From positions 1 to 36,485 of the forward strand of contig JAHCLE010000015.1 of NCBI GenBank assembly GCA_026125445.1: 36,485 bases of DNA, in the 5' to 3' direction. Shown here piece by piece: positions 1 to 36,485 of this stretch. The stretch's first letter is position 1; every line of letters begins with the position of its first letter. The notes under the pieces were generated by a model. The model searched no databases. It worked only from the letters and a program-made list of their open reading frames with translations, and was not told the DNA's origin. Source of the DNA: Burkholderiales bacterium (GTDB taxonomy: Bacteria; Pseudomonadota; Gammaproteobacteria; Burkholderiales; Usitatibacteraceae). Position numbers and translations under genes: made by a program.

Positions 1-99
1 TTGGGGCTGGGCATGATCGTGTGGGTGCCGCTGATGATCGCGTCCACCTACACCTCCTACCGCTCGATTTTCACCGAGGAGGACGGCGAGGCGGCCTAG
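1..99 (+). CDS. C-terminal end of a membrane protein (truncated by window start)
   Basis: Frame 1 is open from the first base to a TAG at 97-99 and encodes 32 residues. The first half is hydrophobic (GMIVWVPLMIAS) and looks like the last transmembrane helix; a polar acidic tail follows (ending TEEDGEAA). The short piece resembles the tails of small proteobacterial multi-pass proteins of the BPSS1780 type, but that rests on a few residues (the aromatic-rich stretch TYTSYRSIF after the helix) and is weak. The stop overlaps the stop of the convergent DUF2905 gene. The 5' part of the gene lies outside the window, so its function cannot be judged here. Confidence 0.6.
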   Translation: MGLGMIVWVPLMIASTYTSYRSIFTEEDGEAA

Positions 100-290
100 A
101 GAATCCGCCCCAGCGCCGTGAGCGCCGCCGAGATGAGGATCGTGGTGGTGATGGGCAGGTAGACGAGCCGCCCGCGGAACTTCACCGTGATGTCGCCGGG
201 CAGCTTTCCGAGCCCCATCTTCGAGAACTGCGGCGCGAAGAGCGAGAGCACGACCACCGCCACGGCGATCACGAGCATCCACTTCAGCAC
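96..290 (-). CDS. DUF2905 family small membrane protein
   Basis: This encodes a 64-residue protein with an N-terminal hydrophobic helix (about residues 3-19), a conserved middle containing GLGKLPGDI, and a second hydrophobic segment (about 43-60) starting with the LPITTTILIS stretch. Those two motifs and the total length match the DUF2905 family, small two-helix membrane proteins of unknown function. It starts 7 bases after the folB stop and is probably co-transcribed with folB. Its stop overlaps that of the convergent membrane-protein gene at 97-99. No function can be assigned beyond inner-membrane location. Confidence 0.85.
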   Translation of the reverse strand: MLKWMLVIAVAVVVLSLFAPQFSKMGLGKLPGDITVKFRGRLVYLPITTTILISAALTALGRIL

Positions 291-297
291 GACCGCA

Positions 298-660
298 TCA
301 CCCCTTGCCGGGCCGCGAGCGCTCGATGGTCACGCCCACCTTGCGCACGTTGCGGATATGGCCGAGCTTTGCCACCGAAAGGCGCACCCAGGGCGCGCCG
401 AATTCGCCCACCACGATGCCCGCGAGGTGCTCGGCCAGCGCCTCCAGCAGCCCGAAGTGGCGATCCTTGAGCTCCGCCGCGAAGCGCTCGACCACCTGGC
501 CGTAGTGCACCGTGTCGTGGATGTCGTCGCTCTTTCCGGCGCCCTTGTCCGGGATGCCGATCTCCACCTCGAGCTCCAGCGTCTGCGGGCGGAGCTTCTC
601 CCACTCGTAGATGCCGACCCACGCGTCGACTCGGAATTCGCGGATGAAGATGGTATCCAT
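298..660 (-). CDS. folB: Dihydroneopterin aldolase
   Basis: This encodes 120 residues, the normal length for FolB, which cleaves 7,8-dihydroneopterin to 6-hydroxymethyl-dihydropterin and glycolaldehyde in cytosolic folate synthesis. The N-terminus IFIREFRVDAWVGIYEWE carries the family's early conserved Glu region. The C-terminal part contains a conserved-type Lys (SVAKLGHIRNVRKVGV) followed by the typical VTIER ending. The ATG at 660 was chosen because the open frame upstream has no family similarity and runs antisense into plsY. It is divergent from plsY, a common proteobacterial pairing, with 63 bases between the starts. DUF2905 follows downstream on the same strand. Confidence 0.92.
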   Translation of the reverse strand: MDTIFIREFRVDAWVGIYEWEKLRPQTLELEVEIGIPDKGAGKSDDIHDTVHYGQVVERFAAELKDRHFGLLEALAEHLAGIVVGEFGAPWVRLSVAKLGHIRNVRKVGVTIERSRPGKG

Positions 661-708
661 CGGGGGGAGGGCCGCGCCGGGGCGGGGCGGGGAATTTTCG
701 AGGCCGTA

Positions 709-717
709 TTGTAGAGT
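709..717. promoter_or_regulatory. Overlapping divergent -10-like elements between folB and plsY
   Basis: The 63-base gap 661-723 contains TACAAT on the minus strand (709-714), which would start folB transcription with a leader of about 40 bases. It overlaps TAGAGT on the plus strand (712-717), which would start transcription at about the plsY ATG. No good -35 box is visible for either. The call rests on -10 resemblance only. Confidence 0.25.
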
Positions 718-723
718 ATCGGC

Positions 724-1323
724 ATGACCGCGCTCCTGGCCGCCGCCCTCGCGTACCTCGTCGGGTCGATCCCGTTCGCGGTGGTCGTGAGCCGCGCCAT
801 GGGGCTCCCGGATCCGCGCTCGTTCGGTTCCGGCAACCCGGGCGCCACCAATGTCCTGCGCTCCGGGAGCAAGCTCGCCGCGATCCTCACGCTGGCGGGC
901 GACGCCCTCAAGGGATGGCTCCCCGTGTGGGTGGCGATCCGCCTCGACCTGGGCGAGCTGGTGGTGGCGGTCGTGGTCGTGGCCGCCTTCCTGGGCCACG
1001 TGTTCTCCGTCTGGCTGCGGTTCAAGGGCGGCAAGGGCGTGGCCACGGCCGCGGGCGCCATCCTCGCCGCGGACTGGCGGGTGGGCGCGGCCGCGCTGGT
1101 CGCCTGGCTGGGCGTGGCGGTGGCCACGCGCTACTCCTCGCTCGCCTCGATCGTGGGCGCGATCGTCGCGCCGGCCGCCGTCTGGGGCTGGCGGGGCTTC
1201 GGGCCGCTGTTCCTCGCGACGTGCGTCCTGTGCGCCGTGCTCGTCTGGCGCCACGAAGGCAACATCCGCAAGCTCCTTCGCGGCGAGGAGAGCAGAATAG
1301 GGGAAAAGAAGGCCGCGACATGA
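724..1323 (+). CDS. plsY: Glycerol-3-phosphate acyltransferase PlsY
   Basis: PlsY transfers an acyl group from acyl-phosphate to sn-glycerol 3-phosphate, the first step of phospholipid synthesis, at the inner membrane. The 199-residue length is typical. The N-terminus starts directly with a hydrophobic helix, then come the family motifs GSGNPGATNVLR (about residues 36-47) and KGGKGVAT (about 101-108), with further hydrophobic helices between and after. No Shine-Dalgarno sequence is visible before the ATG, and a -10-like TAGAGT ends 6 bases upstream. The stop overlaps the start of the response regulator gene (ATGA), suggesting translational coupling. Confidence 0.95.
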   Translation: MTALLAAALAYLVGSIPFAVVVSRAMGLPDPRSFGSGNPGATNVLRSGSKLAAILTLAGDALKGWLPVWVAIRLDLGELVVAVVVVAAFLGHVFSVWLRFKGGKGVATAAGAILAADWRVGAAALVAWLGVAVATRYSSLASIVGAIVAPAAVWGWRGFGPLFLATCVLCAVLVWRHEGNIRKLLRGEESRIGEKKAAT

Positions 1324-1901
1324 CCCCGAATCCCTCCCCGTCCGCGGGCGACGACTTCGACCTCGACTTCACCAGGCCGGCGGCGGTCGCCCCCCCGCCC
1401 CCCACGGCGCAGCAGCTCGAGTCGGCCCAGAAGGAGGCAGCTTCCGGCGGCCGCGAGCTGGAGAAATCCGGCTACTACGTGGCCATCGCGCGGCGCGCGA
1501 CCGCGAAGATCCCGCCGCGAAACGGCGTGCGCCACAGCCTGCTCGTGGTCGAGGACGACCCGGACCTCTCCAACCTGCTGGCGGAAATCTTCAGCGTGGC
1601 CGGTTTCGAGGTGCACCGCGCCGCCAACCGGGCGCAGATCAACGCCGAGGTGAACAAGCCCATCCTGCCGGACCTGATCCTGCTCGACATCGTGCTGCCG
1701 GACGCCGACGGGATGCAGATCCTCGCGCGCCTGCGGGCGCACCCGAAGTTCGCGCGCATGCCGGTGATCATGATGACGGGCAAGGCCGATCCCGCCGACG
1801 TGAAGGCGGGGCTCGCGGCCGGCGCCGACGGCTACGTGGGCAAGCCCTTCAAGATGAGCGCCCTCATGGCGGCGGTGAACCTCGTCCTGGGCAGGGCCTA
1901 G
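1320..1901 (+). CDS. Response regulator receiver protein with N-terminal extension
   Basis: This encodes a 193-residue protein. The first 75 or so residues are low-complexity and rich in Pro, Ala and charged residues, with no recognised domain. The rest is one complete CheY-like receiver domain: acidic pair in VVEDDPD, phospho-acceptor Asp in LILLDIVLPDADG, Thr in IMMTGKAD, Lys in VGKPFK. No output domain follows, so it is a stand-alone receiver that probably works by protein contacts. The ATG overlaps the plsY TGA by 4 bases. No histidine kinase lies nearby, so the partner is unknown. Its stop codon overlaps the stop of the convergent DUF2784 gene. Confidence 0.88.
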   Translation: MTPNPSPSAGDDFDLDFTRPAAVAPPPPTAQQLESAQKEAASGGRELEKSGYYVAIARRATAKIPPRNGVRHSLLVVEDDPDLSNLLAEIFSVAGFEVHRAANRAQINAEVNKPILPDLILLDIVLPDADGMQILARLRAHPKFARMPVIMMTGKADPADVKAGLAAGADGYVGKPFKMSALMAAVNLVLGRA

Positions 1902-2260
1902 CGCCGCCGCGGCGGGACGAGCCACCAGGTGGCGGCCACAAGGGCGCCGAAGGCCGCGTAGAGTGCCGTGAACACCCACGCCGGCGCGCTCCAGTAAAGA
2001 GCGGCGCGCACCCAGCGCTGGATGAATCCCTCGTCGGTCGCCGTGCCCCGCAGCGCGTCCTCCCAGATCGTGAGCGGGCAGGTGTAGCCCAGCACCGACT
2101 GCACGACCACGAAGGCGATGGCCGCCAGATGCAGCCCGCGGAACCACGGGTTCCTCGCCCACCCCTTGCCGAGCGCCGCGCCGGCCCAGGTCGCCGCCAG
2201 CCCGCCCACCACGAAGAGGACGAAGGCCGCGTGGACGAGCAGGACGATGTCGGCGAGCAT
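1898..2260 (-). CDS. DUF2784 family membrane protein
   Basis: This 120-residue protein has about four hydrophobic segments and the landmarks of DUF2784: N-terminal LADIVLLVHAAFVLFVVGG, a central RNPWFRGLHL, and YTCPLTIWEDALR with its conserved Cys. The family is an uncharacterised inner-membrane group. The ATG at 2260 overlaps by one base the TGA of the peptidase gene upstream, so it is very likely the last gene of the operon that begins at 5943. The larger open frame reaching 2422 lies inside the peptidase gene and was not used. Confidence 0.85.
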   Translation of the reverse strand: MLADIVLLVHAAFVLFVVGGLAATWAGAALGKGWARNPWFRGLHLAAIAFVVVQSVLGYTCPLTIWEDALRGTATDEGFIQRWVRAALYWSAPAWVFTALYAAFGALVAATWWLVPPRRR

Positions 2261-4227
2261 CAGGGGTTCAGGGTGCGGCGGATGAACTCGACGGTGGCGT
2301 GGAACTGGAAGTCCGCGTTCGACTTGCGGCGGAAGCCGTGCCCCTCGTCGTTGGCCAGGAGGTACCAGACGGGCGTTCCCTTCTCCTTGAGCGTCGCCAC
2401 GATCTGCTGCGATTCCGTCCACGGCACCCGCGGGTCGTTCCTGCCGTGGATCACGAAGAGGGGCTTGGAGATCTTCGCCGCGTGGGTGAGCGGCGAGATG
2501 GATTCCAGGAACTCGCGCATCGCCGGGTCGCGTTCGTCGCCGTACTCGGTGCGCCGCAGGTCGCGCCGGTAGGTCTCGGTGCGCTCGAGGAAGGTGACGA
2601 AGTTCGAGATCCCGACGGTGGAGATCGCGCCGGCGATCCGTTCGGCGTAGCGCACGGCCGCGGCGAGCGTCATGTAGCCTCCGTAGCTTCCGCCCATGAC
2701 GAGCACACGGCTGGCGTCCAGGCCCGGCTGCGCGCCGATCCAGTCGAGGAGCGCGCCCAGGTCCTTCACCGAATCCTCGCGCAGGCGCCCGTTGTCGAGG
2801 CCGAGGAAGGACTTGCCGAAGCCCGAAGAGCCGCGCACGTTCGGGTAGACGAGCGCGATGCCCAGCTCGTTCACCAGGTAGTTGTTGCGGCCGATGTAGC
2901 CCGCGCGCGCCTGCGACGCCGGCCCGCCGTGCACGCTCACCACCACGGGACGCACGCCCTCGAACTTCGACGGCGGGTGGTAGTAGAGGCCCGTGATCTC
3001 ACGCCCGTCGAAGCTCTTCCAGCGAATGAGGCGCGGCTCGGGCAGCGAGGCGGCATTGAGCGAGGGACTGTTGCCGTTGGTCCAGCGGGTGACGCGGTGC
3101 GCGCCGAGGTCGTAGGAGAAGACGTCGCCGGGGGACCGGGAGGAGGCGTGCGTGAAGGCGATCTCGCTTCCGTCGGCGCGCCAGCGCAGGTCCGAGATGA
3201 CGCCCTGCACGAGGGCAGGGCGCGGCGTCTCCTTGCGGGTGGCGAGATCGAGGAAGCGAAGCACGTGCGCGCCGGCCTCGTTGGTGACGAAGGCGAGCCG
3301 CTTCGCCCTGGCGGAGATCGCGATGTCCTCGACGTCGAACTTGAGGTTCGTGGCGAGCGCCTTCTCGCGGCCCGAGGCCACGTCGATCGTGGCGACGTGC
3401 CGGTACTCGGATCCGCGGTCGCTCACGACGTAGAGCGCGCGGCCGTCCGGCGCCCACTGCGGATCGGCGTAGTGGACGGGCGCGCCCTTCGTGGGCGGCG
3501 TGAGGCGCCTGCGCTTGCCCGTGGCCACCTCCATCAGCCACAGGTGCGATTCCTCGGCCGAGATGGCCTCGATGAAGGCCAGGCGCCTGTCGTCGGGCGA
3601 GAAGGTGAAGCCGTACCAGCCGCCCCCGGGAAGTTCCGCGAGGACGCGCGCCTTCCCGGGCGTGGTTGCCTCCGCGAGGTGGACGAACGTCTTGAGCTCC
3701 CGCGAGGCGTTGGCCCGGTCCAGCGGCACCGTGGTGTGGACGAAGCGATCGCCGCGGTGACTCCATCTCGGCATGCCGGCGCGCCGGCCCTCCGCGCTCA
3801 CCGGTTCCGACCGTCCCGTTGCGGGGTCGAGACGGTGGATGCGGAAGGCCTCGTCGCCTCCCGTGCCGCGCGCGAAGTAGATGGCGCTCCCGGTCCCGGG
3901 CTGGTAGCGTGCGTCGGAAACGGGCTCGGCCTCGCCCGTGAGGGCTTCGGGTGCTGCGCCCGGCTCGGCCACGCGGTGCACCTGGTCGGCGTCGCCCTTG
4001 CGGATGCGGACCAGGACCTCGCGCCTTGTCGGGTGCCAGTCGAGCAGGCGCCCCGGCCTGAAGGCCGTGTAGGCCTCGGTCTTCGCGGCGATCTCCGCGG
4101 GAATCGGCGGGATGCCGTCCAGCACGAGGGCGGGCGGCGGCGTGAGGAACTCGCCCTGCGCGTGGGCGGCGAGGACGAGCGCCGCGGCGAGCGCGGCCGC
4201 TGCGCGGCGGAACGGGCGCGCGGCCAC
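2260..4227 (-). CDS. S9 family peptidase (prolyl oligopeptidase-like), exported
   Basis: This encodes about 655 residues. An N-terminal Arg-containing, Ala/Leu-rich stretch ending in AAHAQG looks like a signal peptide, so a periplasmic location is likely. Residues of about 50-390 hold repeated beta-propeller-like segments (PD40 type: WSHRGDRF, FSPDDRRLAFI, WAPDGRALYVVS). The C-terminal third is the alpha/beta-hydrolase catalytic domain with nucleophile Ser in GGSYGGYM, Asp in HGRNDPRVP and His in NDEGHGF. The family cleaves short peptides (dipeptidyl or acylaminoacyl peptidase type). The GTG at 4227 was chosen because it gives the signal peptide and sits 2 bases after the sseA stop. The start is the least certain part. 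Confidence 0.88.
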   Translation of the reverse strand: MAARPFRRAAAALAAALVLAAHAQGEFLTPPPALVLDGIPPIPAEIAAKTEAYTAFRPGRLLDWHPTRREVLVRIRKGDADQVHRVAEPGAAPEALTGEAEPVSDARYQPGTGSAIYFARGTGGDEAFRIHRLDPATGRSEPVSAEGRRAGMPRWSHRGDRFVHTTVPLDRANASRELKTFVHLAEATTPGKARVLAELPGGGWYGFTFSPDDRRLAFIEAISAEESHLWLMEVATGKRRRLTPPTKGAPVHYADPQWAPDGRALYVVSDRGSEYRHVATIDVASGREKALATNLKFDVEDIAISARAKRLAFVTNEAGAHVLRFLDLATRKETPRPALVQGVISDLRWRADGSEIAFTHASSRSPGDVFSYDLGAHRVTRWTNGNSPSLNAASLPEPRLIRWKSFDGREITGLYYHPPSKFEGVRPVVVSVHGGPASQARAGYIGRNNYLVNELGIALVYPNVRGSSGFGKSFLGLDNGRLREDSVKDLGALLDWIGAQPGLDASRVLVMGGSYGGYMTLAAAVRYAERIAGAISTVGISNFVTFLERTETYRRDLRRTEYGDERDPAMREFLESISPLTHAAKISKPLFVIHGRNDPRVPWTESQQIVATLKEKGTPVWYLLANDEGHGFRRKSNADFQFHATVEFIRRTLNP

Positions 4228-4229
4228 GG

Positions 4230-5069
4230 CTACTTCGGCCCGGTGGCCACGGGCCGCGACGGGTCCGCGCACCACTCGCTCCACGAGCCCGGGTACAGGC
4301 GCGAGCCCGGAAGCCCCGCGAGCTCCATCGCGAAGAGGTTGTGGCAGGCGGTGACGCCCGAGCCGCAGCTGTGCACCACGCGCTTCGGGTCCACTTCGCC
4401 CAGCTCCTCGAGGAACTCCGCGCGCAGCTCCTCGGGCGAGAGGAAGCGCCCGTCGTAGCCGAGGTTGTGCTGCCAGAAGCGGTTGAAGGAGCCGGGGATG
4501 TGGCCGGCCACGGGATCGAGCGTCTCGTTCTCGCCCATGTAGCGCGTGGCGGCGCGCGCGTCGACGACGACCAGGTCGCCCTTGTCGAGGGAGGCGGCCA
4601 CGGTGTTGGCATCGACCGTCATGGCCTCGCGCGGCCGCGGCTCGAAGCGGCCCTCGCGCGCGACGGGCACCAGGGAGTCCATGGGGCGGTTCTCGCGCTT
4701 CCACGCGGCGATGCCGCCGTCGAGCAGCGCCACCTTGTCGTGCCCCAGCCACCACAGCATCCACCACAGGCGCACGGCGAAGCTGCCGCCGCCGTCGTCG
4801 TACACGACCACCTGCCGGCCGGGCGCCACGCCGCATCGATTCATGCGCGCGGCGAAATCCGCCAGCGGCGGCAGCGGGTGGCGGCCGTTCTTCCCCGTCT
4901 TCGCCCCCGAGAGGTCGTGGTCCAGGTGCATGAAGTACGCGCCGGGAACGTGCGCCGCTTCCCACGCCTGGCGGCCCTTGTCGGGGTACGCGAGGTCGTG
5001 GCGCGTGTCGAAGACGATCCAGTCGGGGTCGCCCAGGTGCGCGGCGAGCGTTTCCGTCGAGACGAGCAT
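4230..5069 (-). CDS. sseA: 3-mercaptopyruvate sulfurtransferase (two rhodanese domains)
   Basis: This 279-residue protein has two rhodanese domains. The N-terminal one (about 1-140) is non-catalytic. The C-terminal one carries the active-site loop CGSGVTAC with catalytic Cys. A CG-S/T-GVTA loop marks mercaptopyruvate sulfurtransferases, whereas thiosulfate sulfurtransferases carry a more basic loop. It transfers sulfur from 3-mercaptopyruvate to a thiophilic acceptor in the cytosol. The ATG at 5069 was chosen over the in-frame TTG at 5084, because the TTG would overlap the upstream permease while the ATG leaves a 4-base gap. It is the second gene of the permease-sseA-peptidase-DUF2784 operon. 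Confidence 0.9.
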   Translation of the reverse strand: MLVSTETLAAHLGDPDWIVFDTRHDLAYPDKGRQAWEAAHVPGAYFMHLDHDLSGAKTGKNGRHPLPPLADFAARMNRCGVAPGRQVVVYDDGGGSFAVRLWWMLWWLGHDKVALLDGGIAAWKRENRPMDSLVPVAREGRFEPRPREAMTVDANTVAASLDKGDLVVVDARAATRYMGENETLDPVAGHIPGSFNRFWQHNLGYDGRFLSPEELRAEFLEELGEVDPKRVVHSCGSGVTACHNLFAMELAGLPGSRLYPGSWSEWCADPSRPVATGPK

Positions 5070-5073
5070 CTGT

Positions 5074-5943
5074 TCAGCTTTCAAATCCGGCCTCCTCCAC
5101 TTGATCCTTCTTCTCCACGCGCAGGGCGATGAGCCCGCTCGCGACGATGACGACGATCCCCGCCCAGCCCAGCACGGGGATCCGGTCGCCGAAGATCGTC
5201 ACCATGAACAGGGTGGAGAACACGATGGTCGAGTAGGAGAGCGACCCCACCACCAGCGTGTTCCCCGTCTTGTAGGCCCGGTTCATGGCGAGCTGCGCCA
5301 GCGTGCCCAGCACCCCGATGCCCACCAGGATCCCCGCATTGTCCCAGCGGACGGGGTGGAAGGTCGAGAAGGCGAGCTGCCACGCGGCGCAGCCCACGGT
5401 GCCCACGAGGCCGAACCAGAAGAGGATCCGCCATTCCGGCTCCCCCTTGCGGGAGAGCGCCCGGACACCCAGGTAGGCCCAGGAGGCCACGAGGCCCGAG
5501 GCAAGGCCCAGCAGCGCCGCGGTCGCCTGGCCTGCCGCGAAGGTGGGCTGCAGCAGCATCGCCACCCCCGTGAAGCCGAGCACGATGGCCACGACGAGCC
5601 AGCGCGAGAACTTCTCCCGCAGCACCAGCGTCGTGGCCACCGCGAGGAAGAGGGGAGAGGTGTAGTTGAGGGTGGTGGCCGTGGCGAGCGGCAGGTTCGC
5701 GATGGCGTAGAAGTAGGTGATGATCCCGAAGGTCCCCGCGAGGCTTCGCAGCAGGTGCGTGCCCATGTGCGGGTTCCACACGCGCTCGCGCCGGGCCGCC
5801 ACGAAGCCCGCGATGAAGAGGAAGGCGCCCAGCGAGCGGTAGAAGCCCAGCTCGATCGCCTCGAAGTGCGCGCCGCCGATCTTCACCAGCAGGGCCATGG
5901 CGGCGAACATGAAGCCCGCCACGAGCATCCAGGAGGAGGTCAT
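5074..5943 (-). CDS. DMT superfamily transporter with two EamA domains
   Basis: This 289-residue protein consists of about ten hydrophobic helices arranged as two EamA repeats. Typical signatures are GFYRSLGAFLFIAGF near the N-terminus, ATTLNYTSPLFLAVATTL at the end of the first repeat, and SYSTIVFSTLFMVTIFGD in the second. Proteins of this family export small metabolites such as amino acids or related compounds; the substrate cannot be read from sequence. The ATG at 5943 is preceded by a perfect TATAAT on the minus strand at 5990-5995. The much longer open frame continuing to 6723 runs antisense through the ligase gene and was rejected. The stop lies 4 bases before the sseA ATG. Confidence 0.9.
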   Translation of the reverse strand: MTSSWMLVAGFMFAAMALLVKIGGAHFEAIELGFYRSLGAFLFIAGFVAARRERVWNPHMGTHLLRSLAGTFGIITYFYAIANLPLATATTLNYTSPLFLAVATTLVLREKFSRWLVVAIVLGFTGVAMLLQPTFAAGQATAALLGLASGLVASWAYLGVRALSRKGEPEWRILFWFGLVGTVGCAAWQLAFSTFHPVRWDNAGILVGIGVLGTLAQLAMNRAYKTGNTLVVGSLSYSTIVFSTLFMVTIFGDRIPVLGWAGIVVIVASGLIALRVEKKDQVEEAGFES

Positions 5944-5989
5944 TTCGCAGGCGCGGGGACGCGATGCCGCAGGGAGATGTCGACGCGCG

Positions 5990-5995
5990 ATTATA
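5990..5995 (-). promoter_or_regulatory. Candidate -10 box of the permease-sseA-peptidase operon
   Basis: The minus strand reads TATAAT here, about 47 bases before the permease ATG, which would give a leader of about 40 bases. No clear -35 hexamer lies 16-18 bases upstream. It is the only AT-rich block in the divergent gap 5944-6064. Confidence 0.45.
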
Positions 5996-6027
5996 CGAGG
6001 CCCGGTGCACGATCGCCGGTGCGTCCG

Positions 6028-6033
6028 TAGAAT
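6028..6033 (+). promoter_or_regulatory. Candidate -10 box of the ligase operon
   Basis: TAGAAT is a -10 form also seen upstream of other genes in this window. It would place the transcription start near 6040, just ahead of the purine-rich ribosome-binding site at 6051-6061 and the GTG at 6065. The alternative ATG at 6032 would fall inside this box, which argues against that start. The -35 region is weak. Confidence 0.35.
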
Positions 6034-6064
6034 GGGATGGAACCGCAAACGGGAGGCGAGGCAG

Positions 6065-7525
6065 GTGGCCGGGCCGCTTATCGACAGGATGAGGAGCGCT
6101 GTGGCGGCGAACCCGGCCGCGCCGGCCTTCATCTTCCAGGACAAGGTCGTCACCCACGGGCAGTTCCTCGCCCTGGTTCGCGAGACGGCGAGGCTCTTCC
6201 ACGAACGCGGCATCCGGCCGGGCGACGCGGTGGCGCTGTCGATGGGACGCTGGCCGATGCATTGCGTCGCGATGCTGGCGCTGGCCCGGCTCGGCGCCCT
6301 GTCCGTACCGCTGGGGCCGAACCTCGCCGCCGACGCGAAGGCGGCGATCCTCGCGCGCTTCGGCGCGCGGGCCCTGGTCACCAACTGGGACCCCGGAGGG
6401 GTGAAGCTGCCGATCGTCGTCACCCTCCAGACGATTTCGGCGAACGAGGACGCGCCCGAGCCGGACCTCGGCGGCTTCGTCCCGGATGAGGACACGCCGC
6501 TTCGCGTGGCGCTCACCTCGGGAACGACGGGCGTGCCCAGGGGCGTGCTCCACACCCACGGGTCGTTCGCGGACCGGATCGACAAGACGCTGCACGAGTG
6601 CGACGCCAGCACGCGGCTGCTGCCTCCGGACCTGCACATCACGGTCGGCATGGTCTTTGCGATCGGCGTGCTCTTGCGCGGCGGTACCGTTGTCTTCGAC
6701 AGGACGTTCATCCCGAGGGACATGGCGGACGCGATCCGGCTCTACGGCGTGACGCACTTCCTGCTCTCGCCGGCCGCGGTGCCCTCCATGGCCGCGGCCC
6801 TGCCCGCCGAGGGACTCGCGTTCCCCTCGCTTCGTCACCTGCGAATCGTCGGCGCGACGCCCGCGTCCGCGATGCTGGAGCTGCTGCGCACGCGCTTCTC
6901 GCCCAACGTCTACCTGCCGTACGGGCTCACGGAGATCGGCGTGGTGTCGCTCGCGACGCCGGAGACGCTGGCCGACCATCCGGGCAGCGCCGGCCGGATC
7001 TCGCCCTGGGCCCGCGTGGAGATCGTCGATGCCGATGGTCGCGTGCTGCCCCCCGGCGCGACAGGCGAGATCCGCGTGGCCGTGGACGGCATGCCGGCCG
7101 GGTACTACCGGGAGGACGCGCGCGAGGCGAAGTCCTCCAAGTTCCGGGGCGGATGGTTCCACCCCGGCGACCTGGGACGAATCTCGCCGGAAGGACTGCT
7201 CTTCATCGAGGGGCGCACGGACGACGTCGTCAACGTCGGTGGCCACAAGGTCTCGCTCGCCTTCCTCGATGCCGTCATCGGGGAGAGCGCGGGCGTGCGT
7301 TCCGCGGTCACGTTCGCGATCGACGCGGACGGCGGAACGGCGCTGGGTGCGGCGGTCGTGCTCGACGCAGGGCAGGAGCGCGGCGACCTGGCGGCCTGGG
7401 TTCAGGAGCGGGTCGCGCTCCCCACGCCGATCCGGATCTTCGAAGTGGACGCGATCGCGCGCGACGACATGGGCAAGGTGAACCGCGCCGCGGTCCGCGC
7501 CAAGGCGATGGGCGGTCTTCCATGA
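6065..7525 (+). CDS. AMP-dependent acyl/aryl-CoA ligase family protein
   Basis: This is an ANL-superfamily adenylating enzyme of about 486 residues, somewhat short for the family. Motifs in order: phosphate loop TSGTTGVPRGV (Arg where Lys is usual), YGLTEIG, HPGDLG, hinge region GRTDDVVNVGGHKVS, and a C-terminal Lys in DDMGKVNRAA that would serve adenylation. Such enzymes activate a carboxylic acid as acyl-AMP and usually pass it to CoA. The substrate is unknown and no carrier-protein domain is present. The GTG at 6065 was preferred because GGGAGG lies 8 bases upstream; an in-frame ATG at 6032 has no ribosome-binding site. The stop overlaps the next gene (ATGA). Confidence 0.87.
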   Translation: MAGPLIDRMRSAVAANPAAPAFIFQDKVVTHGQFLALVRETARLFHERGIRPGDAVALSMGRWPMHCVAMLALARLGALSVPLGPNLAADAKAAILARFGARALVTNWDPGGVKLPIVVTLQTISANEDAPEPDLGGFVPDEDTPLRVALTSGTTGVPRGVLHTHGSFADRIDKTLHECDASTRLLPPDLHITVGMVFAIGVLLRGGTVVFDRTFIPRDMADAIRLYGVTHFLLSPAAVPSMAAALPAEGLAFPSLRHLRIVGATPASAMLELLRTRFSPNVYLPYGLTEIGVVSLATPETLADHPGSAGRISPWARVEIVDADGRVLPPGATGEIRVAVDGMPAGYYREDAREAKSSKFRGGWFHPGDLGRISPEGLLFIEGRTDDVVNVGGHKVSLAFLDAVIGESAGVRSAVTFAIDADGGTALGAAVVLDAGQERGDLAAWVQERVALPTPIRIFEVDAIARDDMGKVNRAAVRAKAMGGLP

Positions 7526-8637
7526 GGGGGCGCCTCGTCGACGCCCTCCCCGGATGGACCCGGGAAGGCGCGGTGCAGCGGCCGCCCGTGATCGGCGTGC
7601 TCGCGGGAGAGGGAATCGGACCGGAGGTCGTGCGCGTGGCGCTCGAGGTCCTCGAAGCCCTCGCCGGGGCCGCGGGCGTACGCCTCGACGTCCGTCATGG
7701 GGGGGCCATCGGCGCCGAGGCACGGCGCCTGACCGGCAGGAGCCTCACGCAGGACACGGCGCGATTCTGCGAGGAGGTGTTCGCGGCCGGCGGCGCGCTT
7801 TTCTGCGGCCCCGGGGGCGCGAGGTTCGTCTACGAGCTGAGGAAGCGCTTCGACCTCTTCTGCAAGTTCACGCCGCTCGCGCCGATGCCGGGGCTGGAAG
7901 ACGCCGGGGCCCTGCGACCGGAGCGGCTCGCCGGGGTGGACATCGTCGCGGTGCGCGAGAACGTCGGCGGCCTCTACTTCGGCGAGGGCGGACGGGAGGC
8001 CGACGCCTCGGGGCGCGCCACGGCCTTCCAGCGCTTCGCCTACCGCGAGGACCAGGTGGACCGCATCCTCGGCGTGGCCGCGCGGCTCGCGGCGCGGCGC
8101 CGCGGGGAACTCGCGGTGGTGATCAAGCGCGAGGGCGTTCCCGCGATCAGCGAGCTCTGGCTCGAAGGGATCGAGCGCCTGGATGGTCGCGGCATCCGGA
8201 TCGAGGTGCTGGACATCGACAACGCCGTGTACCAGCTCGTCGCCCGGGCGCAGCGCTTCGACGTGATCGTTTCGTCCAACATGTTCGGCGACGTGCTGGC
8301 GGACTGCGGGGCGCTGCTGCTGGGCTCGCGGGGCCTGTCCTATTCGGGGAACTTCGGCCCGCCGGGGCGCGCGGTTTTCCAGACGGGGCACGGCGCCGCG
8401 CACGACATCGAGGGCACCGGCACGGCCAACCCTTCGGGCCAGATCCTCTCGGCGGCGATGATGCTCGAGGAGAGCTTCGGCTGGGTCGAGGGCGCCCGGC
8501 GCGTGCGCGCGAGCCTTGCCGCCGTCCTGGGTCGCGGGCTGCGGACGGCGGATGTCGCCGGGCACGGCCATCGCGTCGTCGGCACGCGCGAGTTCGGCGC
8601 CGCCGTCCGCGACGCCCTGCGCGAGGCGGCCGGGTAG
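7522..8637 (+). CDS. Isocitrate/isopropylmalate dehydrogenase family protein
   Basis: This 371-residue protein belongs to the beta-decarboxylating (D)-2-hydroxyacid dehydrogenase family. Visible landmarks are N-terminal IGVLAGEGIGPEV, RENVGGLYFGE (Arg and Tyr of the active site), a Lys in IKREGVPAISELW, VLDIDN and NMFGDVLADCGALL (metal-binding Asp residues), and HDIEGTGTANPSGQILSAAMML near the C-terminus. It is not an ordinary LeuB: the loop LRKRFDLF is followed by CKFTPL, where LeuB has ANLRP, and DVLADC replaces DILSDE. An altered substrate is therefore likely, possibly a tartrate- or malate-like acid. It is translationally coupled to the ligase and followed after 3 bases by the fusion gene. 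Confidence 0.85.
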   Translation: MRGRLVDALPGWTREGAVQRPPVIGVLAGEGIGPEVVRVALEVLEALAGAAGVRLDVRHGGAIGAEARRLTGRSLTQDTARFCEEVFAAGGALFCGPGGARFVYELRKRFDLFCKFTPLAPMPGLEDAGALRPERLAGVDIVAVRENVGGLYFGEGGREADASGRATAFQRFAYREDQVDRILGVAARLAARRRGELAVVIKREGVPAISELWLEGIERLDGRGIRIEVLDIDNAVYQLVARAQRFDVIVSSNMFGDVLADCGALLLGSRGLSYSGNFGPPGRAVFQTGHGAAHDIEGTGTANPSGQILSAAMMLEESFGWVEGARRVRASLAAVLGRGLRTADVAGHGHRVVGTREFGAAVRDALREAAG

Positions 8638-8640
8638 GCG

Positions 8641-10569
8641 ATGCGCGCGGCGCTCGTCCTCATCGACCTGCAGCGCGACTACCTGGACCGCCCGGGCCTC
8701 GTGCCTGCGGAAGGCGAGCTGCTGAGCCGTGTCGCCGCGCTGCTCGAAGGGTGCCGGCGCGCGGGTGTTCCGGTGTTCCACGCGATGACGCTCCTGCGAA
8801 CCGACGGCGCCAACCGCATGCCGCACTGGCAGGCCGCGGGCACCTGGGCGTGCGTCGAGGGGACCGCGGGTGCCCGGCCACCGGAACCGGTTGCGCCCGC
8901 GCCCGGCGAGCCCGTCTTCGCGAAGGATTTCTACAGCGCGCTCGACGCGCCGGGCCTGGAGGCAGGGCTCGCCGCGCGCGGCGTCGACACGGTGGTCCTC
9001 GCGGGCATCTACACCCACGCCTGCATCCGCGAGACGGCGGTCGATGCCTATGCGCGCGGCTTCCGTGTCGTGATCGCGACCGAGGCCATCGGCTCGACGG
9101 ATCCGCAGCACGCGCGCCTGTCGCTCGAGTGGCTGCAGGGCCGGGGCGCGCGCGGGCTTTCCACGGGAGAGATCCTCTCCGAAGTGTCCGGCAGCGCGGA
9201 AGGCGGGCCGCAGCGCGAGCCCTGGCGGCACCACGATCCCACCCGATGGAGCGAGGTGCTCTGGGAGGTGCGGCCGGCCTCGAGGCGCGAGGTCGCCGAG
9301 GCGACGGAGCGCGCGCGCCGCGTGGCCCGAGGAGAACCGGCGCCTCCCGCGACGCGCGCGCGGCAGCTCGGGCTCTGGCTCGACGAGATGGTGGCGGCGC
9401 GCGAGGCGCTCGTGGCGATGCTCGTGCGCGACGTGGCCAAGCCCGTCGTGGAGGCGCGCGGAGAATTCGACTACGCCGTCGCCCTCCTTCGCCACGCGAT
9501 CGCGGCGATCGCGCAGGGGGAGTATCCCCATGCCGGTACGCGGGTGCGCGTGCGCCATCGCCCGCGTGGCGTGATCGCCATCGTGACACCCTGGAACAAC
9601 CCGCTCGCCATCGCGGTGGGCAAGCTCGCCCCGGCGCTGGCCTACGGCAATGCCGTGGTCTGGAAGCCGGCGCTCCAGGGCACGAGGATCGCCGAGCGTG
9701 TCCTCGAGACGTTGCGCGCGGCGGGCCTCGACGCAGGGGTCGCGCTGCTGCGGGGCGATGGCGAGACGGGACGGTGGCTCACGGGGCAGGCGGGCATCGA
9801 CGCGGTTTCGTTCACCGGGTCTGTCGCCTCCGGCCGCCAGGTGCAGGCGGCGTGCGCGGCCTCCGGCGCGCTCCTGCAGGCGGAACTGGGCGGCAACAAC
9901 GCGGTGATCGTGCTGGCGGATGCCGACATCCACCCGGTGGCCACCGAGGTCGCGGGGGCCGCCTTCAGCTTCTCGGGACAGCGCTGCACGGCGCCCCGGC
10001 GGATCATCGTGGATCGCGCCATCCTTGCCGCGTTCGAGACGGCGCTCGTACGCGCCACGCAAGGGCTTCGCGTCGGGGATCCCGCCGACGAGGCCACCCG
10101 CATCGGGCCGCTCATCTCGCGGCAGGCCCGGGCGCGCCTCTCGGAGCGGCTCTCGAATCCCGCGGGAGGACGCATCGCCTGCGGAGGGGCGGTGCCGGAA
10201 GGCTTCGCGCACGGCTGCTGGTTCGAGCCCACGATCGTGTCCCGCCCCGATCCGTCTTCCGCCCTCGTGAGAGAGGAGAGTTTCGGCCCGGTGGCCGTGC
10301 TGCTTCCCGCGGACGGCATCGATCACGCGCTGGCGCTGTGCAACGGCGTGGATCATGGCCTGGTGGCGTCCCTCTTCACGGGCGATGGGAGCGCGAAGGA
10401 GCGCTTCCTCGAAGAGGCGCAGGCCGGGATGCTGGCCATCAACCGCGCGCGGCCGGCGTTCGACGCGGCCGCGCCGTTTTCCGGATGGAAGCGCTCCGGG
10501 CACGGGCCGCCGGAGCACGGGCGCTGGGACCGCGAGTTCTACGCGCGACCGCAGGCGATCTACGAGTAG
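8641..10569 (+). CDS. Isochorismatase-family hydrolase fused to aldehyde dehydrogenase
   Basis: This is one 642-residue frame with two complete-looking domains. Residues 1 to about 185 are an isochorismatase-like cysteine hydrolase with the Asp-Lys-Cys triad in LIDLQRDY, VFAKDFYSAL and GIYTHACIRETA; related enzymes hydrolyse amides or enol ethers. Residues from about 200 to 642 are an NAD(P)-dependent aldehyde dehydrogenase with TPWNNP, VSFTGSVASG, general base Glu in LQAELGGNN, catalytic Cys in FSFSGQRCTAPRR, and EESFGPVAVL. No frameshift or stop separates them, so the fusion looks genuine. One reading is amide cleavage followed by oxidation of an aldehyde within one pathway, but this is inference. 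The gene ends 10 bases from the convergent ABC exporter stop. Confidence 0.88.
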   Translation: MRAALVLIDLQRDYLDRPGLVPAEGELLSRVAALLEGCRRAGVPVFHAMTLLRTDGANRMPHWQAAGTWACVEGTAGARPPEPVAPAPGEPVFAKDFYSALDAPGLEAGLAARGVDTVVLAGIYTHACIRETAVDAYARGFRVVIATEAIGSTDPQHARLSLEWLQGRGARGLSTGEILSEVSGSAEGGPQREPWRHHDPTRWSEVLWEVRPASRREVAEATERARRVARGEPAPPATRARQLGLWLDEMVAAREALVAMLVRDVAKPVVEARGEFDYAVALLRHAIAAIAQGEYPHAGTRVRVRHRPRGVIAIVTPWNNPLAIAVGKLAPALAYGNAVVWKPALQGTRIAERVLETLRAAGLDAGVALLRGDGETGRWLTGQAGIDAVSFTGSVASGRQVQAACAASGALLQAELGGNNAVIVLADADIHPVATEVAGAAFSFSGQRCTAPRRIIVDRAILAAFETALVRATQGLRVGDPADEATRIGPLISRQARARLSERLSNPAGGRIACGGAVPEGFAHGCWFEPTIVSRPDPSSALVREESFGPVAVLLPADGIDHALALCNGVDHGLVASLFTGDGSAKERFLEEAQAGMLAINRARPAFDAAAPFSGWKRSGHGPPEHGRWDREFYARPQAIYE

Positions 10570-10579
10570 CGGTCAGGAT

Positions 10580-12733
10580 TCAGGCGGAGCCGGTGCTCGA
10601 CGACGGCGTGGCACGAAAGGCGTCGACCGCTCGACGCAGGTCCTGCGCCACCTTTCCCTGCTGCAGCACGATCACCCGCCCCGCCGAGGCGATCGTCTCC
10701 GGGCGGTGGGCGATGAGGATGCGCGTGAGGTTGAGTCCCCGGATCGCCTCGTTCACCTGGCGCTCGCGCTGCACGTCCAGCGCGCTCGTGGCCTCGTCGA
10801 GGAAGAGGATCCTCGGCTGCTTGTAGAGGGCGCGCGCGAGCAGGATGCGCTGGCGCTGCCCGCCGGAAAGCGCCGCTCCCATGTCGCCGATGAGCGTGTG
10901 GTAGCCCATGGGCATGGCGGCGATGTCGTCGTGCACGGCCGCGAGCCGCGTGCAGCGCTCGATGTCCTCCTGGCAGGGACTGGCGTCGAAGAAGCTCACG
11001 TTGTCCCCGATCGAGCCGGCGAAGAGGGGATCGTCCTGCATCACGGTTCCCACGAGACGGCGATGCGCGTCGACGCCCAGCTTCTGCAGGTCGATGCCTC
11101 CCACGAGCACCTGCCCGTCGGTGGGCGCGAGAAGCCCCAGCATGATCTTCACGAGCGTGGTCTTGCCGCCGCCGGAGGGACCGACGATGGCGACGGACTC
11201 CCCGGGCGCGATGCGAAACGAGCAGTTCTGCAGGACGAAGGGTTCGGTGTCGGAGTAGCGGAAGGAGAGGTCTCGCACCTCGATGGAGGCCTCGTCGACG
11301 GCCGGCGCGGGCGACGGCGCCTCCTCCTCGGGCTGCGTTAGCACGATATCGGCCAGGCGCTCGCCCTGGAGCTGCAGCATCTTGAGCTCGATCAGCTTGT
11401 CGATGAGCCCGGCCACCCGCGCGGAGAACTGCTCCTTGTAGGCCATGAAGGCGAAGAGCATGCCGACGGAGAACGCGGAGTCGAGCACCAGCAGGGCGCC
11501 CACCCACACGACGGCGATGCGCTCGATGCCGAACACGAGCCCGTTGGCGCTGCGAAAGCCCAGCGAGAGCTTCTGCACCACGAGGTCGCGGTTCACGGCG
11601 TCGACGACGAGGTTCAGCCATCGGGAGCGCCGCTCCTCCTGGCGACCGAAGAGCTTGATGGACTGCACGCCGCGCACGGTCTCCAGGAAGTGGCTCTGCT
11701 GCCGCGCGGCGTGGACGATGTGCTCCTCGGTGGCGCGCCGAAGCGGCGCGTAGAAGGCGGCGCGCGACGCGGCATACGCGGCGACGGCGGCGACGGCCAG
11801 TCCCGTGAGCGCACCGCTGTACACCAGCATCATCGCGAGGGTGGCGAGCGCCATGATCCCGTCGATCAGCGCCTCGACGAAGCTCGAGGTGATCGTGCGC
11901 TGGATCGTCGTCACCGCCCCGAAGCGGGACACGACGTCGCCCAGGTGGCGGCGCTCGAACCAGGCCACGGGCAGGCGCAGCAAGTGCGAGAAGACGTTGG
12001 CCAGCCACTGCAGGTTGAGCGTCGTTCCCAGGTAGAGCACCACCCAGGAGCGTAGGGCCCCCACGGCGACCTGCACGATGGCGAGCAGCAGGAATCCCAG
12101 CCCCAGCACCGAGAGCAGGTCGCGATCGGAGGCGACCACGGCGCCGTCCACCACCCATTGCATGTAGAAGGGCGCCAGGAGCGCGAAGGCCTGCAACACG
12201 AGCGCGAGAAGCAGCACCTGCGCGAGGCAAGCCGCGAGGCCGGAGACTGGGCCCGTGAGGTCGCGAAGGCGCACGCGGCGCCGCTCGTCGGCCGGACGGA
12301 ATTCCGCCGTGGGCGAGAGCTCGAGGGCGATGCCGGTGAAGTGCTTCGAGACTTCCGCGAGCGGCATTCGGCGCACGCCGAAGGCCGGGTCGTGGATCGT
12401 GGCCTCGCGCGGCCCGGCGCTGGCGAGCACGACGAAGTGGTTGAGGTCCCAGTGCAGGATGCACGGCGTCCTGAGCCTGGGAAGCTCGTCGAGCTCGAGC
12501 CGCAGCGCGCGGGGCGCGAGGCGCAGCCGGGAGGCGGCCTGCATCAGGTAGGCGAGCGTGGCGCCCTTGAGCGACAGGGTGAACCGGCGCCGCAGGCCCG
12601 CGAGGTCGGTGCGGTGCCCGTGGTAGCTCGCGACCATGCCGAGGCTCGCGAGCCCGCACTCGGCGGCCTCCGTCTGCAGGAACACGGGAAGCTTCCGGCG
12701 CCCGCCGAAGTCGAGCCCGTCGATCGCGGCCAC
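10580..12733 (-). CDS. Peptidase-containing (C39) ABC exporter for double-glycine-leader peptides
   Basis: This 717-residue protein has the three-part PCAT/CvaB layout. Residues 1 to about 135 are a C39 cysteine protease with oxyanion Gln20, catalytic Cys26 (QTEAAECGLASLGM), His99 (LNHFVVL) and Asp115 (IHDPAFG), so it should be active, unlike HlyB-type inactive domains. Residues of about 160-450 form the six-helix exporter region. The C-terminal ATPase has Walker A GPSGGGKTTL, signature LSGGQRQR (about 621) and Walker B ILFLDEATSALD. The protein should cut leaders after a Gly-Gly pair and export the core. It is the last gene of the cassette, 1 base after the adaptor, and its likely substrates are the peptides at 14894-15502. 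No TolC-like outer-membrane partner is in the window. Confidence 0.93.
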   Translation of the reverse strand: MAAIDGLDFGGRRKLPVFLQTEAAECGLASLGMVASYHGHRTDLAGLRRRFTLSLKGATLAYLMQAASRLRLAPRALRLELDELPRLRTPCILHWDLNHFVVLASAGPREATIHDPAFGVRRMPLAEVSKHFTGIALELSPTAEFRPADERRRVRLRDLTGPVSGLAACLAQVLLLALVLQAFALLAPFYMQWVVDGAVVASDRDLLSVLGLGFLLLAIVQVAVGALRSWVVLYLGTTLNLQWLANVFSHLLRLPVAWFERRHLGDVVSRFGAVTTIQRTITSSFVEALIDGIMALATLAMMLVYSGALTGLAVAAVAAYAASRAAFYAPLRRATEEHIVHAARQQSHFLETVRGVQSIKLFGRQEERRSRWLNLVVDAVNRDLVVQKLSLGFRSANGLVFGIERIAVVWVGALLVLDSAFSVGMLFAFMAYKEQFSARVAGLIDKLIELKMLQLQGERLADIVLTQPEEEAPSPAPAVDEASIEVRDLSFRYSDTEPFVLQNCSFRIAPGESVAIVGPSGGGKTTLVKIMLGLLAPTDGQVLVGGIDLQKLGVDAHRRLVGTVMQDDPLFAGSIGDNVSFFDASPCQEDIERCTRLAAVHDDIAAMPMGYHTLIGDMGAALSGGQRQRILLARALYKQPRILFLDEATSALDVQRERQVNEAIRGLNLTRILIAHRPETIASAGRVIVLQQGKVAQDLRRAVDAFRATPSSSTGSA

Positions 12734-12734
12734 G

Positions 12735-13988
12735 TCACGCCCTTCCGGCGAGGCTCAGGACCGGCTCGAAGACCCACTCGATGAGCCGGCGGCGGTCGAG
12801 GAGGATGTCGGCCTCCACCTGCATCCCGGCCTGCAGCGGCTCGGCGCGGCCGTAGGCGGCCACCGTCTGCGAGTCGAGCGCGACCTTGATGCGGTAGAGG
12901 GACTCGCGCGAGCCGTCGGGAGGAGAGAAGCCCAGCTCGGCCGGCGCGATGGCGGCCCGGGAGACGGAAATCACGCGCGCCCGGTGGCTGCCGAACTTCT
13001 GGAACGGAAACGCGGGATAGCGCAGCAGCACCTCCTGGCCGGCGCGCACGAAGCCGACCGACCGCGAGGGGGCGAAAAGATGCGCCTGGAGAGGCGAGCC
13101 TTCGGGCAGCAGCGTGAGGAGGGTCGTTCCGGGTGCGACCACCTGTCCCGGCTCGACGAGCACGGCGGCCACGGTGCCGGAGGCGGGCGCGCTCACGATC
13201 GCGTCGGCCTGGGTCAGCCGCTCGATTCGCTCCTGCTCGAGCGCCGCCACTTGCGCGTCCAGGGCGGAGAGTTGCGCCCGGGCGCGCGAGTTCGACTCGT
13301 CCGACGCGGCCCGCAGCCCGCCGATCTCGCGCTCGAGCGCGAGCCTCGCCCTCGCGGTCGCGTGGGCGCGCGACCGGAGGTCGAGGATCTCTTCCTCCTT
13401 CTGCTGGCGCTGGGCCGCGGAAGCGAAGCCGCGTCGTTCCAGCTCCTCGATCCGCGCCAGCGACCGGCGGGCCAGGGCCTCCCGCGACGCGATGGCCCCG
13501 ATCTCGCCCTCGACCTGGGCCAGTTCCGCCTCGAAACCCGCAAGGCGCGCCCGCATCGAGGCCTGCTCCGAGTCGGCGGCCGCGCGGATCTCGTCACGCT
13601 GGCGGCGAACGCCGGCCACGCGCCTTTCGGCGAGCGTCACGGTCGCGCGCCCGACCGGGCCGTCGCCGGCAGTCGCGCGGGAGTCGACGAGCCTGAGCAG
13701 GGGCTCGCCCGCGGCTACCTTCTCGCCCTCGCGCGCATGCCGCTCGCGGACGAGCCCGGATTGCGGCGCCGCCACCCGGATCGCGCCGGAAGCGGGGACG
13801 AGCATGCCCGCGAGGGTCGCCTTCTTCGCGTAATCGGCGAGCACGAGATAGGCGAGGACGATCGCGGCGATCGACAGGGACGCCGCGGTGAGCAGCGTGA
13901 AGGAGAGGGGATGGATCATGACGATGGATCCCATCGCGGATCGGGCCAGCTCCTTCCGGACCTCGTCCCGGAACGCGGGTCGTCCCAT
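12735..13988 (-). CDS. HlyD/CvaA-like periplasmic adaptor of the peptide exporter
   Basis: This 417-residue membrane-fusion protein has a short cytoplasmic N-terminus, one transmembrane helix (about residues 28-50), and a lipoyl/barrel-sandwich half with IRVAAPQSGLVRERHAREGEKVAAGEPLLRL boundaries around residues 69-99. A long Ala/Arg/Glu-rich coiled coil (about 110-245) follows, then the second lipoyl half (IVSAPASGTVAAVLVEPGQVV region) and a C-terminal barrel domain ending in a hydrophobic segment. It would link the inner-membrane C39 exporter to an outer-membrane channel. Its stop is 1 base from the exporter ATG, so the two are coupled. It starts 21 bases after the CPBP protease gene. Confidence 0.9.
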   Translation of the reverse strand: MGRPAFRDEVRKELARSAMGSIVMIHPLSFTLLTAASLSIAAIVLAYLVLADYAKKATLAGMLVPASGAIRVAAPQSGLVRERHAREGEKVAAGEPLLRLVDSRATAGDGPVGRATVTLAERRVAGVRRQRDEIRAAADSEQASMRARLAGFEAELAQVEGEIGAIASREALARRSLARIEELERRGFASAAQRQQKEEEILDLRSRAHATARARLALEREIGGLRAASDESNSRARAQLSALDAQVAALEQERIERLTQADAIVSAPASGTVAAVLVEPGQVVAPGTTLLTLLPEGSPLQAHLFAPSRSVGFVRAGQEVLLRYPAFPFQKFGSHRARVISVSRAAIAPAELGFSPPDGSRESLYRIKVALDSQTVAAYGRAEPLQAGMQVEADILLDRRRLIEWVFEPVLSLAGRA

Positions 13989-14009
13989 CGGATCGCGGCC
14001 GCTGCCTTC

Positions 14010-14831
14010 CTAGCGGATTGCCGCCTCCCGCACGTCGGTGCGGGACATGGCGAGGTAGGCGGGAAGCGCCACGGCGATGAAGACGAGGCTCGCCAACTCC
14101 AGGCTCCACGTGGACATGCGGTTGATGTCGCGGCCCTCGAGAGTCAGCAGCACATGGCCGAGCAGCGGCCACGAAACCGCGAGATTGAACGCCATGTGGG
14201 CCAGGATCGTGGTCCTCAGCGTGCCCGTGCGACGGAGAAGGCAGACGAGGGCGACGGAAAGGAGGAAGGTGGCGATGAAGTTGTGGACATGGAACAGCCC
14301 GAAGCAGAAGGAGGTCAGGAAGAGCGAGGGTACCCATCCCCACTGCCGCTCCCACGCGCGGTACAGGAACCCGCGAAACACGAGCTCCTCGACGATCGGG
14401 GCGACGAGGCACGAGATGACCAGGAGCTTCATCGCTCCCATGAATGAAAGAATCCGCTCCCACGACTGCATCGGATCGGCGCTGAGCAGCCTGGAGGCAA
14501 GCAGCGCGGGCTCGCCGGCCGCAAAGGCGCCCAGGATGGTGGCTCCGGCCACGGCGAACGGGATTGCGAGCATGCCCACGGTGACGAGAGCGGCTTCGCG
14601 GCGACCGCCCGCTGGAATGGGACGTTGCAGCTCCTGCCGGCAATACCGGCGGGCCGGCGCGATGGCGGACAGTGCCGCGATCGCCAGTCCGAAAACCGCG
14701 AAGGAGTACAGGTCCTGTTGCGGGTTGTTCAGCCAGGACAGCCTGTCGCCCGCGATCCGGATGGAGAAGAGCACGAGGAAGTGAAGTGCAAAGACCAGTA
14801 TGGCGATCTGGAACCCGCTCACGAGTGGCAT
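14010..14831 (-). CDS. CPBP family intramembrane metalloprotease
   Basis: This 273-residue multi-pass protein has about seven or eight hydrophobic segments and the CPBP/Abi motifs: EELVFRGFLYR (Glu pair plus Arg), FGLFHVHNF (His) and HMAFN (His). Family members process prenylated or other substrates in the membrane, and many sit in bacteriocin loci as immunity or maturation proteins. Its position between the precursor genes and the exporter suggests self-protection or peptide processing, but sequence alone cannot decide which. A GGAG lies 8 bases before the ATG. A perfect hairpin sits just upstream, between this gene and the last precursor gene. Confidence 0.88.
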   Translation of the reverse strand: MPLVSGFQIAILVFALHFLVLFSIRIAGDRLSWLNNPQQDLYSFAVFGLAIAALSAIAPARRYCRQELQRPIPAGGRREAALVTVGMLAIPFAVAGATILGAFAAGEPALLASRLLSADPMQSWERILSFMGAMKLLVISCLVAPIVEELVFRGFLYRAWERQWGWVPSLFLTSFCFGLFHVHNFIATFLLSVALVCLLRRTGTLRTTILAHMAFNLAVSWPLLGHVLLTLEGRDINRMSTWSLELASLVFIAVALPAYLAMSRTDVREAAIR

Positions 14832-14849
14832 GGTCTGCTCCGGAAAGGA

Positions 14850-14871
14850 GGGGCTGCGACGGCGCAGCCCC
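14850..14871 (-). terminator. Hairpin between precursor genes and the CPBP gene (possible attenuator)
   Basis: A perfect 9-base-pair GC-rich stem (arms 14850-14858 and 14863-14871, loop of 4) lies 22 bases after the stop at 14894 and 18 bases before the CPBP ATG. It is followed on the minus strand by TCCTTTCC, a weak pyrimidine run without a true U-tract. It may partly terminate transcription or protect the 3' end of the precursor mRNA, giving more peptide than exporter. Confidence 0.45.
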
Positions 14872-14893
14872 TGGGCTCGGTCGTTCGGCGGCG

Positions 14894-15085
14894 CTACTTG
14901 ATCGAGACGCGCTCGATCACGTGGGACGTGAAGTCCACGAGGTTCTCGTACGCCTGGGTGAGGGAGCTGGTGATTCCGAGGATGGACTCGGGCGAGCAGG
15001 AGTCGCCGCCACCGCCCACGCCTTCCGCTTGCTTCCCGTCCAGCGCGTTGCCTGCCTCGTTCGTCGAAATGGTCTTGTCGGTCAT
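14894..15085 (-). CDS. Putative secreted peptide precursor with Gly4 motif (63 aa)
   Basis: This encodes 63 residues with a good ribosome-binding site (GGAGAA, 7 bases before the ATG). Residues 1-23 are hydrophilic, residues 24-27 are GGGG, and Cys30 is the only cysteine. The remainder (GITSSLTQAYENLVDF and on to VIERVSIK) looks like a possible amphipathic helix. I do not recognise a named family. The role as a leader-core precursor is inferred from three things: the Gly run about one leader-length from the N-terminus, two more precursor-like genes just upstream, and the C39 exporter downstream. Cleavage after Gly25 or Gly27 would leave a 36-38 residue peptide. It lacks the classical LxxxELxxIxGG leader, so it could also be an accessory or immunity peptide. 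Confidence 0.68.
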   Translation of the reverse strand: MTDKTISTNEAGNALDGKQAEGVGGGGDSCSPESILGITSSLTQAYENLVDFTSHVIERVSIK

Positions 15086-15110
15086 GATCTTCTCCTGGGT
15101 TGAAGTCGGT

Positions 15111-15260
15111 TTACATCAGGTCGTCGGACTTGTTCGGCAGCGGGTCCGGGAACGGCACGATCGGGCCCGGGGGGAAGCCCACGGGCGTCGGAAAGCAGCC
15201 GCCGTCCGACGTGTGGCCGCCCGAGACCTCGGGCTCGTCCTTCTTCTCGATTTCCTTCAT
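15111..15260 (-). CDS. Putative double-glycine-leader peptide precursor, proline-rich core (49 aa)
   Basis: This encodes 49 residues. AAGGAG lies 6 bases before the ATG at 15260; another ATG at 15266 directly touches that site and is less likely to be used. The N-terminus MKEIEKKDEPEVSGG is a compact hydrophilic leader ending in Gly14-Gly15, the type of site cut by C39 peptidases. The predicted core of 34 residues has nine prolines in CFPTPVGFPPGPIVPFPD and nearby, one Cys (22), a second Gly pair (20-21) and an acidic end (KSDDLM). No family is recognised. It lies 25 bases upstream of the 63-codon gene and is most likely an export substrate of the downstream C39 transporter. Confidence 0.7.
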   Translation of the reverse strand: MKEIEKKDEPEVSGGHTSDGGCFPTPVGFPPGPIVPFPDPLPNKSDDLM

Positions 15261-15337
15261 CGTCATCTCCTTGGTTGCGGTCGCGGCGTGGACTCGGCGC
15301 GGCGCGCGGCGACCGGGCAGGCGCTGCGCCGCGGAAA

Positions 15338-15502
15338 TCAGCCCGCGCTGGCGGGGGGATGCTCCTCGGCGGCGAGGTCGGCGAAGGCGATCGGGTCGCG
15401 AAGCGCCTCGGCGGGCGCGCGGTAGAAGACCTCGTCGAGGACGGCGCCGGGCGGAAGCCCGCCCGCGATGGCGAGCACTTCGTCGTCGGTCAGCACATTC
15501 AT
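15338..15502 (-). CDS. Putative double-glycine-leader peptide precursor (54 aa), first gene of the cassette
   Basis: This very short frame encodes 54 residues. The ATG at 15502 is preceded by GGGAG with about 6 bases of spacing. The N-terminus is MNVLTDDEVLAIAGG, a textbook double-glycine leader (hydrophobic-x-x-x-Glu-hydrophobic-x-x-Ile/Val-x-Gly-Gly) of 15 residues. The predicted core of 39 residues begins LPPGAVLDEVFYRAP, is acidic, lacks cysteine and ends EEHPPASAG. It is the most leader-like of the three precursors, and 77 bases separate it from the next one. The core is not recognised. The clear leader, ribosome-binding site and position at the head of the exporter cassette support a real gene. 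Confidence 0.68.
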   Translation of the reverse strand: MNVLTDDEVLAIAGGLPPGAVLDEVFYRAPAEALRDPIAFADLAAEEHPPASAG

Positions 15503-15552
15503 GGGCGTCTCCCGGGATTCCGGCGCCGGGAAGCGGCGGTCGGATGGAGCCC

Positions 15553-15618
15553 ATGCTAGGAAGGCGGGCGCGCGATGGCCCGCGAAAATCGGGGAAAGTT
15601 GCGGCGCGATTTCGCGCC
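15553..15618 (-). promoter_or_regulatory. Upstream region of the peptide cassette: dyad and weak -10
   Basis: The gap 15503-15632 separates the cassette from the envelope operon. It holds a perfect 16-base dyad (15603-15618, arms GGCGCGA and TCGCGCC) and, on the minus strand, TAGCAT (15553-15558), about 50 bases before the first precursor ATG. No convincing -35 is seen. The dyad could be an operator, or a weak terminator for the glycosyltransferase gene ending at 15633. Confidence 0.25.
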
Positions 15619-15632
15619 CCGCCGCACGGACC

Positions 15633-16481
15633 TCAGGAGGCCGGTGCCCGCCCGTGCAGTTCGAAGAACCGGCGCGCCGAGCGCACGAAGAGCGCGATGT
15701 GCCGCAGTCCCTTCGAGGCCGCCTTGCCGCCGTGGTGCACGATCCTCACCTGCGGGCAGTACGCGACCGTCGTCACCTTCGAAAGCCGCAGCGTGAGGTC
15801 GAAGTCCTCGAAGTAGAGGAAGTAGGCCGGATCGAAGCCCTTCACCCGCTCGAGCAACACGCGCCGGCACAAGAGGAAGCAGCCGCTCGCGATCCGAACC
15901 GGCGCCTGCTCCTTTTCCCAGTCCAGCTCCCGCAGCTCGTAGGCGTCGAGCGCCTTGCGGAACGGCCCGTGCAGGAACCGCGGCACGAAGCCCCGCACGA
16001 AGAGCACGCCCGGCGTCGGCCAGCCCTTCACCAGGTACTCGCGCTCGCCGTCGGCGCCGCGCACGGAGGGCGTGAGCGCCCCGACCTGCGGGTGCGATTC
16101 CAGGTAGCGCAGTGCCGCGTCCAGTGCCTCGCGCGCCATCTCGACGTCGGGGTTGAGCACGAGGTGGAGGTCGCAGCCGGACTGCGCGATGGCGAGGTTG
16201 TGCCCCTGCCCGAAGCCCACGTTGCCGTGGCCCGTGATCACGTCGAGCTCGACTTCCTGCGCGCGGGAAAGCGCCGCCTCCGCCAGTTGCCGCAGCATCG
16301 CCGCCTTGCCGTCGGGGCCGTTGTCCACGACGAGGAGCCGGGCCGCGGCGAGCGTCCCCTGGGCGCGGGCGAAGGCGATGGCGTCGGCCGCGCTCGCGAG
16401 CGTGCGGGCGAGCAGGCGCTCGTCCGGCGCGTAGGTGACGATGGAGATCGAGAGGGAGGCGCCCGCCATGGCTCGAATCAT
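15633..16481 (-). CDS. Family 2 glycosyltransferase, rhamnosyltransferase-like
   Basis: This 282-residue GT-A fold enzyme starts with SISIVTYAPDERLL. It has the nucleotide-binding stretch LLVVDNGPDG and GHGNVGFGQGHNLAIAQS, and an Asp-containing metal motif in LVLNPDVEM. The C-terminal FLYFEDFDLTLRL and RIVHHGGKA are typical of WbbL-like rhamnosyltransferases of O-antigen or core assembly. It would add a sugar to an envelope glycan on the cytoplasmic face. The ATG at 16481 (or 16469, in frame) follows the GT9 stop by 25 bases. It is the last gene of the envelope operon, and 130 bases separate it from the peptide cassette. Confidence 0.85.
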   Translation of the reverse strand: MIRAMAGASLSISIVTYAPDERLLARTLASAADAIAFARAQGTLAAARLLVVDNGPDGKAAMLRQLAEAALSRAQEVELDVITGHGNVGFGQGHNLAIAQSGCDLHLVLNPDVEMAREALDAALRYLESHPQVGALTPSVRGADGEREYLVKGWPTPGVLFVRGFVPRFLHGPFRKALDAYELRELDWEKEQAPVRIASGCFLLCRRVLLERVKGFDPAYFLYFEDFDLTLRLSKVTTVAYCPQVRIVHHGGKAASKGLRHIALFVRSARRFFELHGRAPAS

Positions 16482-16506
16482 GCGCGGGCCCTGCCCGTGG
16501 GCCCGC

Positions 16507-17616
16507 TCACGGGGGAGATCCCGGGAGGTAGGGGGCGGCGGCCGTGAGCACCGCCTCCACGCCGATCTCGTGCATGCAACGCGGCGCCGGACACTCGGAA
16601 GGCCCGCGCGAGCAACGGCGCACCCACGTCACGTGGCGCTTGAAGAGGACGTCCTGGTCGCGGCACGGGAAGGGATCGATGGCGACGCCCGCTCCCGGGC
16701 AATGGGCCCAGAAGCGCCCGGCGCCGCCGAGCACGGGTCCGCTCGGCCCGTAGATCACGACGGTGGGCGCGAACGCCGCGCGGCTGATGTGGGCCACGCT
16801 CGTGTCGCCGGTGACCACGAGCTTCGCGCGGCCGACGAGGTCCCACAGCTGCGGGAGGTCCAGCCGCCCGGCGAAGCTCGCCTGCCGGCCGCTGCCGGGG
16901 ATCGCCGCGACGAGCGCCTCCTCGCCGGGGCCCGCGCTCCAGCACACGCGCAGGCCGCGCGCCTCGAGGGCGGCGGCGAGAGCGGCCCAGCGATCGGCGA
17001 GCCAGGTCTTGTGCGGCGTGCTGGCACCCACGTGCAGGACGGCGTAGTCCCCCTCGGGCCGGTCGTAGGGGCGGAAGGGCGGGGCCGGCCATTGCCCGCG
17101 CGAATAGGGCTCGGCCGGGTCGCCGGGGACCAGCGTGGAGACGAGGTCGGACCACGCCATCGGCGTGTCCGGCATCGCGACGAAATCGGTGACGGGCCAG
17201 TTCTTGTACGCCGAGGGGTCGCCGGAGAACGCCACCACGCGCCGCGCGCCGATGGCGCGGGCGAGCCAGCTGAAGCGGTTGTCGCCGTTGACGATCGCGA
17301 GGTCGAACGGGCCCAGGTCCCACAGGGCCGCGAGGCTCTCCGGGTCGCGCGCGCTCCAGCCCACCGGCACCGCGCCCCAGGGCCGTCCCGAGAAGAGCGG
17401 CACGAACGCGCGCGGCATGACGTGGACGATCTCGGCCTGCGGATGACGCGCGCGCAGCTTCGCCACGCAGGCCGCGAGCAGGATCGTGTCGCCGAGCAGC
17501 GAGTGGTGAGGCAGGAGGATTCGCCCGGGCGGATCGGCCGCCGGTCCCTCGCCGCGGGCCATGCGTCCCAGCGCGCGTGCGTAGATCGCGAGCCAGGTGC
17601 GCGTGCGCGACGACAT
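16507..17616 (-). CDS. Family 9 glycosyltransferase (heptosyltransferase-like)
   Basis: This 369-residue GT-B fold protein starts near its N-terminus with ILLPHHSLLGDTILLAACV, the acceptor-side motif of ADP-heptose:LPS heptosyltransferases. The donor half includes LHVGASTPHKTW, LVVTGDTSVAHISRAAFAPTVVIYGPSG and a C-terminal stretch with four or more Cys residues (FPCRDQD, RRCSRGPSECPAPRCM) resembling the cysteine-bearing tails of GT9 enzymes. It probably adds a heptose or another sugar to the lipopolysaccharide core, but the acceptor is unknown. The ATG at 17616 was chosen because it lies 8 bases after the methyltransferase stop. The frame open to 18141 overlaps that gene and was not used. Confidence 0.83.
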   Translation of the reverse strand: MSSRTRTWLAIYARALGRMARGEGPAADPPGRILLPHHSLLGDTILLAACVAKLRARHPQAEIVHVMPRAFVPLFSGRPWGAVPVGWSARDPESLAALWDLGPFDLAIVNGDNRFSWLARAIGARRVVAFSGDPSAYKNWPVTDFVAMPDTPMAWSDLVSTLVPGDPAEPYSRGQWPAPPFRPYDRPEGDYAVLHVGASTPHKTWLADRWAALAAALEARGLRVCWSAGPGEEALVAAIPGSGRQASFAGRLDLPQLWDLVGRAKLVVTGDTSVAHISRAAFAPTVVIYGPSGPVLGGAGRFWAHCPGAGVAIDPFPCRDQDVLFKRHVTWVRRCSRGPSECPAPRCMHEIGVEAVLTAAAPYLPGSPP

Positions 17617-17624
17617 CGCCGGGC

Positions 17625-18182
17625 CTACTTCACCACCCGCAGGCGGAAGTAGAGGCTGTTGGCCGGGAAGACGAACGCGAAGTGCTTCTCGTAGCGGCGC
17701 GGCGACAGGGCGAAGAGCGCCCTCGCGATCGTGGAGAACGGGAAGGACTTCCCGAAGTCGACCGCGCGCTCGACCATCTCGAAGCGCCGGTCGGTGTAGA
17801 AGTTGGAGTGCCGCGTGTCGGTGGTGAAGTAGTCGAGAGACTCGTACGACAGGTGCCGCACGTGCGTGGGGTCCTGGTAGGAGTAGACGCTCGAGAAGTG
17901 CGGCGTGGTGATGAAGACCTCGGCGCCGGGCCTGCCCGCGCGGTGGATCTCCTCCATGAGCTTCACCACGTCGGGCACGTGCTCGATCACGTTGCGGCAG
18001 AAGATGGCGTCGTAGGCGTCGCTCTCGACCGGGTACGGGAAGACCCCGAGGTCGTGGCGGATGTCGGCCTCGCTCGCCACCGCGATGTCGATTCCCGTGG
18101 AGCCCGGGATCTTGTCCCGCCCGCACCCCACGTCCAGGCACTTGCGGCCCTTGGCGTACTGCGTCATCTGCGCGGTGTCCAT
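17625..18182 (-). CDS. Class I SAM-dependent methyltransferase
   Basis: This 185-residue protein has the SAM-binding glycine motif CLDVGCGRDK (about residues 15-24), an acidic ribose-contacting position after GSTGIDIAV, and a post-motif DAIFCRNVIEHVPD (about 59-72) typical of methyltransferase type 11/25 domains. The C-terminal half contains HVRHLSYESLDYF and a basic end. The substrate is unknown. Its place inside the envelope glycosyltransferase operon, 16 bases after one glycosyltransferase and 8 bases before the next, suggests methylation of a sugar or lipid-linked glycan. Confidence 0.85.
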   Translation of the reverse strand: MDTAQMTQYAKGRKCLDVGCGRDKIPGSTGIDIAVASEADIRHDLGVFPYPVESDAYDAIFCRNVIEHVPDVVKLMEEIHRAGRPGAEVFITTPHFSSVYSYQDPTHVRHLSYESLDYFTTDTRHSNFYTDRRFEMVERAVDFGKSFPFSTIARALFALSPRRYEKHFAFVFPANSLYFRLRVVK

Positions 18183-18198
18183 TCCCGCCCTCTCCGGT

Positions 18199-19323
18199 TC
18201 AATCCCCGTTGCCGTGCCGCGCCGAGCGCGCCACGGCCGTGAAGACGTCGATCATGCGTTCCACCATGCGGTCCTCGCCGAAACGCTGCAGCGCGGCCGA
18301 TCTCGCGTTCGTGGCGAGGCGGGAGCGCAGAGGCCCGTCGGCCAGCAGCGACTCGATCGCGGCCCGGAGTGCCGCCGCATCCTCCGGCTGCACGAGCCTG
18401 CCCGTGTCGCCGTCCTGGACGATCTCGGCGATGCTGCCCACGGGCGTGGAGATCACCGGCAGCCCGCAGGCCATCGCCTGCATGAGCGCCTGCGGCACGC
18501 CCTCGTTGGCGTAGGACGGCAGGCAGAAGAGGTCGAGGGACTGCAGCCACGGCGCCACGTCGGACTGGTTCCCCGCGAAGCGCACGCGATCGGCGATGCC
18601 CAGCTCGCGGGCCAGCGCCTCCAGGGCCTCGCGCTGGGGGCCGTCGCCCACCACGACGAGGCGGGCGCCGCGGCCGGCCAGTCCCGCGAACGCCTCGAGG
18701 AGGTAGCGGTGTCCCTTCCAGCTTCGCAGCGTGGCGACGATGCCGATCAGGGGCCCCTGCGGGTCGAGGCCGAGGGCCGCTCGCGCCTTCGCCGGCTCGC
18801 CGGGACGGAAGCGCTCGAGGTCGATGCCCGTCGGGATGGAGATGACGTGGTTCGCCTCCGCCCCCGCCTCCTCCATCACCTGCAGGCGAAGCCGCTCGCC
18901 GGTGGTCACGACCCGCCGGCAGGCGTCGCGGTAGAGCCAGCGCGTGAAGAGGTTGCGCGGCACGGGCGCGGAGATGTGCCTCGTGCGCACGACGGGCAGG
19001 TTGCGGTGCAGGCAGCACAGGGCCGCGGCCGTGAGCCAGCTGTCCGTCGAGCTGTGGGTGTTCACCACGTCCAGGCGGCGGGCCTTCAGGAGCTTCACCA
19101 TCGCGTGCAGCCCGGCGAACGACTTTCGCGCGATGGGCACCGCGACCGCCTCCAGCCCGTAGCCGGGCGCGGCCTGGAAGATGCGCGACTCCTCCGGGGC
19201 GGCGAGCGTCACCTCGTGGCCGCGCCGGGCCACGCCGCGCGCTTCGGTGAGGATGCGGATCTCCTGGCCGCCCCAGCCGAGCGAGGACTCCGTGTGCAGG
19301 ATGCGAAGCCGCTCGTCGGCCAC
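18199..19323 (-). CDS. Family 4 glycosyltransferase
   Basis: This 374-residue GT-B enzyme has an N-terminal acceptor domain beginning LRILHTESSLGWGGQEIRIL, with the glycine-rich GWGGQE loop. The C-terminal donor domain includes GIVATLRSWKGHRYLLEAF, LVVVGDGPQREALE, FCLPSYANEGVPQALMQAMACGLPVI (EGxPxxxxEA-type motif) and TPVGSIAEIV. These are standard GT4 features, and the enzyme probably extends the lipopolysaccharide or another envelope glycan. The start is GTG at 19323, 4 bases after the msbA stop. The methyltransferase follows 16 bases downstream. Confidence 0.88.
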   Translation of the reverse strand: MADERLRILHTESSLGWGGQEIRILTEARGVARRGHEVTLAAPEESRIFQAAPGYGLEAVAVPIARKSFAGLHAMVKLLKARRLDVVNTHSSTDSWLTAAALCCLHRNLPVVRTRHISAPVPRNLFTRWLYRDACRRVVTTGERLRLQVMEEAGAEANHVISIPTGIDLERFRPGEPAKARAALGLDPQGPLIGIVATLRSWKGHRYLLEAFAGLAGRGARLVVVGDGPQREALEALARELGIADRVRFAGNQSDVAPWLQSLDLFCLPSYANEGVPQALMQAMACGLPVISTPVGSIAEIVQDGDTGRLVQPEDAAALRAAIESLLADGPLRSRLATNARSAALQRFGEDRMVERMIDVFTAVARSARHGNGD

Positions 19324-19327
19324 CGCG

Positions 19328-21076
<1,749 letters not shown>

Positions 21077-21083
21077 CCCGGCA

Positions 21084-22205
21084 TTATCCCAGTTTGCCGG
21101 CCAGCAGCCTCTCGTACAGGGCGAGGTACTCGCGGCCCATGGCCTCCGGGGTGAGCGGCGCCACCGCCTCGCGCGCGGCCTCGCCCATGCGCCGGGCGGT
21201 ATCGGGGTCGAGGCGGTCGAGGCATCCGGCGAGCCCCTCGACGTCGAGCGCGTCGCGGACGAACCCGCTCTCGCCCTCGCGCACGACCTCCGCCGCGCCG
21301 CACTTGGTGCTGGTCACGACGGGCAGCCCCGCGGCCATGGCCTCGAGCGCGGCGTTGGGGAACGGGTCGTAGAGCGTGGGCAGCACGAAGGCGTCGGCAG
21401 CCGCCAGGAATGGACGCACGTCGGAGACGCCGCCCACGAAGCGCACGCGCCCCGCCACGCCCAGCTTCACCGAGAGCCGCCCGTAGGCGTGGGCGCGCTT
21501 GTCCTTGCCGCAGACGATCGCCCACGCGGGCTCGCGGCGCCGCGCGAGAGCCTGCAGGAAGGGCGCCACGCCCTTCCTCTCGAATCCTGAGCCCACGTAG
21601 GCGAATACCGTCGCGTCGCGGGGGATGCCCACCTGCTGGCGCACCGCGGCGCCGAACTCCTCTCGAAGCCCCGGATGGAAGGAGCGGGAGTCGACGGCGT
21701 TGCGGATGAGCACCAGCTTGTCCGCGGGCGTGGCGAAGCGCTGCGCGATCTCCCCGCGCACCATCTCCGAATTGCAGATGACCGCCCTGAGCCGCGGCGA
21801 GGTGAAGAGCTCGCGCTCGGCGGCGAGCAGGTACTTGTGGTGCGGCGAGGCCGAGGTGGCCCAGCGCGCGAACGCCGGCTGCACGCGGCTTCGCTGCGCC
21901 AGCCACTCGGCGTGCACGCCGTCGCCGGCGCGGTAGACGTCGCAGCAGGCGATGCGCTCGTGGGACTGCACGAGGTCGAAGCGGCGGCGCGCGAGCTCCG
22001 CGCAGACGGCGCGCGCGAAGCCGCGGTCGCGCCAGAGGCTGCCCAGGTAGAACGGGTCGAGGATGATCGCCGTGCCGTCGTTGTCCGGCCAGCGGCGCGT
22101 GACGAGGGTGAGGGTGGCGCCTTGCGCGGAAAGCGCGGCGATGGCCGACTGCACGAAGCGCTCTGCGCCGCCGAAGGCGTCGAAGCGGCTTCGCACCAGG
22201 GCCAC
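21084..22205 (-). CDS. Family 4 glycosyltransferase, LPS-core type
   Basis: This GT-B enzyme of about 373 residues starts with VALVRSRFDAFGGAERFVQSA, the acceptor-domain opening of WaaG-like glycosyltransferases. The donor domain includes AYVGSGFERKGVAPFLQAL, DVRPFLAAADAFVLPTLYDPFPNAALEAMAAG (Glu-containing nucleotide-sugar motif in separate parts) and GESGFV. It most likely adds a hexose to the inner core. The GTG at 22205 was chosen because AGGAGG lies 7 bases upstream. An in-frame GTG at 22247 that overlaps the heptosyltransferase stop (GTGA) is the alternative and would add 14 residues. Confidence 0.85.
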   Translation of the reverse strand: MALVRSRFDAFGGAERFVQSAIAALSAQGATLTLVTRRWPDNDGTAIILDPFYLGSLWRDRGFARAVCAELARRRFDLVQSHERIACCDVYRAGDGVHAEWLAQRSRVQPAFARWATSASPHHKYLLAAERELFTSPRLRAVICNSEMVRGEIAQRFATPADKLVLIRNAVDSRSFHPGLREEFGAAVRQQVGIPRDATVFAYVGSGFERKGVAPFLQALARRREPAWAIVCGKDKRAHAYGRLSVKLGVAGRVRFVGGVSDVRPFLAAADAFVLPTLYDPFPNAALEAMAAGLPVVTSTKCGAAEVVREGESGFVRDALDVEGLAGCLDRLDPDTARRMGEAAREAVAPLTPEAMGREYLALYERLLAGKLG

Positions 22206-22243
22206 GCGGGGGCCTCCTGCTCCGCGCCCGCGCACGGTCGGGC

Positions 22244-23320
22244 TCACGGCTGCGCGAGGAGCTCGTTGATGGCCGAGTGCACCCGGTCCACGGGCAGCTC
22301 CGTCAGGCACTCGCTCACCTTGCTGCCGCCGCAGCCGTCGTTGCCGCACGGCCGGCAGGGGTGCCCGCTTTCCACGACGCGGTGCGCCACGCGCCACGGG
22401 CCCCACTGCCGCTCGCCGCTGGGCCCGAAGAGGACCACCACGGGCGTGCCCATGGCGGCGGCGATGTGCATGGGCGCGGAATCGACGCCGAAGAAAAGGC
22501 GGGCGCGGGCGGCCAGCGCCGCCATCTCGCGCAGCGTGAGCTGCCCGGAGAGGTCGATCACCGGGGCCTGCGCGCGCTCGAGGATCCGCTTCACGATGGA
22601 CTGCTCGCGAGCGTTGGGCGCGCCGGTGAGGACGAGGCGGTGGCCGTCCTTCGCCAGGCGCTGCAGGAGCTCGGCGTTTCTCTCGTCCGTCCACGCCTTG
22701 AAGAGCCAGCGCGAGGTGGGGTGCACGTGCAGGAACCCCTTGGCCGCGACACCGTGCTGCGCGAGGAGGGCGTCCACCTTCGCCTCGGCCTCGGGGCCGG
22801 GCACCATGACCAGGCGCTTCTCGTCCTCCGAGGGGTAGATCCCCACGCGCCGCAGCGCGTCGAGGTTCGATTCCACCGTGTGCCGTGGCGTCGCGCGCGG
22901 CGACGCGTAGCAATGGGAGAAGGCGGCCTTCCAGAAGCCGTTGTCGCGCGCCGGGGCCACGGACCAGCGCGGCCGGAGCAGCTGCGCGAGCCAGGCGCCG
23001 CGCCAGTGCTCGGTGAGGTGCACGATGAGCTGGTAGCGCCGCTCGCGAAGGTCCGAAAGGAGCGCCGACTCGCGCCGCAGCTGCGTGAGCAGGCCCTGGC
23101 GCTTCCACTCGCGGTCGATCGCGTGGATGCGCGCGATCGAGGGGTGGCCGGCGAGCATGTCGCGCGTGTCCGCGTAGACCAGCGCGTCGATCTCCGCCTG
23201 CGGCGCGCGCGCCGCCAGCACGCGGAAGACGGGCGAGGAGAGCAGGACGTCGCCGTGGTGGCGCAGCTTCACCACCAGCACCCGCCGCAGGGAGTCGACG
23301 CCGATCGGGTCGGGAACCAT
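22244..23320 (-). CDS. waaQ: LPS core heptosyltransferase (WaaQ/RfaQ type)
   Basis: This 358-residue GT9 enzyme has RVLVVKLRHHGDVLLSSPVF near the start, the acceptor-binding opening shared by WaaQ proteins. The donor half includes LHVHPTSRWLFKAWTDERNA, LTGAPNAREQ, ARLFFGVDSAPMHIAAAMGTPVVVLFGPSG and the Cys-rich HPCRPCGNDGCGG followed by SECLTELPVDRV, all typical of putative lipopolysaccharide heptosyltransferase III. It would transfer heptose from ADP-heptose to the inner core. It is the first gene of the envelope operon. The 48-base gap upstream separates it from the cobalamin receptor gene on the same strand. Confidence 0.85.
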   Translation of the reverse strand: MVPDPIGVDSLRRVLVVKLRHHGDVLLSSPVFRVLAARAPQAEIDALVYADTRDMLAGHPSIARIHAIDREWKRQGLLTQLRRESALLSDLRERRYQLIVHLTEHWRGAWLAQLLRPRWSVAPARDNGFWKAAFSHCYASPRATPRHTVESNLDALRRVGIYPSEDEKRLVMVPGPEAEAKVDALLAQHGVAAKGFLHVHPTSRWLFKAWTDERNAELLQRLAKDGHRLVLTGAPNAREQSIVKRILERAQAPVIDLSGQLTLREMAALAARARLFFGVDSAPMHIAAAMGTPVVVLFGPSGERQWGPWRVAHRVVESGHPCRPCGNDGCGGSKVSECLTELPVDRVHSAINELLAQP

Positions 23321-23339
23321 GCCCGCCAGATTAGCAAAC

Positions 23340-23364
23340 GGCCGCGGGGAGGGGGAGGGCGGCC
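23340..23364 (-). terminator. Possible weak terminator after the cobalamin receptor gene
   Basis: GGCCGC (23340-23345) pairs with GCGGCC (23359-23364) across a C-rich loop, starting 4 bases after the receptor stop. GTTTGCT follows on the minus strand. The 6-base-pair stem and short T-run make it weak. Confidence 0.3.
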
Positions 23365-23368
23365 TGCT

Positions 23369-25225
23369 TCAGGTGGCCTCGAAGCGCAGGCTGAGCAGGA
23401 TGGCGCGCCGCGGGGCGTCGTAGCCCACGGCGTGCTCGTAGCGCTTGTCGAAGAGGTTCGAGCCCGTGAGCTCCAGGCTCCAGCGCCTGCTCACGGCGTA
23501 GCGCACCGTGGCGTCCGCGATCGCGTAGCCCGGCAGGCGCGAGGCCGGCGACTCGTCGGCGGAGTCGAAGCGCTCGCTCGAGGCGGTGACGCCGCCGGAG
23601 ACGGACCAGTCGCCCGATCCCCAGGACGCCTCCAGGCGGCCGAAGCGCTTCGCGCGCCCCTGGAGCTGGAAACCCGTCTCCTCGTCCTTCGGGTCCTGCG
23701 AGGCGTAGGAGCCGCGCCAGCCCAGGCCCCAGGCCCGGCCCTCGACGGAGGCCTCGACGCCGCGGATGCGCGCGCGCCGCACGTTCTCCATCGTGGGATA
23801 GACGTAGGTGATGAGGTCCTCGATGCGGTTGTCGAAGGCGGTGAGGCGAAGCTGCCAGCCGCGAAGCGATTCGCTGCGCCATCCGATCTCGCGCCCCAGG
23901 CTCTCCTCGGGGCGAAGCAGCGGATTGGGCACGTAGAAGTCGGAGGGCGGCGCGTAGAGGTCGAAGAAGGTCGGCGCGCGGAAACCACGACCGAAAGTGA
24001 ACGTGAGGAGACCCGCCCCCGGCCAGGCGATGCCCGCGCTCGCCGCACCCGTGTCGTGGGCGCCGAACTGGTCGTCGTCGTCGCGGCGGATGGAGCCTTC
24101 GAACCGGTAGGAGCCCCAGGACTCGGAAAGCGCCGCCCAGGCCGAGTTCGTGTCGCGCCTGGTCTCGGAGAACGAGGTGTCGGAGACGACCTTCTGGCGC
24201 AGCATCTCGAAGCCGGCGAGCGCCTTGCCCGCGGGCAGCGTGAACTCGTGCACCCAGGAGGCCTGGTCCTGGCGCGTGTCGAAGCGCGCCGTCGTGCCGC
24301 CCTCGATCTGGAGCTCGTCGCGGCCCTGGCCGAGGGTGAGGCGGCTCTTCCACCAGGTCTCGTAGTTCATCTCCGAGACGATGTTGGCGGCCGCGAGCGT
24401 CTGCACGTTGCGGTCGTTGGCGTAGTTTCCCTGGGCGTCGGGGCAGCCGTCGAATCGGGCGCGCCCGCGGCTCACGAAGCCGGTGAACGCGAGCGTCTCC
24501 TGGGGCGCGAGGCGGCCCACGACCTTCAGGTTCGCGAAGGCGTTGTCGTAGGGGTCGCGGTCGGGGTCGTGGCAGAAGGCGCGCTCGTTGGTGGCGCTCG
24601 GCGCGTCCACGGTCCGCCCGCCGGCGGAGAACGAGACGGTGGTCTTGCCCTCGATCGCGGTGAAGCCCGTGGCGAGGCGGCCGTCGGAATCGCTGCCGTA
24701 GGCGGCGCTCGCGAAGAGGCGCGGCGTGGCGGAAGCGCGGGTGAAGATCTGCACCACGCCGCCGATCGCGTCCGGGCCGTAGAGGCTGGAGAGCGGCCCC
24801 TTCACCACCTCGATGCGCTCGACGAGGTCGAGGGGGATGTTCTCGATGGAGGTCGTGCCCACGGTGGCCGAGCTCACGCGCAGCCCGTCGACGAGCACGA
24901 GCGTCTGGCCGGCGTTGGCGCCGCGCAGGAAGAGGCCGGCGGGCTGTCCCGGCCCTCCGGTGCCGCGGAATTCCACCAGGGCCTGGCGCTGCAGCAGCTC
25001 GGCGAGCGAAACGGGCGCGGCGCGGTCGATGTCCTCGCGCGTGATCACCTCGACGTCGCGCAGGGCGTCGCCGGCGCGCTGCGGCGTGCGCGTGGCCGTG
25101 ACCACCATGGCGTCGAGTGACTGGAATGCGAGCGTGGGGGCGGCGGAAACGGGGGCGGGCGCTTGCTGGGCGTGGGCGCCCAATGCCATCGCCGCGGCGA
25201 GGCCGGCGAGGGGCGTGGTCTTCAT
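23369..25225 (-). CDS. btuB: TonB-dependent outer-membrane receptor, cobalamin (BtuB-like)
   Basis: This 618-residue protein has a signal peptide (about 1-19, ending AHAQ). A TonB-box-like MVVTATRTP follows at about residues 40-48, then the plug domain (LQRQALVEFRG, NAGQTLVLVDGLRV, IERIEVVKGPLSSLYGPDAIGGVVQIFTR in separate parts). A long beta-barrel ends in Phe-containing LLSLRFEAT. Size and the presence of a cobalamin riboswitch directly upstream indicate vitamin B12 uptake rather than siderophore uptake. AAGGAA lies 5 bases before the ATG. No btuFCD genes are in the window, so inner-membrane transport must be encoded elsewhere. Confidence 0.9.
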   Translation of the reverse strand: MKTTPLAGLAAAMALGAHAQQAPAPVSAAPTLAFQSLDAMVVTATRTPQRAGDALRDVEVITREDIDRAAPVSLAELLQRQALVEFRGTGGPGQPAGLFLRGANAGQTLVLVDGLRVSSATVGTTSIENIPLDLVERIEVVKGPLSSLYGPDAIGGVVQIFTRASATPRLFASAAYGSDSDGRLATGFTAIEGKTTVSFSAGGRTVDAPSATNERAFCHDPDRDPYDNAFANLKVVGRLAPQETLAFTGFVSRGRARFDGCPDAQGNYANDRNVQTLAAANIVSEMNYETWWKSRLTLGQGRDELQIEGGTTARFDTRQDQASWVHEFTLPAGKALAGFEMLRQKVVSDTSFSETRRDTNSAWAALSESWGSYRFEGSIRRDDDDQFGAHDTGAASAGIAWPGAGLLTFTFGRGFRAPTFFDLYAPPSDFYVPNPLLRPEESLGREIGWRSESLRGWQLRLTAFDNRIEDLITYVYPTMENVRRARIRGVEASVEGRAWGLGWRGSYASQDPKDEETGFQLQGRAKRFGRLEASWGSGDWSVSGGVTASSERFDSADESPASRLPGYAIADATVRYAVSRRWSLELTGSNLFDKRYEHAVGYDAPRRAILLSLRFEAT

Positions 25226-25299
25226 GGAGGTTCCTTGGTCCGGTCAGGCCAGCGTCCCCGCAGGCCCTGGGGTCAATAACCCGCCCCGTTGTGCCGAAG

Positions 25300-25470
25300 C
25301 GGTTCCGTTGCCGACGGGCCGGTCTCCGGGCTCGCCAGACTTGACCTCCGCCTTCCCACGGCGCGAGGGCCGCAGTGGCTGGTGGGAGGTCCGCACTGGC
25401 TTACCGTTGCGGGGGCAGCGCCGGCCTTTCACCGGCTTCCCGGACACCCGAAAGCTGCCGCCATGATACT
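25300..25470 (-). promoter_or_regulatory. Cobalamin (AdoCbl) riboswitch
   Basis: On the minus strand the leader reads, in order, GGGAAGCCGGTGAAAGGCC, then GCGCTGCCCCCGCAACGGTA (25402-25421), the strongly conserved cobalamin-aptamer core, and then the B12-box-like GAGCCCGGAGACCGGCC (25317-25333). The order and spacing match the cobalamin riboswitch class. It lies about 75-245 bases upstream of the receptor ATG. Ligand binding would lower receptor expression when cobalamin is plentiful. Ends are approximate. The open frames across this region are not genes. Confidence 0.93.
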
Positions 25471-25532
25471 CCCGCGCTTTCGGCAGGCCCCAAGTTACAT
25501 TCGAAATCACTTTCAAAATAAGCGCTTACACA

Positions 25533-25561
25533 TTGACGCGGATATGCTTTTCCAATAGTCT
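25533..25561 (+). promoter_or_regulatory. Candidate promoter of the zapB-like/zapA genes
   Basis: TTGACG (25533-25538) and TAGTCT (25556-25561) are separated by 17 bases. The predicted transcription start falls at about 25568, the ATG of the next gene, which has no Shine-Dalgarno sequence. The -35 is good and the -10 is weak. Confidence 0.4.
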
Positions 25562-25567
25562 TCGCGG

Positions 25568-25768
25568 ATGGATCCCGAGCTTTCCGCACTCGAGGCGAAG
25601 GTCGAGCAGGCGATCGCGCAACTCAAGCAGCTGCGCGAGGAAGGACGCGAGTTGCGCCAGCAGCTCGCCGCGCGCACCGACGAGAACGCGCGCCTCGCGG
25701 AGAAGCTCGCCGCCGCCAAGGCGCGCATCGAGGCGCTGCTCAAGCAGATTCCCGAGACCGAAGCGTGA
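25568..25768 (+). CDS. Small coiled-coil protein, ZapB/TIGR02449-like
   Basis: This 66-residue protein is almost entirely one predicted coiled coil: ALEAKVEQAIAQLKQLREEG and LAARTDENARLAEKLAAAKA with regular Leu/Ala heptads. It resembles the TIGR02449 family of small proteins encoded directly before zapA and often grouped with ZapB, which helps organise the FtsZ ring. The GTG start of zapA overlaps its TGA (GTGA), so the two are translationally coupled. No ribosome-binding site is visible before its own ATG. The cell-division role is inferred from neighbourhood and coiled-coil form. Confidence 0.78.
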   Translation: MDPELSALEAKVEQAIAQLKQLREEGRELRQQLAARTDENARLAEKLAAAKARIEALLKQIPETEA

Positions 25769-26100
25769 GCGAAGACGCGAAGGCCCGCGACAAGGGGCTC
25801 TCCATCCAGATCCTGGGCCGCGAGTACCGCGTGGCCTGCCCCGAGGGCGAGGAGAAGCAGCTCCAGGCTTCCGTCGACTACCTCAACCGCCGCATGAAGG
25901 AACTGCGCGACACCGGTAAGGTGACGGGCAACGAGCGCATCGCGATCATGGCCGCGCTCAACATCGCGCACGAGTTCCTCGCGCACAAGCCCGGCAAGGC
26001 CGCGGCCTCCGTTGACGCCCCCGACTATCGGCGTAGAATCGCCGCGATGCAGGAGACGCTGGAATCGGCGCTCGCCGCCGACCAGGACAAGCTCTTCTAG
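25765..26100 (+). CDS. zapA: Cell division protein ZapA
   Basis: This 111-residue protein starts with GTG. The N-terminal globular part reads LSIQILGREYRVACPEGEE, the ZapA signature in which a short beta-strand is followed by the Gly-x-x-Tyr/Phe region. A helix with DYLNRRMKELR follows, then the long C-terminal coiled coil (IAIMAALNIAHEFL onward). ZapA binds and bundles FtsZ polymers at midcell. It overlaps the coiled-coil gene upstream by 4 bases and is followed by 6S RNA, the usual proteobacterial order. Its 3' end contains a good promoter-like sequence pointing at the 6S RNA. Confidence 0.92.
   Translation: MSEDAKARDKGLSIQILGREYRVACPEGEEKQLQASVDYLNRRMKELRDTGKVTGNERIAIMAALNIAHEFLAHKPGKAAASVDAPDYRRRIAAMQETLESALAADQDKLF
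26012..26039 (+). promoter_or_regulatory. Candidate sigma70-type promoter inside zapA, upstream of 6S RNA
   Basis: TTGACG (26012-26017) and TAGAAT (26034-26039), 16 bases apart, lie within the zapA coding sequence. Transcription would begin near 26046, about 90 bases before the predicted 5' end of mature 6S RNA, so it could make a longer 6S precursor. Confidence 0.45.
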
Positions 26101-26134
26101 CGGCGCGCGAGGCGCCGTTCGAACGGCGTGCCGG

Positions 26135-26312
26135 TTTCCTGCGGTGTTCGTCCGGGCTTACATCTTCGAGCCGATAATCTTGTAAGCCTGGATGCCCGCC
26201 AAAGCGGTGCTATTGTGCGCGTCCCATGTCGGATGTACCTACGGCACCCGGTGGGCAACCGCCTTGAACCTGTGGGTTCGAGCGTGCGGCCCGGACGAAC
26301 ACCGCAGGAAAT
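26135..26312 (+). ncRNA. ssrS: 6S RNA
   Basis: This stretch of about 178 bases directly downstream of zapA folds as a long rod. The outermost stem is perfect over more than 20 base pairs (TTTCCTGCGGTGTTCGTCC at 26135-26153 with its complement ending at 26311), and less regular pairing and internal bulges lie between. Size, position after zapA and the closing stem match 6S RNA, which binds the housekeeping RNA polymerase by mimicking an open promoter. An 83-codon frame across this region has no protein character. The 3' end lies only 3-4 bases before the palindromic repeat. Confidence 0.88.
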
Positions 26313-26315
26313 CTT

Positions 26316-26393
26316 GAAATGGGGTCAGGTTACTTTTCGGATCGCCCCGCGGCAGCGGGGCTCACCGGCTGAAAAGTAACCTGACCCCATTTC
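26316..26393. repeat. REP-like palindromic element with 23-base perfect inverted arms
   Basis: Arms at 26316-26338 and 26371-26393 are perfect reverse complements (core ATGGGGTCAGGTTACTTTT). The spacer contains its own hairpin (GCCCCGC at 26344-26350 with GCGGGGC at 26355-26361). This arm sequence resembles repeats seen scattered in proteobacterial genomes near REP-associated tyrosine transposases, but no transposase is present here. The element ends exactly at the base before the EVE-gene ATG and begins just after 6S RNA. Confidence 0.85.
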
Positions 26394-26867
26394 ATGATTT
26401 CCTACTGGCTCATGAAGTCGGAGCCCGACGAGTTCTCCATCGACGACCTCGTCCGCGCGCCGAGGAAGACCACGCCCTGGTTCGGCGTGAGGAACTACCA
26501 GGCCCGCAACTACATGCGCGACGCCATGCGCGTGGGCGACGGCGTGCTCTTCTACCACTCGAGCTGCGAGGTGCCCGGCATCGCGGGCCTCGCCGAGGTC
26601 GCATCCGCCCCCCATCCCGACGAGACGCAGTTCGACCCGAAGAGCCCGTACTTCGACCCCAAGGCCACGCGCGCCAGCCCGCGCTGGATGCTGGTCGACG
26701 TGAAGCTCGTGAGGAAGACGCGCCTGCTGCCCCTCGACGAGCTGCGGCTGCGGCCCGAGCTCGCCGACATGGTGATCCTGCGCCGCGGCAACCGCCTCTC
26801 GGTCACGCCGGTCACGCCGGCGGAGTGGAAGGCCATCGGCAAGCTGCTCGCGCGCGATGCCGGGTGA
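26394..26867 (+). CDS. EVE domain-containing protein
   Basis: This 157-residue protein covers a whole EVE domain: YWLMKSEPDEFSIDDL at the N-terminus, TPWFGVRNYQARNYMRD, VLFYHSSCEVPGIAGLAEV in the middle, and SPRWMLVDVKLV before the C-terminal helices. EVE proteins have a PUA-like fold and are thought to bind modified nucleic-acid bases; the cellular role of this subgroup is unclear. The ATG directly follows the palindromic repeat, so no normal ribosome-binding site is present upstream. The start is fixed by the conserved YWLMKSEP opening, which leaves almost no room for a later start. It overlaps the next gene by 11 bases. Confidence 0.9.
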   Translation: MISYWLMKSEPDEFSIDDLVRAPRKTTPWFGVRNYQARNYMRDAMRVGDGVLFYHSSCEVPGIAGLAEVASAPHPDETQFDPKSPYFDPKATRASPRWMLVDVKLVRKTRLLPLDELRLRPELADMVILRRGNRLSVTPVTPAEWKAIGKLLARDAG

Positions 26868-27660
26868 CGCGCTCACCTGGCTCACCTACGCGGGCCTGGG
26901 CGCCGTCGTCGGCTTCCTCTCGGGGCTGCTGGGCATCGGCGGCGGCGCCGTGATCGTGCCCACGCTTGGGCTCGTCTTCGTGGCGTTCGGCTTCGCTCCC
27001 GCCCACGTGATGCACCTCGCGCTGGGCACCTCGCTCGCCGCCATCGTCGTCGCCACGGCCTCGGGAGCGCGAGAGCACCACGCCCACGGAGCGGTCCGGC
27101 TCGACATCGTTCGCGGCGTGGCGCCGGGGGTGGTCGCGGCGGGGCTCGCCGCCGGCGCCGTCGCGCGCGTGGCGCCCGTGGCGTTCCTCAAGTACTTCTT
27201 CCTGGCCTTCATGCTCTACGTGACCGCGCACATCCTCTTCGGCCGCCCGCCCGCGACGAGCCGCCCCATGCCGGGCCGCCCGGGGCTCTTCGGCGTGGGG
27301 GCGCTGATCGGCGGCTTCTCCGGCCTCGCGGGCGTGGGCGGGGCGATGATCTCGGTGCCGTTCATGACGATGTGGGGCGTGCCCTTCAGGTCGGCCATCG
27401 GCACGTCGGCGGCGATCGGCTCCGTCGTGGCCGTTTCGGGGACGGCGGGCTATGTCGCGGCGGGCCTCACCGAGCCGTCGCTCCCGGATTGGACCCTGGG
27501 CTACGTCTACCTGCCCGCGCTCCTGGGGATCTCGCTCACGAGCGCGCTCACGGCCCCCGTGGGCGCGCGCCTCGCCCATCGCCTGCCGGTGGGGCACCTC
27601 AAGAAGGCCTTCGCCATCTTCCTGCTGGCGCTCGCGGTGAAGCTCATCGCCTCCCTCTAG
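26857..27660 (+). CDS. TauE/SafE family permease
   Basis: This 267-residue protein has about eight hydrophobic helices in two halves. Each half has the family-type Gly-rich opening: FLSGLLGIGGGAVIVPTLGL in the first and GGFSGLAGVGGAMISVPFM in the second. TauE/SafE proteins are inner-membrane exporters or importers of sulfur-containing or other small organic anions; the substrate is not predictable here. The ATG lies inside the end of the EVE gene, suggesting coupling. About 70 bases separate it from trkA. Confidence 0.88.
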   Translation: MPGDALTWLTYAGLGAVVGFLSGLLGIGGGAVIVPTLGLVFVAFGFAPAHVMHLALGTSLAAIVVATASGAREHHAHGAVRLDIVRGVAPGVVAAGLAAGAVARVAPVAFLKYFFLAFMLYVTAHILFGRPPATSRPMPGRPGLFGVGALIGGFSGLAGVGGAMISVPFMTMWGVPFRSAIGTSAAIGSVVAVSGTAGYVAAGLTEPSLPDWTLGYVYLPALLGISLTSALTAPVGARLAHRLPVGHLKKAFAIFLLALAVKLIASL

Positions 27661-27691
27661 CCGCGGGGCAGCAGGAAGCCCCGTCCCGGCG

Positions 27692-27697
27692 TAAAAT
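27692..27697 (+). promoter_or_regulatory. Candidate -10 box of trkA-trkH
   Basis: TAAAAT lies in the 70-base gap before trkA and would start transcription near 27704, giving a leader of about 27 bases. No convincing -35 box is visible. Confidence 0.3.
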
Positions 27698-27730
27698 TCA
27701 CGGCGTCAGCCCGACGACCCCCTCTCCCCC

Positions 27731-29107
27731 TTGAAGATCCTCATCCTCGGCGCCGGCCAGGTCGGCGCCAGCGTGGCCGAAAGCCTCGTTTCGGAGAAGA
27801 ACGACGTCACCGTCGTCGACACGAACACCGAGCGCCTGAAGGACCTGCAGAACCAGTTCGACCTGCGCACGGTCACGGGAAACGCGGCACACCCCGAGGT
27901 GCTGGCCGAGGCGGGCGCGGCCGACACCGACATGCTCTTCGCGGTGACCGCGAGCGACGAGACGAACCTCGTGGCCACCAAGGTCGCGCACGCGGTCTTC
28001 AACATCCCCACTCGCATCGCGCGCATCCGCTCCACGTGGTTCGAGCGCCACCCGGACCTGCTGCACGGCGAGGGCTTCTCCGTGGACCACGCCATCTGCC
28101 CCGAGCAGATCGTCACGGAGTACATCCTGCGCCTGGTGGAGTTCCCCGAGGCGCTGCAGGTGGCGGAGTTCGCCGGCGGCCGGATCGACCTCGTGGCCGT
28201 GCGCGCGATCGAGGGCGGCACGCTCGTGCGCCACCCGCTGCGCGACCTCGAGAAGATGCTGCCGGACATCGAGGTGAAGGTCGCGGCGATCTACCGCCAG
28301 GACCGGCCGCTTCCCCTCGCGCCGGAAACGGTGGTCCACGCCGGCGACGAGGTGTTCTTCGTGGCCGCCTCGGAGCACATCCGCCACGTGATGGCGCACA
28401 TGCGCCAGATCGACCGGCCCGTGACCCGCGTAATCATCGCCGGCGGCGGCAACATCGGCCTGCGCCTGGCCACGGCACTCGAGGGTCGCATGAACGTGAA
28501 GGTGATCGAGGCCTCCAAGCGGCGATGCGAGTTCCTCGCCGGCCAGCTCGAGAGCGCGCTGGTGCTCAACGGGGACGTGAGCAACGAGGACCTGCTGGGC
28601 GACGAGAGCGTGGACGAGACCGACCTCTTCGTCTCGGTCACCAACGACGACGAGGCGAACATCATGTCGGCGCTGCTCGCCAAGCGCATGGGCGCGCGAC
28701 GCGTGATCGCCCTCATCAACCGGCGCGCCTACGGCGACCTCATGCAGGGCGGGCAGATCGACATCGCCATTTCCCCCGCCCAGGCCACCCTCGGAAGCCT
28801 CCTGGAGCACGTGCGCCGCGGCGACGTGGTGGCCGTGCACAGCGTGCGGCGCGGGCGCGCCGAGGCGATCGAGCTCATCGCCCACGGCGACCGCAAGACC
28901 TCGCGCGTGGTGGGGCGGCGCATCCGCGAGATCGACATGCCGCCGGGCTCGGTCATCGTGGGCATCATCCGCGGCGAGAAGGTGATCGTGGCCGAGGAGG
29001 ACTCGCACGTGATCGAGCCCGACGACCACGTCATCGTCTTCCTCACGCAGAAGCGCATGATCCCGAAGATCGAGAAGCTCTTCGAGGTCTCGGTGGGGTT
29101 CTTCTAG
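27731..29107 (+). CDS. trkA: Trk potassium uptake system NAD-binding protein TrkA
   Basis: This 458-residue peripheral membrane protein gates the TrkH channel. It has two RCK units: the first Rossmann motif ILGAGQVGASVAESL (about residues 4-18) with acidic VVDTN after the second strand, a TrkA-C domain, then a second Rossmann motif IAGGGNIGLRLATAL (about 236-250) and a second TrkA-C domain near the C-terminus. Length is normal for the two-unit TrkA. The start is a TTG chosen because it begins directly at KILILGAG, and no better codon or clear ribosome-binding site is upstream. trkH follows after 3 bases. Confidence 0.93.
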   Translation: MKILILGAGQVGASVAESLVSEKNDVTVVDTNTERLKDLQNQFDLRTVTGNAAHPEVLAEAGAADTDMLFAVTASDETNLVATKVAHAVFNIPTRIARIRSTWFERHPDLLHGEGFSVDHAICPEQIVTEYILRLVEFPEALQVAEFAGGRIDLVAVRAIEGGTLVRHPLRDLEKMLPDIEVKVAAIYRQDRPLPLAPETVVHAGDEVFFVAASEHIRHVMAHMRQIDRPVTRVIIAGGGNIGLRLATALEGRMNVKVIEASKRRCEFLAGQLESALVLNGDVSNEDLLGDESVDETDLFVSVTNDDEANIMSALLAKRMGARRVIALINRRAYGDLMQGGQIDIAISPAQATLGSLLEHVRRGDVVAVHSVRRGRAEAIELIAHGDRKTSRVVGRRIREIDMPPGSVIVGIIRGEKVIVAEEDSHVIEPDDHVIVFLTQKRMIPKIEKLFEVSVGFF

Positions 29108-29110
29108 GCG

Positions 29111-30634
29111 ATGGCGATTCCGCTGCCGCCGCTTCGCCAGCCGCCGAGGCCCGCCCCGCGGCCCGTCGACGCGGTGCTGCGCCTGTTCCCCATCCTGCAC
29201 GTGCTGTCCGGCGCGGTGCTGCTCTTCTCCCCGGCCTTCTTCGTGCCACTCGCCTTCTCGCTCGCGCTCGCCGACGGGGAGCACCGTTCCTTCGAGACCG
29301 GGTTCCTGGCGACCTTCCTCTCCGGCCTCTTCATGTTCTTCGTCACGCGAGGCCGGCACCGCCGCGAGCTGCAGCCGCGCGACGGCTTCCTCCTGGTGAC
29401 CCTCGTCTGGACGGTGGTGCCGGCCTTCGCGACCGTCCCGCTCATCCTCGGCATCCCGGGCCTGTCCTTCACCGACGCCTACTTCGAGACCGTCTCCGGG
29501 ATGACGACCTCCGGGGCCACGGTGATCTCCGGGCTGGACAATCTGGAGCCCTCGCTCAACATCTGGCGCACGCTCCTCGTGTGGATCGGGGGCATGGGCA
29601 TCATCGTGCTGGCGGTCGCGATCCTGCCGCTTCTGGGCGTGGGCGGCAGCCAGCTCTTCAAGGCCGAGAGCCCGGGCTGCATGAAGGACACCAAGCTCAC
29701 CCCGCGCATCGGCGACACCGCCAAGGGACTCTGGGGCGTGTACACGGCGGTGACGGTCGCCTGCATCCTGTCCTTCCACTTCGCGGGGATGACGTGGGTG
29801 GACGCGGTGATCCACGCCTTCTCCACCATGGGGCTGGGCGGGTTCTCCTCGCACGACGCGAGCTTCGCCTGGTTCGACTCGCCGCTCATCGAGGCCGTGA
29901 CCACCGCCTTCATGCTGGCCGCGAGCCTGAACTTCGCCACCCACTTCCTCGTCATCCGCCGCCGCTCGCTCGCGCCCTACCTCGCCGACGTGGAGGCGCG
30001 CCGGGTGATGATCTGGATGGTGGGCTCCTCGCTCGCGATCGCGGCCTTCCTGACGGCCGAGGCGGTCTATCCCGATTTCGCCACGGCGCTGCGGCATGCC
30101 TCCTTCAACGTGGTGTCCATCGCCTCCACCACGGGATTCGCCTCCGTGGACTATGCGCAGTGGCCCTGGTTCGCGCCCATCTGGATGATCTTCCTGTCGT
30201 GCTTCGCGACGAGCTCGGGATCGACGGGCGGCGGGATCAAGATGGTGCGCGCCGTGGTGCTCTTCAAGCAGGCCATCCGCGAGATGACCCGCATCATCCA
30301 CCCGCGCGCGGTGGTGCCCGTGAAGTACGGCGAACAGGTGATCGAGAACAACGTGATCTTCGCGGTGCTGGCGTTCATGCTGATGTACGGCACGACGATC
30401 ATCACGATGACGATGCTGCTGCTCGCCACGGGCGTGGACCCGATCACCGCGATCACGGCGGTCATGGCCTGCATCAACAACATGGGCCCGGGCCTGGGCC
30501 TCGTGGGGCCGGCCGGCAACTACGCCGTGCTGTCGGACTTCCAGACCTGGGTCTGCACGCTCACGATGCTGCTGGGGCGCCTCGAGCTCTTCACGATGCT
30601 CGTGCTCCTCACTCCGGCGTACTGGCGGAAGTAG
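29111..30634 (+). CDS. trkH: Trk potassium uptake system membrane channel TrkH
   Basis: This 507-residue multi-pass protein has the four pore-loop repeats expected of TrkH/KtrB channels, each with a filter-like Gly: SGMTTSGATV, FSTMGLGGFSS, ASTTGFASVDY, and INNMGPGLGL near the C-terminus. It admits K+ across the inner membrane under TrkA control. The N-terminus has a short Pro-rich cytoplasmic stretch before the first helix. The last 26 bases overlap the 3' end of the convergent O-antigen-ligase-like gene. Confidence 0.93.
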   Translation: MAIPLPPLRQPPRPAPRPVDAVLRLFPILHVLSGAVLLFSPAFFVPLAFSLALADGEHRSFETGFLATFLSGLFMFFVTRGRHRRELQPRDGFLLVTLVWTVVPAFATVPLILGIPGLSFTDAYFETVSGMTTSGATVISGLDNLEPSLNIWRTLLVWIGGMGIIVLAVAILPLLGVGGSQLFKAESPGCMKDTKLTPRIGDTAKGLWGVYTAVTVACILSFHFAGMTWVDAVIHAFSTMGLGGFSSHDASFAWFDSPLIEAVTTAFMLAASLNFATHFLVIRRRSLAPYLADVEARRVMIWMVGSSLAIAAFLTAEAVYPDFATALRHASFNVVSIASTTGFASVDYAQWPWFAPIWMIFLSCFATSSGSTGGGIKMVRAVVLFKQAIREMTRIIHPRAVVPVKYGEQVIENNVIFAVLAFMLMYGTTIITMTMLLLATGVDPITAITAVMACINNMGPGLGLVGPAGNYAVLSDFQTWVCTLTMLLGRLELFTMLVLLTPAYWRK

Positions 30635-31850
30635 GCCGCAGCGCCCCCAGCACCGCGCCGGCCAGCGCCCACGCGAGCATCGAGCTGTGGCGCACGAGGA
30701 AGTCGTCCGTCATGTTGCGGATGGCGAATCCCGCCAGGAGAGCCAGCCCCAGGGTCGCCACGAAGCGCCGGGGAATTCCGGCGGAGAGCCCCGCGGCCAT
30801 CTCGCGCGCGACGGCGAAGACCATCCACGAGAAGAGAACGAGACCCACCACGCCGCCCTGGATCAGCACGTTGAGCGCCGTGTTGTGGGCGTGCGTGTGC
30901 TTCGGGTTGTCCACCCCGGGTGTCACGCCCATGCGGAACTGCAGGTCCAGGATGCCGCGCCCGTAGCCGAAGCCGATCCAGGGCGCCTCGCCGTGGCGGC
31001 GGGCGGCGTAGTCCCAGAGGGCCGGCCGCGGATCGTGCGAAAGGCGTGCCTCCTCGGCGTAGGGCGTTCCCTCCAGGCGCTCGGCGCGCTGCTGCATCGA
31101 CCACGCGAAGAGCGCTGCGAAGAGGGCGAGCGCGGCGGCCGCGAAGGCGAGCGCCGCGTAGCGCCGGGGGCCCGAGAGCAGGTCGCCCGAGATGGCAAAG
31201 GCGAGGATCATCATGGCCGCGAGCGCGACCCAGGCGATGCGGTTGTCGTTCCACGCGGTCACCACGAGCGTGAGGAGCGCCGTCCCCGCGAGCGCGACCT
31301 GCAGTACCCGCCTGCCCGCTCCGGCGCGCAGGAACGCCCACGCGAGCATCGGCAGCGCGAGCACGACGTGCGTGGCGTAGAACCCCGTGTCGCCGTGCCA
31401 GCGCTCCGGATCCCACCACCCCGACACGACGACCTGCCCCACGGCCGCGAGTCCCAGGGCGGCAAGACCCGCCGAAAGGCTCCACGCCCAGTTGTCGACG
31501 GACTTCGCGTCGGCGGTCGCGGCGAAGAAGACGAGGAAGGCGATGAACGGATAGACGAGCCCCGGCCGCAGCTCCGAGGCCGAGTAGGCCGGGTTCACGC
31601 TCCATGCGACGGAGGCGGCGCACCACGCGCCGTAGGCCAGCAACGGCACGAGCAGGCGCCAGGGAGGAAGCCGCGGCCTCGCGAGCTGTCCCCGCGCCGC
31701 CGCGTACAGGAGGCAGGCGGCGGCCAGCCCGAGCAGCGAGTTGCGCAGCGTGAGGCTGGACGAGAAGGGAAGGACGAAAAGGAACCCGGCAAGGAGCGCC
31801 GCCGCGGCCCGGAGGGATGCGGGCTGCGTGGCGGCGCCGGGCGATTCCAT
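30609..31850 (-). CDS. O-antigen ligase/polymerase family membrane protein
   Basis: This 413-residue protein has about ten or more hydrophobic helices and a large loop with the Wzy_C-type features: WNDNRIAWVALAAM (about residues 205-218, the conserved Arg region), ALWDYAARRHGEAPWIGFGYGRGI, and HTHAHNTALNVLIQGGVVG, where the His is the conserved catalytic-type residue. Such proteins join O-antigen to lipid A-core (WaaL) or polymerise glycans (Wzy); sequence alone does not separate the two. The ATG at 31850 was chosen; the longer frame enters the deacetylase gene. Its 3' end overlaps trkH by 26 bases tail to tail. Confidence 0.85.
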   Translation of the reverse strand: MESPGAATQPASLRAAAALLAGFLFVLPFSSSLTLRNSLLGLAAACLLYAAARGQLARPRLPPWRLLVPLLAYGAWCAASVAWSVNPAYSASELRPGLVYPFIAFLVFFAATADAKSVDNWAWSLSAGLAALGLAAVGQVVVSGWWDPERWHGDTGFYATHVVLALPMLAWAFLRAGAGRRVLQVALAGTALLTLVVTAWNDNRIAWVALAAMMILAFAISGDLLSGPRRYAALAFAAAALALFAALFAWSMQQRAERLEGTPYAEEARLSHDPRPALWDYAARRHGEAPWIGFGYGRGILDLQFRMGVTPGVDNPKHTHAHNTALNVLIQGGVVGLVLFSWMVFAVAREMAAGLSAGIPRRFVATLGLALLAGFAIRNMTDDFLVRHSSMLAWALAGAVLGALRPTSASTPE

Positions 31851-31860
31851 GGACGGTATT

Positions 31861-32991
31861 CTAGACCCCGCACCAGCGGCGCATGAGGGTGGCGAAGACG
31901 TCCACCGACTGCTCGATGCGCGAGAGCGAGCACCACTCGTCCGTCTGGTGCGCAAGCCTGGGCTCGCCGGGCCCCAGGATCACCGCCGGCGGGCCGCCGT
32001 AGCCCGGCTTGAGCCACGCGCCGTCCGTGGAGAAGGTGATCGTCTTCGGCGTCGGGCGACCCTCGAGGAACGGCGTGGTCACCTCGAAGACCTCCTGCAC
32101 CCACCCGGCCTCGGGCTCGGTGTAGAGCGCGGGCGTGTCCACGATGGGCTTCACCTTCGCCCCGCGCGGCCCGAGGAGGGTTTCGAGCGAGTGGCACAGG
32201 TGCCCGTGGTCGATGCCCGGCACCGTGCGCACGTCCACCGTGATCTTCGCGGAGTCGGGCACGGAGTTGGTGTTGAGGCCGCCGCGGATCGTGCCCACGT
32301 TGAGCGTGGGGCTTCCCATCACGGGATGCGACTGCACGGGGAAGCGGAAGCCCTCGAGGTCGCCGATCACGCGCGCCATCCTGTTGATGGCGTTGTCGCC
32401 GACTTCCGGCATGGAGCCGTGCGCGGTCACGCCCGTGGTCTCGATCTCGAACCACACCAGGCCCTTGTGGCCCACGTAGGGATAGTTGGCGGTGGGCTCG
32501 GCCACGACGATGGCGCCGGCCCGGTCCAGAAGCTTCGCGTCGGCGAGGAACCGGGACCCCTCGCAGCCGATCTCCTCGCTCGCGGTGATGACGAGCACCA
32601 CGCCGGGGCTCCTCGCGAGCCGAGGCGCCAGCTCGACGGCGGCCGCCACGAAGGCCGCGATGCCGCTCTTCATGTCGGTGGAGCCGCGCCCGTAGAGCCG
32701 GTCGCCGTCCGTCTCCCCGGCGAAGGCATCCTTCGTCCAGGGCTTCGCGCCCAGCGGCACCGTGTCGATGTGGCCGGTGAAGCAGATGGGCGGGCGCTGC
32801 GGGTCGCCGCCGATCTCGGCCACGAGGCTCGTGCGGGCTTCCGCGAACTCGTGGTAGGCCGTGCGGAAGCCCGCGGCCTCGAGGATCGCGCCCAGGTGGC
32901 GGGCGCAGGCGCGCTCCATGCCCGGCGGGTTGATGGTGTTGAAGGCGAGGAGCTCGCGGGTGAGCGCCCGCGGATCGATGCGGGTCTTCAT
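31861..32991 (-). CDS. M20 family metallopeptidase (ArgE/DapE-like deacylase)
   Basis: This 376-residue protein has the full dinuclear zinc set: His and Asp in FTGHIDTVPLG, Asp in YGRGSTDMKSG, catalytic Glu and zinc Glu in TASEEIGCEG, an acidic ligand in VVAEPT, and the C-terminal His in RLAHQTDEW. The dimerisation domain (about residues 170-285) includes GVTAHGSMPE and LNVGTIRGGLNTNSVPD. The pattern fits acetylornithine deacetylase or succinyl-diaminopimelate desuccinylase type enzymes. The exact substrate cannot be fixed, so no symbol is given. The ATG at 32991 gives the normal N-terminus. It starts 11 bases after the TerC-family gene stop and is probably co-transcribed with it. Confidence 0.88.
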   Translation of the reverse strand: MKTRIDPRALTRELLAFNTINPPGMERACARHLGAILEAAGFRTAYHEFAEARTSLVAEIGGDPQRPPICFTGHIDTVPLGAKPWTKDAFAGETDGDRLYGRGSTDMKSGIAAFVAAAVELAPRLARSPGVVLVITASEEIGCEGSRFLADAKLLDRAGAIVVAEPTANYPYVGHKGLVWFEIETTGVTAHGSMPEVGDNAINRMARVIGDLEGFRFPVQSHPVMGSPTLNVGTIRGGLNTNSVPDSAKITVDVRTVPGIDHGHLCHSLETLLGPRGAKVKPIVDTPALYTEPEAGWVQEVFEVTTPFLEGRPTPKTITFSTDGAWLKPGYGGPPAVILGPGEPRLAHQTDEWCSLSRIEQSVDVFATLMRRWCGV

Positions 32992-33002
32992 CGCATTCCT
33001 CC

Positions 33003-33749
33003 TCAGGCGCCGCGAAGGCGCCGGCGCCTGCGCCGGACCCAGTGGTTGAGGGTCTCCACGGCCACCGAGAAGGCGAGCGCGAAGTAGATGTAGCCCTTGG
33101 GCACGTGGTAGCCCAGGCCGTCGGCGATGAGCACCACGCCGATGAGGAGCAGGAACGCGAGCGCCAGCATCTTCACCGTCGGGTGCGCCGCGACGAAGTT
33201 CGCGAGCGGGTTGGAGGCCACGATCATGAGGATCATCGCGATCACCACGGCCGCCACCATCACCCAGAGCTTGTCGGCCATGCCCACGGCGGTGATGACG
33301 GAATCGAGCGAGAAGATGATGTCGATGATGGCGATCTGGAGCACCACGCCGCGGAAGGTGACGCCCGCGGCCCCGTGCGGGCTGTCGGGCTCGTCCTCGT
33401 CCTTCTCGACCATCTCGTGGATCTCGACCGTGGCCTTGTAGAGGAGGAAGAGGCCCCCCGCGATGAGGATGATGTCGCGCCAGGAGAAGTCGTTGCCCGC
33501 GAGCGTGAACACCGGGTAGGTGAGCCCCACGATCCAGGCCAGCGTGGCGAGCAGGATGAGGCGCGTGATGAGCGCGAGCGAAAGCCCCACCTTGCGGCCC
33601 AGCGCGCGCTGGTGCGCGGGGAGCCGCCCGGTGAGGATGGCGATGAAGACGAGGTTGTCGATCCCGAGCACGATCTCCAGGGCGGAGAGGGTGAGGAGGG
33701 AGAGCCAGATCTGGGGGTCGGTGATCCAGGCGAAGGTGAAGAATTCCAT
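33003..33749 (-). CDS. TerC family integral membrane protein
   Basis: This 248-residue protein has about seven hydrophobic helices. The family's two acidic membrane motifs are visible: ALEIVLGIDNLVFIAIL in the first helix and AIIDIIFSLDSVITAVGMAD after the central loop. TerC proteins are linked to metal (manganese) export or stress resistance. The cytoplasmic loop between them (EKDEDEPDSPHGAAG) is acidic, and the C-terminus is a run of arginines. It is divergent from the DUF3530 gene, with 39 bases between starts. The function in this organism is inferred only at family level. Confidence 0.9.
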   Translation of the reverse strand: MEFFTFAWITDPQIWLSLLTLSALEIVLGIDNLVFIAILTGRLPAHQRALGRKVGLSLALITRLILLATLAWIVGLTYPVFTLAGNDFSWRDIILIAGGLFLLYKATVEIHEMVEKDEDEPDSPHGAAGVTFRGVVLQIAIIDIIFSLDSVITAVGMADKLWVMVAAVVIAMILMIVASNPLANFVAAHPTVKMLALAFLLLIGVVLIADGLGYHVPKGYIYFALAFSVAVETLNHWVRRRRRRLRGA

Positions 33750-33788
33750 GGTGGGCGTCCTGGCGGATCAGCGTGTATTCTCTCACGC

Positions 33789-34532
33789 ATGCTCGCGAGG
33801 CTCGCATTGCTAGTCTTGATGGCCGCCCTTCCCGTGGCCGCCCAGGACTACGCGCGCGAGAAGCGCTGGGCCGACGAGGTGGTGCCCGGCCTCGTGGTGG
33901 GCGACGCCGTCTGGCTGGAAACCTCGACGGGCCGCAAGTTCCTCGCGATCCACGCGCCGGCCGCGAAGCCGAAGGGTGCGGTGGTGATCGTGCACGGCAT
34001 CGGCGTGCACCCCGACCACGGCATCATCGGCGTGCTGCGCACGAAGCTCACGGACCTGGGGTGGACCACGCTCTCCATCCAGATGCCGGTGCAGGCGGCG
34101 GACGCGCGCTCCGAGGCCTACTACCCCGCGCTCTTTCCCGAGGCCCTCGACCGCATCGCGCGGGCCGGCGCGTGGCTCGCCGCGAAGGGCGACGCGCGCA
34201 TGGCGCTGGTGTCGCACAGCATGGGGTCGTGGATGGCCAACGAGTACTTCGACGCCAATCGCGAGTCGCCGTTCCGCGCGTGGGCCTGCCTCGGGCTCAC
34301 GGGCGGCTACAGCCTGGCCACCTGGTTCAGCCCGCGCCCCATCCTCGACGTCCACGGCGAGAACGACCTGGAGCCCTCGCGCGACGCCGCGTGGCGACGC
34401 CGGCTCACCCTTGCTTCGGCCCCGGAAGGATCGCGCCAGGCGATGATCGCAGGAACGGACCACTTCTACGCCGGCAAGGAGGACGAGCTCGCGCGCACGA
34501 TCGACGCGTGGCTCGCCGGAGTGCTGCGCTAG
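33789..34532 (+). CDS. DUF3530-like alpha/beta-hydrolase, exported
   Basis: This 247-residue protein has a signal peptide (about 1-18, ending PVAAQ). The mature part follows the alpha/beta-hydrolase plan: VVIVHGIGVHPDHG (oxyanion region), nucleophile-elbow-like VSHSMGSWMA, an Asp in LDVHGENDLEPS, and a C-terminal His in GTDHFYAG. This order and the text around the elbow match DUF3530, a periplasmic family of unknown substrate. The ATG at 33789 was chosen because it starts the signal peptide. The stop overlaps that of the convergent HAD gene (CTAG). Confidence 0.85.
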   Translation: MLARLALLVLMAALPVAAQDYAREKRWADEVVPGLVVGDAVWLETSTGRKFLAIHAPAAKPKGAVVIVHGIGVHPDHGIIGVLRTKLTDLGWTTLSIQMPVQAADARSEAYYPALFPEALDRIARAGAWLAAKGDARMALVSHSMGSWMANEYFDANRESPFRAWACLGLTGGYSLATWFSPRPILDVHGENDLEPSRDAAWRRRLTLASAPEGSRQAMIAGTDHFYAGKEDELARTIDAWLAGVLR

Positions 34533-35137
34533 GGCGGGCCGCCGGGCAGCAGGTCGATCTCGCGAAGGCGGCTGCGCGTCTCGGCGACGCCGCGAACCAC
34601 GTGGGCCTCGATGCCGCAGGCCCGCGCGCCCTCGACGTTCACCACGTTGTCGTCGAAGAAGACGGCCTCGGCGGGCGAGGCGCCCAGCTCCGCGAGCGCC
34701 ATCTCGAAGTAGTCGCGGTCCGGCTTGATGGCGCCCATGCGGTAGGAGGCGAAGACGCGCTCCACCCGGTCGAAGAGCCCGTAGGACTCCGCGATGGGCC
34801 AGTGCACGGCGCTGATGTTGGTGAGGATGGCGGTGCGGTGGCGCGCGGCCAGCTCGTCGAGGAGCTCGTGGGCGCCGGCGAAGGGGCCGGCGAGCCAGCT
34901 GCGGAAATGCTCGAGGAACTCGTCGGGCCCCACGGGCAGCCCGAACTCGCGCACCGCCTCCTCGGCGAACTCCGCGGTGTCCATGCGCCCGGTCTCGTGC
35001 GCCCGAACCGAGGGCGAGTGCAGCCAGCGGCGCCACATCTCGTCGGCGCCCACGCCGCCGCCCATCATCTCCAGGAAGGGGCGCTCGCCGACCAGCTCGA
35101 CGAGGACGCCCCCCATGTCGAGGAGCACCAGTCGCAT
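34529..35137 (-). CDS. HAD family hydrolase (YihX-like subgroup)
   Basis: This 202-residue HAD-IA type phosphatase-like protein has motif I LLDMGGVLVEL, with Asp nucleophile but Gly in place of the second Asp, as in the YihX-like DLGNV/DMGGV subgroup. Motif II is ILTNIS, motif III is the Lys in MGAIKPDRDYF, and motif IV is the Asp pair in AVFFDDNVVNVEGA. Members dephosphorylate small sugar phosphates or nucleotides; the substrate is unknown. The ATG overlaps the purC TGA by one base, so it is translated from the purC message. Confidence 0.87.
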   Translation of the reverse strand: MRLVLLDMGGVLVELVGERPFLEMMGGGVGADEMWRRWLHSPSVRAHETGRMDTAEFAEEAVREFGLPVGPDEFLEHFRSWLAGPFAGAHELLDELAARHRTAILTNISAVHWPIAESYGLFDRVERVFASYRMGAIKPDRDYFEMALAELGASPAEAVFFDDNVVNVEGARACGIEAHVVRGVAETRSRLREIDLLPGGPP

Positions 35138-36012
35138 CAGGCCGCGAGGCGCCTGAGCGCCTCCTGGTACTTCTCCGATGTCCTGAGCGCCACTTCGCGC
35201 GGCACCTGGGGCGCCGGGGGCTTGCGCGCGAAGCCGATGGAGTCGAGCCAGTTGCGCACGTACTGCTTGTCGAAGCTCTCCGGGCTCTCGCCGACCTTGT
35301 AGGTGTCGAGCGGCCAGAAGCGCGAGGAGTCCGGCGTGAGGATCTCGTCGATCAGGTGGAGCTTACCGGCCGAGTCCACGCCGAACTCGAACTTCGTGTC
35401 GGCGATGATGATGCCCTTGGTGAGCGCGAACTCCGCGGCCGTCGTGTAGAGCCGGATCGCGACGGAGCGCACCTCCTCCGCCCGCTCGCGGCCCAGGATC
35501 TCCGCCATGCGCTCGAAGGTGATGTTGATGTCGTGCGAGCCCGCCTGCTCCTTCGTGGCGGGGGTGAAGATGGGCTGCGGGAGCCTGGAGGCGCGCTGCA
35601 GCCCCGGCGGCAGCCGGATGCCGCACACGCTCTGCGACTCCTGGTACTCCTTCCAGCCCGATCCCTCGAGGTAGCCTCGCACGACCGCTTCCACCGGCAG
35701 GGCCTTGAGCCTCTTCACCACGATGGAGCGCCCGCGAACCTGCTCGCGCTCCTCCGGGGCCACCACGCTCTCCGGGTCGATGCCCGTGAGGTGGTTGGGC
35801 ACGATGTCCGCGAGCTTCGCGAACCAGAAGTTGGCCACCTCCGTGAGGACGCGGCCCTTCTCCGGGATGGGCGTGGGCATGATGACGTCGTAGGCCGAGA
35901 GCCGGTCGCTCGCCAGCAGCAGCATCTTGTCCTCGCCCACCGCGTAGATGTCGCGCACCTTGCCGCGCGCGATGAGGGGCAGGGACTTCAGGCTCGATTC
36001 GTACAGGTCCAT
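35137..36012 (-). CDS. purC: Phosphoribosylaminoimidazole-succinocarboxamide synthase
   Basis: This 291-residue SAICAR synthetase condenses CAIR with aspartate in purine synthesis using ATP. The N-terminus has [33 protein letters not shown] with the ATP-binding Gly-Lys-x-Arg. The centre has [20 protein letters not shown] and [20 protein letters not shown] (split motifs), and the C-terminal part has [12 protein letters not shown] and [12 protein letters not shown], all family signatures. Length fits the longer proteobacterial form. It lies 32 bases downstream of fba and is followed by the HAD gene. Confidence 0.95.
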
Positions 36013-36044
36013 GGCGCCGCCTTTCTGGCTTCTCCCCCGGGGTG

Positions 36045-36485
36045 TCAGACGACCACGGCCTTGAGCTCGCCCCTGGCGTAGCGCGCGGCCATCTTGTCGA
36101 GCGCGATGGGCTGGAGCTTCGAGCCCATGCCGGCGCAGCCGAACTGCTGGTAGCGCTGCTTGCAGATCTCCTTGGCGGCGGCGCGCGCGGGCTTGAGGAA
36201 GTCGCGCGGGTCGAAGGCGCTGCGGTTGGTGGCCAGGAACTTGCGCGTGGCCGCGGTCATGGCGAGGCGGATGTCGGTGTCGATGTTCACCTTGCGCACG
36301 CCGTTCTTGATGCCCTCCTGGATCTCCTCGACCGGCACGCCGTAGGTCTCCTTCATCTCGCCGCCGTACTCGCGGATGATCGCGAGCAGGTCCTGCGGGA
36401 CGGAGGACGAGCCGTGCATCACGAGGTGCGTGTTCGGGATGCGCGCGTGGATCGCCTTGATGCGGTCGATGGCGAGGATGTCGCC
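36045..36485 (-). CDS. fba: Fructose-bisphosphate aldolase class II, C-terminal part (truncated by window end)
   Basis: The frame is open to the last base of the window and encodes the final 146 residues. It includes the zinc-ligand His in [13 protein letters not shown], the phosphate-binding [15 protein letters not shown], and the C-terminal [21 protein letters not shown] and [12 protein letters not shown] that mark the type B (Calvin-cycle-like CbbA/FbaA) class II aldolases. The enzyme interconverts fructose-1,6-bisphosphate with DHAP and glyceraldehyde-3-phosphate. The internal ATG/GTG near 36420 is not the start, because conserved sequence continues beyond it. purC follows downstream. Confidence 0.93.

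Follow-up and report, generated by a model that had tools for sequence, protein, structure and literature searches.

A candidate class II microcin-like cassette of three double-glycine peptides, a CPBP protease, and a C39 exporter in a Usitatibacteraceae genome

The window analysed here, which is the whole 36,485-nt stretch of contig JAHCLE010000015.1 taken from the draft genome of a Burkholderiales bacterium (Usitatibacteraceae; GCA_026125445.1), contains a run of minus-strand genes for three short peptides, a CPBP protein, a membrane fusion protein, and an ABC exporter (Table 1). The initial annotation had placed six genes in this run at 10580–15502, and all six frames were found as described; the start of p49 is an internal ATG within a 147-aa frame. 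The exporter residues it had considered intact (Q20, C26, H99, and D115) were likewise read directly from the sequence. The locus is thus aptly described as a peptide-secretion cassette, with three GG-leader precursors and a C39 exporter retaining every catalytic residue.

Table 1. Features of the cassette and its upstream flank (window coordinates).
Feature	Position	Strand	Description
C39-peptidase ABC exporter (PCAT)	10580..12733	(-)	717 aa; Q20 C26 H99 D115 intact
HlyD-family membrane fusion protein	12735..13988	(-)	417 aa
CPBP (Rce1-like) intramembrane glutamic protease; candidate p63 immunity protein	14010..14831	(-)	273 aa
p63, GG-leader precursor 3	14894..15085	(-)	63 aa; single-Cys core, conserved C-terminal amphipathic helix
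p49, GG-leader precursor 2	15111..15260	(-)	49 aa; proline-rich acidic core; 14 homologous frames collected
p54, GG-leader precursor 1	15338..15502	(-)	54 aa; 39-aa acidic core; 12 homologous frames aligned
Upstream element GAAAT-N19-ATTTTCGC	15582..15613	(-)	between GT2 and p54
GT2 glycosyltransferase, LPS-type gene	15633-16481	(-)	directly upstream of cassette

Short frames are frequent in the window DNA, which is 71% GC. Precursor genes were sought across the whole window as frames of 35–110 aa that have a Shine-Dalgarno-like site and contain a GG pair with hydrophobic residues at −12 and −4, a rule formulated post hoc, with the genes already known. The scan returned four starts, all within p54, p49, and p63 (two of them in p54), compared with a mean of 0.4 starts in 20 first-order Markov control sequences; by the combined ribosome-site and leader rule, these are the sole such genes in the window. 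The precursors (49–63 aa) carry L/I at −12, V/I at −4, and GG, the best cut in p63 falling after VGGG, at residue 26. All are GG/GA-leader precursors of less than 10 kDa, as in class II microcins, and their mature cores are acidic, not cationic. The p54 leader, MNVLTDDEVLAIAGG, has L−12, V−7, and I−4; its GG is invariant in the 12 aligned frames, and the first half of the core (LPPGAALDEVLYRAP...) is kept in relatives. The p49 leader is MKEIEKKDEPEVSGG, with a dN of 0–0.23; dN/dS for the p49 core is about 0.6–1.3 over seven comparisons. In seven comparisons, p63 has a dN/dS of less than 1, with one value close to 0.8.

The exporter matches the Pfam families Peptidase_C39 (2.2e-31), ABC_membrane (9.3e-37), and ABC_tran (4.7e-30), and the adaptor matches HlyD_3 (2.9e-21). 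The catalytic motifs are visible in all 11 exporters compared, and both the Cys/His/Asp triad of the C39 domain (C26, H99, D115) and the exporter-linked HlyD protein are features of class II microcin systems. Membership in the NHLP/Nif11 export systems was rejected, as the exporter reaches 491.5 bits against a cut-off of 853.3 for NHLM_micro_ABC1. None of the window proteins scanned was identified as being of the TolC type; elsewhere in the same genome, six contigs have PF02321 matches, one of them partial, and these supply candidates for the TolC-type channel of class II systems. The initial annotation's description of the system as self-contained is therefore probably not apt: the outer-membrane channel would be encoded elsewhere, and in another order no exporter is linked to the p63–CPBP pair.

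The cassette is kept in seven of the eight genomes of its own genus, in a second genus, and on one oddly labelled contig. The p54-p49-p63-CPBP-HlyD-C39 order recurs in L032, L033, L034, L035, L042, L038, and L041, and in L040 with p49 taken from the frame list; the cassette is divided between two contigs in G004 and truncated by contig ends in G016 (where the contig starts just before p63), in G020, and on the 3.9-kb contig L084. Leaders, ribosome sites, and cores are kept across 12–14 frames per precursor. Absence of the precursor frames from relatives that retain the exporter had been set beforehand as evidence against the initial annotation; this objection fails, because the frames are retained in relatives with a close exporter wherever the contig extends to them.

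The p63 family is defined by its conserved Cys and by an amphipathic helix at the C-terminus, Y[ED]xx[VI]xxxS[HY]xxER[VI]A; the Tyr and the Ser of this motif are each present in 64 of 64 sequences (14 from cassettes of this type, the other 50 from a different order). It is a peptide family new relative to Pfam and NCBIfam: p63, p49, and p54, with their homologs scanned in part, reach no peptide-family cut-off in either collection. Weak NCBIfam leader matches to pheromone_VP1 (E 0.11), EntF (0.14), and cerein (0.05) were put down to leader resemblance and rejected as assignments. A sequence search of the PDB returned four chains only (E 0.47–1.7) and a fold search none, and literature searches found no description of the p63 family. 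A plasmid collection gave no cassette match by megablast and no p63 match; it holds HlyD relatives of <60% identity on 257 records and a single match to the window CPBP (Haliovirga, E 1e-5). The family is rare, occurring in a phylum sample of 398 genomes only in the genome studied here, and a class-wide search found its homologs in another order. Weak p63 matches in G018, G567, G622, G677, and G1022 (E 0.003–0.008) lie inside frames of 308–1657 aa and were discarded as spurious. Leaders of the second lineage (n = 50) end in GG in 27 cases and GA in 23; there, the L165 match lies at a contig edge with no intact frame, L166 has a contig-cut p63 frame with no CPBP visible, and L162 has a contig-cut leader.

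The CPBP protein matches the Rce1-like Pfam family (PF02517, 5.8e-19) and carries the EExxxR, FxxxH, and HxxxN motifs of type II CAAX/Rce1-like proteases, placing it among the CPBP proteases. All 12 cassette CPBPs that were aligned retain the catalytic residues unchanged; in the second lineage, HxxxN is unmatched in 5 of 50 frames, four of which read HATYD or HAVYD. The p63–CPBP pair is duplicated together in G002, and a second CPBP type accompanies a differently tailed p63 in G002b, G016, and G020, across two genera. The partial Mantel correlation of p63 with CPBP given HlyD is 0.70 (0/5000 permutations), 0.65 for the p63 core alone (0/5000), and 0.42 without the duplicate (68/5000). When G001 is compared with G007, 13 of 21 fourfold sites differ in p63 and 40 of 163 in CPBP, an excess over the 110 of 911 in GT2, HlyD, and C39 combined (Fisher 1.6e-7 and 7.1e-5, respectively); identity over 150 columns is 0.60 at p63 versus 0.84–0.99 from the CPBP start onward. 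At fourfold sites, the divergence of p49 in this pair is not significant (p = 0.26), and that of p54 is lower than in the flanks (0/37, p = 0.016). Between G014 and G012, CPBP dN (0.25) is little above that of HlyD (0.20).

Among the matches listed for the second lineage, a CPBP gene lies within 1.5 kb of 50 of 51 p63 frames, and in 49 of the 51 the two genes converge, spaced by −39 to +86 bp (within 40 bp in 48 cases). In L145, a first p63 frame is divergent at 131 bp and shares the CPBP of a second p63. In f211, the main family of this lineage, the locus is syntenic in most stretches, and the co-evolution signal there is weak (partial r 0.18, 17/1000; 41 loci, after removal of L145, L162, and any locus without a CPBP or without a long sucA-like frame); dN/dS, with three usable pairs only, was given no weight. 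Duplication, distance correlation, and linkage together give strong genetic support to CPBP as the partner of one peptide, p63, and on this sequence evidence the two form a unit.

No HlyD or C39 homolog was found alongside p63–CPBP in the second-lineage stretches. However, each of the 22 p63-positive f211 genomes tested has a C39 match elsewhere, in an open frame of 701–815 aa, and HlyD adjoins the exporter in 13 of the 14 f211 exporter loci fetched. A long C39 frame is present in one of seven genomes without a listed p63 match (Fisher 8e-5 for the association). Co-occurrence with the exporter, which the initial annotation had proposed as a check, holds in linked form in the cassettes and in unlinked form in f211; the only p63-positive genome tested from a second family, f244, lacks such a C39 match.

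From the gene content, motifs, conservation, p63–CPBP coupling, and C39 co-occurrence read from these sequences, we infer cleavage, secretion, killing, immunity, and partner roles for the products, and consider, at a probability of roughly 0.55, that the operon encodes a class II microcin-like, multi-peptide bacteriocin system with CPBP as the cognate immunity protein. In such a system, p54, p49, and p63 would be translated with GG leaders, cleaved after GG by the C39 domain of the exporter, and secreted as cores through the exporter, HlyD, and an outer-membrane channel encoded elsewhere. The principal effector would be p63; CPBP would protect against it, probably guarding the inner membrane through proteolysis; and p54 and p49, the latter with a fast-evolving core, would be co-secreted partner peptides. 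Weighing against this reading are the acidic cores, the rarity of the p63 family, the fourfold-site values of p49 and p54, the CPBP dN between G014 and G012, the weak f211 co-evolution signal, and the departures from HxxxN in the second lineage.

Comparable arrangements have been described in several groups. The mcb locus of Moraxella catarrhalis, outside the Enterobacterales, reportedly encodes a bacteriocin of the GG type along with genes for its secretion and an immunity factor, and is likened to the cassette by description only. For the bacteriocins of lactic acid bacteria, we know of no HlyD/TolC route. These Gram-positive bacteriocin peptides are paired with Abi/CPBP-type proteins, as in the immunity proteins PlnI, PlnL, and SkkI (PMC8538875), whereas p63 reaches no peptide-family cut-off. 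The microcin S operon (mcsS-mcsI-mcsA-mcsB) of E. coli G3/10 encodes, in the same order, a precursor with a leader peptide, a CAAX-family protein (McsI) shown to confer immunity, an HlyD protein, and a peptidase-domain ABC exporter (PMC3316575). It has one precursor rather than three, and McsI, at 216 aa and with no membrane helices predicted (PMC3316575), is likened to the 273-aa window CPBP by gene order and CAAX/CPBP-family membership. Among class II microcins such as MccV, the PCAT and MFP components are conserved, in contrast to the variable cores and immunity proteins (PMC9746304). The cassette shares with them this pattern of variation, a precursor, an immunity candidate, an MFP, a PCAT bearing the Cys/His/Asp triad, TolC in trans, and the GG/GA site, and differs in lying outside the Enterobacterales and in co-encoding three precursors. 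Its CPBP also exceeds 250 aa, above the size limit of the cinful pipeline (PMC9746304), and an immunity candidate of this kind would therefore be filtered out there.

Rather unlikely, though the best surviving of the alternatives, is that p63 is secreted as a signal or for self-recognition, with CPBP as the protease dedicated to processing or clearing it and with p49 and p54 co-exported. Strong C-terminal conservation of p63, synteny of the locus in most second-lineage stretches, and intact CPBP catalytic residues are consistent with this, and SilX offers a precedent for a CPBP protein adjoining a secreted-peptide system and implicated in signal processing, not immunity: its deletion is rescued by added mature SilCR and causes no bacteriocin sensitivity, although SilX has Gln in place of the EExxxR arginine (PMC9298176). 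However, the window proteins scanned included no recognisable sensor kinase or regulator, the opposite strands of p63 and CPBP in the second lineage were judged unexpected for a processing pair, and the joint synonymous-divergence peak of the two genes in G001/G007 also argues against it. More broadly, the motif conservation of p63 and the syntenic f211 locus look vertical, unlike a strain-variable weapon. Because the helix is conserved and the locus fixed, we tentatively entertain, as a possibility we doubt, that p63–CPBP is a new two-gene unit of a secreted peptide and a dedicated intramembrane protease, kept in one bacterial family at a convergent syntenic locus with the exporter in trans and taken up in other genomes into an exporter operon alongside two further peptides, and that p63 serves self-recognition or signalling rather than acting as an ordinary bacteriocin.

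It is improbable that the peptides are exported as components of a matrix or biofilm, by analogy with EbfG1-4 of Synechococcus elongatus, four GG peptides for which a C39 peptidase (PteB) is needed for efficient secretion and one of which is proline/tyrosine-rich (PMC4997328). The proline-rich, acidic p49 fits this analogy, but the EbfG peptides function in biofilms, the main text of that report mentions neither CPBP nor HlyD (PMC4997328), and the p63–CPBP coupling would be left unexplained.

A glycocin-like system, in which the adjacent GT2 decorates the conserved Cys of p63, is very hard to sustain. All seven cassette loci of the genus do have GT2 immediately upstream in the same orientation, but GT2 homologs occur in 10 of 11 same-family genomes searched outside the genus, and in seven of these ten (five of g2, one of g3, and G018 of g4) p63 was not found. 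In the complete genomes G010, G014, and G012, moreover, about 175, 80, and 90 kb, respectively, separate GT2 from the cassette, and the genes next to it in the window encode heptosyltransferases and glycosyltransferases; GT2 is not cluster-specific, and the glycocin assignment was rejected. Since GT2 was the only candidate maturase noticed, the earlier suggestion of unmodified products fits these data. That the exporter alone is real, the small frames being chance or degraded reading frames, is scarcely credible, common as short frames are at this GC content, given the 12–14 conserved frames per precursor, the p63 dN/dS values, and p63 homologs in another order.

Verified class II microcins as of 2022 came from E. 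coli and Klebsiella (PMC9746304). On the preferred, microcin-like reading, betaproteobacterial genomes would gain a candidate system, joined by a second lineage from another order; its definition rests on a peptide family that has a profile of its own, not on loose leader motifs. Later work reportedly adds Serratia to the class II microcin hosts. The data further suggest that CPBP proteins of more than 250 aa can mark peptide partners missed by size-limited mining, and the cassette offers a direct test of the CPBP role in peptide operons, immunity versus processing.

Upstream of p54, the GAAA and part of the second arm of the short element are invariant across the seven genus loci aligned. A genome search for a regulon returned only the element's own site, the single one at three or fewer mismatches, and the element is possibly part of an operator or promoter region.

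The six minus-strand genes proposed in the initial annotation were borne out, with clear domains: three precursors with double-glycine (GG) leaders (p54, p49, and p63, named by length in amino acids), a CPBP gene (an Rce1-like membrane protease), a HlyD membrane fusion protein, and a C39-ABC exporter whose peptidase active site (Q20, C26, H99, D115) is intact, as had been claimed. A Shine-Dalgarno-like site precedes each of the three precursors, and all three leaders carry a hydrophobic residue at −12 and V or I at −4, followed by GG; by sequence inspection, the VGGGG run of p63 is best cut after VGGG, placing L at −12, A at −7, and V at −4. A leader rule combining ribosome site and GG leader, formulated after the genes had been seen, was satisfied across the 36.5-kb window by p54, p49, and p63 only (four starts, two of them p54), as compared with a mean of 0.4 starts in Markov-1 controls (n = 20). 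An imperfect dyad upstream of p54 (GAAAT...ATTTTCGC) has one site in the whole genome; it is followed by CCTAGCATGGG in six of seven genus loci.

Coordinates of the cassette and of further features in the window and at other loci
Feature	Location	Strand	Remark
Six-gene cassette	window 10580-15502	−	
642-aa frame	window 8641-10569	+	isochorismatase domain (3-173) and aldehyde dehydrogenase (198-638); convergent with cassette
Imperfect dyad upstream of p54	window 15582-15613	−	
Cobalamin riboswitch immediately upstream of TonB-dependent receptor	window 23369-25225 and 25300-25507	−	
6S RNA match	window 26133-26314	+	49.7 bits, little over gathering score of 46.4
GG-leader peptides, other HlyD/C39 loci	L051 6371-6598		
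	L075 6019-7459		
	L045 93-3138		
Repeated hlyD 5′ ends	G008 (L046, L047), C1:855000-885000		

The source assembly comprises 3.67 Mb in 469 contigs (90.8% complete), the window being contig C57. Within the family, possibly Usitatibacteraceae, p63 is present in 12 of 28 genomes: 7/8 in the window's own genus (g1), 5/6 in g4, 0/13 in g2, and 0/1 in g3; a thirteenth, weak match was dropped. Across the order it was found in 6 of 399 sampled genomes, every one in this family, and in a phylum sample (n = 398) in the own genome only; neither the cassette nor p63 was matched in a plasmid collection. One genome (G012) matches the record of Betaproteobacteria bacterium GR16-43, and the remaining cassette loci are from MAGs labelled Burkholderiales, Betaproteobacteria, or Pseudomonadota, plus one Lysobacter and one Vicinamibacteria. 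The Vicinamibacteria-labelled contig (L084, 3.9 kb) carries the cassette up to the HlyD start, beside a gene read as elongation-factor-G-like, and was probably misbinned. The cassette is whole and collinear at loci L032, L033, L034, L035, L042, L038, L040, and L041, divided over two contigs in G004, and incomplete in G016, G020, and L084, where it runs off the contig. C39-ABC shares 88-91% identity with its counterparts in five g1 relatives; the value for G005 is 78%, and the four g4 genomes compared lie at 79-81%. In g1 the cassette comes after the LPS-type glycosyltransferase gene GT2, whereas GT2 is distant in G010, G012, and G014; the cassette thus occupies different genomic places. An additional p49 lies between CPBP and HlyD at L041, and L076 carries p49 in two copies.

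Within cassettes, p63 adjoins CPBP in all 14 copies collected, and in one genome (G002, locus L034) the two genes are duplicated jointly as a second pair. A second CPBP type, at most 25% identical to the first, pairs with a p63 of different tail in this duplicate, G016, and G020 (two genera); in the same comparison HlyD, unlike CPBP type, follows the genome. Because the identities of the two p63 forms overlap (0.26-0.38 within type II, up to 0.41 between types), the evidence for the two-type pairing is CPBP identity together with the tail of p63. Distances of p63 and CPBP are correlated beyond HlyD (partial r 0.70, 0/5000 permutations), as are those of the p63 core alone (0.65, 0/5000); without the duplicate the p63 value is 0.42 (68/5000).

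In a class sample of 369 genomes, one genome from a different order matched p63 at E 2.5e-10, its GG peptide gene and a CPBP gene being convergent; three more matches were weak and were dropped. Of 396 genomes searched in this second order, 52 gave p63 matches with E no greater than 0.01; one of these matches was spurious. All 51 remaining genomes were sampled, giving 51 p63 frames in 50 stretches and one stretch with none. CPBP lies within 1.5 kb of 50 of these frames, the other being interrupted by a contig end. In 49 cases the two genes converge, the gap ranging from −39 to +86 bp (within 40 bp in 48 of them); in the last case p63 is divergent, at 131 bp, and has its CPBP in common with another p63. 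The convergent layout may resemble that of the immunity genes of pore-forming colicins. EExxxR and FxxxH occur in all 50 CPBP frames of this order, one of which comes from the stretch lacking an intact p63, and HxxxN in 45. The locus is syntenic, with homologs of a 959-aa neighbour, read as 2-oxoglutarate dehydrogenase E1, in 46 and of a fatty-acid desaturase in 44 of 51 stretches (reference stretch included); its p63-CPBP pairs are therefore not independent events, and three arrangements are counted, namely the convergent locus, the operon, and the duplicate.

No HlyD or C39 homologs were found in the second-order p63 stretches. All 22 p63-positive genomes tested from the main family there, f211 (possibly Woeseiaceae), have a C39 match elsewhere with a long open frame (701-815 aa); the one tested from family f244 is without such a frame. 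It occurs in one of seven genomes without a listed p63 match (Fisher 8e-5), the 30 genomes being hand-chosen from match lists, not random, and six of the seven negatives coming from other families. HlyD lies beside the exporter in 13 of 14 second-order exporter loci sampled, next to which a strict leader scan found no GG peptide.

The p54 leader and first half of its core are well conserved (12 frames). The p49 leader is of the type MKEIDKKDxPEVSGG (14 frames) and its core acidic and proline-rich (22-33% Pro); over seven comparisons core dN/dS is ~0.6 to 1.3 and leader dN 0-0.23. Cassette p63 cores (14 frames) each have one Cys and a C-terminal motif. In both lineages (64 sequences), motif Y and S and a Cys ahead of the Y are found in 64/64, and motif R in 62 of 63 sequences not gapped at that position; one second-lineage core has two Cys. 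AlphaFold2 predicts p63 as a single long helix (residues 32-62; mean pLDDT 68, pTM 0.36; block means at residues 41-60 of 86 and 87), and helix amphipathicity exceeds same-residue shuffles (p < 0.05) in 89% of sequences.

Differences at fourfold sites between G001 and G007 amount to 24/176 in GT2, 0/37 in p54, 4/18 in p49, 13/21 in p63, 40/163 in CPBP, 40/278 in HlyD, and 46/457 in C39. Relative to GT2, HlyD, and C39 combined, p63 (p = 1.6e-7) and CPBP (7.1e-5) are higher, p54 is lower (p 0.016), and p49 shows no excess (p 0.26). For CPBP, HlyD, and C39, respectively, dN is 0.06, 0.03, and 0.01 in this pair; 0.25, 0.20, and 0.05 in G014/G012; and 0.35-0.67, 0.17-0.20 (four comparisons), and 0.05-0.07 in five other g1 comparisons. 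In class II microcins, likewise, the exporter is described as conserved while peptide and immunity protein vary (PMC9746304).

By analogy, we favour, at a probability of about 0.55, a multi-peptide microcin-like system in which CPBP would confer immunity. This reading draws on microcin S (mcsSIAB), described with the same gene layout as p63-CPBP-HlyD-C39 and with immunity conferred by the CAAX-family protein McsI (PMC3316575), and on the Abi-type immunity proteins described alongside some LAB bacteriocins (PMC8538875). Signalling by the p63 system stays alive because the p63 helix is strongly conserved and the second-lineage locus syntenic, both of which count against a microcin-like role; work on SilX suggests that CPBP may serve peptide maturation (PMC9298176), and EbfG1-4 are described as GG peptides serving biofilms (PMC4997328). 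A glycocin was rejected: of 11 genomes from the family but not the genus, 10 have a GT2 homolog (seven of these without a p63 match), GT2 is far from the cassette in the three other genomes mentioned, and its window neighbours are LPS-type glycosyltransferase genes. An NHLP system was also rejected for the cassette.

The general kind of system (GG peptide, PCAT-type C39 exporter, HlyD, immunity candidate) is already known; what is new is the p63 family, the link between p63 and CPBP in both lineages, an exporter located in trans in one of these, and the three-precursor set. Pfam and NCBIfam gave no family at cut-off for the peptides scanned, and a literature search limited to open-licence papers found no mention of the p63 family.

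The own genome carries a second HlyD/C39 pair (contig C235, L059), which shares 34% and 48% identity with the pair in the window and has relatives in the family; a leader scan found no GG precursor upstream. The GG-leader peptides at other HlyD/C39 loci of the order (L051, L075, L045) are unrelated, being glycine/serine-rich, Trp/Pro-rich, or charged; exporters of this type thus probably handle many kinds of peptide. In genome G008, ten extra copies of the hlyD 5′ end (97.8-100% identical over 164-178 nt, eight with ~120 nt of upstream DNA) are spread across ~15.5 kb upstream of a HlyD/C39 pair. The DNA between these copies contains one or more divergent genes for GG-leader peptides, two CPBP-like genes, and, twice, a 464-aa gene read as a transposase; the region looks like displaced cargo cassettes with repeat-mediated exchange ahead of a fixed exporter.
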